From: Trichococcus palustris
GTDB taxonomy: Bacteria > Bacillota > Bacilli > Lactobacillales > Aerococcaceae
Assembly (NCBI RefSeq): GCF_900114465.1
Contig: NZ_FOTD01000009.1
Location: 1 to 64,000 of the forward strand
Length of the DNA: 64,000 bases
Direction of reading: 5' to 3'
Shown: piece by piece, positions 1 through 64,000 of the stretch
Layout: each line of letters opens with the position of its first letter
How positions within the stretch are numbered: position 1 is the stretch's first letter
Translations under genes and position numbers: made by a program
Notes under the pieces: model-generated
The model's database searches: none
Told to the model about the DNA's origin: nothing
Seen by the model: the letters and a program-made list of their open reading frames with translations, nothing else

Positions 1-784
1 AACGACTCGTAAATTTACGACGGTAATATTTTTCACGCTTAATGAGCGCCCAAAACCCTTCCATAGGGCCATTATCAATACAACGAGCGACACGGGACAT
101 GCTTTGTATCATACCCGCCTCTCTCAAACGCGCACAGAATTGCTTGCTTGTATATTGAAATCCGCGATCACTGTGAAACAACGGATGAGCATCCGGTTCA
201 TTTTGTATGGCCGCATCAAAAGTCTGGAGGACTACCGGCATATCGTTTCAATCACTAATTATGTAGGCGACAATTCGACGGTCATAAAGATCCAAAATGG
301 CACTCAAATATACTTTCTTAATTTCCGGTCCTTCGTAATACTTGAATTCGGTCACATCGGTCAACCATTTTTCATTTGGTGCATCTGCACGAAAGTTCCG
401 GTTGAGGTGATTTTCGGCGATATGATACGGATTTTGTGCACCTTTGGTGATGCTATTTGCACGATGCTTGATTCGGGATTGGATTTGTTGGCTACGACAG
501 ATCCGAAGGGCGCGGTTGTCACTGATGATAATGCCATGGTTACCTTCTAACTCGTCGCGTATCCGACGATAACCCATATCGTCATGTTCTTCATAGATCT
601 GTTTTGCCACTTCAGCGATTTGGTTGTTGCGAATCTCCCTTGGACTATGCGGTTGCTTAAGCCAGCGGTAATAGGCGGAGCGTGTCACATGTAAGATTTC
701 GCACATCGCTTGCACCGGATAACCTTTTTCTGTATGGAGTTGCTTGATGGTTTCGTACTCAGCTTGTTTTCTTATTTCCGCCAA
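1..784 (-). pseudogene. IS3-family transposase OrfB (DDE integrase), interrupted by an in-frame stop and cut by the window edge
   Basis: Catalytic half of an IS3-type transposase. The first 178 codons, from a TTG at 784 with AGGAGG just upstream, carry the HTH_21-type N-terminal region and the first catalytic Asp in DVTEF. Reading stops at a TGA on 250-248. The same frame then continues without another stop to base 1 and encodes NDMPVVLQTFDAAI, then HSDRGFQYTS (second Asp), then DNGPMEGFWALIK (the usual Glu region). The TGA stands where relatives usually have Arg, so a CGA to TGA change is likely. The 3' end lies outside the window. As written the protein would lack two of the three DDE residues, so this copy is probably inactive unless the stop is read through. 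Confidence 0.88.
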
Positions 785-1464
785 CGATTCCTCCTTTCTA
801 ATTCTTGGAATTTTTTTGTTACATCAAGTTCCATTTGTAGACGTTGGTTTTCGCGTTTTAAACGTGCTAATTCGTCTTGTAGTAATTCCTCGGGAGTCCG
901 GCTGGGCATTGTCCCTTTTCTGCGCCCACGGCGGTCTTCCAACCCTGCTTCTCCCAATTCTTCATATCTCTTTACCCATTGATAGATGTTTTGATAGGAG
1001 ACTTGGTGTTTTAAAGCCATAGCACCATAATCTTTCCCATTTTCTAAACAGTCCAACACGATTTTTAAACGCTCATCTGCGGTTGTCATCCGACCTTTGC
1101 TCATAGTACTTCCTCCACTTTTCGTTTTGAAGTCTTTATGAGTATTATAAACCTTTAACCAGTTCTGCAGTTGCTTCTTGTTCCGCAAACCATATTTTTT
1201 AGCGATTTCAATCAGGCTGCCTAGGCCGTTCAGATAGTCCGTGACAGCTGCCAACTTCAACTCCTTGGAGTAATGATTGTTCTTCTTTGCCGGTAGAAGG
1301 GCCGATGGGCCACCCGTTTCATAAAGTGTAATCCATCTCTGGATTGTCGATTTCGATACGGTTAGTTCTCTTGCAGCCTCAGAAATACTGATTTCATTAT
1401 TAAGGCATCTCTCAACGATTCTACATCTCTCTTCCACAGAATATTTCATTTGACGTTTAGACAT
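772..1464 (-). CDS. IS3-family transposase OrfA (DNA-binding subunit)
   Basis: 230-residue protein with two helix-turn-helix units, one at about residues 8-50 (EAARELTVSKSTIQRW) and one at about 125-170 (HQVSYQNIYQWVKRYEE). A leucine-zipper-like helix near 190-220 (LARLKRENQRLQMELDVTKK) follows. This is the usual OrfA plan of the IS150-like group. It overlaps orfB by 13 nt in the -1 frame. A run of seven A residues near the end is a likely -1 frameshift site (listed separately). The gene is intact, so OrfA alone could still be made and bind the element ends. Confidence 0.88.
   Translation of the reverse strand: MSKRQMKYSVEERCRIVERCLNNEISISEAARELTVSKSTIQRWITLYETGGPSALLPAKKNNHYSKELKLAAVTDYLNGLGSLIEIAKKYGLRNKKQLQNWLKVYNTHKDFKTKSGGSTMSKGRMTTADERLKIVLDCLENGKDYGAMALKHQVSYQNIYQWVKRYEELGEAGLEDRRGRRKGTMPSRTPEELLQDELARLKRENQRLQMELDVTKKFQELERRNRWRK
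811..817 (-). promoter_or_regulatory. Probable programmed -1 frameshift site of the IS3 element
   Basis: On the minus strand the orfA codons ACA AAA AAA TTC contain the heptamer A AAA AAA in the phase needed for -1 slippage. After slipping, the frame runs through ATT CCA AGA and on without a stop into orfB, giving an OrfAB fusion. IS3-family elements commonly make OrfAB this way. A purine-rich AGGAGG follows about 20 nt later and may instead serve re-initiation at the orfB TTG. Confidence 0.6.
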
Positions 1465-1588
1465 AACAAAAAACCCCCTATATAAGACTTGAATTAATTC
1501 ATTGTCCTATATAGAGGGAGCATATCACTGAGGGGGTGTCCCATTCTTTTTATTGTCAGGCCACTCTTTGCTGAGCGTGGAAGCTTGT

Positions 1589-3799
1589 TTATTCGCTATC
1601 TGCTTCGTCTTGGCTTTGTTCGACTTTACTGATGACGATGATTTGCCCATCGTCATCTGCGTCCACAAACAGCTCCTTGATTCTAGGATTGTCCAGATAA
1701 AACTCGGCTACTTGATCTTCGATTTGATCTTGGATCACGCGGCGCAACGGTCTGGCGCCCATGCTAGGATCATAGCCTAAATCAATCAAGCGATCTTTCG
1801 CTTTTTGCGATACGGTAACGGTGATTTCTTTGTCTTTCAATAGTGCGTTCACATCGTCCAACATCAAGGTCACAATGCTGCTCAAATTTTCTTTGGACAA
1901 TTGGTTGAATTCGATGATGGCATCGAAACGGTTGATGAACTCCGGTTTGAAGTAATCGTTCAATCGGTTCAGGATGGAATGCGTTTTGCCTTTCATGGCG
2001 GCTCCGAACCCTACGCTGGCTTCCTGAACACCTGTACCGGCATTGCTGGTCATGATGATGATGGTGTCTTTGAAGCTGACGGTTCTGCCCTGCGAGTCCG
2101 TCAAACGGCCATCGTCCAATATTTGCAGGAACAGATGCATGACATCCGGATGCGCTTTTTCGACTTCATCCAGAAGAACAATGCTGTAAGGATTGCGGCG
2201 AACGCGTTCGGTAAGCTGTCCAGCTTCCTCATAGCCGATGTACCCAGGAGGGGAACCGATCAATTTGGAAACGGCGTGTTTTTCCATATATTCGCTCATG
2301 TCGAAACGAATGATGGATTCATCGGTACCGAACATTTCGATAGCCAATTGTTTTGCCAACTCTGTTTTCCCTACGCCTGTAGGCCCGACGAACAGGAAGG
2401 AACCGATTGGGCGATTTTTACGGCTGAAACCGATCCGATTTCTGCGGATTGCTTTTGAAACCTTGTCGACGGCTTCGTCCTGACCGATGACATGCTTCTT
2501 CAAATCGATATCCAAGCTCTTCAATTGCGCTTGTTCTTTTTCCAACAGCTCGCCAACCGGAATGTTCGTTTTGATTTCGATGATTTTTTGAATATCTTCT
2601 TCGGTAACGATCGGTTCGCCATCGGCTGGCGATGGATTTTCCTTCATTTTTTGCAGGTTGGTGATTTGGTCACGGTAATAGGCTGCTTTTTCATAATCTT
2701 CGGCGTGAAGGGCGGCTTGTTTTTCTTTTTCGGACATCTCGATCCGTTCTTCGATTTGCTTAGGGTCAATCGCTTTGATCGTAAGGTTTTTCTTCGAACC
2801 GGATTCATCGAGCAGGTCGATGGCTTTATCCGGCAAGAAACGGTCTTGGATATAGCGGTGGGATAATTTTACGGCTGCTTCCAAGGCTTTGTCCGAGTAT
2901 TTTACATGATGGTAGTCTTCGTATTTCGGACGGATGCCTTGAAGAATGATCAACGTTTGTTCCGGAGTCGGTTCATTGACGCGGACCGGTTGGAATCTTC
3001 TTTCCAAGGCAGCATCTTTTTCGATTCTGCGATATTCATTCAAGGTTGTGGCTCCAACCAATTGGAATTCGCCGCGGGCTAGGGCAGGCTTTAAGATGTT
3101 GCCTGCATCCATGCTGCCTTCAGCGCTGCCGGCCCCAACAATTTCATGGATTTCATCGATGAAAAGGATGATGTTTTTATTGGCACGGATTTCATCGAGC
3201 AACTGCTGCATCCGTTCTTCGAATTGGCCGCGGATGCCCGTTCCTTGCACCAAGGATACGACGTCCAGACGAATGACTTCCTTTTCCAAAAGCTTTTGCG
3301 GAACGTCTCCGTCCACGATTTTTTGGGCTAAACCTTCTACGACTGCCGTTTTACCGACACCGGCTTCGCCGGTCAGGACAGGATTGTTTTTTGTGCGTCT
3401 GTTCAGAATTTCGATGACGCGAGCAATTTCGCTATCCCTGCCGATGACAGGGTCGATGGCACCGTCGCGGGCCATTTGGGTCAAATTGATGCCGTATTCA
3501 TCCAACAGTCCGCCTTTTTTCCCGCCGTTTCCGCCTTGTGCCGTTTCTGGGCCAGGCCGTCTCGGGGCGTTTTGTTCTTGGTTTTGTTGCATCTGTTTGA
3601 AAAAGGCATCCAAATTGCCAAAGGAGAAAGGATCTACTGGAGCCTGTGATCTTGGATTGAAGTTATTTCTGTTTTGCGATTGAGACAACTTGAATTCTTG
3701 ATAGCAACTTTGACATAAGTCGATTTGACGTCTTTGACCATTCACGCTTGCATACAGATGGATGGACGCTTCATTTTTTCCGCAGTTTTGACAAATCAT
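1589..3799 (-). CDS. clpE: ATP-dependent Clp protease ATPase subunit ClpE
   Basis: Hsp100 unfoldase that feeds misfolded proteins to ClpP. 736 residues. The N-terminal zinc finger (C3, C6, C29, C32) identifies ClpE among Clp ATPases. It is followed by AAA domain 1 (GEAGVGKT near 142-149), a UVR/coiled-coil segment ([12 protein letters not shown], near 370-390) and AAA domain 2 (GPTGVGKT near 470). There is no Clp_N domain, as expected for ClpE. The ATG at 3799 has an AAAGGAAG ribosome site. A consensus promoter with two CtsR-type operators lies about 100 nt upstream, so heat or protein stress should induce it. An IS element follows directly after the stop. Confidence 0.96.
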
Positions 3800-3875
3800 A
3801 GGAATCTTCCTTTCTGTCTTCTATTGTAGGGGTTGATTATATAGCGATTTATAGGTTAAGGCATGCGCAAAGAGG

Positions 3876-3892
3876 TCTGACCTTTGCTGACC
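3876..3892 (-). promoter_or_regulatory. CtsR-type operator 2 (downstream of transcription start)
   Basis: Second heptad repeat GGTCAGC-AAA-GGTCAGA on the minus strand, just after the predicted start site. It is a weaker match (CAG for CAA). Multiple CtsR boxes are usual for clpE genes. Confidence 0.6.
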
Positions 3893-3902
3893 TTATGAGC
3901 AT

Positions 3903-3931
3903 ATTATACATTGACCAATTTTGACTTTCAA
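3903..3931 (-). promoter_or_regulatory. clpE sigma-A promoter
   Basis: Minus strand TTGAAA (3931-3926), a 17-nt spacer, then TATAAT (3908-3903). The spacer holds a CtsR-type operator. Predicted transcription start near 3896 gives a leader of about 97 nt before clpE. Confidence 0.85.
3910..3926 (-). promoter_or_regulatory. CtsR-type operator 1 (promoter spacer)
   Basis: Heptad direct repeat AGTCAAA-ATT-GGTCAAT on the minus strand, a near match to the CtsR box RGTCAAA-NAN-RGTCAAA. It lies between the -35 and -10 of clpE, where a bound repressor would block RNA polymerase. Confidence 0.75.
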
Positions 3932-4279
3932 GTAATTTGCATCATTTTTGAGGAAAAATATTTAATTTCGTATGCGGTAAGCTCCGGGCGCCTTTTTTCA
4001 GGTTCCGCCCAAAGCAGCCGAGAGGGGGGGACAAATTGCTGGTGATTCCAAAAAAATTTTCCGAACAGCTTTGTCTTACACTTAAATCCAGGCAGATGTG
4101 CATAAAAGCCCGGATTTTTTTACCTTCCGCACCTTGAGCCAAGTATTAAATAATAGCCTTTTCAACAAATATGACAAAAATTTGAACAAATCTGTTTAAA
4201 AACAGTTGTAGTGTATGGGGAAACATGTTAATCTTATAAATGAAAGGGTTATTTTTTTAAACCGTTCTCCCATTTTTTC
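3932..4279. other. Gene-free stretch between clpE and ptsH
   Basis: About 350 nt with no convincing gene. Around 4082-4122 a possible stem (AATCC-GGC against GCC-GGATT) is followed by seven T residues on the plus strand. This resembles a terminator, but no plus-strand gene ends here. A G7 run lies near 4024. The 66-codon open frame on the minus strand has no ribosome site. Confidence 0.4.
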
Positions 4280-4288
4280 TGTTATAAT
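4280..4288 (+). promoter_or_regulatory. ptsH extended -10 promoter element
   Basis: TGT followed by TATAAT, with no good -35 at the normal distance. Extended -10 promoters tolerate this. It lies about 54 nt before the ptsH start. No catabolite-responsive element was recognised. Confidence 0.65.
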
Positions 4289-4341
4289 GGAAACGTATCA
4301 AAAATACCTTAAAATAAATATCTCAAAAGGGGTTTATGACT

Positions 4342-4608
4342 ATGGAAAGAAAAGAATATCACGTAATCGCAGAAACAGGAATCCACGCACGTCCCGCAAC
4401 TTTGTTAGTACAAACTGCAAGCAAATTTAATTCAGATATTAACTTGGAATACAAAGGTAAATCTGTTAACTTAAAATCTATCATGGGCGTTATGTCTTTA
4501 GGCGTTGGCCAAGGCGCTGATGTTGTCATCACTGCTGAAGGTCCAGATGAAGCAGACGCAATGGCAGGCATTACTGAAACTATGGTAAAAGAAGGGTTAG
4601 CTAAATAA
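4342..4608 (+). CDS. ptsH: Phosphocarrier protein HPr
   Basis: General sugar-phosphotransferase carrier that takes phosphate from enzyme I to the sugar-specific EIIA proteins. The start at 4342 is chosen over the ATG at 4336 because AAAAGGGG is then 9 nt away and the protein is the standard 88 residues. The key sites then fall exactly at His15 (TGIHARPA) and Ser46 (LKSIMG). Ser46 is the HPr kinase target used for CcpA-dependent catabolite control in Firmicutes. It is cotranscribed with ptsI, whose ATG is one base after this stop codon. Confidence 0.98.
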
Positions 4609-4609
4609 C

Positions 4610-6340
4610 ATGAAAAACCACTTAAAAGGAATTGCAGCAAGTGACGGTATCGCAATAGCGAAAGTATATTTATTGACTGAACCGGACCTTTCCTTTGAGA
4701 AACGTAAAGTGGTTGATTCCGAAGGCGAAATTGCTCGCCTTCTGGAAAGTTTTGAAACCGCTAAATCAGAGGTAAGAGTTATCCGAGAAAAGGCGGCAAC
4801 TGCCCTTGGCGAAGAAGAAGCTCAAGTGTTTGACGCCCATTTGATGGTGCTGTCCGATCCAGAAATGTTGGAAAACATCAAATCAAATATCAAAGATAAT
4901 CAAGTGAATGCAGAATTCAGTTTATCTGAAGTTGCAAACATGTTTATCGGGCTGTTTGAATCTATGGAAGATAATCCATACATGCAAGAACGTGCAGCGG
5001 ATATCCGCGACGTTATGGAACGTGTATTGGGTCATTTACTTGGCGTTAAAATACCTAATCCATCAACAATTGACGAAGAAGTCATTGTTGTTGCCAAGGA
5101 TTTGACACCAAGTGATACTGCACAATTGAACCGTAAATTCGTTAAAGGTTTTGTAACCGATATCGGAGGACGCACTTCGCATTCCGCGATTATGGCCCGT
5201 TCATTGGAAATCCCTGCAATCGTGGGCTCCAAAGAAATCACTCAATCCGTTAAAGATGGCGATATCGTTATTCTTGATGGGTTAGATGGCGACGTTTACA
5301 TCAATCCTGATGAAAAGACATTAGCTGAATACAGACAGAAAGCAAAAGAATTCAGTGAATTGCAAGCAGAATGGCACAAAATGAAGAATTCTGAGACTGT
5401 GACAGCTGACGGCAAACATATTGAATTAGCCGCTAATATCGGGACTCCGAAAGATTTAGAGGGCGTTATTGCAAATGGTGCTGAAGGCGTCGGTCTTTAC
5501 CGTACAGAGTTCTTATACATGGATTCTGCTGATTTCCCTACTGAAGACGAGCAGTTCGAAGCTTACAAAGCAGTATTGGAAGGCATGGATGGAAAACCGG
5601 TTGTCGTCAGAACAATGGATATCGGTGGAGATAAAGAATTACCTTATCTCGAATTGCCGAAAGAAATGAATCCGTTTTTAGGATACCGTGCAATCCGTAT
5701 TTGTTTGGCAGAACCTGAAATGTTCCGTACCCAATTGCGCGCTTTATTGCGTTCATCTGTCTACGGTAAATTACGTATCATGTTCCCGATGATCTCCAAT
5801 TTGAATGAATTCAGACAAGCGAAAGCTATGCTGGATGAAGAAAAAGCGAATCTTCTTGCCGACGGTGTGGAAGTTGCGGATGATATCCAAGTGGGAATCA
5901 TGATTGAAATTCCTGCAGCGGCTGTTTTAGCTCACCAATTTGCAAAAGAAGTTGATTTCTTCAGTATTGGAACGAATGATTTGATTCAATACACGATGGC
6001 GGCTGACCGCATGAATCAACAAGTATCTTATCTATACCAACCATACAATCCATCTATCTTGACATTGATCAAACATGTCATCGATTCTTCCCATGCGGAA
6101 GGAAAATGGACAGGCATGTGTGGCGAAATGGCCGGAGACCAAACTGCTGTTCCGTTATTGGTAGGCTTGGGATTGGATGAATTCTCTATGAGCGCATCCA
6201 GCGTATTGAAGACGCGCAGCTTGATGAAACGCCTTGATTCGAAAGAAATGGAAGCGTTAGCTGATAAAGCGATCAATGAATGCACGACTGTAGAAGAAGT
6301 CATCGCTTTGGTTGAAGAAATGAAAGCCAAATTAGACTAA
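4610..6340 (+). CDS. ptsI: Phosphoenolpyruvate-protein phosphotransferase (PTS enzyme I)
   Basis: Cytoplasmic enzyme that autophosphorylates from PEP and passes phosphate to HPr. 576 residues, normal length. The phospho-histidine segment [18 protein letters not shown] lies near residues 185-203. The PEP-binding barrel follows, with [11 protein letters not shown], the [11 protein letters not shown] signature, and the catalytic CGEMAGD near the C-terminus. It overlaps no gene and closes the ptsHI operon, which ends in a strong hairpin terminator. Confidence 0.98.
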
Positions 6341-6351
6341 TCATCTGCTTG

Positions 6352-6386
6352 AAAAGCCTGGACATCGAAAGATGTTCAGGCTTTTT
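6352..6386 (+). terminator. ptsHI terminator
   Basis: 15-nt stem AAAAGCCTGGACATC, GAAA loop, GATGTTCAGGCTTTTT. One mismatch; T-rich 3' side. Confidence 0.92.
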
Positions 6387-6464
6387 GTTGTCGTTTTTGA
6401 TTTCAATATCTATGCAGTCACTTGTTTGAGCTCACGCCCAAAACAATTCTCAGGCTTAAGTTGG

Positions 6465-6493
6465 GTGACAAAATCCGCATAATTCTATATACT
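6465..6493 (+). promoter_or_regulatory. Promoter of the GT4 glycosyltransferase gene
   Basis: GTGACA (6465-6470), 17-nt spacer, TATACT (6488-6493), about 50 nt before the start codon. Confidence 0.7.
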
Positions 6494-6546
6494 GAAAGAA
6501 ATGAATCATTAATTATAGAAATTAACTGGACTTTTGAGGTGAAACA

Positions 6547-7752
6547 ATGAAAATAGGCATATTTACAGATTCGTATTTTCCTCAAGTAAGCGGGGTTTCC
6601 ACTTCCATCCGCACATTGAAAGAGGATTTGGAATCCCAAGGACACGAGGTCATCATTTTTACTACTACTGATCCAAGAGCCGACAACGATGAAAAAAACA
6701 TCATCAGACTGACCAGCATCCCTTTCCTATCCTTCAAGGATCGCAGGATTGCCGTAAAGGGTATGAATAAAGCTTTAAAAGAAGCGAAGAAACAAAACAT
6801 AGATATTGTGCATACGCATACGGAATTCAGTCTGGGGTTGACCGGGAAATTTGTCGGTTATATGTTGGGGATACCGACCGTCCACACCTATCACACCATG
6901 TATGAAAAATATCTTCACTACATCGCCAACGGGAAAGTTGTGAAACCGAAAGCTGTCAAGATAGCTTCCCGGTATTTCTGCAACCGGACAATGGGCATCA
7001 TCGCGCCCAGCCAACAAATGAAAGATAAATTGTCATCGTATAATATCTATAAAGAAATCCGCGTGATCCCGACAGGTGTGCAAATACCTGAAAGGATTGC
7101 CGGAATCAGGCAAAGCAAAAGAGAAGAGTTGGGGATTGCTGATTCCGAATTGGTGCTGTTGTCGCTTTGCCGATTATCGTCCGAAAAAAATTTAGACAAA
7201 CTGATCCATGCGTTTCCGGAAGTTTTGGAACAGTATCCCAGCGCTCGCTTAGTTTTTGTGGGAGATGGTCCTTCCCGGAAAGGTTTGGAGGAACTTGTAT
7301 CGGAATTGGACGTGTCCGAAAAAGTTCTCTTTGTCGGTGAAGTCAAAAATGAAGAGGTTAATGCCTACTACCAAATGGCGGATATCTATATCAATGCTTC
7401 TGACTCCGAGACGCAGGGATTGACCTATCTGGAGTCCATCGTGAATGGCTGTCCGGTCATCGCGAAACGGAATGACTACCTATCCGGGTTGATTACCCAA
7501 GCGGGATTAGGGAGGTTGTTTGACAAGGATGAAGAAATCGGCCAAACCATCACAGCGTATGCAAACCTTTATAAAACGTCCGATGTCGTTACCCAGCAAG
7601 AAGTATGGGACGATCTGATGAATGAAATTTCATCCGAGACATTTGGGAACCGTGTATTGAGTTATTATCGCCAAATCATTGAAAATTATTATCTGCAACC
7701 ACGCGAAGAAGTTAAGCTGAGAGTGAACCTTTTAGAAAAAATCAAGCGCTAA
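6547..7752 (+). CDS. GT4 glycosyltransferase, probable 1,2-diacylglycerol 3-glucosyltransferase
   Basis: 401 residues. The N-terminus MKIGIFTDSYFPQVSGVSTS and the segment TVHTYHTMYEKYLHYIA match the family that adds the first glucose to diacylglycerol (enterococcal BgsB, streptococcal Spr0982). The C-terminal half has the GT4 nucleotide-sugar site GDGPSRKGLEEL and the E-x7-E region ASDSETQGLTYLES. Such glycolipids tune membrane curvature and anchor lipoteichoic acid. It has its own promoter and terminator. A likely second-step enzyme lies far away at 21417. The exact sugar and linkage are inferred from family resemblance only. Confidence 0.75.
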   Translation: MKIGIFTDSYFPQVSGVSTSIRTLKEDLESQGHEVIIFTTTDPRADNDEKNIIRLTSIPFLSFKDRRIAVKGMNKALKEAKKQNIDIVHTHTEFSLGLTGKFVGYMLGIPTVHTYHTMYEKYLHYIANGKVVKPKAVKIASRYFCNRTMGIIAPSQQMKDKLSSYNIYKEIRVIPTGVQIPERIAGIRQSKREELGIADSELVLLSLCRLSSEKNLDKLIHAFPEVLEQYPSARLVFVGDGPSRKGLEELVSELDVSEKVLFVGEVKNEEVNAYYQMADIYINASDSETQGLTYLESIVNGCPVIAKRNDYLSGLITQAGLGRLFDKDEEIGQTITAYANLYKTSDVVTQQEVWDDLMNEISSETFGNRVLSYYRQIIENYYLQPREEVKLRVNLLEKIKR

Positions 7753-7757
7753 GGAAT

Positions 7758-7786
7758 GGCTGGGACGAATGTCCTGGCCTTTTTTG
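7758..7786 (+). terminator. Terminator after the GT4 gene
   Basis: GGCTGGGAC, GAAT loop, GTCCTGGCC, then seven T residues; two G-T pairs in a 9-bp stem. Confidence 0.85.
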
Positions 7787-7970
7787 GTGCGATATAAACT
7801 TGGCGGTGAAAGTCTGTGGTTGAAAGGGCAGCGTGTCCCTCCTGGATTTTCCGTAAGTTTCCCACCAGCCGAGTCCTAACGCTTCTGGTTCCAACCTTAT
7901 TTTGTTCACTCTTCGCGATGGCTAAGGTATACTATAACTAATGAATGTGAAGAAGGGTTGGATGGAGAGT

Positions 7971-8837
7971 ATGATGAAAACAATCGGTTTTATTGGAACA
8001 GGTGTCATGGGATCATCGATGATTAATCATTTATTGCAGGCGGGCTATCCTGTCAATGTGTTCAATCGGACAAAAAACAAGGCGGATGCTGTCGTTGCGG
8101 ATGGAGCCGTTTGGTATGATACACCCGGGCAGGTGACAAAATATTCGGATGTTGTGATATCCATCGTTGGGTATCCCAAAGACGTTGAAGAAATCTATTT
8201 CGGCCACAACGGCATCTTTTCTGAGGCGGATAGCCATCATATCTTGATCGATATGACGACGAGTACCCCTAGCCTAGCGAAAAAAATCTATGATTTCGGT
8301 AAAGAAAAGGGCGTACAGACTTTGGATGCTCCTGTTTCCGGTGGGGATAAAGGAGCGAAAAACGGGACCTTGACGACGATGGTCGGCGGTGACCAAGCTG
8401 CCTTTGCTGCTGCGAAAGACATTCTGGATAATTTTTCCAGCAAAGTGATGTTGCAGGGTCCTGCGGGAAGCGGCCAACACACCAAAATGGCCAACCAAAT
8501 CATGATTGCGGGAACAATGACGGGCATGACGGAATTATTGGTCTATGCAAAAGCGGCAGGACTTGATATCGAAAAGGTCATTGAGCAGGTTGGGTCCGGC
8601 AGTGCAGGCAACTGGTCGCTTTCGAATTATGCGCCGCGGATTTTAAAGGAAGACTATACGGCCGGCTTTTTTGTGAAACACTTCATCAAAGATTTAAAAA
8701 TCGCTTTGGATGAGGCAGAGAAAATGAACCTCGATTTGCCGGCGACGAAATTAGCTGCGCAACTATATGAGAAGTTGGCCGGAAAAGGGTTTGAAAATGA
8801 CGGTACACAGGCACTTATCAAGTTGTGGTGGGGATAA
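7971..8837 (+). CDS. NAD(P)-dependent beta-hydroxyacid dehydrogenase family oxidoreductase
   Basis: Soluble dehydrogenase of the 3-hydroxyisobutyrate / tartronate semialdehyde reductase family. The Rossmann motif GFIGTGVMGSSM is at the N-terminus, the substrate motif DAPVSGGDKGAKNGTL lies near residues 107-122, and the catalytic lysine region GQHTKMANQ lies near 160-168. The start is uncertain. An ATG at 7941 would sit right at the start of a transcript from the TATACT near 7929. The ATG pair at 7971/7974 follows GGAGAG and gives the normal N-terminus. The substrate cannot be told from sequence. It stands alone, with no pathway partner next to it. Confidence 0.85.
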   Translation: MMKTIGFIGTGVMGSSMINHLLQAGYPVNVFNRTKNKADAVVADGAVWYDTPGQVTKYSDVVISIVGYPKDVEEIYFGHNGIFSEADSHHILIDMTTSTPSLAKKIYDFGKEKGVQTLDAPVSGGDKGAKNGTLTTMVGGDQAAFAAAKDILDNFSSKVMLQGPAGSGQHTKMANQIMIAGTMTGMTELLVYAKAAGLDIEKVIEQVGSGSAGNWSLSNYAPRILKEDYTAGFFVKHFIKDLKIALDEAEKMNLDLPATKLAAQLYEKLAGKGFENDGTQALIKLWWG

Positions 8838-8932
8838 TAACACTTTTATATATAAAAATTAAAGTAATTGATGCGAAGCCAGTGGAAAAATGCTAGAATA
8901 AATAGAAAGCTAGTCTTGAAAGGGGAAATATC

Positions 8933-9163
8933 ATGAAACCTTCACAACTCTCAGCGATTCTTCGTCGCCTTGAAGTAATGATGGAAGACAACGGGGAAGT
9001 TGAAATCCGTCGTTTCGAAAAAGAAGGCGTAGAACGTTGCGTCGTAAAATACAACCGTGAAACTGAAAGCTTCGAATTAGAAGAACACGACTCTAATCAA
9101 AGCTACCAATTTGATGATCTTGATTTAGTTGCTATTGAAATTTACGAATTATTGCAAGATTAA
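8933..9163 (+). CDS. DUF1797 (YkuJ-like) protein
   Basis: 76 residues, acidic, cytosolic, no membrane segment. The pattern of a short helical N-terminus, a CVVKYNRETESFELEE strand region and the C-terminal DDLDLVAIEIYELLQ matches the YkuJ/DUF1797 family of small Firmicute proteins of unknown role. AAAGGGG precedes the ATG by 8-9 nt. Single gene, ended by a very strong hairpin. Confidence 0.85.
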   Translation: MKPSQLSAILRRLEVMMEDNGEVEIRRFEKEGVERCVVKYNRETESFELEEHDSNQSYQFDDLDLVAIEIYELLQD

Positions 9164-9178
9164 TTCATTTGAACATCA

Positions 9179-9228
9179 AAAAAAGGCATAGGAAAAGTGA
9201 GTGAAATCATTTTTCCTATGCCTTTTTT
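9179..9228. terminator. Strong bidirectional-type terminator after the DUF1797 gene
   Basis: AAAAAAGGCATAGGAAAA pairs with TTTTCCTATGCCTTTTTT across a 14-nt loop. The A and T tracts allow termination in both directions. Confidence 0.9.
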
Positions 9229-9342
9229 CTCTTGATGGCAGAATAATTTCATGATTATTAAAAAAATTTAATTTTTTAGTGGAGGAATGGGGAAAGTTTG
9301 AGTATACTGGATAATAACAAAATCAAACGATGAGGTGTAATG

Positions 9343-10632
9343 ATGGCAGACAAGATTTACGTGGGATTATTGGGATTAGGAACAATAGGGACAGGCGTGG
9401 CTCGTATCATTGCGGACCACCAAAATAAAATTACCCAAGTAGTCGGTCAAGAGGTTGTAATCAAAACTGTTCTGGATCGCGATATCGAAAAATGTCAAAA
9501 CTTTTTTGGCGATACAGTGAACTGCACTGATAATTTTGATGATATTTTGAATGATGCTGATATTTCGGTTGTCGTGGAGTTGATAGGATATGTGCCGGCA
9601 GCCAAAGAATATATTTCCAAGGCATTATCAGCAGGGAAACATGTCGTTTCGGCCAACAAAGACTTGGTTGCGTTGCATGGCAAGGAACTGATGGGCTTAG
9701 CGAAAGAGAACAAATGCGATTTCCTGTATGAAGCGGCTGTTGCCGGCGGGGTGCCGATTCTTCGTGCCATCACGGAAAGTTTTGCTTCCGACAATATCAA
9801 AAAAGTGATGGGGATCGTGAACGGTACGACCAATTTCATGATGACCAAAATGGATAAAGAGGGTTATTCCTACGATGAAGCATTGGCTTTGGCTCAGAAA
9901 TTGGGCTTTGCGGAAAAAAATCCGACCAGTGATGTGGACGGTTTGGATGCGGCAAGAAAGATGGTCATTTTGGCGCGTCTGGCGTTCGGCACGAACGACA
10001 TCACGCTTGATGATGTAACGATTGCCGGCATCCGCGATGTGTCCATCGAGGACATCAAATTGGCTAACCGCCTGGGTTACAAGATTAAATTGATCGGTAC
10101 TGCTGAAAAAATCGGCGATAGCGTGAATGTGGAAGTCGGGCCTGTTTTTGTTCCCGAAGCGCATCCATTGGCCAGCGTCAACAATGAAATGAATGCTGTA
10201 TATGTTGTAGGGGAAGCTCTTGGCGAAACCATGTTCTACGGTGCGGGAGCGGGTGAATTACCGACCGCAACGGCTGTCGTCAGCGATGTCATGAATATCG
10301 CGAAAAACATTCTTCTGGGCATCACTGGAAAGAACTTCAACGACTATGAAGTGGAAACGCTTATTGCGACGCCTGAACAAGTCATCAACCCGGAATTCAT
10401 GCGTCTGGAAGTGACGGACCGTGCAGGGCAATTCTTGGAACTTGCGAAAATTTTTGCGCAAGCTGAAGTGAGCTTCGACAAGATCATCCAAGATCCCTTG
10501 GATAACGGCAAAGCCATCATCGTCATCGTTACGCACCCTATGTCGAAAGCGCAGGAAATAGAAATCCTCCAAGCCATGGAAGACAACGAAGATATGAAGC
10601 TGAAGGTGCATTTCAAGGTGTTGGAAGGCTGA
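9343..10632 (+). CDS. hom: Homoserine dehydrogenase
   Basis: NAD(P)-dependent reduction of aspartate semialdehyde to homoserine, the branch to threonine and methionine. The start at 9343 is preferred to the ATG at 9340 because GAGGTG is then 5 nt away. The N-terminal nucleotide-binding motif is GLLGLGTIGTG. The SANKDLVALHG segment holds the catalytic-site lysine, and GIVNGTTNFMM is the family signature. A C-terminal ACT domain (about 350-429, starting VTDRAGQFLELAKI) is present, which normally gives threonine feedback inhibition. The homoserine kinase gene follows; no threonine synthase gene is in the window. Confidence 0.96.
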   Translation: MADKIYVGLLGLGTIGTGVARIIADHQNKITQVVGQEVVIKTVLDRDIEKCQNFFGDTVNCTDNFDDILNDADISVVVELIGYVPAAKEYISKALSAGKHVVSANKDLVALHGKELMGLAKENKCDFLYEAAVAGGVPILRAITESFASDNIKKVMGIVNGTTNFMMTKMDKEGYSYDEALALAQKLGFAEKNPTSDVDGLDAARKMVILARLAFGTNDITLDDVTIAGIRDVSIEDIKLANRLGYKIKLIGTAEKIGDSVNVEVGPVFVPEAHPLASVNNEMNAVYVVGEALGETMFYGAGAGELPTATAVVSDVMNIAKNILLGITGKNFNDYEVETLIATPEQVINPEFMRLEVTDRAGQFLELAKIFAQAEVSFDKIIQDPLDNGKAIIVIVTHPMSKAQEIEILQAMEDNEDMKLKVHFKVLEG

Positions 10633-10710
10633 ACAATGTCATTCGAACAGCAACAAACGCTAAGTGAAAAATAGGTTATTATTGTTCTTTTGGAAAGGAT
10701 TGATTAAGGG

Positions 10711-11580
10711 ATGTTTGATATCCGTGTACCGGCTACTTCTGCCAATTTAGGACCAGGATTTGATTCGCTTGGCTTGGCTGTATCGTTGTATTTAACGCTG
10801 ACAGTGAAGGAAGAAGCCGAAGAGTGGGAGATTCTCCATGATTTGGGTGAAGAGATTCCCACTGATAAAACAAATTTGATTATTGAGACAGCACTGTCGT
10901 TGGCTCCAGACATGAAGCCGCGTAAAATAACGATGGTGAGTGAGGTTCCCGCTGCCAGAGGCTTGGGGAGCAGTTCGGCGGCTATCGTCGCAGGGATTGA
11001 GTTGGCGAATCAATGCGCTGATCTGCAATTGACCGTCGATGAAAAAATCCAGATTGCGACACGCATCGAAGGGCATCCCGATAACGTTACGCCAGCCATT
11101 ACCGGCGATTTCACGGTGGGGACGGTACTGGATTCCAAAGTCTATTGGATGAAGGCAAGCTTCCCGGAAACGGCCCTTGTGGTAACCATTCCCGATAAGG
11201 AGTTGCTGACGAAAGAAAGCAGATCTGTATTGCCGGAATCCCTTCCGTTCAAGGAAGCCGTCAAAGGCAGTGCCATTGCGAATATGCTTGTGGCAGCGGT
11301 GTTGTCGGGCAACATCGAACAGGCAGGGATGTTGATGGAACAGGACGTTTTCCATGAACCCTACAGAGGGGCATTGGTTCCCGAATTGGCTTCGGTCCGT
11401 AAGCTGGGCCATGAATGGGGTGCTTACGGTACCTATCTGAGCGGGGCCGGGACGACTATCTTGACCATGATCCATCCGGAGAAAGCGGCGGCTTTCGTCG
11501 CAGCGGCAAAAGCCGGCATCCCGGACAGTGAAGTGAAATTATTGCAGATTGAAAAAAATGGCGTACAAGTGATCAGATAA
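10711..11580 (+). CDS. thrB: Homoserine kinase
   Basis: GHMP-family kinase that makes O-phosphohomoserine for threonine synthesis. 289 residues. The N-terminus PATSANLGPGFDSLGLA and the ATP loop PAARGLGSSSAAI (about 80-92) are the family signatures, and LSGAGTTILTM is the C-terminal GHMP motif. It lies 78 nt after hom and probably shares its transcript. The ATG at 10711 has GGAAAGG 12 nt upstream, a long spacing, so translation may be modest. A terminator follows. Confidence 0.96.
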   Translation: MFDIRVPATSANLGPGFDSLGLAVSLYLTLTVKEEAEEWEILHDLGEEIPTDKTNLIIETALSLAPDMKPRKITMVSEVPAARGLGSSSAAIVAGIELANQCADLQLTVDEKIQIATRIEGHPDNVTPAITGDFTVGTVLDSKVYWMKASFPETALVVTIPDKELLTKESRSVLPESLPFKEAVKGSAIANMLVAAVLSGNIEQAGMLMEQDVFHEPYRGALVPELASVRKLGHEWGAYGTYLSGAGTTILTMIHPEKAAAFVAAAKAGIPDSEVKLLQIEKNGVQVIR

Positions 11581-11587
11581 CTGAGGA

Positions 11588-11624
11588 GAAGAGCGAGGGA
11601 GAAATCCCTTGCTCTCTTTTTTTG
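11588..11624 (+). terminator. hom-thrB terminator
   Basis: AGAGCGAGGGA, GAAA loop, TCCCTTGCTCT, then a T run. Confidence 0.92.
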
Positions 11625-11643
11625 CCAGTTGCTTCTGTGGTCG

Positions 11644-11697
11644 CCTTCTCCCGTAAAACATCGCGCTCTATTGAAACGCGCTCTGTTTTACAGAAGG
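11644..11697. repeat. Imperfect palindrome H1
   Basis: Arms pair in three blocks: CCTTCT with AGAAGG, GTAAAAC with GTTTTAC, and GCGC in the centre, separated by short internal loops. The left arm belongs to a 26-bp sequence that recurs exactly at 11766-11791. Confidence 0.75.
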
Positions 11698-11710
11698 TTG
11701 CGCTTAAGCC

Positions 11711-11752
11711 GACAAGAGCACATGGCCAAGAGCAGGCCATTTAGCTCTTGTC
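11711..11752. repeat. Palindrome H2
   Basis: GACAAGAGC pairs with GCTCTTGTC and, inside it, ATGGCC pairs with GGCCAT around a 7-nt loop. There is no T tract directly after, so it is not an obvious terminator. Confidence 0.8.
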
Positions 11753-11790
11753 TTCTTAATGCTCACCTTCTCCCGTAAAACATCGCGCTC

Positions 11791-11818
11791 TTGTATTTTT
11801 TTGTTTATGCTTTATAAT
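11791..11818 (+). promoter_or_regulatory. Candidate promoter upstream of yqeG
   Basis: TTGTAT (11791-11796), 16-nt spacer, TATAAT (11813-11818). A second TATAAT lies at 11835-11840 without a good -35. Either would give a leader of about 180-200 nt before yqeG, which includes hairpin H3. Confidence 0.55.
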
Positions 11819-11931
11819 GTTACTGGAATAGGGTTATAATATACAATTAGATAGTAGTGAGGCTGGGTCAAAACTTTTTGTGTGGTACAATATGCTTTTT
11901 GGTGGTGTGTCATGCAGTCTTTTAGGTTTTG

Positions 11932-11968
11932 GAGCGGGACTTTGGGTTTCTGTGCCCGAAGTTTGCTC
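11932..11968. repeat. Hairpin H3 in the presumed yqeG leader
   Basis: GAGC with GCTC outside and ACTTTGGG with CCCGAAGT inside (one G-T pair). It lies within the probable untranslated leader of the yqeG operon. Confidence 0.6.
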
Positions 11969-12025
11969 GAAAAGTGACGATGTTACTTTTACCCATCCTC
12001 TTATTTTTTATGACGAGGAGACGTT

Positions 12026-12553
12026 ATGTTAGATAAATTTAAACCTACATGGATGGTGGAGACCATCTATCACATCACTCCGGAACAACTCGCCAAACAC
12101 AACGTCAAGGCCGTATTGACGGATCTGGACAATACCTTGATTGCCTGGAATAATCCGCAAGGGACAAAGGAATTGATCGATTGGATCGCATTGATGGAGA
12201 AAAATGGCATACCGGTTGTGATCATTTCCAATAATAGCGGAGATCGGATCCAAAAAATTGCCGACAATCTTCATCTGCCGTATGTTCCAAGGTCCATGAA
12301 ACCTTCTCGCCGTGGATTTGTGAGAGCTTCCAAGGAACTGCAAATCCCTTTGGAACAGTGTGTTATGGTAGGGGATCAGTTGATAACGGATATATTTGGC
12401 GCAAATCGCACGGGTGTGCGCAACGTATGGGTGTTGCCTATTATAAATTCTGATGCTTGGAATACACGCATCAACCGGTTTTTTGAAAGAAAGTTATTGA
12501 AACGATTGTTGAAAAATGATCCAGGAATGATATGGAGGAAATCACTTGACTAA
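12026..12553 (+). CDS. yqeG: YqeG family HAD IIIA-type phosphatase
   Basis: 175-residue HAD-superfamily protein. The nucleophile motif LTDLDNTLIAW lies near residues 31-41, followed by VVIISNNSGDR (motif II) and VMVGDQLITDIFGANRTG (motif IV). The family is fixed in front of the GTPase yqeH in Firmicutes; its substrate is not established. A clear GAGGAG ribosome site precedes the ATG. It overlaps yqeH by 8 nt, which suggests translational coupling. Confidence 0.93.
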   Translation: MLDKFKPTWMVETIYHITPEQLAKHNVKAVLTDLDNTLIAWNNPQGTKELIDWIALMEKNGIPVVIISNNSGDRIQKIADNLHLPYVPRSMKPSRRGFVRASKELQIPLEQCVMVGDQLITDIFGANRTGVRNVWVLPIINSDAWNTRINRFFERKLLKRLLKNDPGMIWRKSLD

Positions 12554-13673
12554 AGAAGAATTTACAGAAGATGTTTATTGCATAGGCTGTGGAGCGGAAA
12601 TTCAGACGGAAGACCCTGATGAACGTGGCTATACGCCAGTTGCCGCCCTGCAAAAAGGGATGGAATCAGGGCAATTGCTATGCCAACGTTGTTTCCGTTT
12701 GCGTCACTACAATCAAATGGAAAAGGTATCCGTAACGGATGATGAGTTTTTGGCGATGCTGAACACCATTTCCTCAGAGGATGCTTTGGTTGTGAACGTC
12801 ATTGATTTATTTGATGTTTACGGAAGTTTAATACCGGGACTGCACCGTTTTGCAGGGAACAATCCGGTGCTGGTTGTCGGGAATAAGGTGGATGTTTTGC
12901 CGAAATCAGTGAAAATGTCCCGCGTCAGACAATGGTTGACAGAACAAGTCCAAGCGGTCGGCTTGCGTCCGGTTGACGTTGTTTTGGTCAGCGGAAAGAA
13001 AGCGACATCGATCGATCAACTATTGGAAACAATCGAAAAATACCGCAAGGGCAGAGACGTTTATGTAGTGGGGGTGACGAATGTCGGGAAATCCACCGTC
13101 ATGAACCAAATCATAAAAGCTGCCACCGGCAATAATGAAGATGTCATCACGACGTCCCAATTCCCGGGCACCACTCTGGATCAGATTCGCATACCGTTGG
13201 ACGATGGCCATTTCATCATCGATACTCCAGGTATCATCCACCATCATCAAATGGCGCATGTTCTCAGCGAAAAGGAATTGCGTCTAGTAGCTCCACAATC
13301 AGAAATCAAACCGATTACGTATCAATTGAATCCGGAACAAACTCTGTTCTTGGGCGGCGCTTCACGATTTGACTTCATCAGCGGCGAAAAATCATCCTTC
13401 ACCTGTTATTTTGCAAATGACATGAAGATCCACCGCACAAAACTGGAAAAAGCTGACGAATTTTACAAAAAACATTTAGGCGGCCTACTACAACCACCTT
13501 CAGCTGAAGATGTGGAAAATTTCCCTCCTTTGGTCAGACACGAATTCAACGTCAAAGTCCCTATGGATATCGTCTTTTCAGGTCTGGGCTGGATCACGGT
13601 CCGTAAGCCGGGGAAAGTCGCTGCATGGGTACCAAAAGGCGTAGACGCAGTGATGCGCAAACCAATCATTTAA
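12546..13673 (+). CDS. yqeH: Ribosome biogenesis GTPase YqeH
   Basis: Circularly permuted GTPase needed for assembly of the small ribosomal subunit. 375 residues. The N-terminal zinc finger has CIGCGAE and CQRCF. The G motifs come in permuted order: G4 (GNKVDVL, about 115-121) before G1 (GVTNVGKSTV, about 176-185) and G3 (DTPGI). It starts at a TTG with GGAGG 8 nt upstream, inside the end of yqeG. It is part of the yqeG-to-yqeM cluster; the aroE gene found in this cluster in Bacillus is absent. Confidence 0.96.
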   Translation: MTKEEFTEDVYCIGCGAEIQTEDPDERGYTPVAALQKGMESGQLLCQRCFRLRHYNQMEKVSVTDDEFLAMLNTISSEDALVVNVIDLFDVYGSLIPGLHRFAGNNPVLVVGNKVDVLPKSVKMSRVRQWLTEQVQAVGLRPVDVVLVSGKKATSIDQLLETIEKYRKGRDVYVVGVTNVGKSTVMNQIIKAATGNNEDVITTSQFPGTTLDQIRIPLDDGHFIIDTPGIIHHHQMAHVLSEKELRLVAPQSEIKPITYQLNPEQTLFLGGASRFDFISGEKSSFTCYFANDMKIHRTKLEKADEFYKKHLGGLLQPPSAEDVENFPPLVRHEFNVKVPMDIVFSGLGWITVRKPGKVAAWVPKGVDAVMRKPII

Positions 13674-13695
13674 TAATAGAAGACAGAGGTGCGAA

Positions 13696-14007
13696 ATGGA
13701 ATTAAGAGGAAAACAAAAACAATATTTGAAAAAAGAAGCACATCATATGAACCCGCTTTTCCAAGTAGGAAAAGGCGGCTTGAACGATGAAATGATTTAC
13801 CAAATCGGGGAAGCGTTGGAAAGAAGAGAGTTGCTGAAAATCGCTCTTTTACAAAACACGGATGCGGAGACGGAAGACGTCGCAGCAGTCATCGAAGAAA
13901 AATTAAAAGCGACAGTCGTCCAAAAAATCGGGCGTACCCTCGTCTTGTTCCGCCCTTCTTCTAAAGAAAAAAATCAACGTTATTCCGTTACTGTCAACAA
14001 AATCTAA
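13696..14007 (+). CDS. yhbY: YhbY family RNA-binding protein (CRM domain)
   Basis: 103 residues forming one CRM domain: RGKQKQYLKKEAHHMNPLFQVGKGGL at the N-terminus contains the typical G-x-x-G-like RNA loop. The family binds pre-ribosomal RNA. The yqeI/yhbY position between yqeH and nadD is conserved in Firmicutes. It lies 22 nt after yqeH with a GAGGTG ribosome site. Confidence 0.93.
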   Translation: MELRGKQKQYLKKEAHHMNPLFQVGKGGLNDEMIYQIGEALERRELLKIALLQNTDAETEDVAAVIEEKLKATVVQKIGRTLVLFRPSSKEKNQRYSVTVNKI

Positions 14008-14046
14008 GGCTGACAACATCTGACTATTCAATTGAGGTGAGAAAAA

Positions 14047-14706
14047 TTGATCGCAACTTTAAATTTGATAGCACAAACAGACTACCTGGTCATAGAGGAA
14101 ACCGAGACTCAAATTGAATTCACTAATCGGAAACGCATAGGCATCATCGGGGGGACATTCAACCCCCCTCATTTGGGCCATCTCATCCTGGCGCAGCAAG
14201 TAGGAGAACAGCTTGGGTTGGATAAGGTCTACTTTATGCCGGATGCTGAACCGCCGCATGTGGATGAGAAGGCATCTATCCCCGCCAAACACAGGGAAAT
14301 GATGGTGAGGCAATCCATCATGGGGAATCCGTTGTTTGATATCGAAACGATAGAACTTGAACGGGGCGGGAAAAGCTTTACGATCGATACGATGAAGCTG
14401 TTGGTTGCGATGCATCCTGATACGGATTACTATTTCATCATCGGCGGCGACATGGTCGCATATTTGCCGAAGTGGGAACGGATCGACGAATTGGTGCAAC
14501 TGGTGCAATTTGTTGGCGTCGCCAGACACGGCTATGCGAAAGAAAGCCTGTATCCGATCATCTGGGTGGATGCGCCTTTGGTTGACATCAGTTCCACGGA
14601 AATACGCAAAATGATCAAAACGGGCCGTTCCATCCAATACTTGGTTCCAGATGATGTGAAGGAGTATATTTCGAAAGAAGGCTTATATTTAGATGAAGAC
14701 GAGTGA
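14047..14706 (+). CDS. nadD: Nicotinate-nucleotide adenylyltransferase
   Basis: Joins nicotinate mononucleotide and ATP to give deamido-NAD. 219 residues. The nucleotidyltransferase motif GGTFNPPHLGH lies near residues 36-46 and ISSTEIR near 178-184. The TTG start at 14047 has GAGGTGAG about 6 nt upstream and adds some 28 residues before the catalytic domain. Such extensions occur in enterococcal-type NadD proteins. It overlaps yqeK by 14 nt. Confidence 0.95.
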   Translation: MIATLNLIAQTDYLVIEETETQIEFTNRKRIGIIGGTFNPPHLGHLILAQQVGEQLGLDKVYFMPDAEPPHVDEKASIPAKHREMMVRQSIMGNPLFDIETIELERGGKSFTIDTMKLLVAMHPDTDYYFIIGGDMVAYLPKWERIDELVQLVQFVGVARHGYAKESLYPIIWVDAPLVDISSTEIRKMIKTGRSIQYLVPDDVKEYISKEGLYLDEDE

Positions 14707-15304
14707 GTTGGCCTATACCGGTACCTACACAGCCTGGAGCCGGGAGGGCATCGTTTCGGAAGTGAAGCAACAGATGAAGACGTCCCGTTTCGAACATGTC
14801 CTGCGGGTGGAACAATGTGCCGTCCGCTTGGCGGAAAAGTACGGAGCATCCGCAGAAGCGTGCAGTCTGGCGGCCTTGCTGCATGATTACGCCAAAGAAC
14901 ACGATGTAGAAGAAATGAAAGGAATCATCCTGCGTGAAGGGATGGATCCGGAATTGGTTCATTTCGGAAGCGAAATCATGCATGGGCCGGTAGGCGCCTA
15001 TTATGCGGAAAAGAAATTTGGGATAACGGATGAAGAGATTTTAAACGCAATCCGCCAGCATACCATCGGCGGAATCGAGATGTCCTTGATCGGCAAAATT
15101 ATTTTTGTGGCGGATTACATTGAAGCCGGGCGAACCTTCAAGGGCGTGGAAGAAGCCAGAGAATTGGCTGGGAAAAATTTAGATGAGGCAGCATATTATA
15201 AAATAGAAAAAACAATCATCCATCTGGTGAAAAAAGAGGTGCCGATCTATCCGGGCACAATCTACGTTTACAACAGCTGGATCCAAAGAAAAGCGGGGAA
15301 ATAA
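14693..15304 (+). CDS. yqeK: HD-domain hydrolase YqeK (probable Ap4A hydrolase)
   Basis: 203 residues. The metal-binding HD motifs are FEHVLRVEQCA (first His), ALLHDYAKEH (His-Asp), SEIMHGPVGAYYA and IRQHTIGG. The family includes enzymes that split diadenosine tetraphosphate symmetrically. The ATG overlaps the nadD end by 14 nt; rsfS follows after one base, so the three are translated together. Confidence 0.92.
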   Translation: MKTSELAYTGTYTAWSREGIVSEVKQQMKTSRFEHVLRVEQCAVRLAEKYGASAEACSLAALLHDYAKEHDVEEMKGIILREGMDPELVHFGSEIMHGPVGAYYAEKKFGITDEEILNAIRQHTIGGIEMSLIGKIIFVADYIEAGRTFKGVEEARELAGKNLDEAAYYKIEKTIIHLVKKEVPIYPGTIYVYNSWIQRKAGK

Positions 15305-15305
15305 A

Positions 15306-15671
15306 ATGAAATTAACAAGTGAAGAATTATTGGAAATCGTAGTAAAAGCAGCAGACGACAAATTGGCCCAGGATATCTTGGCCTTGGATGTACATGGTTT
15401 GACTTCATTGGCTGACTATTTTGTTGTGATGAACGGTCGTAATGAAAAACAAGTTGCAGCTATCGTGGAATCAATCGTACAGAACGTCGCCAAAAACCAA
15501 GGCGACGTCAAAAATGTAGAAGGAAAAGATTCCGGCAGATGGACTCTGATCGATTTGAATGACATCATCGTGCATGTCTTCAATTATGAAGAACGCGGCT
15601 ATTACAACATCGAAAAACTATGGAGCGACGCACCGTTAGTTGACATCTCCGGTATGGTAAAAGAACAATGA
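15306..15671 (+). CDS. rsfS: Ribosomal silencing factor RsfS
   Basis: 121 residues of the Iojap family. It binds L14 and blocks subunit joining when nutrients are short. The characteristic stretch GKDSGRWTLIDLNDIIVHVF lies near 76-95. It starts one base after yqeK; its stop overlaps the methyltransferase start (ATGA). Confidence 0.95.
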   Translation: MKLTSEELLEIVVKAADDKLAQDILALDVHGLTSLADYFVVMNGRNEKQVAAIVESIVQNVAKNQGDVKNVEGKDSGRWTLIDLNDIIVHVFNYEERGYYNIEKLWSDAPLVDISGMVKEQ

Positions 15672-16408
15672 GTTTTCAAATCTTCGCTCATTACTATGAC
15701 GAAATAATGGACCAGTCTGTCTACGACAGCTGGCTTCGTTATGTAGAAAAGTATACAAATGGGGAAAAAGGATTGAATCTGATGGATCTTGCATGCGGCA
15801 CAGGCAAGATAGCCGTTCAATTGGCTAAAAAGGGCCACCACGTGACCGGCATCGATTTATCAGATGAGATGTTAGCTGTTGCGTACAATCGCATGTTGGA
15901 GGAAAAGACAACCCTTACATTAGCGGTAGGCGATATGCGCGCATTGGAACCTATGGGCGATTATGACGTCATCACTTGTTTTTCCGATTCGCTCTGTTAT
16001 CTGGCGAACGAGGAAGAAGTGCTGTCGGCATTTAAAGGCGTGAGTGAAAACTTGTCCGATACTGGCGTTTTCCTTTTCGATGTCCATTCTCTTTATCAAG
16101 TGAACGAAGTCTTTCCTGGCTACCAATATATTTACCAGGATGAAAAAGGCGCGTTTCTGTGGGAAAGTTTCGAAGGAGAGTCCGAGAACAGCGTCGAACA
16201 TGATTTGACGTTTTTTGTGGCGACCGAAGCAAATCCGGAATTGTTTGAACGCTATGCCGAATATCATCGGGAAAGAACGTATCCTTTGGCTGTCTACAGA
16301 AGATTGCTGCAGGAGGCGGGATTCAGTGATGTGACCGTGACGGCGGATTTCGGCGATGCCGAAGTTGCAGAAGACAGCAAACGTTGGTTTTTTGCTTGTA
16401 AAAAATAG
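15668..16408 (+). CDS. yqeM: Class I SAM-dependent methyltransferase YqeM
   Basis: 246 residues. SAM-binding motif I LMDLACGTGKIAVQLAKKG near 38-56, acidic loop VTGIDLSDEM, and motif IV DVITCFSDSLCYL. The position after rsfS is conserved among Firmicutes. Substrate unknown. Last gene before the hairpin element at 16444-16640. Confidence 0.9.
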   Translation: MSFQIFAHYYDEIMDQSVYDSWLRYVEKYTNGEKGLNLMDLACGTGKIAVQLAKKGHHVTGIDLSDEMLAVAYNRMLEEKTTLTLAVGDMRALEPMGDYDVITCFSDSLCYLANEEEVLSAFKGVSENLSDTGVFLFDVHSLYQVNEVFPGYQYIYQDEKGAFLWESFEGESENSVEHDLTFFVATEANPELFERYAEYHRERTYPLAVYRRLLQEAGFSDVTVTADFGDAEVAEDSKRWFFACKK

Positions 16409-16443
16409 GGTTTGTCATTTTTTGACAGCCAGGAAGTATCAAG

Positions 16444-16640
16444 TTTTTTGATATAAAGCGCATCATTGCAGGCGTTTCACAGGTTCCTAACCTGTTTCAC
16501 GCCATCACATGATGTCTAGCGGTCCAAGCCTGCCTCTCGGAAATTAGATAAATCTGCCCCATTGCGCTCTACGATGCTCATTCAGGGTCAGATTTCCTAA
16601 ATTTCTGTCGAGGCAGGGCGGGCTTGGGCCGCTTTTCTTA
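16444..16640. repeat. Structured repeat element, copy A (short form)
   Basis: Fills most of the gap between yqeM and tmcAL. It begins TTTTTTGATAT, then the 5' hairpin in which GCATCAT pairs with ATGATG (16460-16515) around CAGGTT/AACCTG. The clamp arm AGCGGTCCAAGCCTGCCTC (16518-16536) pairs with GAGGCAGGGCGGGCTTGG and GCCGCT (16610-16633). The loop between the arms contains AAATCTG/CAGATTT. TTTCTTA follows the clamp, so it could also terminate transcription. Homologous to 61277-61712 and in part to 37506-37885. Confidence 0.8.
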
Positions 16641-16679
16641 TTTAATATTTGGATGCAACGGGTGAGGGGGTCCTCTTTG

Positions 16680-17909
16680 ATGAAAGCGTGCGGTGTAATT
16701 GCGGAGTATAATCCATTTCATAATGGCCATCGTTACCAATTGGCGGAAGCCAAAAAAATGACGAACAGCGATGTGATGGTTGTTGCAATGAGCGGTAATT
16801 TCGTGCAAAGAGGGGCTCCCTCTTTGTTGGATAAATGGGCGCGCGCCGAAATTGCTTTACACAACGGCGCGGATGTTGTTGTGGAGATGCCGATACTAGG
16901 GAGTGTACAAGCAGCAGATTTATTTGCCAAAACAGGCGTCAAACTATTGCAGGCTTTGCAATGCGATGCTTTCGCATTTGGTGCTGAGGAAGGAATAGCA
17001 GCGGATTTCATTGAACGGAACCGGATTTTGAAAGAACATGAAGCGGAAATAAATCAGGTCTTTCAATCCTATCGCAATGATGGCAGAACCTATGCGGCGC
17101 AATTGGAGTCGGCAATCGCTGAAGTGTTGCGCAGCAAAGATTCTGCTATTTCATTCTCAACTCCAAATAATCAATTAGGGTTAGCCTATGTCCGCGAAAA
17201 TGAGCAGTATCGCAATCCGATGGAAACGGCGGTCGTTATCCGCAAAGGTGCAAGCCACCACGCTTCGGTTGCTGCCGTGAATGAATATGCCAGCGGTACG
17301 GCCATTCGGGAGTGGGTGCTTGCGAGCGGATCCGCAGATAAATGGGAGCTGCTGAGCAAGTGGGTCCCGGCTGAGTCATTGCGTGCTTTGGAGCAACAAC
17401 CGGCAATCGATTGGGATCAGTACTGGCAAATGCTGCAGTATCAATTAACCGTGCAATCCGTTTCCGAATTGGCTGAAATTTACCAGGTTGAAGAAGGAAT
17501 CGAATATCGGCTGAAAAAAATGGCGGAAGCTGCGCCGGATTTTTTAAGTTTTATGGAACACACAAAAACGAAACGCTGGACATGGGCAAGACTGCAACGG
17601 GTCTGCACCTATATCTTGTTAGGGATAACCAAAGAAGAGGCTGAACAGTTTCAAAAACAGCTTGGTGTCGTCCGGCTGCTGGGTTTCACGGAAAAAGGCA
17701 GAGCCTATCTGCATGCCATCAAAAAAGATGCAGCTTTGCCGATTTTGACGAAGGTCCATCAAAAGGATTTTGGCTTATTGGAAATTGAAGTCAGAAGTGA
17801 TAGAATATACCGATTGGGATCGCTCAGCAAGTTGAAGGAACAGAATTTCTCTCGCTCGCCCATCTATCTTAAGGATCCTGCGTGTTTTATTGAAAGCAGA
17901 AAAGTTTAA
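16680..17909 (+). CDS. tmcAL: tRNA(Met) cytidine acetate ligase
   Basis: YlbM-type nucleotidyltransferase that makes N4-acetylcytidine at the wobble base of elongator tRNA-Met, using acetate and ATP. 409 residues from the ATG at 16680, chosen because GAGGGGG lies 9 nt before it; an in-frame ATG at 16653 lacks a site. The N-terminal CGVIAEYNPFHNGHRYQL holds the HxGH-type motif, and the KWARAEIALHNGADVVVEMP segment is typical. It starts just after repeat copy A. Confidence 0.93.
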   Translation: MKACGVIAEYNPFHNGHRYQLAEAKKMTNSDVMVVAMSGNFVQRGAPSLLDKWARAEIALHNGADVVVEMPILGSVQAADLFAKTGVKLLQALQCDAFAFGAEEGIAADFIERNRILKEHEAEINQVFQSYRNDGRTYAAQLESAIAEVLRSKDSAISFSTPNNQLGLAYVRENEQYRNPMETAVVIRKGASHHASVAAVNEYASGTAIREWVLASGSADKWELLSKWVPAESLRALEQQPAIDWDQYWQMLQYQLTVQSVSELAEIYQVEEGIEYRLKKMAEAAPDFLSFMEHTKTKRWTWARLQRVCTYILLGITKEEAEQFQKQLGVVRLLGFTEKGRAYLHAIKKDAALPILTKVHQKDFGLLEIEVRSDRIYRLGSLSKLKEQNFSRSPIYLKDPACFIESRKV

Positions 17910-17945
17910 AATTTAGTAAATTTAATGCGAAATTGCAATAAGCGT

Positions 17946-17974
17946 TTGACTGACAACACCCAAAGAAATATAAT
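17946..17974 (+). promoter_or_regulatory. Promoter of the D-Asp ligase / racemase operon
   Basis: TTGACT, 17-nt spacer, TATAAT. Predicted leader of about 57 nt. Confidence 0.85.
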
Positions 17975-18037
17975 GGATTAGTTAATAGAAGCCAACTCCG
18001 TTTTTACGCGGTTTAAGGCGCGAAGGAGGATAAATAA

Positions 18038-19255
18038 ATGAGTGAAGTAGCCAACTCCGTTAGTTTCGTCCCTGTCATTGTGGGCGGAAATAGAGGCGCT
18101 TATAGCTTGGCTAGAGCTTTTTATGAGGCATATCAAGTTAAATCGAATATCATCAGCACCATGGTTGTCGGACCGATCGGGAATTCCCGAATCACCAAAC
18201 ATTATATCCAACCAGAAATAGATGATTTGGATAAATTTTTTGAAACGATCCACCAAATTGGCCGGGACTATCCAAATATGAAAAAAATAATCTTTGGAAG
18301 CGATGATCGTTATGCTGAGCTGTTGGTCAGGACGAAAGACCGCTTTGATGAAGATTGGATTATTCCGTATGTGGATACAGATGTTTTCTTGCGTGCGACC
18401 AACAAGGAACATTTCTACGGCATCTGTGAGAAGGTAGGGGTGCCTTATCCAAAAACATTGGTAATGAATGAGCTTACTTTAGCGTTGCCGTTTGAATACC
18501 CCATCATCATAAAACCGGCAAACGCCATTATGTACCAAGGCCTTCACTTTGAAGATAAAGAAAAAGTGTTCATCGGACGTGACGAAGCGGATTTTAAGCG
18601 CATCTATCACCTGATGCGCGAAAACGGCTACACGGACAGTCTCATCCTTCAGGAGTATGTCCCGGGAGATGACACTTATCTGGGGGTTGTGACGGTCTAT
18701 ACTTCGCCGCGCGATAAAGAAATCAAATTGATCGCTTTCGGCCAAATTTTGCTTGAAGATCATACACCATCCGCAATCGGGAACCACTTGACGATTCTGG
18801 CAAGAGAGGAATCGAAAATCGTGGAATCCGTCCGTAAGCTGATCGCGGAAACCGAGTTTTATGGCTTTGCCAATTTCGATGTGAAATATGACAAACGTAA
18901 GGACGACTACGTGTTCTTTGAATTGAATGGACGTCTTGGCGTCAGCAATTATTACGTGACCGCAGCAGGACACAATGTTGCGAAGTATTATGTCGATGAC
19001 TATATCGCGAAGAAAAAATTAGGGACAACAATCAATAAGAATGAAGTGTTGTTCAATATGGTCCCCAAAAACTTGCTTCTGAAATTCGTCGAATCCGAAG
19101 AATTGCAAAAAAAAGTGAAACAATTATACAAAACCGGAAACGTGGTGCATCCTTTGGATCCGCCGTTTGAAATGAATCCAAAAAGAAAATTCTATATTTT
19201 GGCTTCGAAATTGAATTATTACAAAAAATTCAGACAGCATCCGCCAGAAGAGTAG
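18038..19255 (+). CDS. D-aspartate ligase (ATP-grasp carboxylate-amine ligase)
   Basis: 405 residues, related to Aslfm of Enterococcus faecium, which attaches D-Asp to the Lys side chain of the peptidoglycan precursor to form the cross-bridge. Shared stretches include CEKVGVPYPKTLV, LPFEYPIIIKPANA, ILQEYVPGDDTYL and EFYGFANFDVKYDKR. The nucleotide site lies in the PIIIKPAN/ILQEYVPGDD part, and FELNGRLGVSNYY holds metal ligands. AAGGAGG precedes the ATG. The aspartate racemase gene follows 40 nt later and would supply the substrate. The D-Asp specificity is inferred from resemblance and this neighbour. Confidence 0.88.
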   Translation: MSEVANSVSFVPVIVGGNRGAYSLARAFYEAYQVKSNIISTMVVGPIGNSRITKHYIQPEIDDLDKFFETIHQIGRDYPNMKKIIFGSDDRYAELLVRTKDRFDEDWIIPYVDTDVFLRATNKEHFYGICEKVGVPYPKTLVMNELTLALPFEYPIIIKPANAIMYQGLHFEDKEKVFIGRDEADFKRIYHLMRENGYTDSLILQEYVPGDDTYLGVVTVYTSPRDKEIKLIAFGQILLEDHTPSAIGNHLTILAREESKIVESVRKLIAETEFYGFANFDVKYDKRKDDYVFFELNGRLGVSNYYVTAAGHNVAKYYVDDYIAKKKLGTTINKNEVLFNMVPKNLLLKFVESEELQKKVKQLYKTGNVVHPLDPPFEMNPKRKFYILASKLNYYKKFRQHPPEE

Positions 19256-19295
19256 TCTGAATAGAAGCCAACGGGAAAGTGGGGGATGAAAAGCT

Positions 19296-20000
19296 ATGAA
19301 AAATTTTTTTGGCATTCTTGGTGGGATGGGGACGTTAGCGACGACTAATTTTTTGGTCGAAATGAACAAACGTCATTTTCCTGAGAACGATCAAGATTAT
19401 TTCAATTATATTTTGATCAATCATGCGGACATTCCCGATCGCACGGAATACATTCTTGATCCGACGAAGCCGAATCCGGTGGAATCCGTTATAGAAGATG
19501 TCCATATGTTGAATCAATTAAAACCGGAATTCATCATCATGCCGTGCAATACAATCCATTATTTCTTTGATGAGATTCAAAAAGAAACCGATATTCCGAT
19601 ACTGAACATGATCGATCTAACCGTTGATTACATTTCTGAACACTTTGAAGGTGCCAAGAAGGTGGGCTTATTTGCTACGGAAGGAACCCATCGCAGCGGG
19701 ATCTATGAAAGTAAGTTGATCGAAAAAGGATATCAGGTAGTTTTGCCGGACAGGGTGTTGCAAGACAAAATTAATAAAATGATTTATTATTATATTAAAG
19801 AACGATCCAATTTGTTTTTCCCGTTATATTACGAAATTTTAGAAGATTTCCAAAGTTGCGGCGCCGATATCGTATTGTTGGGATGTACGGAAGTTTCTTT
19901 GATGAACAGTCACGACGAACAAGGACATTATCCGATTGTGGACGCTGAAAAAGTTCTTTTGGATAAGACGATTGCATTGGCAAAACGATTAAAAGTGTAA
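19296..20000 (+). CDS. racD: Aspartate racemase
   Basis: 234-residue Asp/Glu racemase family protein that converts L-Asp to D-Asp without cofactor. The two catalytic cysteines sit in MPCNTIHYF (about 84) and LLGCTEVSL (about 195). The N-terminus FFGILGGMGTLATTNF is typical of aspartate rather than glutamate racemases. With the ligase upstream it forms a D-Asp bridge module. GTGGGGG is about 10 nt before the ATG. No terminator hairpin follows. Confidence 0.9.
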   Translation: MKNFFGILGGMGTLATTNFLVEMNKRHFPENDQDYFNYILINHADIPDRTEYILDPTKPNPVESVIEDVHMLNQLKPEFIIMPCNTIHYFFDEIQKETDIPILNMIDLTVDYISEHFEGAKKVGLFATEGTHRSGIYESKLIEKGYQVVLPDRVLQDKINKMIYYYIKERSNLFFPLYYEILEDFQSCGADIVLLGCTEVSLMNSHDEQGHYPIVDAEKVLLDKTIALAKRLKV

Positions 20001-20040
20001 AAAAAAAATCGTCTCATTTGAGCTTGTAAAGGAAAATACA

Positions 20041-20069
20041 TTGACAAAGGTTTTTTTCACTAGTATAAT
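20041..20069 (+). promoter_or_regulatory. Consensus promoter of yceD-rpmF
   Basis: TTGACA, 17-nt spacer, TATAAT: a perfect sigma-A promoter. The TTG of the -35 box also opens a longer reading frame, which should not be taken as the gene start. Confidence 0.92.
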
Positions 20070-20097
20070 TCAATTTGTTATTTTAGGGGTGATGGAA

Positions 20098-20655
20098 ATG
20101 AAGTGGCCATTAAAAGAATTACAAGAACATCGTGGTGAACCACACTATTTTTCTGTTATAGTTGATAGGGAAAGTTCATTGATGACAAGGAATAATGAAA
20201 TCCAAGCTGTTTCACCAATTAAGGCGGAAGGTTTCTTATTATATGAAAATCATTCTGTGCTTGCCAATTTCCGAATCGATTTAACGATAACCCTGCCTTC
20301 GTCAAGGTCGTTAGAATTAGTGGAAGTACCTATGCAAATAGCAATCGAAGAACTTTACACGGAAAATGAATCACTTTTCCTTGAGCAGGACAATCCTGCG
20401 GAAGTTGTGTTACCATTAGAAGGCGATGAAGTAGATTTGATCCCCGCTATCGAGGACAACATCTTATTGAATTTGCCGCTGCAGGTTTATACAGCTGAAG
20501 AGTTAAAGTCTGATCAAATGCCGAGTGGAGCTGACTGGGTGGTCATTTCGGAAGAGTCTTTTGAAACAAAGAGGCTGGAAGAAAAGAGCAATCAAATCGA
20601 TCCGCGTTTAGCAGGTCTGAAGGCCCTATTAGAAGACGAAGAAAAAACAGAATGA
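20098..20655 (+). CDS. yceD: YceD family protein (DUF177), 23S rRNA accumulation protein
   Basis: 185 residues from the ATG at 20098 (GGGGTG 7 nt upstream). The longer frame from 20041 begins inside the promoter. DUF177 proteins sit in front of rpmF in nearly all bacteria and affect 23S rRNA accumulation. The sequence is acidic and ends DPRLAGLKALLEDEE, the conserved family tail. No conserved CxxC pair is present. It is cotranscribed with rpmF, 56 nt downstream. Confidence 0.92.
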   Translation: MKWPLKELQEHRGEPHYFSVIVDRESSLMTRNNEIQAVSPIKAEGFLLYENHSVLANFRIDLTITLPSSRSLELVEVPMQIAIEELYTENESLFLEQDNPAEVVLPLEGDEVDLIPAIEDNILLNLPLQVYTAEELKSDQMPSGADWVVISEESFETKRLEEKSNQIDPRLAGLKALLEDEEKTE

Positions 20656-20711
20656 GATTTTGACGCTGGATTTACCGAATAACAGCGATTAATACAGGGA
20701 GGTGTAAGGAA

Positions 20712-20891
20712 ATGGCAGTACCTAAAAGAAGAACATCTAAAGCAAGAAAAGCAAAAAGACGTACTCACTTCAAATTAGAGATTCCAGGCTTGAACTCATG
20801 CCCTAACTGTGGCGAATTGAAAAAGAGCCACCACGTTTGCGCATCATGCGGTTACTATGATGGAGTAGCAGTTATCGAAAAACAAAACTAA
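20712..20891 (+). CDS. rpmF: 50S ribosomal protein L32
   Basis: 59 residues: [17 protein letters not shown] at the N-terminus, then a zinc ribbon with CPNC and CASC. This is the zinc-binding (C+) form. GGAGGTG lies upstream of the ATG. Its place behind yceD is conserved, and a terminator follows. Confidence 0.98.
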
Positions 20892-20916
20892 TTTTCCATG
20901 TCTTTAGTGATTTCGG

Positions 20917-20945
20917 CCAGCAGAATATATTCTGCTGGTTTTTTT
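20917..20945 (+). terminator. yceD-rpmF terminator
   Basis: CCAGCAGAATATATTCTGCTGG palindrome followed by seven T residues. Confidence 0.93.
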
Positions 20946-20998
20946 GTGCAGCAAAATAGGTTAGAATAGAAACATACTGATTTAAAGGAGTCGTACAA

Positions 20999-21376
20999 GT
21001 GCTTAGTTTCCATTATCTTGAAATCTTATTATATGTTTTTCCAATTCTTGAAATCATACTGATAAATAAATATTTTCGGCCTTATTTGTGCTATAAGGAC
21101 AAGATTCGTTTGTCTGTTGCGGATGTGGTTCTGCCTTTCCTTTTGGTCGGCATCCAGTTGCTGAGTGTGTACAGTCTCTCTTATTCTTTGTTGCCGCACT
21201 TTTTACTGGCCGTCTGTATCGTCGGTTTGCTGCAGACGTTATACTTTGACGCAAAAAGGAAACCTTATCTTCTCAAAAAGTTTTTGCGCGGCTTTATAAA
21301 AATCGCTTTTTTGCTGGGTTTGCTGTTTTATTACCTGTTGGTGTTTTTCCGGATGTACCTCTTACTCAGAGGATGA
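20999..21376 (+). CDS. DUF3397 family membrane protein
   Basis: 125 residues with four hydrophobic segments, at about 7-24, 41-62, 66-80 and 100-122. GTG start with AAAGGAG 8 nt upstream. DUF3397 proteins of this size and topology are found next to the rpmF/mraZ region in many Firmicutes. Function unknown. Confidence 0.8.
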   Translation: MLSFHYLEILLYVFPILEIILINKYFRPYLCYKDKIRLSVADVVLPFLLVGIQLLSVYSLSYSLLPHFLLAVCIVGLLQTLYFDAKRKPYLLKKFLRGFIKIAFLLGLLFYYLLVFFRMYLLLRG

Positions 21377-21416
21377 CACCGACTTAATCTGAAGATGATA
21401 GGGAATGGAGTGTCTT

Positions 21417-22457
21417 ATGAAAGTTTTATTGTATTCTGAAGGATTAAAATATATAGGGAAATCAGGCTTGGGCAGAGCGATTGAACATCAGAAAAAAGCG
21501 TTGACGTTGGAGGGGATCGAATATACGACCGACTACCGCGACGACTTTGATCTGATGCACATCAATACCTACTATTGGCAATCTTTCCGCCTGCTGCATA
21601 AAGTGAAAAAAGACGGGAAGCCGATTGTCTACCATGCGCATTCTACACAAGAGGATTTCCGGAACTCTTTTATCTTTTCAAATGCGTTAGCGCCGTTGTT
21701 CAATAAATGGATTATGCATTGCTACAATTATGGGGATGTCGTGTTGACGCCCACGCTTTACTCGAAGCGGTTATTGCAAAATGCGGGTCTTGATAAACCG
21801 ATCATCCCCATTTCCAATGGGATCGATCTATCCTTCTATCAGCCGGATGAGGAAATGAGGAAAGCTTTCCGCAAGAAGTACGGCTATGCCGAATGTGACA
21901 AAGTAATCATGTCAGTGGGGCTCTATATAAAACGCAAAGGAATACTCGATTTCGTGGCGCTAGCAAAAGCGATGCCGGAATATCAATTCATTTGGTTCGG
22001 TTATTTGAACTTGCATCAGGTGCCCCATGAAATTCGTGAAGCTGTGGAAACGCAACTGCCTAACCTCACATTTGCTGGATACGTGACGCCGAGTGAATTA
22101 CGCAATGCCTATTGCGGAGCCGATTTGTTTTTCTTTCCAACATACGAAGAAACGGAAGGAATCGTTTTGCTGGAAGCGTTGGCCATGGGGCAAGACATTC
22201 TGGTCCGGGATATCCCTATCTACGAAAATGACCTGATTGCCGGTGTGCATGTGTACAAAGGGAAAACGAATGCCGAATTTAAACAGCTGATCAGAGGGAT
22301 ATTGGAAGGCGAACTGCCATCTCTCGGTGGAGCAGGGCATGAACAGGTAAAAGGAAAAGATTTACGGTGTATCGGCAGCGAATTGCGGAAAGCCTATGAA
22401 ACAGCAATATGCTTGAATGAAGCGAACAGCAGCAGGCTTCCGTTGCCGCCTTCTTGA
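21417..22457 (+). CDS. GT4 glycosyltransferase, possible glucosyl-diacylglycerol glucosyltransferase (BgsA-like)
   Basis: 346 residues from the ATG at 21417 (GGAG 6 nt upstream). The N-terminus MKVLLYSEGLKYIGKSGLGRAI, the HAHSTQEDFRNSF segment and the nucleotide-sugar motif PTYEETEGIVLLEALA resemble enterococcal BgsA-type enzymes, which add the second sugar to glucosyl-diacylglycerol. The E-x7-E pair is intact (EETEGIVLLE). It may complete the glycolipid begun by the 6547 gene, though the two are 14 kb apart. Family is sure, acceptor is inferred. Confidence 0.72.
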   Translation: MKVLLYSEGLKYIGKSGLGRAIEHQKKALTLEGIEYTTDYRDDFDLMHINTYYWQSFRLLHKVKKDGKPIVYHAHSTQEDFRNSFIFSNALAPLFNKWIMHCYNYGDVVLTPTLYSKRLLQNAGLDKPIIPISNGIDLSFYQPDEEMRKAFRKKYGYAECDKVIMSVGLYIKRKGILDFVALAKAMPEYQFIWFGYLNLHQVPHEIREAVETQLPNLTFAGYVTPSELRNAYCGADLFFFPTYEETEGIVLLEALAMGQDILVRDIPIYENDLIAGVHVYKGKTNAEFKQLIRGILEGELPSLGGAGHEQVKGKDLRCIGSELRKAYETAICLNEANSSRLPLPPS

Positions 22458-22470
22458 TGGAATGCCAGTT

Positions 22471-22497
22471 GTGGGGAAGGGCCCCACTTTTTGATGA
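22471..22497 (+). terminator. Terminator after the second GT4 gene
   Basis: GTGGGG, short loop, CCCCAC, then five T residues. Confidence 0.7.
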
Positions 22498-22580
22498 TGA
22501 TGACGAGGAAAGGCCGTTTTTCTTAATTATATAGGCTCTGATGGCCTCCAATATTTCGATAATTGCATACGAATCAGCAG

Positions 22581-22628
22581 AAACAAATTGGCTTGGATGA
22601 TAAATTCATCCCCAATTTGTTTTTTTTG
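22581..22628 (+). terminator. Terminator-like hairpin before the dcw cluster
   Basis: AAACAAATTGG pairs with CCAATTTGTTT, with GGATGA/TTCATCC inside, then eight or more T residues. It isolates the cluster from upstream reading. Confidence 0.85.
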
Positions 22629-22637
22629 TGAATTATT

Positions 22638-22672
22638 TGGGAAATTGTGGTAGAAAGTGGGGGGATGTGGTA
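22638..22672 (+). promoter_or_regulatory. MraZ-binding repeats (four TGG-type repeats with 10-bp period)
   Basis: TGGGA at 22638, TGGTA at 22648, TGGGG at 22658 and TGGTA at 22668, each separated by exactly 5 nt. This is the TGGGN-N5 pattern bound by MraZ in other bacteria. It lies 39 nt before the mraZ start, so autoregulation of the dcw operon is likely. Confidence 0.85.
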
Positions 22673-22710
22673 GACTGAATTTATATTTGAAAGTGGGGGC
22701 GAGTGTCTGT

Positions 22711-23142
22711 ATGTTGATGGGCGAGTTCAAACACAATATTGATGCAAAAGGCAGATTGATCATGCCCGCAAAATTTCGTGAAGAATTAGGCGATACCTTC
22801 ATCATTACCCGCGGATTGGACGGCTGTTTATTCGGTTATCCAATGGACCAATGGGAGGCACTACAAGAAAAAATGAAGCAATTACCCCTTGCTAAAAAAG
22901 ATGCCCGCGCGTTTACCAGATTCTTTTACTCCGCTGCAACTGAAGCAGAGATAGACAAACAGGGGCGCATCAACATACCGAAAAATTTATTGGATTTTGC
23001 AAAAATTGAAAAAGAATGCCGTATTGTCGGCGTGTCCGACCGTATCGAAATATGGAGCAATGCGAAGTGGGAAGAATTCACTGAAGAAGCTGAAGAGAAC
23101 TTCGAAGACATTGCTGAAAAAATGAATGATTTTGGATTGTAG
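22711..23142 (+). CDS. mraZ: Transcriptional regulator MraZ
   Basis: AbrB-like double-fold DNA-binding protein that represses its own division and wall operon. The start at 22711 ([15 protein letters not shown]) gives the standard 143 residues, with GTGGGGGCGAG upstream. The two DXXXR signatures are DAKGR and DKQGR. An in-frame upstream start would lie inside the operator repeats and is rejected. Confidence 0.96.
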
Positions 23143-23150
23143 GTGGAAAA

Positions 23151-24101
23151 ATGGAAGAATTTGTACATTATAGTGTATTGCTTCATGAATCGATTGATGG
23201 TCTTGCCATCAAGCCTGATGGCGTTTATGTTGATTGTACATTAGGTGGGGCTGGACATAGCAGCGTCATTTTATCAAAGTTAAATGAAAAAGGTCATCTT
23301 TACGCATTTGACCAAGACCGCATAGCGATCGAAAATGCCAAAAAGGTCCTTGCTCCCTATATCGAAAAAGGGATGGTAACGCTCATCAAAGCGAATTTCC
23401 GTTATATCAAAGAGGAATTGGAAAGCCGTGGCGTCTTAGGGGTCGACGGCATCCTGTACGATTTGGGTGTGTCATCTCCGCAATTGGACCAAGCGGAACG
23501 CGGTTTCAGTTATCGTCATGATGCTCCTTTGGATATGCGCATGGACCAAGAACAAGAATTGACGGCCCAAATCATTGTAAATGAATGGCCGTATGCCGAA
23601 TTGGTCAAGATTTTCTATCGCTACGGCGAAGAGAAGTTTTCCAAACAGATTGCCCGCAGAATCGAAAGCATCCGCGAAAAGGATCCCATCGAGACAACCG
23701 GCGAGTTGGTCGAGATCATCAAAGATTGCATCCCTGCCCCCGCAAGACGTAAAGGCGGACATCCGGCTAAACGGATATTCCAAGCGTTGCGTATCGCGGT
23801 GAACGATGAATTATCTGCAATCGAGGATTCCCTGGAAGCCGGCTTGGCCATATTGAATGAAGGCGGACGGATGAGCGTCATTTCCTTCCAATCATTGGAA
23901 GACCGAATCGTGAAGATGATGTTCAAAGAAGTCAGCACAATCGAGGACTTGCCTCCTATGTTGCCGATACTTCCCAGCGAATACGAACCGGATTATAAAC
24001 TGATCACGCGTAAGCCAATCTCGCCGAACGAGGGCGAGCTGAGCGAAAATTCACGTTCATCGAGCGCCAAGTTGCGCATCATCGAAAGAACAAAAAGATA
24101 G
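23151..24101 (+). CDS. rsmH: 16S rRNA (cytosine1402-N4)-methyltransferase
   Basis: 316 residues (former MraW). SAM motif [15 protein letters not shown] near 24-38, [13 protein letters not shown] near 103-115, and [12 protein letters not shown] near 217-228. It methylates C1402 in the ribosome decoding site. It lies 8 nt after mraZ. Confidence 0.97.
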
Positions 24102-24135
24102 CTGCAACCATTTTGAATAGGAAGGAGAGGACGCT

Positions 24136-24516
24136 GTGGCATTACCGGAATATAGGATCTCAACGGCTCAACCGGCTTTGCCGGATGAAAGGATAGAACC
24201 TAAAAAAACAAAAGTTTTACCCGTAAAGGTAAAGCCCTCTAAAAATAAATACAGCAAAATAGAAAAATTTGCCTTCTATCTGACAGGTCTCATCGGAGCG
24301 GTTGTCCTGTTGCTTTCCCTTGCGACACAAGTGACCCTCTCCAATCAAAACAGGGCCTTGCAGGACTTACAAAATGATAGCGTTGCGATTGATTTGGACA
24401 ACCAAAACCTAGAGCAAGAAGTCCAAGAACTTTCACGCTATGACCGCATCATTGCGATCGCAAAAGAACTTGGCTTAGAAATGAATGAAGCAAACGTTAG
24501 GAATGTTACGCGATGA
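24136..24516 (+). CDS. ftsL: Cell division protein FtsL
   Basis: 126-residue single-pass membrane protein of the divisome. A basic cytoplasmic tail of about 45 residues is followed by the membrane segment FYLTGLIGAVVLLLSLATQV and an extracellular coiled coil with leucine heptads (LQDLQNDSVAIDLDNQNLEQEVQEL). GTG start with GAAGGAGAGG upstream. Its stop overlaps the next ATG (ATGA). FtsL diverges fast, so the call rests largely on position and topology. Confidence 0.9.
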   Translation: MALPEYRISTAQPALPDERIEPKKTKVLPVKVKPSKNKYSKIEKFAFYLTGLIGAVVLLLSLATQVTLSNQNRALQDLQNDSVAIDLDNQNLEQEVQELSRYDRIIAIAKELGLEMNEANVRNVTR

Positions 24517-26672
24517 AAAAAAATAATAGTCCGCAAAAAAACCGCAAAAATATGACTCGTTGCATGGTTGGCTTAACAGGGTTCATGTTCCTCGTATTTG
24601 TTTTTCGTTTTTCCATGATTATGATCACCAAGAAGGTAAATGGAGAAAATCTAAGCGAGCATGTTAATAACTTATATACCAGAAGTAGTATCCTTGCCGC
24701 AAAAAGAGGTACCATCTATGACATAGGTGGCAATCCTATTGCCTTGGATGCTACTTCTTATTCGTTGGTTGCTGTTTTGACCGATGAATGGAGCGAAGAC
24801 AAAGCGAGTCCGAACCATGTAGTCGATAAAGAAAAAACCGCCGAAGTGCTGGCGAAATACATCAGCATGAGCAAGGACGAAATATTGGCTGCCTTAAGTC
24901 AAGCAGACTTAAAACAAGTTGAGTTCGGAACCGCCGGCACAAACTTGAATTATGCAACAAAGGCACAGATTGAAGCAGAAAATCTGCCGGGGATAACCTT
25001 TCAGGAGACGCCTTCGCGTCTCTATCCGAACGGCGTCTTCGCTTCCCACCTGGTCGGTTATGCGCAAAGCACAGCCGCAGAGGATGGAAAGGCAACGAAC
25101 CAAAACAAAAAGCTGGTCGGCATGATGGGCATCGAATCCCTTTACGACGACCAGTTGGACGGCACCGATGGGAAAATCACCTATCAGGAAGATTCAAACG
25201 GCTATGTCATTCCAGGGACACAGGTTGAAGATCAGACTCCGGTTGAGGGGAACAATCTCTACCTGACCATAGACAGCAGGCTGCAAATTTATCTCGAGAG
25301 CCTGATGACCAAAGTGTATGCAGAGGCGAATCCGGAATCGATGACAGCCATGCTGGTTGATCCGAAGACGGGAGATATCTTAGCGGCTTCACAGCGCCCT
25401 ACATTCAATGCCACCACTAAAGAGGGGATTGATGACAAATGGCAAAATCTCCTCGTAGAGGACACGTATGAGCCAGGATCAACCTTTAAAATACTTACCT
25501 TGGCAGCCGCCGTCAACGAGGGTGTCTTTAGCCCTTTTGCGACCTATGAGTCAGGAAGCATCGCATTGGAAGGCGGAACCATCAACGATTACAATTTGAA
25601 AGGCTGGGGAACCATCAGCTATATTGAAGGGCTTGCCCGTTCCAGCAATGTCGCTTTTGTCAAATTGGTGCAGGCTATCGGCTATGATAAATGGGAAGCC
25701 TACATGAAAGCCTTCGGCATCGGTAAATCGACCGATTCAGGGTTGGAGAATGAAGCAACCGGTAATTACAGCTACACCTACCCCCTTGAAAAAGCCAATA
25801 CAGCCTTCGGACAGGGGGTTACCGTCACACCTTTCCAAATGATGCAGGCTTTCACAGCCATCGCCAATGGCGGGAAGATGATGAAGTTGCAGTATTTGGA
25901 TAAAATCGAAGACCCGAATACGAATAAAGTAACGGTGGTCGAGCCAAAAGAATTAAGTTCGCCGATCACAAAAGAAACCGCAAACTTGGTTTTGACGTAT
26001 TTAAAAGAGGTTGTATACAATGAACATGGCTCAGGCCAAAGCTATAAGATCGATAACGCCGAGATTGCGGCGAAAACAGGTACCGCCGAAGTGGTGGATT
26101 CTACAACCGGGAAATATTATACCGGTTATCAAAATTATCTGTACTCTGTCGTCGGGTTTGCGCCTGCTGAAAATCCAAGTTATATTCTGTATTTGACGAT
26201 GAAGCGACCTGCCAACATGGACAGTTTGGACGGAGCACATTATTTATCGGAAATATTCAATCCTTTCATGACAAGGGCGATTCAATACAACAACCTGGAT
26301 CCGGGAGTGACGGGCGACATCAATCAGTCGGCCATGCCGGAAGTAGCTAATCTGACGAAAGAGGAAGCACTGAACGTTTTGAAGGAAAAGGGATACACGG
26401 ATATCGGCGTCGTAGGCAGCGGCAGCAGGATTGTTCAACAATATCCCTATGTCGGCACGCAGACGATCAGCAATCAAAAAGTTATTTTGATGACGGAAGG
26501 CGCCATGACGATGCCGGATGTCTACGGATGGTCGAAAGATGACGTCATGAAGGTTGCAGAAATTGCAGGTGTCAACTTCCAATTTGAAGGCGAAGGGTAT
26601 GTCGTATTCCAAAGTGTGGATGCCGGCTCGGCATTGAACGCTGCATCAGAAGTGAAAATCGTACTGGAATAG
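24513..26672 (+). CDS. Penicillin-binding protein (class B transpeptidase) with PASTA domains, PBP2X/FtsI type
   Basis: 719-residue septal transpeptidase. One N-terminal membrane segment at about 13-33, a dimerisation domain, then the active-site motifs EPGSTFKILT (serine near 323), SSNVAF and AKTGTAEV (near 520). Two C-terminal PASTA repeats follow, from MPEVANLTKEEALNVLKEKG and MPDVYGWSKDDVMKVAEIAG. In the conserved dcw slot between ftsL and mraY it cross-links septal peptidoglycan with FtsW, which is not in the window. Confidence 0.95.
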   Translation: MKKNNSPQKNRKNMTRCMVGLTGFMFLVFVFRFSMIMITKKVNGENLSEHVNNLYTRSSILAAKRGTIYDIGGNPIALDATSYSLVAVLTDEWSEDKASPNHVVDKEKTAEVLAKYISMSKDEILAALSQADLKQVEFGTAGTNLNYATKAQIEAENLPGITFQETPSRLYPNGVFASHLVGYAQSTAAEDGKATNQNKKLVGMMGIESLYDDQLDGTDGKITYQEDSNGYVIPGTQVEDQTPVEGNNLYLTIDSRLQIYLESLMTKVYAEANPESMTAMLVDPKTGDILAASQRPTFNATTKEGIDDKWQNLLVEDTYEPGSTFKILTLAAAVNEGVFSPFATYESGSIALEGGTINDYNLKGWGTISYIEGLARSSNVAFVKLVQAIGYDKWEAYMKAFGIGKSTDSGLENEATGNYSYTYPLEKANTAFGQGVTVTPFQMMQAFTAIANGGKMMKLQYLDKIEDPNTNKVTVVEPKELSSPITKETANLVLTYLKEVVYNEHGSGQSYKIDNAEIAAKTGTAEVVDSTTGKYYTGYQNYLYSVVGFAPAENPSYILYLTMKRPANMDSLDGAHYLSEIFNPFMTRAIQYNNLDPGVTGDINQSAMPEVANLTKEEALNVLKEKGYTDIGVVGSGSRIVQQYPYVGTQTISNQKVILMTEGAMTMPDVYGWSKDDVMKVAEIAGVNFQFEGEGYVVFQSVDAGSALNAASEVKIVLE

Positions 26673-26727
26673 GCGTAAATGAAATGCAAATAAAATTTAG
26701 ATAAACACCTGTTTAGGAGGAGAAAAT

Positions 26728-27696
26728 ATGCAGTGGACAGAAATGCTTTTGCCGTTAGCCATCAGCTTTGCAATAACCATCAGTATGATGCCAATTTTTA
26801 TCGGCTATTTTAAAATGAAACAATTTGGTCAAATCACACGGGAAGAGGGCCCAAAATGGCATGAAGTGAAAAGCGGAACGCCGACGATGGGTGGGGTCGT
26901 CTTCATCATTGGAGCGATATTGACCGCGGTGGGGACGGCCATCTGGAAAGATGTTCTGACCGTAAAAATGGCGATGTTCATTTTTGTGCTATTGTTTTTC
27001 GCGGCCATCGGCTTTTGGGATGATTTTCTTAAAATCTTCAAAAAGCAGAACGAAGGCCTGACTTCTAAGCAAAAATTCCTAGCGCAATTGCTCGGATCGT
27101 TCGCTTTTGTCGTCCTGTTCTATTTTTCCGGACTGGATCCGCTGATCACACTTCCGTTCATCGGACAGGTACACAGTTGGGTCGTTTTTGCAGTCTTCAC
27201 GATCATCTGGATTACCGGCTTTTCAAATGCCGTGAATCTGACGGATGGACTGGATGGCTTAGTGGCGGGGACCGCAGGGATCGCCTACAGTGCTTATGGC
27301 ATTTTGGCGTATCGCCAAAATGAAATGGAAGTCCTCTTGTTCTGCATCGCTATCGTGGGCGGATTGATCGGTTTCTTCTTCTTCAATAAAAAGCCGGCAA
27401 AAATCTTCATGGGCGACGTCGGATCTTTGGCATTGGGCGCAGGTCTTGCGGTCATCTCATTGGCGTTGCATTTGGAATGGTCGCTGTTGTTGATCGGCTT
27501 GGTCTTTGTCATCGAAACGGCCAGCGTCATGCTGCAGGTAGGCTCCTTCAAACTGCGCGGTAAGCGCATCTTCAAGATGAGCCCGATTCATCACCATTTT
27601 GAAATGAGCGGTTGGAGTGAATGGCGCGTCGTCATCACCTTTTGGACAGTCGGACTGATTGCGGCAATCGCTGCATTGGTTTTATTATTTAACTAG
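26728..27696 (+). CDS. mraY: Phospho-N-acetylmuramoyl-pentapeptide transferase
   Basis: 322-residue polytopic membrane enzyme that moves phospho-MurNAc-pentapeptide onto undecaprenyl phosphate (lipid I). Signature segments are GTPTMGGVVFI, GFWDDFLKIFKKQNEGL, NAVNLTDGLDGLVAG, FMGDVGSLALGAGL and SPIHHHFEMSGW. About ten hydrophobic helices. AGGAGG ribosome site. Confidence 0.97.
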   Translation: MQWTEMLLPLAISFAITISMMPIFIGYFKMKQFGQITREEGPKWHEVKSGTPTMGGVVFIIGAILTAVGTAIWKDVLTVKMAMFIFVLLFFAAIGFWDDFLKIFKKQNEGLTSKQKFLAQLLGSFAFVVLFYFSGLDPLITLPFIGQVHSWVVFAVFTIIWITGFSNAVNLTDGLDGLVAGTAGIAYSAYGILAYRQNEMEVLLFCIAIVGGLIGFFFFNKKPAKIFMGDVGSLALGAGLAVISLALHLEWSLLLIGLVFVIETASVMLQVGSFKLRGKRIFKMSPIHHHFEMSGWSEWRVVITFWTVGLIAAIAALVLLFN

Positions 27697-27711
27697 TGGG
27701 GGTAGGAAGGC

Positions 27712-29103
27712 ATGAAAAAAAATAATCGTTTTGAAAATAAAAAAGTGTTGGTATTGGGTCTTGCCTTAAGCGGGCTGAATGCCGCAAAACTGTTGCTGGA
27801 ACTCGGTGCGATGGTCACCGTCAATGATGCCAAGGATCTAGCTGACAATCCGGATGCAAAAGAACTGATTTCCTATGGCATCAAAGTCATTGCCGGCTCA
27901 CACCCGGTGGAACTGTTGGATGAATCCTTCTCATTCATGGTCAAGAATCCCGGGATACCCTACAACAATCCGATGGTCAAGCGGGCTCTGGAAATCGGGA
28001 TACCGGTTCTGACGGAAGTTGAACTGGCCTCCGAAATATTGGAAGGGCGTCTGATCGGCGTCACGGGAACGAATGGGAAAACAACCACGACCACGATGAT
28101 CACGGATCTGCTGAATTACGGAAGAAAACAAGGGAAAGCATACAAAGCCGGTAACATCGGTGTCCCAGCATCTGCAGTCGCACGCAAGGCAACCGCGGAT
28201 GATGATGTGGTCATGGAACTGTCCAGCTTCCAATTGATGGGCATCCAGGATATGCATCCCGCCATTGCGGTCATCACCAACATCACGGAGGCGCATCTGG
28301 ACTACCACGGCGACCGCGAAGAGTATGTCAAAGCAAAATGGCGCATCACGGAGAACCAAACAGCCGACGACTACTTGGTCCTGAACTGGGATCAAGAAGA
28401 ATTGCGGGAACTGTCTAAACATTCCAAAGCCCAAATCGTGCCGTTCTCGCGCAGCCAAACAGTGGCTAACGGAGCTTATTTAGCGGATGGGTATCTGTAC
28501 TTCAGAGGCGAGAAAGTCATGGCTGCTACCGATCTGAAGGTGCCTGGAGAGCATAACATCGAAAATGCTTTGGCGGCCATCGCGGTTGCTAAATTGTCCG
28601 GCGTGAGCAATGAAGCAATCATTGCAGCCTTTGCTGTCTTTTATGGTGTGGAGCACCGCATCCAATTCGTCGCCGAATTAAACGGCCGTAGATTCTACAA
28701 TGACTCGAAGGCTACGAATATCTTGGCAACGAAAACGGCATTGAACAGTTTTCAAGGACCGATTATTTTATTGGCGGGCGGCTTGGACCGAGGGAACACC
28801 TTCGAGGAGTTGGTCCCTTACTTGAAGCATGTGAAAACATTGATCGTATTCGGTGAAACGCAAGAGAAATTGATCGATGCAGGCAAAAAAGCCGGAATCA
28901 AAGAAATCGTCCCAACCGAAGATGTTGTCAGCGCGGTTCCGATCAGTTACCAGTACAGCGAAGAAGGAGATACAATTTTACTTTCTCCCGCATGCGCCAG
29001 CTGGGATCAATTTAAGAACTATGAAATACGCGGCCAACTCTTCAGCGATGCAGTCAACTCATTGGTAACTGCAAAAAGTGAGGAGGAAGGATCATTCCAC
29101 TGA
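27712..29103 (+). CDS. murD: UDP-N-acetylmuramoylalanine-D-glutamate ligase
   Basis: 463-residue cytoplasmic Mur ligase that adds D-Glu. ATP loop GVTGTNGKTTTTTM near 117-130, central metal and substrate motifs NITEAHLDYHGD, and FYNDSKATN near 331. It starts 16 nt after mraY. As usual in Lactobacillales, murE and murF are not in the cluster. Confidence 0.97.
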   Translation: MKKNNRFENKKVLVLGLALSGLNAAKLLLELGAMVTVNDAKDLADNPDAKELISYGIKVIAGSHPVELLDESFSFMVKNPGIPYNNPMVKRALEIGIPVLTEVELASEILEGRLIGVTGTNGKTTTTTMITDLLNYGRKQGKAYKAGNIGVPASAVARKATADDDVVMELSSFQLMGIQDMHPAIAVITNITEAHLDYHGDREEYVKAKWRITENQTADDYLVLNWDQEELRELSKHSKAQIVPFSRSQTVANGAYLADGYLYFRGEKVMAATDLKVPGEHNIENALAAIAVAKLSGVSNEAIIAAFAVFYGVEHRIQFVAELNGRRFYNDSKATNILATKTALNSFQGPIILLAGGLDRGNTFEELVPYLKHVKTLIVFGETQEKLIDAGKKAGIKEIVPTEDVVSAVPISYQYSEEGDTILLSPACASWDQFKNYEIRGQLFSDAVNSLVTAKSEEEGSFH

Positions 29104-29112
29104 TCCGAGCAT

Positions 29113-30213
29113 ATGAAAATATTACTATCGGGCGGAGGGACAGGTGGTCACATCTATCCCGCTTTGGCCTTAATGAATCGCATAAAAGAAAAATACCCCG
29201 ACAGCGAATTCTTGTATGTGGGGACGGAACGTGGCTTGGAAAGCACGATTGTCCGTAAAGCGGGCGTTCCCTTTGAATCGGTCGAAATCCAAGGGTTGCG
29301 CCGCAGTCTGTCTTTAGAAAACGTGAAAACTGTCTATTTGATGCTGAAGAGCATTGCTGATTCAAAAAAAATCATCAAGAATTTCCAGCCGGATGTTGTG
29401 ATCGGGACAGGCGGCTATGTCTGTGCGCCTGTTCTTTATGCCGCATCCCGTTTGGGCGTCCCTGCCATCATCCATGAACAAAATTCGGTTGCGGGCGTCA
29501 CGAATAAATTTTTGAGTCGATTTGTGGGCAAGATTTGCATCTGCTTTGAAGATGCACGCAAGGATTTTGAACAGTACGAGGAGAAAATAGTCTATACCGG
29601 CAATCCGCGTGCGCAAGAAGTGGCAGCGATAACGGAAGGCGCATCATTGGCCGAGTATCAGTTGAAGGATGGCATCCCGACCGTATTGATTTTTGGCGGC
29701 AGCCGAGGAGCGGCAAAGCTGAACGAGTCCTTTGTTGAGGCCTACAACTTGTTTAAAGGCAAGCCGTACCAAGTGATGTTGGTCACCGGGGAAACCCATT
29801 TTGAAAAAGTGAGCAAGCAAATTGCGAGTTTGGGCCAGTCTTTGGCGAATATTCGCGTGCTGCCCTATGTTTATGAGATGCCAAAGCTCTTTAAGAGCAC
29901 AGCACTGATCGTTTCCCGCAGTGGAGCGACAACCTTGACGGAAGTGATGGCATTAGGCTTGCCGAGCATCCTGATACCCAGTCCCTATGTGACGAATAAT
30001 CATCAACAAAAGAACGCCGAAAGCCTGGTTAAAAATGGTGCAGCAGAAATGATCCTGGAAAAAGAGTTGCATGCGAAATCATTATTCAAAGCAATCGATA
30101 GTCTGATGTTGAATGACACTGCACGCAAAGAAATGGCCTTTCAGGCGAAAAGAATGGGGATTACGGATGCATCCGACCGCATTATCCAAGTGATCTTGGA
30201 TGTAATCAAGTAA
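29113..30213 (+). CDS. murG: UDP-GlcNAc:lipid I N-acetylglucosaminyltransferase
   Basis: 366-residue peripheral membrane GT28 enzyme that makes lipid II. G-loops ILLSGGGTGGHIYPALAL and GTGGYVCAPVL, acceptor helix region IIHEQNSVAG, and sugar-nucleotide motif SRSGATTLTEVMALGLPSIL. 10 nt after murD. Confidence 0.97.
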   Translation: MKILLSGGGTGGHIYPALALMNRIKEKYPDSEFLYVGTERGLESTIVRKAGVPFESVEIQGLRRSLSLENVKTVYLMLKSIADSKKIIKNFQPDVVIGTGGYVCAPVLYAASRLGVPAIIHEQNSVAGVTNKFLSRFVGKICICFEDARKDFEQYEEKIVYTGNPRAQEVAAITEGASLAEYQLKDGIPTVLIFGGSRGAAKLNESFVEAYNLFKGKPYQVMLVTGETHFEKVSKQIASLGQSLANIRVLPYVYEMPKLFKSTALIVSRSGATTLTEVMALGLPSILIPSPYVTNNHQQKNAESLVKNGAAEMILEKELHAKSLFKAIDSLMLNDTARKEMAFQAKRMGITDASDRIIQVILDVIK

Positions 30214-30232
30214 GGGACGGGAGCCGGTGAAG

Positions 30233-31300
30233 ATGGATTTTAAAGGTATTAAGCAACGCATGCTTAGAAAAGAAGTCTCACCTGCAGAGACTCCTTGGCA
30301 GCGAGCAATGGAAGAAATGAAGAAAAATAAAGTACAGAAGTTGAATGAAAAGGAAAAAGTAAAAGCGGAAGAAAAATATGCAGAGCAGCACCGGCTGCCG
30401 AAAGAACAACTGGCTTACTGGAAAGGCAAGCTGTCGGCCCATAGCAGGAAGCAAAGCGGCCAGCAAGAGGACCGACACTCCTACCTGTATTGGTATCTTC
30501 TATTTTTAACCGGCGGACTCGCCATGGGCTATCTTATTTCTCCGCTCGGCAGGGTTCAGGAAATATTTGTCGAAGGTGCAGCGTATGTGCCCGAGCAAAC
30601 GATTATCGACGCGAGCCGCATTTCGGGGAAAGTGACAGCATTGGGAGTCATCGCGAACAGCAAAGACATCGATGGATACATTTCATCAAATTTACCCCAA
30701 ATAAAAAAGGCGAGTATCGCATTGAAAAATTTCAATGACATCACAATCACGGTACAAGAATATAAAACCATTGCCTACGTCTATTCGGAAAAAGCGTATT
30801 ATACTGTTTTGGAAAACGGCGTGATCGCCAAAGATGGGTTGAAAGTTCCGATTGGAAATTGCCCTATCATCACAGGATTTGAATTGAATCAAAATTTGAA
30901 TGATTTGTTGAAACAATATATGAAGTTGACGGATACGGTCCAGAACAGCATTTCAGAAATAAAATATACCGGTACGGAAGAAAATCCGTACAGCATAACG
31001 GTCTATATGAATGACGGCAATGAAATAAAAGCCATCTTGCCTACCTTTGCCGAGAAAATCCTTTACTATCCGGATATCGTCAGCCAATTGGGGGCTACGA
31101 AAGGGATTGTGGATCTGGAAGTGGGCGCCTATTTTACGCCATTTTCGCAAAGTGCGGCCGAAACGAACACCACAGCCGCGGAAAAAGCGACACCCAAAAC
31201 CGAGGTTCCCTCGGGAACGGACGCTCAATCGACTAAAGCAGGTAATCCACAAAGCGGAGCCGTCACAAAAACAGAAGTCGCTACTCCAAAGCAAGAGTAA
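30233..31300 (+). CDS. divIB: Cell division protein FtsQ/DivIB
   Basis: Bitopic divisome protein. A charged cytoplasmic tail of about 85 residues (KVQKLNEKEKVKAEEKYAEQ) is followed by the membrane segment YLYWYLLFLTGGLAMGYLI. A POTRA domain begins VQEIFVEGAAYVPEQTIID, and a long Thr/Lys/Pro-rich C-terminal tail follows. A GTG at 30227 is possible; the ATG at 30233 has GGGAG 9 nt upstream. Confidence 0.93.
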   Translation: MDFKGIKQRMLRKEVSPAETPWQRAMEEMKKNKVQKLNEKEKVKAEEKYAEQHRLPKEQLAYWKGKLSAHSRKQSGQQEDRHSYLYWYLLFLTGGLAMGYLISPLGRVQEIFVEGAAYVPEQTIIDASRISGKVTALGVIANSKDIDGYISSNLPQIKKASIALKNFNDITITVQEYKTIAYVYSEKAYYTVLENGVIAKDGLKVPIGNCPIITGFELNQNLNDLLKQYMKLTDTVQNSISEIKYTGTEENPYSITVYMNDGNEIKAILPTFAEKILYYPDIVSQLGATKGIVDLEVGAYFTPFSQSAAETNTTAAEKATPKTEVPSGTDAQSTKAGNPQSGAVTKTEVATPKQE

Positions 31301-31545
31301 GGGAAAAAGGATTGTTTAGTCAATCCTTGAACAATGCTTGCCGGTAATTGTTGAGGGATTGAATGGAAATGGGCCATGCCCGAATGTTGGAAATATTTCT
31401 AAAAATCTTCGTAAATGAAGAACTATTATGATAAAATGATAAAGTATAGCTTTCTGGCATCATGCATTTTTTAACAGCTTACTATTTGGGCGCAGTGCGG
31501 GTGTTTGCAAAAAGCCATTATGTTAAATGGAGGTTTCAATAAAAC
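31301..31545. other. Gap between divIB and ftsA
   Basis: 245 nt without a gene. A hairpin AAGGATTG/CAATCCTT lies just after divIB (31308-31329) without a T tract, so it may be attenuating or RNA-stabilising rather than a full terminator. AT-rich TATGATAAAATGATAAAG near 31427 is a weak -10 candidate for a separate ftsAZ promoter. Confidence 0.4.
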
Positions 31546-32862
31546 ATGAAGAATTCAGGAATATACGTCAGTCTAGATATTGGAACCACTTCAATAAAAG
31601 TTGTAGTAGCAGAATATGTGAAAGACCAAATGAATATTATTGGAGTAGGAAACGAAATTTCTAAAGGCCTCAGCCGTGGAGTTATTGTCGATATCGATGA
31701 AACTGTTGAATCCATCAGACGTGCAGTCAGCCAAGCTGAGCGAAAAGCGAATATCCAAATATCAAATGTCATTGTCGGCATACCTGGGAACCAAATCAGC
31801 ATTGAACCTTGTCACGGTATGTATGCTGTTTCAAGTGAAAACAAAGAAATTACGGATAGAGATGTGCAAAATGTTTTTGCAGCCGCTAAAGTTCGCTCTG
31901 TGCCACCGGAAAGAGAAATCATATCAGTCATTCCTGAAGAATTCATTGTTGATGGATTTGACGGCATCAGAGATCCAAGAGGGATGATCGGTGTTCGTCT
32001 GGAATTGTATGCAAGCATGATTACCGGACCAAAAACAATCATCCACAATATCAAGCGTTGCGTGGAAAAAGCAGGGTTGCGGATCGACGATATGGTCGTT
32101 CAGCCTTTGGCGATAGCCAGTGTTGCCATGAATAAAGGCGAACGGGATTTCGGCACCATCCTTGTCGATATGGGTGGCGGTCAAACAACTGCTTCGGTGA
32201 TCCATGACGATCAATTGAAATTTGCTTTTGTTGATCCTGAGGGCGGAGATTTCGTAACGAAAGATATCTCCATCATCCTGAACACGACCTTGGAAAATGC
32301 AGAACGTGTGAAACGGGAATACGGCTACGCCATTTCTGATGAAGCGTCGGCAGATGAATTTTTCCCGGTCGAAACCATTGGGAAAGATCAACCTGTAAAA
32401 GTGGATGAAAAATATTTATCCGAAATTATAGAAGCGCGGAACGTTCAAATATTCGAAAATATCAAACGTGCCCTAGATAAAGTGGAGGCTCGCGAACTGC
32501 CAGGCGGCATTATTTTAACCGGCGGCGGTGCCGCTTTGCCCGGCATTTTAGAATTGGCGAAAGAAATTTTTGAAATCAACGTGAAACTATATATTCCTGA
32601 ACAGATGGGAATGCGCAACCCCATTTATGCAACCAGCATCGGACTGATCAAATATGTAGCAGGGTTGGATGACATCTATTTGGTCGCAAAAGGGAAAGTC
32701 CAACAAAGCGGTAAGGTGATTCCATTACAGGCGAAAAGCATCAAACAACCTGTAGCAGTCGAAGAACCTGTTTACGAAAATGAACTATATGCCGAAGAGC
32801 ACGCGGATGAAGAGGGCTTTGTCGGTAAAATGAAACGCTTATTCAACAATTTATTTGAATAG
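31546..32862 (+). CDS. ftsA: Cell division protein FtsA
   Basis: 438-residue actin-like membrane anchor for FtsZ. ATP-site motifs SLDIGTTSIKVVV, ILVDMGGGQTTASV and IILTGGGAALPGI. The C-terminal amphipathic helix FVGKMKRLFNNLFE would insert in the membrane. AATGGAGG precedes the ATG. Confidence 0.97.
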   Translation: MKNSGIYVSLDIGTTSIKVVVAEYVKDQMNIIGVGNEISKGLSRGVIVDIDETVESIRRAVSQAERKANIQISNVIVGIPGNQISIEPCHGMYAVSSENKEITDRDVQNVFAAAKVRSVPPEREIISVIPEEFIVDGFDGIRDPRGMIGVRLELYASMITGPKTIIHNIKRCVEKAGLRIDDMVVQPLAIASVAMNKGERDFGTILVDMGGGQTTASVIHDDQLKFAFVDPEGGDFVTKDISIILNTTLENAERVKREYGYAISDEASADEFFPVETIGKDQPVKVDEKYLSEIIEARNVQIFENIKRALDKVEARELPGGIILTGGGAALPGILELAKEIFEINVKLYIPEQMGMRNPIYATSIGLIKYVAGLDDIYLVAKGKVQQSGKVIPLQAKSIKQPVAVEEPVYENELYAEEHADEEGFVGKMKRLFNNLFE

Positions 32863-32908
32863 TCACGAAAAACAGAAAATGAAACGGAATTAAATAGGAG
32901 GAAATAAA

Positions 32909-34201
32909 ATGGATTTGGAATTCGATTCAAGCATGCATGATGGAGCAAAAATTAAAGTAATCGGGGTCGGCGGAGCGGGTAGCAACGCGGTAAACCGTAT
33001 GATCGATGAAGGCGTCAAGGGAGTAGAATTCATTGTTGCCAATACGGATACACAAGCCTTGAACGCATCAAGCGCAGAAATTAAAATTCAATTGGGACCT
33101 AAATTGACAAAAGGCTTGGGTGCAGGCTCTGTTCCTGACGTAGGCCGCAAAGCAGCCGAAGAAAGTGAACAACAAATCGCTGAAGCTTTAGCTGGTGCAG
33201 ACATGATCTTCGTTACTTGCGGAATGGGTGGCGGTACTGGTACCGGTGCGGCGCCGATCGTAGCAAGAATCGCAAAAGACTTAGGAGCTTTGACAGTGGG
33301 TGTCGTAACGCGTCCATTCAGTTTTGAAGGACCGAAGAGAGGACGCTATGCTGCAGAAGGTATTGCGGAATTAAAAGCAAACGTTGATACATTGGTCATC
33401 ATCTCAAACAACCGTCTTTTGGAAATCGTCGATAAAAAGACGCCGATGTTGGAAGCTTTCCGTGAAGCGGATAATGTATTACGTCAAGGTGTACAAGGTA
33501 TCTCCGACTTGATTACGGCTCCAGGATATGTAAACCTGGACTTCGCCGATGTGAAGACGGTCATGAAAGATCAAGGTTCGGCTTTGATGGGTATCGGTAT
33601 CGCTTCAGGTGAAAACCGTACCGCAGAAGCAACTAAGAAAGCTATCTCCTCTCCATTATTGGAAGTTTCCATCGATGGCGCAGAGCAAATCTTATTGAAC
33701 ATCACAGGCGGATCGGACTTGACCTTATTTGAAGCGCAAGATGCCAGCGATATCGTGGCACAAGCTTCAACTTCTGAAGTGAATATCATTTTCGGTACGT
33801 CCATCAACGAAAACCTTGGCGATGAAGTAATCGTTACGGTTATCGCTACAGGGATTGACACCGACAAAAGAAAAGAAGAAAAAAAAACGGCTAATCGCGG
33901 AAGCAGCGCGTTCAAAGGACGCAAAGAAGTAAGCAATACACCGGTTTCCTACCAAGAAAAACAAGCACCGATTGAAAAAGCTGAAGAAAAACCAGCGAAA
34001 GATCTATTCGGCGACTGGGATATCCGCAGAGACTCAAGCGTGCGCGAACAAGCTCCAGCACAATCGCAACCGGAACCTGAAGTCTTCCCGGTAAAACAAA
34101 CAGAAGATACCTATCCGCGTTACCATGAACAAAAAGAAGACAAAAATGGCGGGGACGATTCATTGGATACACCTCCCTTCTTCCGCAAGAGACGCAGATA
34201 A
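32909..34201 (+). CDS. ftsZ: Cell division protein FtsZ
   Basis: 430-residue tubulin-like GTPase that forms the Z ring. GTP loop [12 protein letters not shown] near 104-115, T7 loop region [11 protein letters not shown], variable charged linker from about 315, and the C-terminal peptide [12 protein letters not shown] that docks FtsA, SepF and EzrA, all of which are encoded in this window. TAGGAGG ribosome site. Confidence 0.98.
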
Positions 34202-34202
34202 T

Positions 34203-34886
34203 ATGAATATGGAAAGTAATTGTCAGAAAATAGAGGCAATCGTGAGTGAATCTTTGGCGAAGGCCAACCGTGATCGCAGCGATGTAACGGTAGTCGCGGT
34301 TACGAAAACAAAACCGGTTGAACAGGTGGCGGAGTTATACCGCTTGGGCTACAGGCACTTCGCCGAAAATCGTCTTGAGGGCTTGGATGAAAAGCAAGCG
34401 GCCCTTCCTCAAGACGATATTATCTGGCACTTTATCGGTACATTGCAGACACGCAAAGTAAAAAATGTGATTAATCGCATCGATTATTTTCATGCTTTGG
34501 ATCGTCTTTCTTTGGCAAAAGAAATAAACGCAAGGGCGGAACAGCCTGTTTCGTGCTTTGTGCAAGTGAACGTCACAGGAGAGGAGTCAAAGCATGGCCT
34601 TTCTCCTGCCGCGTTATTAGATTTCGTGTATCAACTGGAAGAATATCCCAATGTTAAGGTGGTCGGCTTGATGACGATGGCTCCTATTGAGGCAACCGAC
34701 AAAGAATTGCAGCACTGTTTTAAAGGTCTGAAACAACTGCAGGAAAAGGTTGCCGCATTGCAATTGCCGTATGCTCCATGCACAGAAACAAGCATGGGGA
34801 TGAGCCAGGACTATCCGATTGCCATTGCTGAAGGTTCGACATTTGTTCGTATTGGATCGGCCTTTTTTGCTGAAACAGAGGAGTAG
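34203..34886 (+). CDS. ylmE: YggS/YlmE family pyridoxal-phosphate homeostasis protein
   Basis: 227 residues from the ATG at 34203, one base after the ftsZ stop. An in-frame ATG at 34125 lies inside ftsZ and is rejected. PLP lysine in VVAVTKTKP (about 35), HFAENRLEG, WHFIGTLQTRK and SMGMSQDYPIAI are family marks. It binds PLP without known catalysis. The ylmE-sepF-yggT-ylmH-divIVA order is conserved in Gram-positives. Confidence 0.94.
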   Translation: MNMESNCQKIEAIVSESLAKANRDRSDVTVVAVTKTKPVEQVAELYRLGYRHFAENRLEGLDEKQAALPQDDIIWHFIGTLQTRKVKNVINRIDYFHALDRLSLAKEINARAEQPVSCFVQVNVTGEESKHGLSPAALLDFVYQLEEYPNVKVVGLMTMAPIEATDKELQHCFKGLKQLQEKVAALQLPYAPCTETSMGMSQDYPIAIAEGSTFVRIGSAFFAETEE

Positions 34887-34911
34887 ACAAAGAAGAAGCG
34901 GGGTGTCTCAA

Positions 34912-35400
34912 ATGGGTCCAAAAGATTTATATCGAAAGTTTTTTGGTTTTGATGAGGAAGATGAGAATGAAGCTGACGCATACTACGATAGCTACGAACA
35001 AGAAGGACCCGTCAGTCCCACTCGATACGATCAGCCATCAAAAGAGGACGTTCCCTCCTATCGAAGCAACGTAAAAAGATCAACGAAAGCAAAGGTAATT
35101 CCTATGAATCAACAGAGTAAGACTGAAAAAGCAAGCATCCATGTCATTGAACCGAGAGTGTATTCTGAGGTGGAACAGATTGCGGACTATCTTTTGAAGA
35201 ATCAGTCTGTCCTCTTGAATTTTAAGAGAATAGATTCAGAGCAAGCCAAACGCATTGTTGATTTTTTAACCGGAACTGTTTATGCCATTGGCGGAGACAT
35301 CCAACGTGTAGGCGATGAAATCTTTTTATGTACTCCCTCTTCAGTCGATGTCGAAGGTATGCTATCCGAAACAATGGAAGAGGAACGTTCACTTTACTAG
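34912..35400 (+). CDS. sepF: Cell division protein SepF
   Basis: 162 residues from the ATG at 34912 (GCGGGG upstream). The N-terminal amphipathic start MGPKDLYRKFFGFDEEDE is the membrane-binding helix. An acidic/tyrosine linker follows, then the SepF core IHVIEPRVYSEVEQIADYLL to IFLCTPSSVDV. It bundles FtsZ filaments on the membrane. Confidence 0.95.
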   Translation: MGPKDLYRKFFGFDEEDENEADAYYDSYEQEGPVSPTRYDQPSKEDVPSYRSNVKRSTKAKVIPMNQQSKTEKASIHVIEPRVYSEVEQIADYLLKNQSVLLNFKRIDSEQAKRIVDFLTGTVYAIGGDIQRVGDEIFLCTPSSVDVEGMLSETMEEERSLY

Positions 35401-35412
35401 AAAGGAATTTAC

Positions 35413-35700
35413 ATGACACAATTACTGATTTTGCTTTTACAGCTCATCCAATGGGCTGTATCGGCTTATACTACTATTTTGCTGATTTATGCCTTACTGA
35501 GTTGGCTGCCTGGTGCAAGCAATTCCAAATTCGGTTATTGGATTGCGCGTTTATCGGAACCGTACCTGGATATCTTCAGGAGATTGATTCCGCCATTAGG
35601 CATGGTAAGTTTTAGTGTGTTGGCAGGTATTCTGTTTCTGCGATTAGTGGAATACGGGGCACAGGTCATCATCATTTTCCTTATCAGACTTTTGAGTTGA
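35413..35700 (+). CDS. yggT: YggT family membrane protein
   Basis: 95 residues, two membrane helices (about 3-28 and 66-90) with the family motif YALLSWLPGASNSKFG and ARLSEPYLDIFRRLIPPLG between. Fixed position after sepF. AAAGGAA ribosome site. Confidence 0.92.
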   Translation: MTQLLILLLQLIQWAVSAYTTILLIYALLSWLPGASNSKFGYWIARLSEPYLDIFRRLIPPLGMVSFSVLAGILFLRLVEYGAQVIIIFLIRLLS

Positions 35701-35740
35701 CAACCATTTTTTGAAAGAAACCGATAAATGAGGGATATCT

Positions 35741-36520
35741 ATGCAAGAAGTTTATCAACATTTCCGCAAAGAGGAACAACCTTTCATTGACAATGTCCAA
35801 TCATGGGTCACCCAAACAGAGGAAACCTATACGCCTTACCTGACCGATTTTTTAGATCCGAGGCAGCAATACATCGTGGAAATGCTTGTCGGCAAAAAAG
35901 GCGAGGTGCATGTTTCTTTCTACGGGGGCTATGAGGATGCAGAACGGAGAAGGGCCATCATCTGTCCGGAGTACTTTGAACCGAAAAAAGATGATTTCGA
36001 AATTGAACTCATGGAGGTCAACTACCCTTCCAAATTCGCAACGCTATCCCATGGGAAAGTGTTGGGGACGTTGACGGGGACAGGCATGAAGCGAGAACTT
36101 TTTGGCGATATCTTATTCGATGGCTTGCGTTGGCAGTTCTTGCTGGCAGCGAACATAGCGAGCTATGTTCAAACACAAGTGTCTAAAATGGGAAATGTCA
36201 GTGTCCGGCTCGAATCCAAGATGTATACCGATCTGATTACACCGATCGATAGTTGGACGATCGTGCATGATACGGTCAGTTCCTTGCGCTTGGATACCGT
36301 GATTGCAAGCATCTATAATATATCCAGACAAAGAGCGAAAGAATTGGTCACCAGCGGTAAAGTGAAGCTGAACTGGGCAGCCATGGAGCGTCCGGATTTC
36401 GAATTGGGGATATTGGATATCGTTTCGGTCCGCGGCTATGGCCGCATCCAAATCCAAGCGATTGAAGGGAAATCCAAAAAAGATAAGTGGCGCGTCGAAT
36501 TCGGTGTATTATACAAATAA
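35741..36520 (+). CDS. ylmH: YlmH family S4-domain RNA-binding protein
   Basis: 259 residues. N-terminal YlmH domain with FLDPRQQYIVEML and MEVNYPSKFATLSHGKVLG; a C-terminal S4 domain, about 180-245 (SSLRLDTVIASIYNISRQRAKELV). Homologues act on stalled large ribosomal subunits, a rescue role reported for Bacillus. Here it sits in the dcw tail operon. Confidence 0.93.
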   Translation: MQEVYQHFRKEEQPFIDNVQSWVTQTEETYTPYLTDFLDPRQQYIVEMLVGKKGEVHVSFYGGYEDAERRRAIICPEYFEPKKDDFEIELMEVNYPSKFATLSHGKVLGTLTGTGMKRELFGDILFDGLRWQFLLAANIASYVQTQVSKMGNVSVRLESKMYTDLITPIDSWTIVHDTVSSLRLDTVIASIYNISRQRAKELVTSGKVKLNWAAMERPDFELGILDIVSVRGYGRIQIQAIEGKSKKDKWRVEFGVLYK

Positions 36521-36549
36521 TGAATAAACAATCGAAAGGTGTGTTAAAA

Positions 36550-37212
36550 ATGACCTTAACTCCATTAGATATTCAACATAAAGAATTCACGGTTAAAATG
36601 AAGGGGTATGACAAAGAGCAAGTAAACGACTTTTTGGATACCATCACAAAAAGCTATGAAGAAGTTTTAAGAGAAAATAAAGATCTGCAAAAGCAATTGA
36701 AATTTTCTGAAGAAAAAAACCAACATTTCATCAACCTGCAGGATGCTTTGAATAAATCGATCGTTGTTGCCCAAGATGCAGCGGATCGCCTAAAAGAAAA
36801 TGCGCGCAAAGAAGCTGAAATCATCTTATTTGAAGCTGAAAAGAGTGCGGATAGACTTTTACACGAAGCAGCCGGAAAAGCTACCAAAATCAACGAAGAG
36901 ACAGACATCGTCCGCAAAGAGAGCCGTAACTTCAAACAGAAATTACAGCTATTGGTTGAATCGCAATTGAATCTGATCACCAACGACGAATGGAACAACC
37001 TTTTGAACGCCCTGCCGGAAGGTGAAGTCGAAACGCCGACATTGAATGAAGTTCTTTCGAACCGCACGCGCGTCATCGATGAATTGATTGCCGATTCTGA
37101 AGATGCAGCGGAATTCGCCATGTCCGACAGAAGAACGCCGGCAGCCGATCAAGAAGAAGATCTTTCTGAAGGTTCGATAGAAGCTATTGAAATTCCGGAA
37201 CAAAACAAGTAA
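36550..37212 (+). CDS. divIVA: Cell division protein DivIVA
   Basis: 220 residues from the ATG at 36550 (GAAAGGTG upstream). The N-terminal MTLTPLDIQHKEFTVKMKGYDKEQVNDFLD is the lipid-binding crossed-loop region. A long coiled coil follows to about residue 140, then an acidic tail. It marks curved membrane at poles and septa. The ileS promoter overlaps its last codons. Confidence 0.95.
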   Translation: MTLTPLDIQHKEFTVKMKGYDKEQVNDFLDTITKSYEEVLRENKDLQKQLKFSEEKNQHFINLQDALNKSIVVAQDAADRLKENARKEAEIILFEAEKSADRLLHEAAGKATKINEETDIVRKESRNFKQKLQLLVESQLNLITNDEWNNLLNALPEGEVETPTLNEVLSNRTRVIDELIADSEDAAEFAMSDRRTPAADQEEDLSEGSIEAIEIPEQNK

Positions 37213-37215
37213 AAT
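37187..37215 (+). promoter_or_regulatory. Promoter of the T-box-ileS transcript
   Basis: TTGAAA (37187-37192), 17-nt spacer, TAAAAT (37210-37215). It overlaps the end of divIVA and puts the start near 37222. Confidence 0.75.
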
Positions 37216-37221
37216 CTAGTT

Positions 37222-37470
37222 ATTGATGAATGGAACACCCGAGGGGAAGATACTTCCAGCGAGTTAGCGAGCGGTGAAAGGCTAACAAGTCACTCTTTTC
37301 TTAGGATCCTCCACGAGAATCTTTTTGAATATACAACAGTAAAAAAGGTCGCCTGAACAGCGTTAACGGTTTGAATGAGGAAGGAATATCCGCCTGCAGA
37401 GGGTCGTTATTGCTTTGAATTTGGGTGGTACCACGAAGACTTCGTCCCTTTAGGAGACGGGTCTTTTTTG
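37222..37470 (+). promoter_or_regulatory. T-box riboswitch, isoleucine type
   Basis: Leader that senses uncharged tRNA-Ile. The T-box core GGTGGTACCACG is at 37423-37435. The competing terminator is at 37436-37469 (AAGAC/GTCTT with CGTC/GACG, then T residues). On the 3' side of stem I the triplet ATC (37306-37308) fits an Ile specifier, in agreement with ileS downstream. Stem I distal features GCGAG and GGTGAAAG are visible. Confidence 0.9.
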
Positions 37471-37505
37471 CATTGTAGGAAAATATATATATTTTCGAGT
37501 GCAGA

Positions 37506-37885
37506 AGTGCATCACCGTAGGTGTTTCACACGTTAGTAAAATGTTCCGAATGTTAATGAATTGTCCAGCTTCACGGGTTAGCCCTTCGGAAAAGGGATGA
37601 AGGAACCTCTTGTCTCTGCGAGCCAAGACATACTGTTCGACTAACCTGCTGACGCAGGAAGTCTCTCAGCAATTGCACTCTACGATGCTCATTTGCATGG
37701 GACTCTTAGGGATTCATCCCTTAGAGCCCCAGTATAAGGTGACCGTAGGGAACGTTGCAGGGCCAGATTTCCTAAATTGTCATGACTCTTGCGATTTCAA
37801 TCGCTTAGAGGCATGATACACTTGACCGTTCAGGTCACAGTGTTTCCTTACTCAGGGCTGAACGAACCCGTTCAGCATTTCTTAA
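37506..37885. repeat. Structured repeat element, copy B, inside the ileS leader
   Basis: Starts AGTGCATCACCGTAGGTG, parallel to copies A and C. Contains GGAACCTCTTG, a hairpin (37609-37627), the invariant ACATACTGTTCGAC (37628-37641) and AGTCTCTCAGCAATTGC. It also has a strong hairpin at 37703-37726, CAGATTTCCTAAATT as in copy A, and a terminal hairpin GCTGAACG/CGTTCAGC followed by ATTTCTTAA. The GC clamp of A and C is replaced by this different stem. It lies between the T-box terminator and ileS, so it should be transcribed. Confidence 0.75.
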
Positions 37886-37916
37886 TTTCAAAAATCAGTT
37901 AAAGGGGATGGCAAAT

Positions 37917-40697
37917 ATGAAAATGAAAGAAACCTTGCATCTTGGGAAAACAGCTTTTCCGATGAAAGCAAACTTGCCGGTGCGTGAATTGGAATGGCAA
38001 AAAGATTGGGAAGAAAAGAGAATCTATGAGAAACGTCAAGAATTGAATGCCGACAAACCGACGTTCGTATTGCATGATGGCCCTCCATACGCCAATGGCG
38101 CCATCCACATGGGACATGCCCTGAATAAAATCAGCAAAGATATCATCGTTCGCTCTAAATCCATGTCAGGATTCCGCTCACCATACGTTCCGGGTTGGGA
38201 TACGCACGGCTTGCCGATTGAACAAGCTTTGACGAATACGGGTGTAAACCGTAAAGCATTGAGCTTGGCTGACTTCCGTAAACTGTGTGAAGATTATGCT
38301 TGGAAACAAATTGACGGACAAAGAACCGTATTCAAACGTTTGGGTGTGGCAGGGGATTGGGAAAATCCGTATGTAACGCTGCAACCTAAATATGAAGAGG
38401 CGGAAATCCGTGTATTCGGCAAAATGGCTGAAAACGGCTATATCTACAAAGGCTTAAAACCGATCTACTGGTCTCCATCGAGCGAATCTTCTTTGGCGGA
38501 AGCGGAAATCGAATACAAAGATGTAAAATCCGCTTCCATTTTCGTAGCCTTCCAAGTGAAGGACGGCAAAGATTTGTTGGATACAGATACCGCATTCATC
38601 ATCTGGACGACAACGCCATGGACATTGCCAGCTAACTTAGGTATTTCCGTGAACGCAAATTACGAATATGTATTGGTCAATGCCGATGGCCGTAAATTTG
38701 TTGTGGCGAAAGAATTGCTGGAAAAAGTCCAAAATGAAATCGGTTGGGAATCCGTGGAAGTGCTGAACGAATACAAAGGTTCACAGTTCGAATACATGAC
38801 TGCACAACACCCATTCTATGACCGTGAATCATTGGTTATGGTAGGGGATCACGTAACGCTGGAAGCCGGTACCGGTCTTGTACATACTGCTCCTGGCCAC
38901 GGGGAGGATGACTACCAGGTCGGCAAAAAATACGGTCTTCCCGTTTTGTCGCCGATCGACAACAAGGGCTGTTATACAGCAGAAGCACCTGGATTCGAAG
39001 GGGTCTTCTACGACAAAGCCAACAAAATGGTGACGGAATTATTGACGGAAAAAGGGGCGCTATTGAAGCTCGATTTCTTCGTCCACAGCTATCCGCATGA
39101 CTGGAGAACGAAAAAACCGGTCATTTACCGTGCAACACCGCAGTGGTTTGCGTCAATCGACAAATTCCGTCAGAACATCCTGGACGAAATCGAAAACGTG
39201 GAATGGCTCCATCCTTCCGGTAAGGTAAGATTGTTCAATATGATCCGCGACCGCGGCGACTGGGTAATCTCCCGCCAACGTGTATGGGGCGTTCCATTGC
39301 CGATCTTCTACGCAGAAAACGGCGAACCGATCATCACTCCTGAAACAATCGACCATGCAGCAACCTTGATCGGCGAATTCGGATCAAATGTTTGGTTCGA
39401 AAGAGAAGCGAAAGAATTGCTTCCTGAAGGCTTTACCCACCCAGGCAGCCCTAACGGTGAATTCACGAAAGAAATGGACATCATGGATGTATGGTTCGAT
39501 TCGGGCTCATCACATGAAGCTGTCCTGCGCGGCAGAGAAGACTTGACCTTCCCGGCAGATATGTATCTGGAAGGATCTGACCAATACCGCGGCTGGTTCA
39601 ACTCCAGCTTAACAACAAGTGTTGCCATCAACGGAGTGGCTCCATATAAGAGCGTACTTTCCCAAGGCTTCGTATTGGATGGAGAAGGCCGCAAGATGAG
39701 CAAATCTTTGGGCAATACGGTCCTTCCTGAAAAAGTCGTGAAGAATATGGGAGCGGATATCATTCGTCTTTGGGTATCCAGCGTCGATTATGAATCAGAC
39801 GTTAGAGTCAGTGATGACATCCTGAAGCAAGTCTCTGAAACATACCGTAAAATCCGCAATACCATGCGTTTCTTGATCGGCAACACGGAAGATTTCCAAC
39901 CAAAAGAACATGCCGTCGCTTACGAAGAGTTGCGCAATGTCGATAAATACATGATGGCTCGTTTGAATGCAGTCGTGGATACCTGTCTGACCGCTTATAA
40001 GGAATACAGATTCTCAACGATCTATCAAACAATCATGAACTTCTGTACGGTTGACCTATCCGCGTTCTACTTGGATTTTGCAAAAGATGTCGTTTACATC
40101 GAAAAAGAAGATGAATTTGAACGCCGCGCGATGCAGACCGTATTCTATAGTGTCTTGGTGAAATTGGCTAAATTATTGACGCCGATCATCCCTCATACAA
40201 CAGAAGAAATCTGGAGCTACCTGAAAGAAGACGAAGAGTACGTTCAATGGTCTGAGCTGCCTGAAGCGGAATCGCATGTAGGCCAACAAGAATTACTTGT
40301 TGATTGGTCAAACTTCCTGAAGGTTCGCGACGATGTATTGAAAGCCTTGGAAGTGGCGCGTAACGAAAAAATCATCGGTAAATCATTCGAAGCGCATCTG
40401 ACGTTATTCGTCAATGATGAAACAAAAGCTTTGTTTGAAAAGCTGAATGCTAACCTGGAACAATTATTCATCGTTTCCCAAATCACCATCAAAGATGCTG
40501 CAGGAGCAACCGCTGAAGCGCTGGCCTTTGAAAATGGGGCAGTCTTGGTGGAACATGCGCATGGCGAAACATGCGAAAGATGCCGTGCCATCAAAGAAGA
40601 AGTGGGAACAATCGAAGATGCACCAACGCTATGCCATCGTTGTGCAGATATCGTCCGTTCCGATTTCCCGGAAGCACTCGTTGCCGAAGCGGAATAA
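37917..40697 (+). CDS. ileS: Isoleucine-tRNA ligase
   Basis: 926 residues from the ATG at 37917 (AAAGGGG 9 nt upstream; the ATG at 37908 touches the ribosome site). Class I motifs: HMGHALNK (HIGH-type) near 61-68 and KMSKS near 597. The CP1 editing insert includes [12 protein letters not shown] and [15 protein letters not shown]. The C-terminal zinc knuckle is [10 protein letters not shown] and CHRCADIV, the bacterial type sensitive to mupirocin-class inhibition. T-box controlled. Confidence 0.97.
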
Positions 40698-40740
40698 CGG
40701 AACACCAGCGACTGACGTCAAGGAATAGACAGAGGCACTA

Positions 40741-40795
40741 AAAAAATATACTTGAATCTTTGGCTAACCCAAACGGTTCAAGTATATTTTTCTTT
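40741..40795 (+). terminator. ileS terminator
   Basis: AAAAATATACTTGAA pairs with TTCAAGTATATTTTT across a 20-nt loop; T-rich tail. Confidence 0.88.
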
Positions 40796-40869
40796 GCTTC
40801 ATTTTTTCGAATAGAGCTAAAACACGAATGAAAAAATGAGATTTATTTAAGAAAGCGTATAAATTACTC

Positions 40870-40898
40870 TTGAATATACAAAAGAAATTCGTTATACT
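40870..40898 (+). promoter_or_regulatory. Cold-shock gene promoter
   Basis: TTGAAT, 17-nt spacer, TATACT. The start near 40905 gives an AT-rich leader of about 77 nt, as often seen for cold-induced csp messages. Confidence 0.8.
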
Positions 40899-40981
40899 TA
40901 TATTAGTAACTTGAACTAATATGATACTAATAATTATATTATCAACTTACCAATTGAATATTTTGGAGGTACTACACTATT

Positions 40982-41182
40982 ATGGAACAAGGCAAAGTAA
41001 AATGGTTTAATGGCGAAAAAGGTTTTGGATTTATCGAAGTTGAAGGAAAAGACGATGTATTCGTACATTTCTCAGCTATCCAAGGCGAAGGCTTCAAAAC
41101 TTTAGAAGAAGGCCAAGAAGTTGAATTCGAAATCGTTGAAGGCAACCGTGGACCTCAAGCAGCTAACGTTGTAAAATTATAA
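40982..41182 (+). CDS. Cold shock protein (CspA family)
   Basis: 66-residue OB-fold nucleic-acid chaperone. RNP1 KGFGFIEV (about 17-24) and RNP2 VFVHFSAI (about 29-36). TTTGGAGG ribosome site. A close paralogue is at 60982; the two differ mainly in charged surface residues. Confidence 0.97.
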
Positions 41183-41212
41183 TCTCATATTTTTTCTGAC
41201 ATTAGCGAATCC

Positions 41213-41248
41213 AAAAGCGTCACAGAATCTATTCTGTGGCGCTTTTTT
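41213..41248 (+). terminator. csp terminator
   Basis: AAAAGCGTCACAGAAT, CT, ATTCTGTGGCGCTTTTTT. Confidence 0.93.
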
Positions 41249-41298
41249 CAGTTGTGTGCCATTCTTCTATTTCATTCATCATGCGTTAAAAGAAATAA

Positions 41299-41345
41299 GG
41301 AAGGGCGAGAACACCCATGATTAAATCACGGTGTTCTCGCCTTCC
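41299..41345 (-). terminator. Terminator for the GlsB/YeaQ-type gene
   Basis: GGAAGGGCGAGAACACC pairs with GGTGTTCTCGCCTTCC; on the minus strand it is followed by TTATTTCTTTT. Confidence 0.75.
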
Positions 41346-41382
41346 CATAAATTATTTTATTATAAAGAAAAGATATTTTTTT

Positions 41383-41631
41383 CTATTTTTTCATATTCCG
41401 CAATACAAGAGAAACGATAAAAATTAGGATGACTGCACCGACTAAAGCTGGAAGAAGGTAGAAGCCTCCGACTGCAGGACCCCACGCTCCGAATAATTTA
41501 GCACCTATCCAAGCGCCAATAAAACCGGCAACAATATTGCCAATGATTCCGCCTGGGACATCTTTGCCTAAAATAGCACCTGCAAGAGCACCCAACACAC
41601 CGCCGACGATCAATTGCCAAATCAAAGCCAT
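41383..41631 (-). CDS. GlsB/YeaQ/YmgE family small membrane protein
   Basis: 82 residues with three glycine-rich membrane helices (LIWQLIVGGVLGALAGAILG, GIIGNIVAGFIGAWIGAKLFG, LLPALVGAVILIFIVSLVL). This is the transglycosylase-associated family, often stress induced. The start at 41631 has AAGGAGG 8 nt upstream; the upstream TTG would read through that ribosome site. Confidence 0.9.
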   Translation of the reverse strand: MALIWQLIVGGVLGALAGAILGKDVPGGIIGNIVAGFIGAWIGAKLFGAWGPAVGGFYLLPALVGAVILIFIVSLVLRNMKK

Positions 41632-42014
41632 TTTTAGTTCCTCCTTTACCAAACCAACCAGAGCAATAACAACATAATTACTATTTATTAATAATAACTA
41701 CACACTCATTATAAAGAAAATCGCCCAGAACTCAAACGATAACGCTTGAAAGCGATCGCGTATTTTGTGGGTTGGCAGAGCTGAATCATTATGAACCAAC
41801 AGCGCATAGATGGCTATTTTCCGCGTATATGCCCATTAAGATGGCCGATCAGAAGATAAATACGAAAAGGACCTGAGCGAATTGGCTCAGGCCCTCCGAT
41901 AGATTGCAGCAAGCCGCGGCATTTCAAAAAAGCCAGCTTCCAAGCATAACCGATTACACTGGATGCGTTCAACCGTTGATTTTGCATACGGTACAATTTT
42001 TGCGCCCTGAAATG
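41632..42014. other. Gap between GlsB/YeaQ-type gene and telA
   Basis: About 380 nt. It holds the GlsB/YeaQ gene's upstream region (AT-rich, 41660-41720) and the telA terminator (41862-41895). No open frame with a ribosome site was seen. Confidence 0.5.
41862..41895 (-). terminator. xpaC-telA terminator
   Basis: Minus strand AGGGCCTGAGC, loop CAATTC, GCTCAGGTCCTTTTCG. It lies about 120 nt after telA. Confidence 0.7.
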
Positions 42015-43238
42015 TCAGCGGAGCTCTTTTTCTTCTTTTTGGATGGAAAGCAATTTGACTTTCAGATCATTTTCCATGAAAGTAAGTTCCTTTTCGGCTT
42101 CCTTGCGTTTCATGCGGCCTTCTTGTTGGATCTTCAGGGTTTCTTCCAACGTTTCAATCAGGTCTTGTTGTGTCTGCTTGAGTGTTTCGATGTCAATCAC
42201 ACCCCGTTCGTTTTCTTTGGCAGTCTCAATCGCTGAAATCTTCAGCATTTCCGAATTTTTCCTCATCAAATCGTTCGTTGTCTGGGAAACTTGTCGTTGT
42301 GCCGTGACGGCGTCTTTCTGGCGCAGCAGGGTGAGGGCGATGGCCACTTGATTTTTCCATAGCGGGATCGCCGTATGGATGGATGACTGGATCTTTTCTG
42401 CCAATGCCTGGTTCGTGTTTTGAATCAGACGGATTTGCGGGGCTTGCTGGATGGTCATTTGCCTTGTCAGGAGCAGATCATGCTTCCTCTTGTCGAGCCT
42501 GTCCAGGAATTGCTTCAAGTCATTGACGATTTGGACATCCATTTGGCTTTGGCTCGTTTCAGCTTGTTGGATGGCCTGAGGGATCAGTTTTTTCTCGATG
42601 TCCTCCATTTTTACTTCTCCGGCAGCGATGTAAATATTCAATGCATCATAATAGTCCTTGTTCTTTTGATACAGCTGCTCCAACATCAGGTTGTCGTTCA
42701 ACAGGCTGTTCTTTTCCTTGTCCAATTTGATGGCGATTTTGTCGATCTGGGCGCCGATTTTTTGGTATTTTGCAGTCATTTCATAGGCCGATTGTTTGAC
42801 CTTTCCGAAGATTTTGCGGAAAACATTATTGTCCTCGGCACGCAGATCTTCCGGTTTTGCCTCGTTCAGGCGATACATCAGCTCGTTGAGGGAATCCCCG
42901 ATTTCGCCCGTATCCTGGTTCTGCACATGGTCCAGCATCGAGTGGGAGAATTCGCCCAATTGTTTTTGCGCGGCGGCCCCGTAGCTGATGATGGCTTGCA
43001 TATTCTTTTCATCTATCTGGCCGGCTAAGGCGAGAGCCTGTTTTTGCCTTTCTTCCGGCAATTTGTCGATCAGTTTAGCGGGTTGCGGCATTTCTGCAAG
43101 CTCCGTTTTGGGATCCAGCTTAGCCACGGGATTGGCAAACGGATCCGTGAATGGGTTTGCCAAGAGGTCATCCAATTCCTGGTTAACGTTTTTGATTTCT
43201 TGCTTGTCGGTTGGGTTCGTTGAATCAAATCTCTCCAT
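42015..43238 (-). CDS. telA: TelA family toxic-anion-resistance protein
   Basis: 407 residues, soluble and largely helical. Typical family segments are [21 protein letters not shown] near 57-77 and [32 protein letters not shown] in the last third. Named for plasmid tellurite resistance, but chromosomal copies in Firmicutes are mostly linked to envelope stress and their real role is unclear. It lies 11 nt after xpaC, its usual partner. AT-rich leader GGGGGAAATAAG before the ATG. Confidence 0.9.
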
Positions 43239-43249
43239 CTTATTTCCCC

Positions 43250-43969
43250 CTATAATTCTTCATCCAATGCATTTTCGTTGTCTTTGCTACTATTATCCCT
43301 TTTCAAAACTTGCTTGGCAAGTTCCATCTCGATATCCAAATCCTTGATGTCGTTGGACATGAATGTCACATAATCCTCGGCAATCAGTTGGCACATCTCG
43401 TCGATGGTCCGGGCGCTCTCTTCCAGAGCCGCATAGGTGCCCTTTGTTTTCGAAACATGCCCGTCAATGTCGATGTATTTCTCTGTCAATTCTTTTAAGT
43501 TCGGCAGATGAGTATATAGAAATTTATCGACCTCATGCAGGCGTTGCGGCTGCTCGACGATGTTTTTGAAAAAGTCTTTCAGAATGTCCATGGTGTCATT
43601 CCGGATAGAGATGGCTTTCAATTTGGAAACCTGATCGAAATTATATTCGATGTCTTGGATATTGCTTTTCGCTTGGAACAGCGTGTTGCGGAAATAGGCG
43701 ATTTGATCTTTTGTCAGGCCCTTTGACAGGTAGAAAGCTTCTTTCGTAGGGCTTACTTTTGCGATAGCTGTCGGCTTGCTCTTTGATTTTTTAGGGAAAG
43801 AAAATCCTCGTGCGGATTGCAGATAGAAAAGGATTGCTCCCATTACTACCGTCAGGCCGATGGACGTCCAAAAATCAAAACCGAAGACGAAATAGAAAAC
43901 TGCCAGTCCGATCAGACAGGCTAAGCTGGAAAATGTGTACTTCATGATGTCTTTTATATTGTTCCACAT
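43250..43969 (-). CDS. xpaC: XpaC-like membrane protein
   Basis: 239 residues. Two N-terminal membrane helices (about 10-30 and 33-50), then a helical cytoplasmic domain rich in charge ([40 protein letters not shown]). Matches the XpaC family (5-bromo-4-chloroindolyl phosphate hydrolysis protein), an old name from a screen that does not prove enzyme activity. First gene of the xpaC-telA pair, with GAGGAGG upstream. Confidence 0.88.
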
Positions 43970-44104
43970 GATTGTTCCTCCTCTGAGAACGTGTTTTCGT
44001 TGCTATACATAGTTTAGCACAAAAATGCCCCCTATACCTATCAGCCCAAAGGATGATTTTCCTTGCCTTGAACAGCGGATTGTCCAAGTCATTTTGCCAG
44101 CCTA

Positions 44105-44134
44105 TTGTAAATGATGGAAAAGATGAGGTATCAT
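44105..44134 (+). promoter_or_regulatory. Candidate promoter of the Nudix-macP-mtnN group
   Basis: TTGTAA (44105-44110), 18-nt spacer, TATCAT (44129-44134), about 40 nt before the GTG start. Confidence 0.45.
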
Positions 44135-44173
44135 TGTATTTACAGAAAAATCAGAGACATGGAGGTCGCGATA

Positions 44174-44734
44174 GTGGAATTTGAAGAAAAAACATTGACC
44201 AGTGAAAAAATATTTGATGGCGTGCTGCTGCATTTGGTGAGGGAGGAAGTATTATTGCCAAACGGTAAAACTTCCATCCGGGAGATGATCCGGCATCCGG
44301 GTGCGGTTGCGATGATCCCTTTTACAAATGACGGCAAGATGGTAATGGTACGCCAATTCCGTAAACCGTTGGATCGTACCGTAGTGGAAATTCCAGCCGG
44401 GAAATTGGAGCGTTCGGACACGGAGCCCTTCCAGGCGGCAGTCAGGGAACTGGAGGAGGAAACGGATTACCGTGCTGATAAATGGACGGAATTGACCACG
44501 TTTTATCCGACGCCAGCCTACCTGGATGAACGCATTACGCTTTACTTGGCGGAAGGATTGACGAAAGTGCAAGATTCCCTGCCGATGGATGAAGATGAGT
44601 TCATCGAAATATTGGAGTTGACGTATGAAGAAGCGAAAGCCCTGCAGGATTCCGGTGAAATTTGTGATTCAAAAACAATTTACGCTATGTTATTCTGGGA
44701 AATGCGTTTATTGCAAAAGAAAATAGGTGAGTAA
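44174..44734 (+). CDS. Nudix hydrolase, ADP-ribose pyrophosphatase type
   Basis: 186 residues from the GTG at 44174, chosen for GGAGGT 7 nt upstream and because the conserved start VEFEEKTLTSEKIFDG begins there. The in-frame ATGs at 44111 and 44114 lie inside the promoter. Nudix segment AGKLERSDTEPFQAAVRELE then EETDY: the REL-EEE core is intact, but one residue is inserted ahead of it and the usual Gly is Asp. TPAYLDERITLYLAEGL is typical of ADP-ribose enzymes. Its stop overlaps the ribosome site of the next gene. Confidence 0.9.
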   Translation: MEFEEKTLTSEKIFDGVLLHLVREEVLLPNGKTSIREMIRHPGAVAMIPFTNDGKMVMVRQFRKPLDRTVVEIPAGKLERSDTEPFQAAVRELEEETDYRADKWTELTTFYPTPAYLDERITLYLAEGLTKVQDSLPMDEDEFIEILELTYEEAKALQDSGEICDSKTIYAMLFWEMRLLQKKIGE

Positions 44735-44735
44735 A

Positions 44736-45125
44736 ATGTCCAACCCGAAAAAACCGTTGATTACGAGGGAAAGGTACAGGGAGTATCAAAAAGAACAGAC
44801 GAAAAAAAGTGCCAGCCCGAGCAAAGCGGGTACTGAAATAATCAAGGGGAAAGTTGATGCCATCAAGACACCCTTAGGTTCAACCGGTAAAGAACCAATC
44901 AGCAGGAAAAAAGAAAATCCGGGAACGCAAAGTAACGGAAACAACGCTTCCAGAAAAAGCCAGACCGCAGTAAAGAAAGAGCCCAAGAAGAGCGATAAAA
45001 AGACAAAAGACCTTCGTCTGACTTCGAAAGAAAAAGGGCGCCAATTGGATATTTTTTTAAACAAAGCCATCGTTTTTGTCATTTTGCTGATTATATTGGT
45101 CTTTGTCATTGCGTTTATACTATAA
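44736..45125 (+). CDS. Tail-anchored membrane protein, possible MacP homologue
   Basis: 129 residues from the ATG at 44736 (GGTGAG upstream). The N-terminus NPKKPLITRERYREYQKEQ is followed by a long Lys/Ser/Thr-rich linker with no predicted fold and one membrane helix at the very end (about 106-129, KAIVFVILLIILVFVIAFIL), so the body faces the cytoplasm. In Streptococcus pneumoniae the Nudix-macP-mtnN order is the same, and MacP is a tail-anchored activator of the class A PBP2a with a similar KPLLT start. Homology is inferred from order, topology and that short motif. Confidence 0.6.
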   Translation: MSNPKKPLITRERYREYQKEQTKKSASPSKAGTEIIKGKVDAIKTPLGSTGKEPISRKKENPGTQSNGNNASRKSQTAVKKEPKKSDKKTKDLRLTSKEKGRQLDIFLNKAIVFVILLIILVFVIAFIL

Positions 45126-45159
45126 TAATGGAGTAATTTGAATCGGAAAGGAACAGGAT

Positions 45160-45858
45160 ATGATCGGGATTATTGGAGCAATGGAAGAGGAGAACCGTAT
45201 TCTTTTGGAGAATATGGAAAATAAGACTGAGGAAAAACAGTACCACCTGATTTTCACAAGGGGTACAATCGAAAACCAGGAAGTGGTCTTGGTGCAGTCC
45301 GGCATCGGCAAGGTCAATTCGGCTTTAGCGGCTGCTTTCATGATCGGGCATTATCACCCGGATGTTGTCATCAACACGGGTTCAGCCGGCGGATTGCATC
45401 CTGATTTACACGTCGGTGATGTTGTTATCGCCGACAGACTGGCCTATCATGACGTGGATGCGACGGCATTTGGTTATGAGCTTGGCCAAGTTCCGCAAAT
45501 GCCGCACTATTATCCGGCAGATGCGACCGTCGTCAGTCAAATCACAAAAGCGGCAGAAGCGGTCGGCTTGCGCACGGTAACGGGAACCATCGTTTCCAGC
45601 GATTCCTTCATCGCTTCGGAAAGCGGCATCGCACGCATCAAAAAGAACTTCCCGGATGCCTACGCAACGGAGATGGAGGGGGCTTCCATCGCGCAGGTGT
45701 GTTATGTGCTGGGGACGCCGTTCGCGGTCATCCGTGCCATCTCCGATGGAGCAAGCGAGGATGCTGCCCTGACGTTTGATGAATTCATTGTGGAAGCAGG
45801 CAAGAAGTCTGCGGAAATGGTCATCGAGTTATTGAAGCATTTAGAAAAAAAGGGGTGA
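45160..45858 (+). CDS. mtnN: 5'-methylthioadenosine/S-adenosylhomocysteine nucleosidase
   Basis: 232 residues (Pfs). It splits adenine from MTA and SAH, recycling SAM by-products and feeding LuxS. N-terminal MIGIIGAMEEENRIL with the catalytic Glu near 12; VINTGSAGGLHPDLHVGDVV; ATEMEGASIAQVC near 171; RAISDGASEDA with the catalytic Asp near 197. GGAAAGGA ribosome site; follows the MacP-like gene by 34 nt. Confidence 0.97.
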   Translation: MIGIIGAMEEENRILLENMENKTEEKQYHLIFTRGTIENQEVVLVQSGIGKVNSALAAAFMIGHYHPDVVINTGSAGGLHPDLHVGDVVIADRLAYHDVDATAFGYELGQVPQMPHYYPADATVVSQITKAAEAVGLRTVTGTIVSSDSFIASESGIARIKKNFPDAYATEMEGASIAQVCYVLGTPFAVIRAISDGASEDAALTFDEFIVEAGKKSAEMVIELLKHLEKKG

Positions 45859-45864
45859 TCCGTC

Positions 45865-46413
45865 ATGAGGGCATTGATTTCCATTGATTATACCAACGAC
45901 TTTGTTGCAACCGATGGCGCTTTGACAACAGGAGAAGCGGGGCAAGCAATTGAAACGGAACTGGTCGCCGTCACGAAATCGTTCATCGCTCAGGGGGATT
46001 TTGTCGTATTTGCAATCGATTGCCATGATGCGGAGGATCGCTACCATCCTGAAAATGCATTTTTCCCGCCGCATAATCTGATTGGGACAGCCGGACGCGC
46101 GTTATATGGCAGCCTGTCCGACCTCTATGAAGAGAATAAAGGGAAACGGAATGTCTATTGGATAGACAAACGCCATTATTCAGCCTTCAGCGGTACCGAT
46201 CTGGATATCCGGTTGCGTGAACGCGGCATTACCGAAATCCACCTGACCGGCGTCTGCACCGATATCTGCGTGCTGCACACGGCCGTGGATGCGTACAATC
46301 TGGGCTATAAGATAGTCATCCATGAGAAGGCTGTCGCCAGTTTCGATCCGGTCGGGCATGCCTGGGCTTTGACCCATTTCACCGGTTCTTTGGGAGCAAA
46401 AGTAACAAAATAA
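45865..46413 (+). CDS. Isochorismatase-family cysteine hydrolase, probable nicotinamidase
   Basis: 182 residues. Catalytic triad candidates are Asp in IDYTNDF (about 8-11), Lys in WIDKRHYSAF (about 102) and Cys in GVCTDICVLHTA (about 132-136). CHDAEDRYHPEN resembles the metal-binding segment of nicotinamidases. It lies 6 nt after mtnN and may share its transcript. Nicotinamide as substrate is likely but other amidases of the fold are possible. Confidence 0.85.
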   Translation: MRALISIDYTNDFVATDGALTTGEAGQAIETELVAVTKSFIAQGDFVVFAIDCHDAEDRYHPENAFFPPHNLIGTAGRALYGSLSDLYEENKGKRNVYWIDKRHYSAFSGTDLDIRLRERGITEIHLTGVCTDICVLHTAVDAYNLGYKIVIHEKAVASFDPVGHAWALTHFTGSLGAKVTK

Positions 46414-46419
46414 ACGAAA

Positions 46420-46469
46420 AATGGCCTTGCAGTTCCTCGCTAAGCGGGATTGCGGGGCCGTTATTTTTT
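46420..46469 (+). terminator. Terminator after the nicotinamidase-like gene
   Basis: AATGGCC pairs with GGCCGTT around a CTTGCAGTTCC/GGGATTGCGGG inner stem; six T residues follow. Confidence 0.75.
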
Positions 46470-46606
46470 AGACAACCAAGTCAACATTCTCCTGTCCTTC
46501 GCATGGCAGCGTATATTATATTTCATTCGACGAGTGCATAATCTTGAAAGCCCTTTCCGTAAATTGTAAAATAGGGATGAAGTTATAGTCTAAGGAGGAA
46601 ATCGTT

Positions 46607-48118
46607 ATGGCTCAGGGATTGGTTATCGGACGAGGCGAGGAACCGGCAATTCTATATATGGATAAACTGAATCGACACGGTCTGATTGCCGGAGCAACGG
46701 GCACTGGAAAGACTGTAACGTTAAAAGTGATGGCGGAGAAGTTGAGCGAGGCAGGCATCCCGGTATTCATGGCCGATGTGAAGGGCGATTTGGCGAGCGT
46801 AGCGGAAGCGGGCGAGCGATCCGATAAAATCATGGAAAGGGTAAACAAGCTTCAGATCGAAGGCTTTGAACTGCGTTCCTTTCCAGTGGAATTGTTGGAT
46901 ATCTTTGGGATGAGCGGCGTGCCGGTGCGGACGACCGTTTCTGACATGGGGCCGATCTTGTTGTCGCGCCTATTGGGGCTGAATGAAACGCAGGAGGGCA
47001 TATTGAATATCGCCTTTAAAGTCGCCGACGAGAAGCAGTTGCTGATAATCGACCTGAAGGATCTGAAGGCGATCCTCAACTTCGTGGGCGATAATGCTGC
47101 TGAATTGCGCAGAGAATACGGAAACATATCCAAGCAGTCGATCGGTGCCATTCTGCGGGGGCTGTTGGTCATCGAAGAGCAGGGCGGGGATACATTTTTT
47201 GGCGAACCGATGTTTGACATCAAGGATTTGCTGCGTGTCGACAGTCAAGGGCGGGGAATCGTGAATGTGTTGATGGCGAGCAAGTTGTTCATGTCGCCGA
47301 AGCTCTATTCCACATTCCTGCTATGGTTCCTGTCGGAATTATATGAGCAGTTGCCCGAGGTAGGCGATTTGGAAAAACCGAAGATTGTCTTCTTTTTTGA
47401 TGAAGCGCATGTATTGTTCCAAGATATACCGGATGTGTTGGAAGAGAAAATCGAACTGATTGTGCGACTTATTCGCTCAAAAGGTGTCGGCATCTTTTTC
47501 ATCACCCAAAACCCGACCGATTTGCCGAATGTCATTTTGAGCCAATTGGGGAATAAAGTGCAGCATGCTTTGCGTGCCTTTACGCCAAAGGAGCAAAAAA
47601 CGGTCAAAGCGGTCGCTGATACTTTCCGCCAACACGAGGGTGAAAACCTGGAAAAAAAATTGACCGAACTGAAAGTGGGCGAGGCCCTGGTTTCTTTTCT
47701 GGATTCGGAAGGGATTCCGGGCTATGTCCAGCAAGTGATGATTTATCCGCCTGAAAGTAAAATGGGCATCTTGGATCCGCTCGTCAAAGAAGAACGGATC
47801 AATCACTCCCTGTTATATATGAAATACGGCGAAATGATCGATAGGGAATCCTCCTACGAACAGCTGCAACGGCTCGCTGAAATAAAAGCTGTCGAATTGG
47901 AAGAGAATGAAGAACTCGCAGCAAGGGAGAAGGAAAAAGAAGAGCAGCTCAAGCAACGGGAAAAAGAGCGGGCCAGAGAAGAATCCCTCCAGAAAAAAAC
48001 GAAGCCAACGAATCGGGACACGACGATGGACCGCTTCACAAAGAACTTGATGTCACAGTTTGGCAGGGAAGTGGGAAGGGTCATCAGCCGCGGCATCTTG
48101 GGGATCCTGAAAAAATAA
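46607..48118 (+). CDS. HerA-like ATPase (DUF853)
   Basis: 503 residues. Walker A GATGTGKTVTLKVMAEKLSE near 28-47, Walker B IVFFFDEAHVLFQD near 261-274, FITQNPTDLP sensor region, and a C-terminal coiled segment of Glu/Lys/Arg (about 430-470) ending in VGRVISRGILGILKK. DUF853 proteins belong to the HerA/FtsK superfamily; no NurA-type nuclease is adjacent, so a DNA-end role is not supported here. AAGGAGG ribosome site; own terminator. Confidence 0.9.
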   Translation: MAQGLVIGRGEEPAILYMDKLNRHGLIAGATGTGKTVTLKVMAEKLSEAGIPVFMADVKGDLASVAEAGERSDKIMERVNKLQIEGFELRSFPVELLDIFGMSGVPVRTTVSDMGPILLSRLLGLNETQEGILNIAFKVADEKQLLIIDLKDLKAILNFVGDNAAELRREYGNISKQSIGAILRGLLVIEEQGGDTFFGEPMFDIKDLLRVDSQGRGIVNVLMASKLFMSPKLYSTFLLWFLSELYEQLPEVGDLEKPKIVFFFDEAHVLFQDIPDVLEEKIELIVRLIRSKGVGIFFITQNPTDLPNVILSQLGNKVQHALRAFTPKEQKTVKAVADTFRQHEGENLEKKLTELKVGEALVSFLDSEGIPGYVQQVMIYPPESKMGILDPLVKEERINHSLLYMKYGEMIDRESSYEQLQRLAEIKAVELEENEELAAREKEKEEQLKQREKERAREESLQKKTKPTNRDTTMDRFTKNLMSQFGREVGRVISRGILGILKK

Positions 48119-48135
48119 CCGATACAATCGTTATG

Positions 48136-48175
48136 AAAAAGCCAGTAGCAGATTATCTGCATACTGGCTTTTTCT
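48136..48175 (+). terminator. Terminator after the HerA-like ATPase gene
   Basis: AAAAAGCCAGTAGCAGAT pairs with ATCTGCATACTGGCTTTTT. Confidence 0.92.
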
Positions 48176-48263
48176 GTGTTCATCAGGCGAAAACAGGGTA
48201 ATGGCAGCTTGTTGGACTCGTTTTTGGGGGAGGCTTAGATTTTCCATCTCTTCCGGTTTTCTA

Positions 48264-48269
48264 TATAAT
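48264..48269 (+). promoter_or_regulatory. -10 element upstream of the DUF1054 gene
   Basis: TATAAT that contains the first ATG (48268) of the frame. The -35 position (48241, TTTCCA) is poor. A start near 48276 would make that ATG untranscribed. Confidence 0.55.
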
Positions 48270-48300
48270 GAAAGCAAACGATTCGAAGGAGCTGCACATT

Positions 48301-48927
48301 TTGGAAAATATCCATTTCAACAAAGAAGATTTTGAAGTCTTTTCGATAAAAGGTTTGGAAGAACGGATGGTCGGCATCCGGGAACACATCCAACCGAAGT
48401 TTCGGCATTTTGCCGGCGAGGCAACTGCTTTGCTTAAGGAGGAGTTGGGAGGCGTAAGCTTGCCCGTCCATGTCGCCAAGCATCTGCGCCGGACAAAATA
48501 CGCGCCCGATAATACGTGGTGCGCCATCGGTGGGGATACGAGGGGCTACAAAAAATACCCTCATTTCCAAATAGCAATTTCAGGGGATGGCGTCGCTTTC
48601 TATCTGTGTCTGATCGATCAGCCGTTGAAGGAAAAGGAGATGGCGAAACGATTGCTGGCGAACATCCCTCTGTTGGGGACATTGCCCGATGATTTCGTCG
48701 TTTCGGTTGATCACACGGTGGCTGACGTCATGCGGATAGCGGAAACGGATTGGCCCCTTGCCCTGGCTCGGCTGCGCGACGTCAAGAAGGCGGAGCTGAT
48801 GATCGGTACGAAAATCCAGCATGACGATCTGCGCCTGAACAGTGAAAAGGGCACAGAAACCCTTATGAAGGATACGTTTATGCAGTTGCTGCCCATCTAC
48901 AAGCTGTGCATTGCCGAGTATGAATGA
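48301..48927 (+). CDS. DUF1054 family protein (UPF0637, YktB-like)
   Basis: 208 residues from a TTG at 48301, with AAGGAG 9 nt upstream; the in-frame ATG at 48268 overlaps the promoter. The N-terminus ENIHFNKEDFEVFSI and the middle HVAKHLRRTKYAPDNTWCAIGG plus YKKYPHFQIAI are typical of the YktB family. Cytosolic, no known reaction. Strong terminator follows. Confidence 0.9.
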   Translation: MENIHFNKEDFEVFSIKGLEERMVGIREHIQPKFRHFAGEATALLKEELGGVSLPVHVAKHLRRTKYAPDNTWCAIGGDTRGYKKYPHFQIAISGDGVAFYLCLIDQPLKEKEMAKRLLANIPLLGTLPDDFVVSVDHTVADVMRIAETDWPLALARLRDVKKAELMIGTKIQHDDLRLNSEKGTETLMKDTFMQLLPIYKLCIAEYE

Positions 48928-48974
48928 AAAAGGATCCGCATCGACTTTCCTGTCGTTACGGATCCTTTTTTTTT
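48927..48974 (+). terminator. Terminator after the DUF1054 gene
   Basis: AAAAAGGATCCG pairs with CGGATCCTTTTT; nine T residues. Confidence 0.93.
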
Positions 48975-48985
48975 AGATTGAACGC

Positions 48986-49022
48986 ACAAAAAAAACCGAC
49001 AAATTGCTTTGCCGGTTTTTTC
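48986..49022 (-). terminator. rpsD terminator
   Basis: Minus strand AAAAAACCGGCAAA, GCAA loop, TTTGTCGGTTTTTTTT. Confidence 0.92.
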
Positions 49023-49045
49023 AGGAAAGACAATCCCGGAAAGGA

Positions 49046-49657
49046 TTATCCTAATTTGTTGTAGTATTCAACGATGAATGATTCGTCAACTTCAGCAGAC
49101 AATTCTTCGCGAACTGGAAGACGGTTCAATGAACCTTCTAATGTTTCTGCATCGAAAGTGATGAATTCAGGACGTCCGAATAAGCCTTCAACTGCAGCTT
49201 TAACGATTACTAGGTCTTTAGATTTTTCGCGTACGCCGATTACTTGGCCAACAGCAACTGAGTATGAAGGGATATCCACACGTTTGCCATCAACAGTGAT
49301 GTGTCCGTGAGCTACTAATTGACGAGCTTGACGACGAGTAGAAGCCAAACCTAGACGGTAAACTACGTTATCTAAACGTTGTTCTAATAAGATCATGAAG
49401 TTAACGCCGTGTTTGCCTTCTCTGATTTTACCAGCTTTTTTGAATAGAGTAGAGAATTGACGTTCGTTCATGCCGTACATGTGACGCAATTTTTGTTTTT
49501 CTTGTAATTGCATACCATATTCAGATAATTTTTTACGGTTGTTAGGGCCGTGTTGACCTGGGATGTAAGGACGACGTTCTAATTCTTTACCTGTTCCTAA
49601 AAGTGAAATGCCTAAACGACGAGATTGTTTCCAACTTGGTCCTGTATAACGTGACAT
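49046..49657 (-). CDS. rpsD: 30S ribosomal protein S4
   Basis: 203 residues. S4 domain at about 95-155 ([31 protein letters not shown]). No N-terminal zinc cysteines, so the zinc-free form. It nucleates the 16S 5' domain. TTGGAGG ribosome site. Its own promoter lies 185 nt upstream, leaving a structured leader that probably mediates S4 autoregulation. Confidence 0.98.
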
Positions 49658-49834
49658 ATTAAAATTCCTCCAATAAAATGTTTTTTGGAGTAAAATAAGA
49701 ATGAAAATTCAGCAATACGTGCAGGTTATCCTTCAATCTTCACCTTATGCAGCCGCAAGGTTACACAATTGAACCATGTGATGGCGATAAACTGTTGACG
49801 TGGGTGCTTCTTTCTCGCTGCATTATTTTACACG
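49658..49834 (-). promoter_or_regulatory. rpsD leader, probable S4 autoregulatory RNA
   Basis: About 177-nt untranslated leader. On the minus strand GCAGCGAG near the 5' end can pair with CTTGCGGCTGC farther on, and CACATGG/CAATTGTG-type pairings lie between. Firmicute rpsD genes typically carry a pseudoknotted S4-binding leader. The fold was not computed. Confidence 0.5.
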
Positions 49835-49840
49835 AAGCTC

Positions 49841-49869
49841 ATTGTACCAAAGAAAGCCAGCTGATGCAA
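49841..49869 (-). promoter_or_regulatory. rpsD promoter
   Basis: Minus strand TTGCAT (49869-49864), 17-nt spacer, TACAAT (49846-49841). Confidence 0.75.
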
Positions 49870-50019
49870 GAATTAGTTGGCATTTCCAATCAGATCAGTG
49901 TATCTTGTATCTTGTTATGTGAAAAACTAAATTCTAGTTGGCTGATTCAGGGGAAAAGAAGCAGAACATGCGAAATGCAAAGCATGCTAAAATTTTTGGT
50001 ACATGAACAGTTCTTTATA

Positions 50020-50028
50020 TGTTATACT
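50020..50028 (+). promoter_or_regulatory. ezrA extended -10 promoter
   Basis: TG, one base, TATACT; weak -35. It lies about 78 nt before ezrA and is divergent from rpsD. Confidence 0.6.
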
Positions 50029-50105
50029 AAAAAATGATATATTGGGCGTTTTCATTTTTATAAATAAAATAAACGAAATTATTGGAATAGGTGGAGGATT
50101 GTTAC

Positions 50106-51824
50106 ATGGAGTTTATATACTGGTTAGTTGCGATCATAATGATAGTCTTGATTGGATATGGAGTGGTTATGTACTTAACCAAACAACAAGCAAATCGAAT
50201 TAAGGAAATTGACGACAAAAAACAAAAAGCTATGGCCATTCCGGTAGCTGATAATTTATTTACTTTAAAAAATATGAATTTGACAGGCCAAACAAAAAGT
50301 ACCTATGAAAGCTGGCAAGCAACTTGGCAGACCATCACCCGGTTTCAGTATCCTGAAATTGAGGCTGCTTTGGTCAGCGCCGAACAACATATCCAACGGA
50401 TGAATTTCATTAAAGCGAAACAAGCCATCGTTCATGCGGATCAATTGATCGATGAAACCAAAAACAGTGTCGAAAAAGTCAATAAGGCTTTGGAGAAATT
50501 GTTGGAAAGCGCAAAGGAAAACCGCAAAGAATTGGAAGAAATCCAAGAGCGCTACAATAAAATCCGCAAGCAATTGTTGGCGCATAGCTTCAATTTTGGG
50601 CCTGCCATCGAAACGTTGGAAAAAAATCTCAACTATATGGAATTGGATTTCACGAAGTTCAACTCTTTGACAAGCGAAGGCGACCATATGGAAGCGAAAG
50701 AAGTCCTCTCCCGCATTGAACAGGACTTGACGGTGATGGAAGAAGTTGTTGAAACAATTCCTCAATTGAATGAGCAGATCAAAGCGGAGTACGAAGAACA
50801 GATCATTGATTTGAAAGATGGCTATCAACGTCTGTTGAATGAAAAATATGTCTTTGAAACGGTTGATGTCCCTGCAGAAATCGCTTCCGTTGAACGGATC
50901 ATCCAAGAAGCGAAAGATTCGATCGGACTTGCCGACGTCAATGAAGCAAGAAAGAAAATGGATAAAGCGTCAAGGGAAATCGATTCGATATACGGCATCA
51001 TGGAAAATGAAATGGGAGCCAAAGAGTATGTCGATCGCCATACAGCAAACCTGCAAAGAAAAATGGATCACGTCTTGCAAAGCAACCGTTATGTGTTGCT
51101 GGAAATTGATCGCGTCGCCCAAAATTACTTTTTGAATAAGAACGAATTGGGCCGTGCACAGGAATTCGAAGAACAATTGCTGAAAGAGAACGAAGCGCTA
51201 CGTTACTACGAAAAAATGATGAGGGAACACCAAATCGCTTATTCGGTCGTCAGAGATTACTACGAAAAAATTAGCCAGCGTTTGTCTGAAATCGATAAAG
51301 AACAGTCTGAGCTGGTCAGTAGCCTGAGCGATTTGCGCAACCGCGAGAAAGAAATAAAAGACAGCATCGATGTGTATGAGCTGGATATGCGCAATATGAA
51401 ACGTACAATCGAAAAATATCATCTGCCCGGTTTGCCCAACGTATACTTGGATCTGTTTTTCTCCGTGACAGACCGCATCGAAGAATTGGCTTCTAAATTG
51501 AACCGAGTGAAGATTGATATGGAAGAAATCGAAAATATTTCGCAAATGTGTGAAGAGGACATCGAGATGTTGGATAATCAGACCCAAGCGATTGTCGACA
51601 ACGCCATGCTGACGGAATACATGATTCAATATGCGAACCGTTACCGCCATTCCCATGTTGAAATTGAGAATGCCATCAATAGGGCCCTGGAACTGTTCCA
51701 TCGTCAATATAAATACGACGAGTCCCTTGCAGCGATAAAAATTCCGTTGAACCGTATTGAGCCAGGTGCAGCTAAAAAAGTGGAAGATTCCTATTTCGAA
51801 GAAAAGAACCGCCGCATTTTCTAA
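50106..51824 (+). CDS. ezrA: Septation ring formation regulator EzrA
   Basis: 572 residues from the ATG at 50106 (GGAGG 8 nt upstream; a GTG at 50091 overlaps that site). One N-terminal membrane helix (WLVAIIMIVLIGYGVVMYL) with the rest cytoplasmic, all-helical spectrin-like repeats rich in Glu/Lys/Leu. It binds the FtsZ tail and limits ring number, and in cocci helps direct wall enzymes. Ends in a strong terminator. Confidence 0.95.
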   Translation: MEFIYWLVAIIMIVLIGYGVVMYLTKQQANRIKEIDDKKQKAMAIPVADNLFTLKNMNLTGQTKSTYESWQATWQTITRFQYPEIEAALVSAEQHIQRMNFIKAKQAIVHADQLIDETKNSVEKVNKALEKLLESAKENRKELEEIQERYNKIRKQLLAHSFNFGPAIETLEKNLNYMELDFTKFNSLTSEGDHMEAKEVLSRIEQDLTVMEEVVETIPQLNEQIKAEYEEQIIDLKDGYQRLLNEKYVFETVDVPAEIASVERIIQEAKDSIGLADVNEARKKMDKASREIDSIYGIMENEMGAKEYVDRHTANLQRKMDHVLQSNRYVLLEIDRVAQNYFLNKNELGRAQEFEEQLLKENEALRYYEKMMREHQIAYSVVRDYYEKISQRLSEIDKEQSELVSSLSDLRNREKEIKDSIDVYELDMRNMKRTIEKYHLPGLPNVYLDLFFSVTDRIEELASKLNRVKIDMEEIENISQMCEEDIEMLDNQTQAIVDNAMLTEYMIQYANRYRHSHVEIENAINRALELFHRQYKYDESLAAIKIPLNRIEPGAAKKVEDSYFEEKNRRIF

Positions 51825-51851
51825 TCCACCCACCAAACAATCCATTCCATG

Positions 51852-51894
51852 AAAGAAAGAGTCTGGGACATTCGTGTCCCAGGCTCTTTCTTTT
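51852..51894. terminator. ezrA terminator (bidirectional type)
   Basis: AAAGAAAGAGTCTGGGACA, TTCG loop, TGTCCCAGGCTCTTTCTTT. Confidence 0.95.
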
Positions 51895-52034
51895 AACCAC
51901 CTTCGTTCGATATGTGCAGCAAAGAGAAATATGAGAATATGGCGAGACTTACTTTTCATAGTGGCAAGTTTTCTATATAATGGGTTAGATGTTTGAGAGG
52001 CAGTCTGAATGACATAAGGAAGTGTGGCGTAACG

Positions 52035-53171
52035 ATGATTTATTTTGATAACAGTGCAACGACTAAGATGTATCCGGAAGCCTTGGATACTTATCTGAAA
52101 GTGAACGAAAAGATATTTGGGAATCCATCCAGTCTGCACCAGCTCGGGAATATGGCGGAGGCTTTGCTGAAACAATCCCGCAAGCAAATCGCCGATCTGC
52201 TGGGCGTAAAGACGGATGAAGTATTCTTTACGAGCGGTGGGACAGAGAGCGATAATTGGGCCATCAAAGGCACTGCCATGGAAAAACGTGCTGCGGGTAA
52301 GCACATGATTGCTTCTTCGGTGGAACATCCCGCGGTGACAAGGACAATGGAACAATTGGAAATGCTGGGCTTCGAAATCACCTATCTGCCGGTAAACGAT
52401 AGAGGCGTTGTTTCAGTCGCTGACCTGGAGCAAGCGCTGCGCAAGGATACGATTTTGGTTTCGATCATGGCCATCAACAATGAGGTGGGAAGCATCCAGC
52501 CGATCAAAGAAATCGGAGCATTGTTGGAAGAGTACCCTTGGGTGCATTTCCATGTGGATGCCGTCCAAGCTGCGGGGGAGAGCAATCCGATCATCCAGCA
52601 TCCCAGAATCGATCTGCTGTCTTTATCCGCCCATAAATTTCATGGGCCCAAAGGAGTGGGCATCCTTTATAAGAAACATGGAAAACGAATCGCTCCGCTG
52701 TTGACCGGAGGCGGCCAGGAATCAGGCATGCGCAGCACAACCGAGAATGTCGGCGGCATCGCGGCTATGTCAAAGGCATTGCGCATGACGTTGGAAGCAA
52801 GCGAAGAAAACACCAAACAGGAACGGTTGATCCGCGATAAACTGGCTGCCTTTTTGAGCGCCTATGAAGATGTTCACGTGTTCTCCCCTGAGGACGGCGC
52901 TTCGCATATCCTCTGTTTTGCGATGAAAGGGGTACGCGGGGAAGTGATGGTCCATGCCTTCGAGAATGAAGGGATATTCATTTCCACAACGAGCGCCTGC
53001 TCCAGCAAAAAAAATGATGTGCCGTATACATTGGGCTCGATGGGCGTCAATCCGGCATGGTCCAGATGCGCCGTACGGATCAGCCTTGCAGGGGAGAATA
53101 CGGAAGCGGAAGCGGAAGCCTTTATGGAACATTTCAGGACATTACATAAAAAATTCAAAAAAATACAATAG
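52035..53171 (+). CDS. Cysteine desulfurase (NifS/IscS family)
   Basis: 378 residues from the ATG at 52035 ([20 protein letters not shown] upstream). PLP enzyme that takes sulfur from cysteine onto its own Cys. PLP lysine in [11 protein letters not shown] (about 201); catalytic cysteine in [10 protein letters not shown] (about 322). The thiI gene starts 20 nt after its stop, so it most likely supplies sulfur for 4-thiouridine in tRNA and possibly thiamine, as paired NifS-ThiI enzymes do in Bacillus. Confidence 0.94.
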
Positions 53172-53190
53172 GTACAGAAGGGAACAACAA

Positions 53191-54405
53191 ATGGAAACTC
53201 GCATACAAATTCGTTTCGGCGAATTATCGACTAAAGGAAAAAATAAAAAGCGGTTTGTGCAACAGTTGGCAAAAAATATCCGCATGGTGATGACGGGATA
53301 CCCGCAAATCAAGATCAATGCGGAGCATGATTCAATGTCGCTGGAATTGAACGGCGCGGACGAAACGGTTGTATTGGAAAAATTAAAACATGTATTCGGC
53401 ATCCAAAACTTTTCGCCGGTCTATGCGGTATCCCGGGAATTGGATGAAGTCAAGCGTATGCTTGTCGCGTTGCTGGGCAAAATGGACCTTGAAGGGAAAA
53501 CGTTCAAGATTGCGACGCGCCGCGCCGACCATGATTATGAATACGACACGAATTTTTTGAATGCGGCATTAGGCGAAACGGTATTGGCGGCTTTCCCTTC
53601 CCTTACCGTGAAAATGAAACATCCGGATATCTTGGTCCGGGTGGACGTAAAAGACAAAGGGATCTTGCTGAGTACGGAAACGTATCAAGGCGCTGGTGGG
53701 TTGCCGGTGGGATCGAGCGGCCGCGGCATGCTGATGCTGTCCGGCGGCATCGATTCTCCGGTTGCCGGATATTTGGCGATGAAGCGCGGCGTCAAAGTGG
53801 AGGCTGTGCATTTCCATAGCCCGCCATATACGAGCCCGCAGGCATTGCAGAAAGCCAAAGATTTGGCGGCCAAATTGACGAAGTTTGGTGGGGATATCCA
53901 ATTTGTGGAGGTGCCGTTCACCGAAATCCAGGAAGAGATCAAGAATCTTGTGCCGGCGGATTATTTGATGACGATCACCCGCAGGATGATGCTGCGCATA
54001 ACGGATGCCATCCGCGAGGAGCGCCAAGGGTTGGCCATCTTCAATGGCGAATCCTTGGCGCAAGTGGCTTCGCAGACATTGGAAAGCATGATTGCGATAA
54101 ACGATGTGACGACGACGCCGATCATTCGCCCCGTTGTGACGATGGACAAGCTGGAAATCATCGCGATTGCGGAGCGTATCGATACCTTCGATCTTTCGGT
54201 CCAACCGTTCGAAGACTGTTGCACCATCTTTGCCCCGCCTTCGCCGAAGACGAAGCCGCATTTGGACAAGGCGAGGAAATTCGAAGCGAAATTGGATGTC
54301 GAAGGGTTGATCGAACGGGCGATGGCCGGCTTAGTCGTGACGCACATCACCGGAGCAGAGGACAGTTCCCATCAACAGGAATCGTTCTTTGCTGACTTGC
54401 TTTAA
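53191..54405 (+). CDS. thiI: tRNA 4-thiouridine synthase ThiI
   Basis: 404 residues from the ATG at 53191. NFLD/THUMP domain (about 1-165), PP-loop ATPase motif [20 protein letters not shown] near 180-200. There is no C-terminal rhodanese domain, the short form usual in Firmicutes that relies on a dedicated cysteine desulfurase. A much longer in-frame open stretch reaches back to 52954 inside the desulfurase gene and is rejected. Confidence 0.95.
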
Positions 54406-54516
54406 TCGTCCGTTCCGTTTTTTTCGGAAATGCTTTCGGTTTGTGGAGCGTTTCCTTATCGTAATTTCCTACTTGTCTGTATAATGAAGTTATTATCGTA
54501 TAAGGGGGAATTTGTA

Positions 54517-55011
54517 ATGCAAGTAACGCTTAAAGGGGAACCAGTTGAATTAGTAGGGGTCCAACCGATTGTTGGGGAACAAGCTCCGGGATTTTCGTTG
54601 TTCAATACTCAGGATGCAAAAGTAACGTTGGATGATCTGAGGGGCAGTGTTGTTTTGATCAGTGTGTTCCCGGATATCAATACTCGCGTATGCGATGCGC
54701 AAACAAGACAGTTCAATAAATCGGCGGCAAATTTGGATGGCGTGATTTTGCTTTCCGTTTCCAAAAATACAAAAGAAGAATTGCTGGATTGGTGTGCGGC
54801 AAACGGCATCGATATGCAGATGCTGCATGACGATCAAGGCGAGTTCGCCCTTGCCTATGGCTTGGCTATCCCAAAAATGGACAATAAGTTGGCTCGCAGC
54901 GTGTTTATCATTGATCAGCATGGCGTATTGGCCTACAAGGAAATCGTGCCGGAAATCTCTACAGCACCCGATTTCGATGCTGCACTAGCGGCAGCTAAAA
55001 AATTACTTTAA
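54517..55011 (+). CDS. tpx: Thiol peroxidase (Tpx, 2-Cys peroxiredoxin)
   Basis: 164 residues from the ATG at 54517 (AAGGGGG upstream). Peroxidatic Cys in SVFPDINTRVCDAQTRQFN (about 60) and resolving Cys in LLDWCAANGID (about 94), the spacing of atypical 2-Cys Tpx. Reduces peroxides with thioredoxin. A TATAAT lies at 54480; its -35 is poor. Confidence 0.95.
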   Translation: MQVTLKGEPVELVGVQPIVGEQAPGFSLFNTQDAKVTLDDLRGSVVLISVFPDINTRVCDAQTRQFNKSAANLDGVILLSVSKNTKEELLDWCAANGIDMQMLHDDQGEFALAYGLAIPKMDNKLARSVFIIDQHGVLAYKEIVPEISTAPDFDAALAAAKKLL

Positions 55012-55016
55012 TCTCA

Positions 55017-55045
55017 TTGAGATTTTTATGAAAAGATGCTAAACT
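55017..55045 (+). promoter_or_regulatory. Promoter of the T-box-valS transcript
   Basis: TTGAGA (55017-55022), 17-nt spacer, TAAACT (55040-55045), starting 6 nt after the tpx stop. Confidence 0.75.
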
Positions 55046-55051
55046 GTTTGA

Positions 55052-55302
55052 GTATAAACAAAGCGACGATCAAGAGGAGTAACTTTACCGGAACTACCAA
55101 AGAGAGAAAAGCAGTTGGTGAGAGCTTTTTTGGGGAAGGAAAGCGAAGTAGCTTGTGAGCAGGTGGTGTGAACGTCTACGGACTGGGTAGCATGACTCGG
55201 AGTATACTCCGTTATCAAAAAGAGAGACAGGGGAAAGTCCCTGTAATTTAGGTGGTACCGCGATAATAATCGTCCTGCATATAGTTGCAGGGCGTTTTTT
55301 TT
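55052..55302 (+). promoter_or_regulatory. T-box riboswitch, valine type
   Basis: Leader sensing uncharged tRNA-Val. Specifier GTA (55148-55150) in the context GCGAAGTAGCTTG. Stem III hairpin ACAGGG/CCCTGT is near 55227-55243. The T-box core GGTGGTACCGCG is at 55251-55262, and the terminator CGTCCTGCA/TGCAGGGCG with eight T residues at 55271-55302. Confidence 0.94.
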
Positions 55303-55340
55303 ATTTTCGTTATTAATGAAAGAAGAGAGGGAGTGGCTGA

Positions 55341-57989
55341 ATGTCTAAAGCAGATGCAATGCCGACAAAATACCAACCCCAAGCTGTCGAAGCTGGGAAA
55401 TATCAAAAATGGGTCGAAGAGGGCCTTTTTAAACCAAGTGGGGATAAAACAAAGAAACCTTATTCCATCGTCATTCCGCCTCCGAACGTAACCGGGAAAC
55501 TGCATTTGGGGCATGCATGGGATGTTACCCTGCAGGATATGCTGATCCGCCAAAAGAGGATGCAGGGCTATGATACGTTATGGTTGCCGGGTATGGACCA
55601 TGCCGGTATCGCAACCCAAGCGAAAGTGGAAGCGAAATTGGCCGAAGACGGCATCAGCCGTTACGATTTGGGACGTGAAGCTTTCGTCGATAAAGTTTGG
55701 GAATGGAAAGAGGATTACGCCAGCGTCATCCGCGAACAATGGGGCAAGATGGGCATTTCCGTCGATTATTCGCGTGAGCGTTTCACCTTGGATGAAGGCC
55801 TATCCGATGCGGTCCGCAAAGTCTTCGTGACCCTTTATGAAAAAGACTTGATCTACCGTGGCGCCTACATCATCAACTGGGACCCGAAAGCAAAAACAGC
55901 TCTATCCGATATCGAGGTTATCCATAAAGATGTCAATGGTGCTTTCTATCATTTCCGCTATCCTTTAACGGATGGTTCCGGGTACCTGGAGTTGGCGACG
56001 ACACGTCCGGAAACGATGCTCGGCGATACTGCCGTTGCCGTCCATCCGGATGATGAAAGATATGCACAATACATCGGAAAAACGATCACTTTGCCGTTGG
56101 TGAACCGTGAAATCCCGGTCATCGCCGACGATTATGTCGAAATGGATTTCGGGACCGGTGTTGTTAAAATCACGCCGGCACACGACCCTAACGACTTCGA
56201 AGTCGGCCTGCGCCATAACTTGCCGCAGATCAATGTCATGAACGACGATGCGACGATGAATGAGCTTGCCGGCAAATATGAAGGCATGGACCGCTTTGAA
56301 GCCAGAAAAGCGATCGTCAAAGATATGGAGGCGCAAGGCTTCCTGGTGAAAGTGGAAGAAATGATGCACAGCGTCGGCCATTCGGAACGTACGGATGTCA
56401 TTGTGGAGCCGCGCATCTCCACCCAATGGTTCGTCAAGATGAAGCCTTTATCCGAAAGAGCCGTTCAAAACCAAAGTACAGACGAAAAAGTATCCTTCTA
56501 TCCGGAGCGTTTTGAAAATACCTTCCTGACGTGGATGGATAATGTCCATGACTGGGTAATCTCACGCCAATTATGGTGGGGACATCAAATCCCGGCTTGG
56601 TATCATAAAGAAACTGGCGAAATGTACGTCGGCATGGAAGCACCGGCCGACAGCGAAAACTGGACACAGGACGAAGATGTCTTGGATACGTGGTTCAGCT
56701 CCGCTTTATGGCCATTCTCGACGATGGGCTGGCCGGATGAAGATGCCGAAGATTTCAAACGTTACTTCCCGACAAGCACATTGGTGACGGGCTATGACAT
56801 CATTTTCTTCTGGGTAAGCCGGATGATTTTCCAAAGTCTGGAATTCACCGATCACCGTCCGTTTGAGAATGTTTTGATCCACGGTCTGATCCGCGATGAG
56901 CAAGGACGCAAGATGAGCAAGTCCTTGGGCAACGGCATCGATCCGATGGATGTTGTCGAAAAATATGGCGCCGATGCTTTGCGTTGGTTCTTGGCGAATG
57001 GCTCAGCGCCCGGACAGGATGTCCGTTTCAGCTACGAAAAAATGGATGCGGCCTGGAACTTCAACAACAAGATCTGGAACGCCAGCCGTTATGTTTTGAT
57101 GAACCTTGGAGACCTGGAATACAAGGATATCGCCATCACCGGCGAAAAAACGACTGCCGATAAATGGATCCTATCCAACCTGAACAAAACGATCGCGAAA
57201 GTGACGGACTTGTTCGAGAAATTTGAATTCGGTGAAGCGGGCCGTCTGCTGTATCACTTCATCTGGGATGATTACTGCGATTGGTACATCGAAATGACCA
57301 AAGAAGTGCTGCAAGGGGATGATGAAGAAGCGAAGCGCACGACAAGAAGCATCCTGGCCCATGTGTTGGATAATGTGTTGCGCCTATTGCACCCGATCAT
57401 GCCGTTCATGACCGAAGAAATTTGGCAGAATGTACCGCATGAAGGCAGCTCGCTCGTTGTTGCGGCTTACCCGACAGCTGATGCGGCCTACTTCGATGAG
57501 GCAGCCGAAGAGGCGATGGATAAATTGATCGAACTGATCCGCAGTGTGCGCAATGTCCGCAGCGAAATGAATACACCGTTGTCCAAAAAGGTCAATATGC
57601 AAATCAAAGTGAATGATGCCGAAACGGAAACAATCTTCAACGAAAATAAATCTTACATTATCCGTTTCTGTAATCCGGAAACGCTGGAAATCAGCCAGAC
57701 GATCGAACCAGCAAGCGATGCCGTGACAGCGATCATCGCCGGCGGGGAGGTATACATGCCGTTGGCCGGTCTGATCAAGCTGGAAGATGAAATCGCCCGC
57801 TTGGAAAAAGAGGCTGAGAAGCTGAACAAAGAAGTGCAACGGGTGGAGGGCAAACTGAAGAACGAAAAATTCATCAGCAAAGCGCCGCAGGACGTCGTTG
57901 ACGGCGAGCGTCAAAAGGAAGCCGAGTACCGCGAAAAATTGGTGGCCGTGGAAGAACGGATTGCTTCATTGAAGGAACAATTGGCATAA
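55341..57989 (+). CDS. valS: Valine-tRNA ligase
   Basis: 882 residues. HIGH-type motif [10 protein letters not shown] near 51-60 and KMSKS in [14 protein letters not shown] near 523. The CP1 editing domain includes [21 protein letters not shown]-terminal coiled coil (about 812-880, Glu/Lys rich) is typical of ValRS. GAGAGGGAG ribosome site; T-box controlled; folC follows. Confidence 0.97.
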
Positions 57990-58012
57990 TCGTTTAAAAT
58001 AGAATAGAAAAA

Positions 58013-58060
58013 GAGAAAACCTCATTTAGACAGAACGCTATGTAAATGGGGTTTTCTTGA
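58013..58060 (+). terminator. Hairpin after valS
   Basis: AGAAAACCTCATTTA pairs with TAAATGGGGTTTTCT; only a weak T tail, so partial read-through into folC is possible. Confidence 0.55.
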
Positions 58061-58081
58061 ACAAAAGGAGCAGTTTAGCGG

Positions 58082-59386
58082 ATGTTTACAACCTATGAAG
58101 AAGCAATGGAATGGATCCACACCCGCAAAGGGATGGGGCCGAAGCCGGGGATAGCACGGATGAAGTGGTTGATGGAGAAACTGGATCATCCGGAACGGAA
58201 ATTCAGATCCATCCATATCGCCGGCACAAACGGGAAAGGCTCGACCGTGGCTTATTTGCGGAGTCTGTTTATGGCAGCCGGTTACTCGGTGGGCACCTTC
58301 ACTTCCCCGCATATCGTGAGCTTCAATGAACGGATCAGCATAGACGGCAACGATCTTTCTAACAATGATATTCTGGAGCAGACCAACATTCTCTATTCGC
58401 TGTACCAAGAAATCAGCGAGACGGAATTGGGCGCGTTGACGGAATTCGAAATTGTGACGGCGATGATGTTCTCTTACTTCGGCTCGCACCCTTGCGATGT
58501 CGTCTTGATAGAGGTCGGTCTGGGCGGGCTGTATGACAGCACCAACATTGCCGAACCGGACGTATCGATCATCACGACCATCGGCAAAGACCACATCAAT
58601 ATTTTGGGGGATACCATACCGGAAATCGCCCATCAGAAAGCCGGGATCATCAAAAAGGGGACACCTGCAGTGATCGGGAGATTGCCGGAGGATGCTTTGC
58701 AAGTCATGCGGGAAAAGGCAAAAGAAGAAGCTGCACCCTTATTCGAATACCGGAAAGATTTTACGGCATCAAACTGGCATGATGTAGCGGAGCATTATCA
58801 TGAAGCCTTTGACTTTTCATCCGCTCATGTTTCTTTCGAGGGCATCGAAATCCCGTTGATGGGCGGACATCAGGTCGATAATGCCGCAACGGCCCTGCAA
58901 GCTTTTCTGCTCTTCTGTGACAAGTGCGGATTCGCTTACTCGGAAGAGTCCATTAAGGCCGGTTTCCTGCGTACGGCGTGGCCGGTTCGCCTGGAAATCA
59001 TTTCACAAAAACCGTTCATTTTGCTGGATGGCGCACATAACGTCCCGGCAATGGAAGTGCTGGCGGATGCGCTGAACAGGAAATTCGCTGATAAAAAAAT
59101 AACGATTTTGTTGGCCGCATTGGCCGACAAAGACCTGGAGCAGATGGGCGCTTTGATCAAAACGGTGCCGAACAGCACCCTGTATGTGACTACTTTTGAA
59201 TCTCCGCGGGTGGCATCGGTCGAAGAATTGCGGTCGCGGATGGGCGTGGCGGAAGAAATGACCTTCGCTGATTGGCGTCAAGCGGTCGATGAGCTGAAAG
59301 CGAAGCAGTCCGAGGGCGACATGCTCTTGATTACGGGCTCCCTGTATTTCCTTTCGGATGTACGGCACTACCTACTAAACAAGTAA
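58082..59386 (+). CDS. folC: Folylpolyglutamate synthase / dihydrofolate synthase
   Basis: 434 residues, Mur-ligase fold. ATP loop HIAGTNGKGSTVAYL near 44-58, IEVGLGGLYDSTNI near 144-157, and LDGAHNVPAME near 313. Adds glutamates to folates. The valS-folC order is common in Firmicutes. GGAG ribosome site 11 nt before the ATG. Confidence 0.95.
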   Translation: MFTTYEEAMEWIHTRKGMGPKPGIARMKWLMEKLDHPERKFRSIHIAGTNGKGSTVAYLRSLFMAAGYSVGTFTSPHIVSFNERISIDGNDLSNNDILEQTNILYSLYQEISETELGALTEFEIVTAMMFSYFGSHPCDVVLIEVGLGGLYDSTNIAEPDVSIITTIGKDHINILGDTIPEIAHQKAGIIKKGTPAVIGRLPEDALQVMREKAKEEAAPLFEYRKDFTASNWHDVAEHYHEAFDFSSAHVSFEGIEIPLMGGHQVDNAATALQAFLLFCDKCGFAYSEESIKAGFLRTAWPVRLEIISQKPFILLDGAHNVPAMEVLADALNRKFADKKITILLAALADKDLEQMGALIKTVPNSTLYVTTFESPRVASVEELRSRMGVAEEMTFADWRQAVDELKAKQSEGDMLLITGSLYFLSDVRHYLLNK

Positions 59387-59398
59387 AGGGGTTTTTAC

Positions 59399-60061
59399 AT
59401 GAAAAAGAAAGCCGTCATCTTTGATATGGATGGATTGATGTTCGACACGGAAAAGCTGGGTTATCAAGCGCAAGGGCAGTTGGTGAAGGAGTTGTGCTTG
59501 GCTATACCGTTTGATTTTGATTATTATTTGAATCAGGTGGGACGATCGGATAAGGATGTCTTCCATGATTTGGTGTCGGATATCGGCGATCCGGCCTTGA
59601 CGTCATTGTTCCAGAAGAGAACCAAAGAAACGCAGGCTGCGATAGCGTTGGACAAAGGGATTCCGGTGAAAGCGGGTCTCCGTGAATTATTGGCGTTCCT
59701 GGAAAGGGAAGGTGTAGCCTGTGTCGTCGCCTCCAGCAGTCGGCGCAAGGAAGTCACGTTCTATTTGGAGCTGGCGGAAGTGACGCACTATTTCAAATAT
59801 CAAATCTGCGGCGATGAAGTGGCGTTCGCCAAACCGAATCCGGAAATATTTCTTCGCGCCTGGGAACCTTTAGGCTTTGCGAAGGAAGAGTGCCTGATAC
59901 TGGAAGATTCCTTGAACGGCATCCGCGCAGCCTATGATGCTGCCATCGAGGTCATCATGGTTCCGGACCTGATTGCCCCGAATGAGGAAGCGGAGGGAAA
60001 GGCTGTGGCGATCCTGCCGGACCTGCATGCCGTCATGGCTTGGCTGAAGGACAACGGATAA
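59399..60061 (+). CDS. HAD-superfamily phosphatase (beta-phosphoglucomutase-like)
   Basis: 220 residues. Motif I VIFDMDGLMFDTE near 6-18, motif II VVASSSRR, motif III lysine in FAKPNPEIF, and motif IV LILEDSLNGIRAAYDA. Helical cap of the C1 type. Phosphatase or mutase; substrate not predictable. 12 nt after folC. Confidence 0.9.
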   Translation: MKKKAVIFDMDGLMFDTEKLGYQAQGQLVKELCLAIPFDFDYYLNQVGRSDKDVFHDLVSDIGDPALTSLFQKRTKETQAAIALDKGIPVKAGLRELLAFLEREGVACVVASSSRRKEVTFYLELAEVTHYFKYQICGDEVAFAKPNPEIFLRAWEPLGFAKEECLILEDSLNGIRAAYDAAIEVIMVPDLIAPNEEAEGKAVAILPDLHAVMAWLKDNG

Positions 60062-60121
60062 CGATAAAAATTTTCCCGCCTTTTCACGTATTTACCTAGT
60101 AGATACAAGAAGGGGAGGAAA

Positions 60122-60814
60122 ATGATGGCGCAAGAGACCAATTTGTTGATGGAAGTACCGAAGGCATCCCGTCCCCGGGAGCGCTTAGATCAATACGGGG
60201 AGAAGGCGTTGGCGACGCATGAATTGCTCGCAATCGTATTGCGGACCGGGCCGAAAGACAGCAATGTCATCCAATTGTCTTTACGGGTGCTGAATGAATT
60301 TGAGGATCTGTATTCTCTGAAGATGGCATCGGTTGAAGAACTGATGGGGATCAAGGGCATCGGCCGGACCAAGGCGATCGAAATCAAGGCATGTGTGGAA
60401 TTAGGCATCAGGATTGCGAACGCCACCCAATTGAAGAGCGGGACGATCACCTCGACCCAAAGCGCCGGATCGTTGCTGCAAAAGGAAATGAGGGACCTGC
60501 AGCAGGAGCATGTCGTCGCGCTCTACTTGAATACAAAGAATGAAATCATCAAGAAGAAGACCATCTTCATCGGTTCGCTGAATAGCTCGGTGGCGCATCC
60601 GCGGGAAATTTTCCGTGAAGCCGTGCGTTTTGCGGCCGCCCGCATCATCCTGGCGCACAATCATCCTTCCGGCAATCCGGAACCATCTGAGGCGGACCTG
60701 GTTTTCACCCGCAGGATGGTGGAATGCGGGGAAATGATGGGCATCGAGGTATTGGATCATTTCATCATCGGGGTCAACCAGTATCTCAGCCTGAAGGAGT
60801 TCGGGATTGTCTGA
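60122..60814 (+). CDS. radC: RadC family JAB-domain protein
   Basis: 230 residues. N-terminal helix-hairpin-helix MGIKGIGRTKAIEIKACVE near 77-95; JAMM metal site LAHNHPSGNPEPSEAD near 178-193, with the Glu upstream. DNA-repair naming is historical. GGGGAGG ribosome site. Confidence 0.95.
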   Translation: MMAQETNLLMEVPKASRPRERLDQYGEKALATHELLAIVLRTGPKDSNVIQLSLRVLNEFEDLYSLKMASVEELMGIKGIGRTKAIEIKACVELGIRIANATQLKSGTITSTQSAGSLLQKEMRDLQQEHVVALYLNTKNEIIKKKTIFIGSLNSSVAHPREIFREAVRFAAARIILAHNHPSGNPEPSEADLVFTRRMVECGEMMGIEVLDHFIIGVNQYLSLKEFGIV

Positions 60815-60846
60815 TTCAAATCCAATCGCGTTTTTTATACAGGATG

Positions 60847-60875
60847 TTGCGTTATTCACTTATATAGTGTATAAT
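60847..60875 (+). promoter_or_regulatory. Promoter of the second cold-shock gene
   Basis: TTGCGT, 17-nt spacer, TATAAT. Leader of about 100 nt. Confidence 0.8.
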
Positions 60876-60981
60876 AATGTTATTGTTTTTGTTAGGTAAA
60901 GAAAAGTTTGTCATGAACATTCCTATCGTACCATAAGCAAGAATAACAATTTTTAGTGCTTTGCACGAGGAGGAATTTTTC

Positions 60982-61182
60982 ATGGAAAAAGGAACAGTAA
61001 AATGGTTTAACTCAGAAAAAGGGTTTGGATTTATCGAACGCGAAAATGGAGAGGATGTATTCGTACATTTTTCAGCTATCCAAGGCGACGGATTCAAATC
61101 ATTAGAAGAAGGCCAAGCAGTTTCATTCGAAATCGTTGACGGCAACCGTGGACCACAAGCTTCTAACGTTGAAAAAATCTAA
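60982..61182 (+). CDS. Cold shock protein (CspA family), second copy
   Basis: 66 residues from the ATG at 60982 (GAGGAGG upstream; an ATG at 60961 is rejected). RNP1 [11 protein letters not shown]2 VFVHFSAI. Nearly the same as the 40982 product. The long leader with its own promoter suggests cold-dependent message control. Confidence 0.97.
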
Positions 61183-61220
61183 TTTTCCGCAACGAAAAGC
61201 CGACTGATATTTAAATGAAC

Positions 61221-61255
61221 AAAGGGTCCGGGACGAAAGTCCTGGGCCCTTTTTT
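61221..61255 (+). terminator. Second csp terminator
   Basis: AAAGGGTCCGGGAC, loop, GTCCTGGGCCCTTTTTT. Confidence 0.93.
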
Positions 61256-61276
61256 AGATGTCTAAGAAAGTTTAAA

Positions 61277-61712
61277 TTTTTTTGATATGAGAAGCGCATC
61301 ATTGCAAGTATTTCACAGATTTCTAAGAAGTTTCACGCCATCACATGATGTCCAGCGGTCCAAGCCTGCCTCTGGGAAGGGAAGAGGAAGGGTCCTCTTG
61401 GCTCTGCGAGCCAAGACATACTGTTCGACAAGGCATGAGTTCTTGTCATCTTTGCTACCTAAATAAGATTCCAAGAAGCACCTCAAACGTCGCACTGTGA
61501 CGAATGAAGGAACCTCTTGAATCTTACGATTCAAGACATACTGTTCGACTAAACGATTGAAAACGCTAGTCTCTCAGCAATTGCGCGCTATGCTCAAATG
61601 CATATTAGTCTTAGGAATTCATTCCTTAGACTACTAGTACAAGGCGGCTGCAAGGAACGTTGCTTCCTTAACATTTCTGTCGAGGCAGGGCGGGCTTGGA
61701 CCGCTTTTCTTA
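61277..61712. repeat. Structured repeat element, copy C (long form)
   Basis: Begins TTTTTTTGATAT, then GCATCATTGCA...ATGATG and the clamp arm AGCGGTCCAAGCCTGCCTC (61354-61372). It ends with GAGGCAGGGCGGGCTTGG and ACCGCTTTTCTTA (to 61712). Between the arms is an insert of about 300 nt. It has two hairpins (61397-61415 and 61516-61535), each followed by the invariant ACATACTGTTCGAC, then AGTCTCTCAGCAATTGC and a hairpin at 61606-61633. No open frame with a ribosome site. Related to copies A and B. Confidence 0.82.
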
Positions 61713-61890
61713 TGCCCGAGGCATTGCAGATGCGATTTGGATGTCCATCCCGTTACAGATTTTTTCAATTATTAATTCTTTTTTTGTTTTGTTACATAGG
61801 TATTATTCTGGTTCTGATTTGTGGTAAAATAGAAAAGAATTTGATTGATGGGATAATCCGCAGTCAGCAAGACGGAAGGATGAGAAGTGC
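61713..61890. other. mreB upstream region
   Basis: 178 nt. A plausible -10 (TAAAAT, 61825-61830, with TGG just before) gives a leader of about 55 nt. No clear -35. Confidence 0.4.
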
Positions 61891-62913
61891 TTGATTAGTT
61901 TTAATTTAAGAGGACAAAACATAGGGATTGATTTGGGTACGGCTAATACGATCGTATTCATTGCCGGAAAAGGGATTGCATTCAGGGAACCTTCTGTCGT
62001 AGCAAAAAATATCCACACCGGTGAAGTGCTTGCGGTCGGTGAAGAGGCCTTTCAGATGCTGGGCAGAACGCCAGGGAGCATTGTGGCGTCACGTCCGATG
62101 AAAGAAGGGGTCATTGCCGACTACGATACGACCGTTGCCATGATGAGATATTTCATCCAAAAAGCGACAGGGAATGCCTTCGTCAAACCTTACGTGATGG
62201 TTTGCGTACCCAGCGGCGTTACCGAAGTGGAAAAAAGGGCAGTCCTTGATGCGACCAGAACGGCCGGCGCAAAGGAAGCCTTCATCATAGAGGAACCTTT
62301 TGCCGCAGCGGTAGGAGCGGGTCTGCCAGTGCATGCTCCCACAGGGAACATGGTTGTCGATATCGGTGGCGGAACAACAGACGTTGCGACCATTTCCTTG
62401 GGCGGAATCGTCACCAGCAGGTCAAATCGTGCAGGGGGAGACAGGATGGATGAAGCAATCATCCAATACATACGCAAGAAATACAGTCTGTTGATCGGCG
62501 AGCGTACGGCTGAAATCATTAAAAAAGAAATCGGCTGCGCGGATATTGAAAAAGCTGCGGCCTATGGTTCGATGGATATCCGCGGACGGGACATGGTCAA
62601 TGGCCTGCCGAAGACAATTGAAATAAATGCGGTCGATGTGGCCATCGCCATCCACGATGTGGTGGAGAGCATCATTTTATCGGTCCGGGAAGTATTGGAA
62701 GAAACGCCACCGGAAATATCAGCGGACGTCATCTATCATGGCATCGTGTTGACGGGCGGGGGCGCATTGCTGAAAAACATTGCTGAAGTGATTTCCGCAG
62801 AAGCGGAAGTGCCGGTCTTTATAGCCAATGATCCATTGGATTGCGTTGCAATCGGAACCGGCGAAACATTAAAAAATATAAATGTCTACAAACGCAAATC
62901 ATTTAGACAATAG
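61891..62913 (+). CDS. mreB: Rod-shape determining protein MreB/Mbl
   Basis: 340-residue bacterial actin that guides lateral wall synthesis. Phosphate loops [16 protein letters not shown] near 11-26 and [19 protein letters not shown] near 153-171; adenosine motif [13 protein letters not shown] near 285. TTG start at 61891 with GGAAGG about 12 nt upstream. Heads the mreBCD operon. Confidence 0.95.
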
Positions 62914-62954
62914 AGGAATGAATGTGAAAGTGATGTACGAAATGAGGTGTCAAT

Positions 62955-63809
62955 GTGAATCAGTTTTTTAACAATAAAAAATTGATTGTCCTATTGATCA
63001 GTGTGATTACCTTTATCAGCTTAATAGCGTATTCTCTGACGAATGGAAGAGAAAAAACATCCGTTCCGCAACAGGTAGGAAACGATGTGACGGGTTCCAT
63101 TGCCAGAATCTTTTCCAAACCAGCAGAAGTAGTGGCGAATTTTGTTGATTCAGTTGATAATCTGATGAATACGTATGAAGAAAATCAGGCTTTGAAAAGT
63201 AAAATTGATACCGTCTATGAATTGCAAGTCAAAGTGTATGATTTAGAGAAAGACAACGAACGGATGAAGGAAGAATTAGCTTTAAAAAGTACCATATCGG
63301 AATATGAACAAATCAATGCATCCGTGGTTTCCCGTAATCCGGACAGTTGGTTGAACCAGATCGTCATCGACAAAGGCAGTGAAGATGGTGTGGCGATCGA
63401 TATGTCCGTCATGGCCGGGAACGGATTGATCGGGCGCGTTTCGGAAGTGAATCCGACCAGTTCCAAAGTGCTGTTGCTGACAACTTCGAATGATGCCGCT
63501 AATCGCGTTTCCGCTGAAATCCAAACGGAAAGCGGATCGGTCCACGGTATTGTGAACGGCTACGATGAAAAATCGAAAATGCTTGCGATGTCTCAGATTC
63601 CTCCTGATGCTGAAATAAAAGTTGGGGACAAGGTTATAACGTCGGGATTGGGCGGCGTTTCTCCGAGCACGCTATTGATCGGTACCGTTGAAAAAATCGG
63701 CATGGATAATTACGGTCTGTTTAAAGAAGTGACCATCAAGCCGGCCGGGGAAATCTATGACATCCGATTCGTCACCGTCATCAAACGATTGAGTGGGAGT
63801 GGTGAATGA
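62955..63809 (+). CDS. mreC: Rod-shape determining protein MreC
   Basis: 284 residues. One N-terminal membrane helix (KLIVLLISVITFISLIAYSL), an extracellular coiled coil (about 75-115), then the two-barrel domain with SRNPDSWLNQIVIDKGSEDGV and GDKVITSGLGGVSPSTLLIG. GTG start with GAGGTG upstream. It links MreB to wall enzymes outside the membrane. Confidence 0.95.
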   Translation: MNQFFNNKKLIVLLISVITFISLIAYSLTNGREKTSVPQQVGNDVTGSIARIFSKPAEVVANFVDSVDNLMNTYEENQALKSKIDTVYELQVKVYDLEKDNERMKEELALKSTISEYEQINASVVSRNPDSWLNQIVIDKGSEDGVAIDMSVMAGNGLIGRVSEVNPTSSKVLLLTTSNDAANRVSAEIQTESGSVHGIVNGYDEKSKMLAMSQIPPDAEIKVGDKVITSGLGGVSPSTLLIGTVEKIGMDNYGLFKEVTIKPAGEIYDIRFVTVIKRLSGSGE

Positions 63810-64000
63810 TGGTGCAAAATAGATCGCTGCATCATACCTATTTACTGCCGCTAGTCATATACCTGCTGCTGATGTTGGACGGCTTTCTGTTGAATGTTTT
63901 TGCCAGGCAATTTCTGAATGATGACTATACACTCGTTCCGCATCTGGTTTTGTTGGGCTTCGTGCTGTTTACTTTCTATTTTCCGAAGCAGCCGATGCAA
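63809..64000 (+). CDS. mreD: Rod-shape determining protein MreD (5' part, cut by window end)
   Basis: 64 codons to the last base. The start ATG overlaps the mreC stop by one base. The peptide MVQNRSLHHTYLLPLVIYLL and the following LLGFVLFTFYFPKQP show the membrane helices expected of MreD. Identified by position and topology. Confidence 0.88.
   Translation, partial: MVQNRSLHHTYLLPLVIYLLLMLDGFLLNVFARQFLNDDYTLVPHLVLLGFVLFTFYFPKQPMQ

Follow-up and report, generated by a model that had tools for sequence, protein, structure and literature searches.

A modular hairpin repeat beside mreB of Trichococcus palustris, probably a mobile DNA element of the EFAR type

The repeat beside mreB and its copies in the genome

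What is the long palindromic stretch that separates a cold-shock gene from mreB in the genome of Trichococcus palustris? When it was picked out from the sequence as an unexplained repeat of about 435 nt, three options were offered for it: a structured RNA, a miniature mobile element, or a repeat used by a DNA-binding factor. Empty and filled sites, interspersion, tandem arrays and near-identical copies in four families support the mobile element, and a role confined to RNA is weakened by the lack of wobble asymmetry in the helices. We consider this repeat, hereafter copy C, to be probably a modular, non-autonomous mobile DNA element of the EFAR type.

The window, that is, the whole stretch of DNA analyzed, comprises 64,000 nt (contig NZ_FOTD01000009.1), and the element features described below lie on its forward strand. 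Copy C spans 61257 to 61711, between the terminator of the cold-shock gene and the promoter region of mreB; the identity of both flanking genes was borne out by Pfam. Comparison with empty sister sites places its start at about 61257, directly 3' of the terminator T-run (61250-61255), and its end at about 61711. The setting behind the cold-shock terminator had been given correctly, and the ends were moved so that the element is slightly longer than first described. The terminator, a hairpin followed by T6 (61221 to 61255), is the insertion target; the 10 empty sister sites have a similar one, whose hairpin ends with ...GGGCC(C)TTTTT or a slightly different sequence.

The 5' module of copy C (61262 to 61352) starts with CTAAGAAAGTTTAAA, where the consensus of the family, read by eye, is CTAGGAAAGTATAAA, and continues into a decayed first stem-loop ending in TGTCC. 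A clamp closes the second stem-loop: its 5' arm (61354 to 61372) and its 3' arm (61682 to 61705), which runs into the T-rich end of the element (GCTTTTCTT; arm and end together 61682 to 61711), were found in the sequence and by an inverted-repeat search, and the clamp covaries in relatives. The repeat search gives a clamp core of 17 nt, 94% complementary, with 318 nt between the arms, in good agreement with the GC-rich arms of about 19 nt around some 300 nt that had been described. Inside the clamp lie inner module 1 (61373 to 61503) and inner module 2 (61504 to 61672), with limits set by eye; each holds one copy of a 23-nt module that the repeat search finds twice, at 61407 (61407-61429) and 61527 (61527-61549). 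Module 2 starts where module 1 breaks off (TGTGACG) and the same joint recurs in another element of the genome (E18), so that inner modules seem to have been exchanged within hairpins.

The stretch folds with an energy of -145.1 kcal/mol, compared with -116.3 +/- 5.4 in shuffled sequences (z = -5.35; 0 of 100 shuffles as good). The 5' module has lost its fold (z = +1.48), and 187 of 200 shuffles do equally well. Copy C is therefore the longest copy in the window and not the most intact one; the claim that it is the most complete member of its family fails on this decayed module, whereas copy A still forms both stem-loops side by side (z = -8.63, and z = -5.03 for its 5' module on its own). Copy A (16424-16640), the minimal Trichococcus form, lies upstream of a HIGH nucleotidyltransferase gene, and in all 12 sisters it is absent from this site. 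The predicted recurrence of the 5' hairpin and clamp there was recovered by BLAST (16444-16542 at 87%, 16601-16640 at 98%), as was that of the inner modules in copy B (37597-37758 at 76%). Copy B (37470 to 37884) bears a second type of clamp (ACGGGTTAGCCCT / AGGGCTGAACGAACCCGT). It directly follows the terminator of a T-box leader, and on its other side is the gene of a class I tRNA synthetase (IleRS-like); the leader (37217-37469) scores 83 bits, below the Rfam gathering threshold. A mobile hairpin here sits between a riboswitch terminator and the synthetase gene that belongs to it.

The repeat is real and abundant: copy C is one of some 40 copies in its own genome, well above the ten that had been named as the mark of a family. 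In the 2.93 Mb of this assembly (G000), BLAST gave 75 matches, from which 40 entries were assembled manually. Two of these, E32 and E33, do not differ even in their flanks; E06 and E40 each lie at a contig end and may represent a single split element; and a covariance model adds a further element at C6:68163-68287, which leaves at least 39 separate elements. Four draft contigs end inside an element or within about 330 bases of one. Read by eye, the 40 entries are modular. They combine a 5' stem-loop module, which is optional and begins near the consensus, with one of three clamp types, in which both arms change in step, and with inner hairpins that can replace one another.

Neither a coding sequence nor an ordinary terminator accounts for copy C, as the original prediction had also held. 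No open reading frame spans the element, and the overlapping frames of at least 40 aa reach at most 98 aa, on both strands; the element stands behind the cold-shock terminator, and 10 of 12 genomes with a similar terminator lack it. No Rfam family (release 15) matches any element of the window at the gathering score, and permissive settings give sub-threshold matches only (best E = 0.016). Among 14 other element-bearing loci searched up to E = 0.1, the three matches (cspA, tRNA-Sec and a weak Ref70) all fall outside the elements. The sole match in the window above the gathering score is a separate T-box leader at 55057-55280.

Insertion sites behind T-runs

The locus between the cold-shock gene and mreB was recovered in 12 of the 13 genomes of the genus. 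Ten sites are empty, and the two filled ones, in T. palustris and in G010, bear different elements at the same terminator. The site in G010 reads TTTTTAA, then the element, then ATGCCGG, where the empty site of G001 reads TTTTTAAATGCCGG; the target is intact, with at most 1-2 ambiguous bases. For copy C itself, the evidence of mobility is this one filled site against ten empty ones. At the 16.4 kb site of copy A, the only filled one among 13 genomes, the flanks have diverged and the sisters show no obvious terminator.

Of 243 queries in a search for natural empty sites among the loci analyzed, 60 gave candidates; 41 of these were inspected, and many show only differences in tandem number or modules. 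In one clean pair (L065 vs L159) an element stands behind the T6 of a terminator that is left intact, and in another (L099 vs the window) it starts at CTAAGAAAATAT. In a third (L329 vs L210), a lone unit of about 120 nt, which we take as the minimal mobile form, lies inside CATTTTAGGAGG, a T-stretch that is not part of a terminator. Across the clean pairs insertion is precisely 3' of a T-run, with no long target duplication and at most about 3 ambiguous A/T bases. A further pair (L101 vs L143) shows a replaced stretch beside a Shine-Dalgarno sequence on the other strand, without a terminator.

The same address recurs across the T. palustris genome, where copies appear to enter 3' of T-runs and mostly at gene ends. 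The 5' module reaches the score cut in 32 of the 40 entries, and 27 of these also have enough flank to be scored (of the 13 dropped, 8 had no 5' module and 5 too short a flank). In a loose test, a terminator T-run ends 0-5 nt before the 5' motif in 24 of these 27 copies, compared with 206 of 1500 random positions; in a strict test the counts are 20 of 27 and 59 of 1500. Three copies (E12, E27 and E37) fail both tests, E37 following what reads by eye as a long hairpin without a T-run. A scan for promoters and terminators gave results close to chance (2 vs 1.1 and 1 vs 0.6), and convergent stop codons, counted behind 22 of 39 elements, carry no weight here, since the count is wrong for at least E10, E23 and E28.

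Further copies also sit directly 3' of an element's own GCTTTT end, which builds tandem arrays. In two Enterococcus genomes, 37 of 105 loci among the best 150 matches listed hold two to four copies.

Relatives across Bacilli and likeness to known repeats

A search with the sequence of copy C matched all 13 Trichococcus genomes, 0 of 23 from other genera of the family and 2 of 24 from the order. A shorter core matched 33 of 395 genomes of the order (12 of 80 genera), including three from other genera of the family (G020, G023, G283). A covariance model, R1 (123 positions, 32 pairs), with the best 8 candidates per genome scored, extended the family at E <= 1e-4 to 61 of 398 Bacilli genomes and 19 of 146 genera, the relatives being similar in shape but not in sequence. 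Its relatives occur in 22 of 22 genomes of group g38, with 3 to at least 150 matches each; we assign g38 to Enterococcus from a sequence common to L337 and L124 (E. termitis). The recurrence that the original prediction had asked for extends in this way from one genome to all 13 Trichococcus genomes and to relatives across Bacilli.

Among named genomes, a pattern of the second clamp matched at least 117 stretches. The 80 listed include many Trichococcus species, Enterococcus moraviensis, termitis, caccae, crotali, ureasiticus, plantarum and ureilyticus, and Isobaculum melis; E. faecalis is not among these 80. Contigs recorded as 'Sedimentibacter sp. SX930' (L141, L149, L151) bear Trichococcus-type elements, and this record may be mislabeled. 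Relatives of another type read TGTCTAGCTCCAGCGCC...GGCGCTTCCGCTTTTC; we call them Bacillaceae-type, a label that we assume.

Near-identical elements (AGACTAGGGGATTATAAG...GTCCGCTTTTCTTA) are found in four families of the order (L105, L106, L107, L108 and L113). They stand mostly behind different terminators, with L108 and L113 at a common site, and they reflect either recent horizontal spread or contamination. By blastn, a method that distant forms would escape, neither copy C nor a Bacillaceae-type unit matched plasmids or phages, and an Enterococcus-type array matched no plasmid. Two pattern scans of viral contigs found one match and none, respectively. A 39.7-kb IMG/VR contig (L416) is the only viral contig with a Bacillaceae-type 20-mer.

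The finding that no Rfam family covers copy C agrees with the first impression that no known family was involved, but that impression has to be qualified, because the repeat is built like the EFAR palindromic repeats of Enterococci and like Efa-1. As De Gregorio and colleagues reportedly described them in 2009, EFAR elements are modular palindromes of 42-650 bp that consist of two independent stem-loops and target stem-loops, and their insertion is said to delete most of the target stem-loop. The repeats described here are likewise palindromic and built from interchangeable modules, as seen by eye in the 40 entries with their three clamp types, and R1 relatives are present in every Enterococcus genome of the set. 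Two adjacent independent stem-loops are found in copy A; copy C has lost the first to decay, and the minimal unit of Enterococcus consists of the second alone. Unlike EFAR as reported, these elements left the terminator intact at the mreB site and in the pair L065/L159, and they form a family in Trichococcus with relatives in other Bacilli. We therefore file copy C as EFAR-like and not as EFAR, since the likeness is one of reported description and not of sequence, and the reported target deletion was not seen.

PMC3733652 names the EFAR elements of Enterococci among MITEs, citing De Gregorio et al. 2009 (FEMS Microbiol Lett 292:7-12). The Efa-1 family of E. faecalis is described in PMC2267715 as a 163-nt intergenic sequence in 65 copies with two adjacent stem-loops; it resembles our repeats in its paired stem-loops and intergenic position, a likeness of description and not of sequence, and our guess is that Efa-1 and EFAR are the same thing. 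BOX of Streptococcus pneumoniae (PMC3049150) is modular as well (67-637 bp, with optional or repeated boxB modules), is over-represented between convergent genes, and in one copy forms a composite with two T-boxes. Again compared by description and not by sequence, it differs in that PMC3049150 has it cause target duplications. REP sequences, likewise short hairpins that occur where genes end, are believed to be mobilized in trans by RAYT, a Y1 enzyme (PMC3733652). In contrast to REP, our elements carry no GTAG/CGTC tag at the foot, make up a large compound hairpin whose foot reads T(G/A)TC(T/C)AGC, target T-runs, and were found without a dedicated transposase.

A literature search on the EFAR name returned only PMC3733652, one on Trichococcus repeats only unrelated riboswitch work, and five literal element motifs gave no occurrence in a text search. 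A word search of a 2024 MITE review (PMC10969869) found EFAR, Enterococcus and Bacillus unmentioned.

Selection on the fold, Enterococcus leaders and the candidate mobilizer

The Enterococcus copies raise the question whether the fold serves the host as RNA. A search at E <= 1e-10 gave 181 matches in 69 loci, and the best 150 were aligned. Among 135 distinct readable 3' flanks, 68 run into another element start and 67 were classed as terminal by script. A Shine-Dalgarno sequence follows the GCTTTTA end by 4-7 nt in 52 of these 67 (31 at 4, 18 at 5, 1 at 6 and 2 at 7 nt), orthologous sites in several species being counted separately, compared with 69 of 4000 random positions within 12 nt. In the 60 rows inspected, the 12 terminal flanks without one run into further repeat sequence. 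Elements of loci L327-L375 end 4-5 nt before the Shine-Dalgarno sequence, and in L330, L331, L336 and L355 arrays precede what reads as one gene across several species.

Such leaders, together with the strong RNA fold of copy C (z = -5.35), speak for a cis-acting RNA family, that is, a hairpin in the leader or at the 3' end that terminates, protects or processes mRNA and owes its spread and retention to its usefulness for the host. We consider this reading unlikely. Most scorable copies of T. palustris stand behind a terminator and only 3 of 39 have a Shine-Dalgarno sequence within 12 nt, empty sister sites are common, and the mismatches in the helices, described below, show no asymmetry of the G.U type. 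The spacing itself may be explained by T-run preference, which may suffice given that the T-stretch before the Shine-Dalgarno sequence was the target in the one empty site seen; its sharpness would still allow a leader function. Orientation adds no further signal. A first look at the best rows seemed to show a strong replication-strand bias, but after collapsing to 105 loci, with replichores assigned from GC skew and CDS strand in 40 windows, 83 of 105 element loci are on the leading strand, matching 300 of 364 CDS. Some IS200/IS605 elements show a lagging-strand bias; here element orientation mirrors gene orientation, and so there is no lagging-strand signal. Orientation relative to neighboring open reading frames was not relied on, being noisy because elements contain chance frames.

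The fold is maintained by compensated changes. Of 62 Enterococcus-type core units, 42 have a length of 118 nt, and the alignment comprises 41 of these. In the structure, which was itself drawn from these sequences, the 33 pairs form in 96.5% of cells (86.4% in shuffles), 18 of them have changes on both sides (13.3 in shuffles), and 168 cells are doubly changed (59.8 in shuffles). Pairing falls to 36-56% when partners are slid, and one of the five covariation measures, the number of further pair types, does not exceed shuffles (29 vs 29.4). A set of 38 diverse units shows compensated change in 23 of 32 pairs. In both alignments the foot, T(G/A)TC(T/C)AGC with CTTTT, and GATAA opposite TTCCTA inside the hairpin are near-constant. 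The foot of the clamp varies among T(G/A)TC(T/C)AGC, TGGCTAGC and TCTC(T/C)AGC, with GCTTTT at the other end.

An RNA helix is expected to tolerate G.U better than A.C. Counted as cluster-level events among 139 distinct units, mismatches are evenly divided, with 30 G.T and 30 A.C; the raw cells (133 G.T and 71 A.C) include 82 of the 133 G.T in two poorly paired columns on the loop side. As a yardstick, 21 tRNAs from the same loci give 41 G.T-type and 0 A.C mismatches, an outcome that the pairing rules of ARAGORN favor. A first small set had 36 A.C vs 8 G.T, and a Bacillaceae-type set 40 vs 32; the hint at the other strand taken from the small set was dropped in view of the larger cluster-corrected one. 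The symmetric mismatch classes argue against selection on RNA alone, and the fold looks constrained as DNA, or maintained by palindrome correction, rather than selected in RNA alone.

How would such a DNA hairpin move? We propose that the folded single DNA strand would be what is recognized, and that an enzyme supplied in trans would move the element, any effect on host RNA (as a partial terminator, RNase target or leader hairpin) being a side effect. Our best single guess for the enzyme, a tentative one that we would put at well under even, is an IS200/IS605-type Y1 transposase or a relative. The lack of a long target duplication, the hairpin ends, the T-rich left flank and the tandem joining would all fit single-strand transposition of the IS200/IS605 kind. 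Y1 genes are present in 12 of 13 Trichococcus genomes, where IS200/IS605 copies are seen by eye just 3' of terminator T-runs (L270, L281, L288, L291) and, in L282, immediately after the CAGCTTTTCTT end of one of the elements. Of the 22 element-bearing genomes, 8 have no Y1 gene, and 7 of these are assembled in 1-2 contigs. Judged as MITEs derived from IS200/IS605, the elements show precise insertion 3' of a short T-rich target without duplication and hairpin ends, but not ends that match the resident Y1 elements: the flanks of 20 Y1 loci differ from them by eye, and in the 3 of these 20 where element end motifs occur, they lie beside the IS and not as its ends. A search of the loci analyzed for an autonomous copy found no gene-sized interior, apart from 3 far-spaced arm pairs taken as chance.

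Six element-bearing genomes (G583, G521, G038, G053, G133 and G140) have neither Y1 nor reverse transcriptase genes, which makes the mobilizer a sharp question. These genomes would be accounted for if no dedicated enzyme were needed and replication accidents were enough, with template switching, tandem slippage and palindrome correction all prompted by the hairpin and the T-run; symmetric mismatches and differences in tandem copy number are what slippage and palindrome correction are expected to leave. We rate this as slightly less probable than an RNA family, for it leaves unexplained both the dispersal to dozens of unlinked sites with constant ends and the near-identical copies in four families. 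The least probable of these readings is retro-mobility, in which RNA copied by a reverse transcriptase of the group II intron type would be inserted behind terminators: group IIC introns do insert behind terminators, and the repeats occupy the same niche, behind intrinsic terminators on the same strand, in genomes of which 12 of 22 carry reverse transcriptase genes (G009 with one and without Y1), but 10 of the 22 lack such genes (including G583, G521 and G059), no intron ends or domain V were recognized by eye, and the solo unit of L329 lies in a T-stretch outside any terminator.

Returning to an element that moves as DNA, a broader reading can be put forward as a joint proposal, which we hold at somewhat short of even. 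EFAR may be the Enterococcus branch of a single superfamily of T-run-targeted DNA hairpins that extends across Bacilli, its members sharing their architecture and some near-constant stretches (by eye T(G/A)TC(T/C)AGC...YCGG...CTGTC...GCTTTT). Docking would be genus-specific, behind terminators in Trichococcus and 4-5 nt before the Shine-Dalgarno sequence in Enterococcus; the mobilizer would be neither a resident Y1 transposase nor a reverse transcriptase; and the leaders of dozens of Enterococcus genes would have been rebuilt. If this is true, the RNA family library lacks a repeat that is frequent in several low-GC Gram-positive genera, and there is a mobile element that finds its target by the hairpin and T-run which close a transcription unit. 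The 4-5 nt spacing in Enterococcus and the position of copy B make effects on gene expression directly testable.

A last observation concerns one locus of G059 (L081), which holds several tandem repeats of about 72 nt (GAAACAACTCTCTCTTCGTTCGTCTTGTACTTTTCAACATC...) that resemble the upstream module of the Enterococcus arrays.
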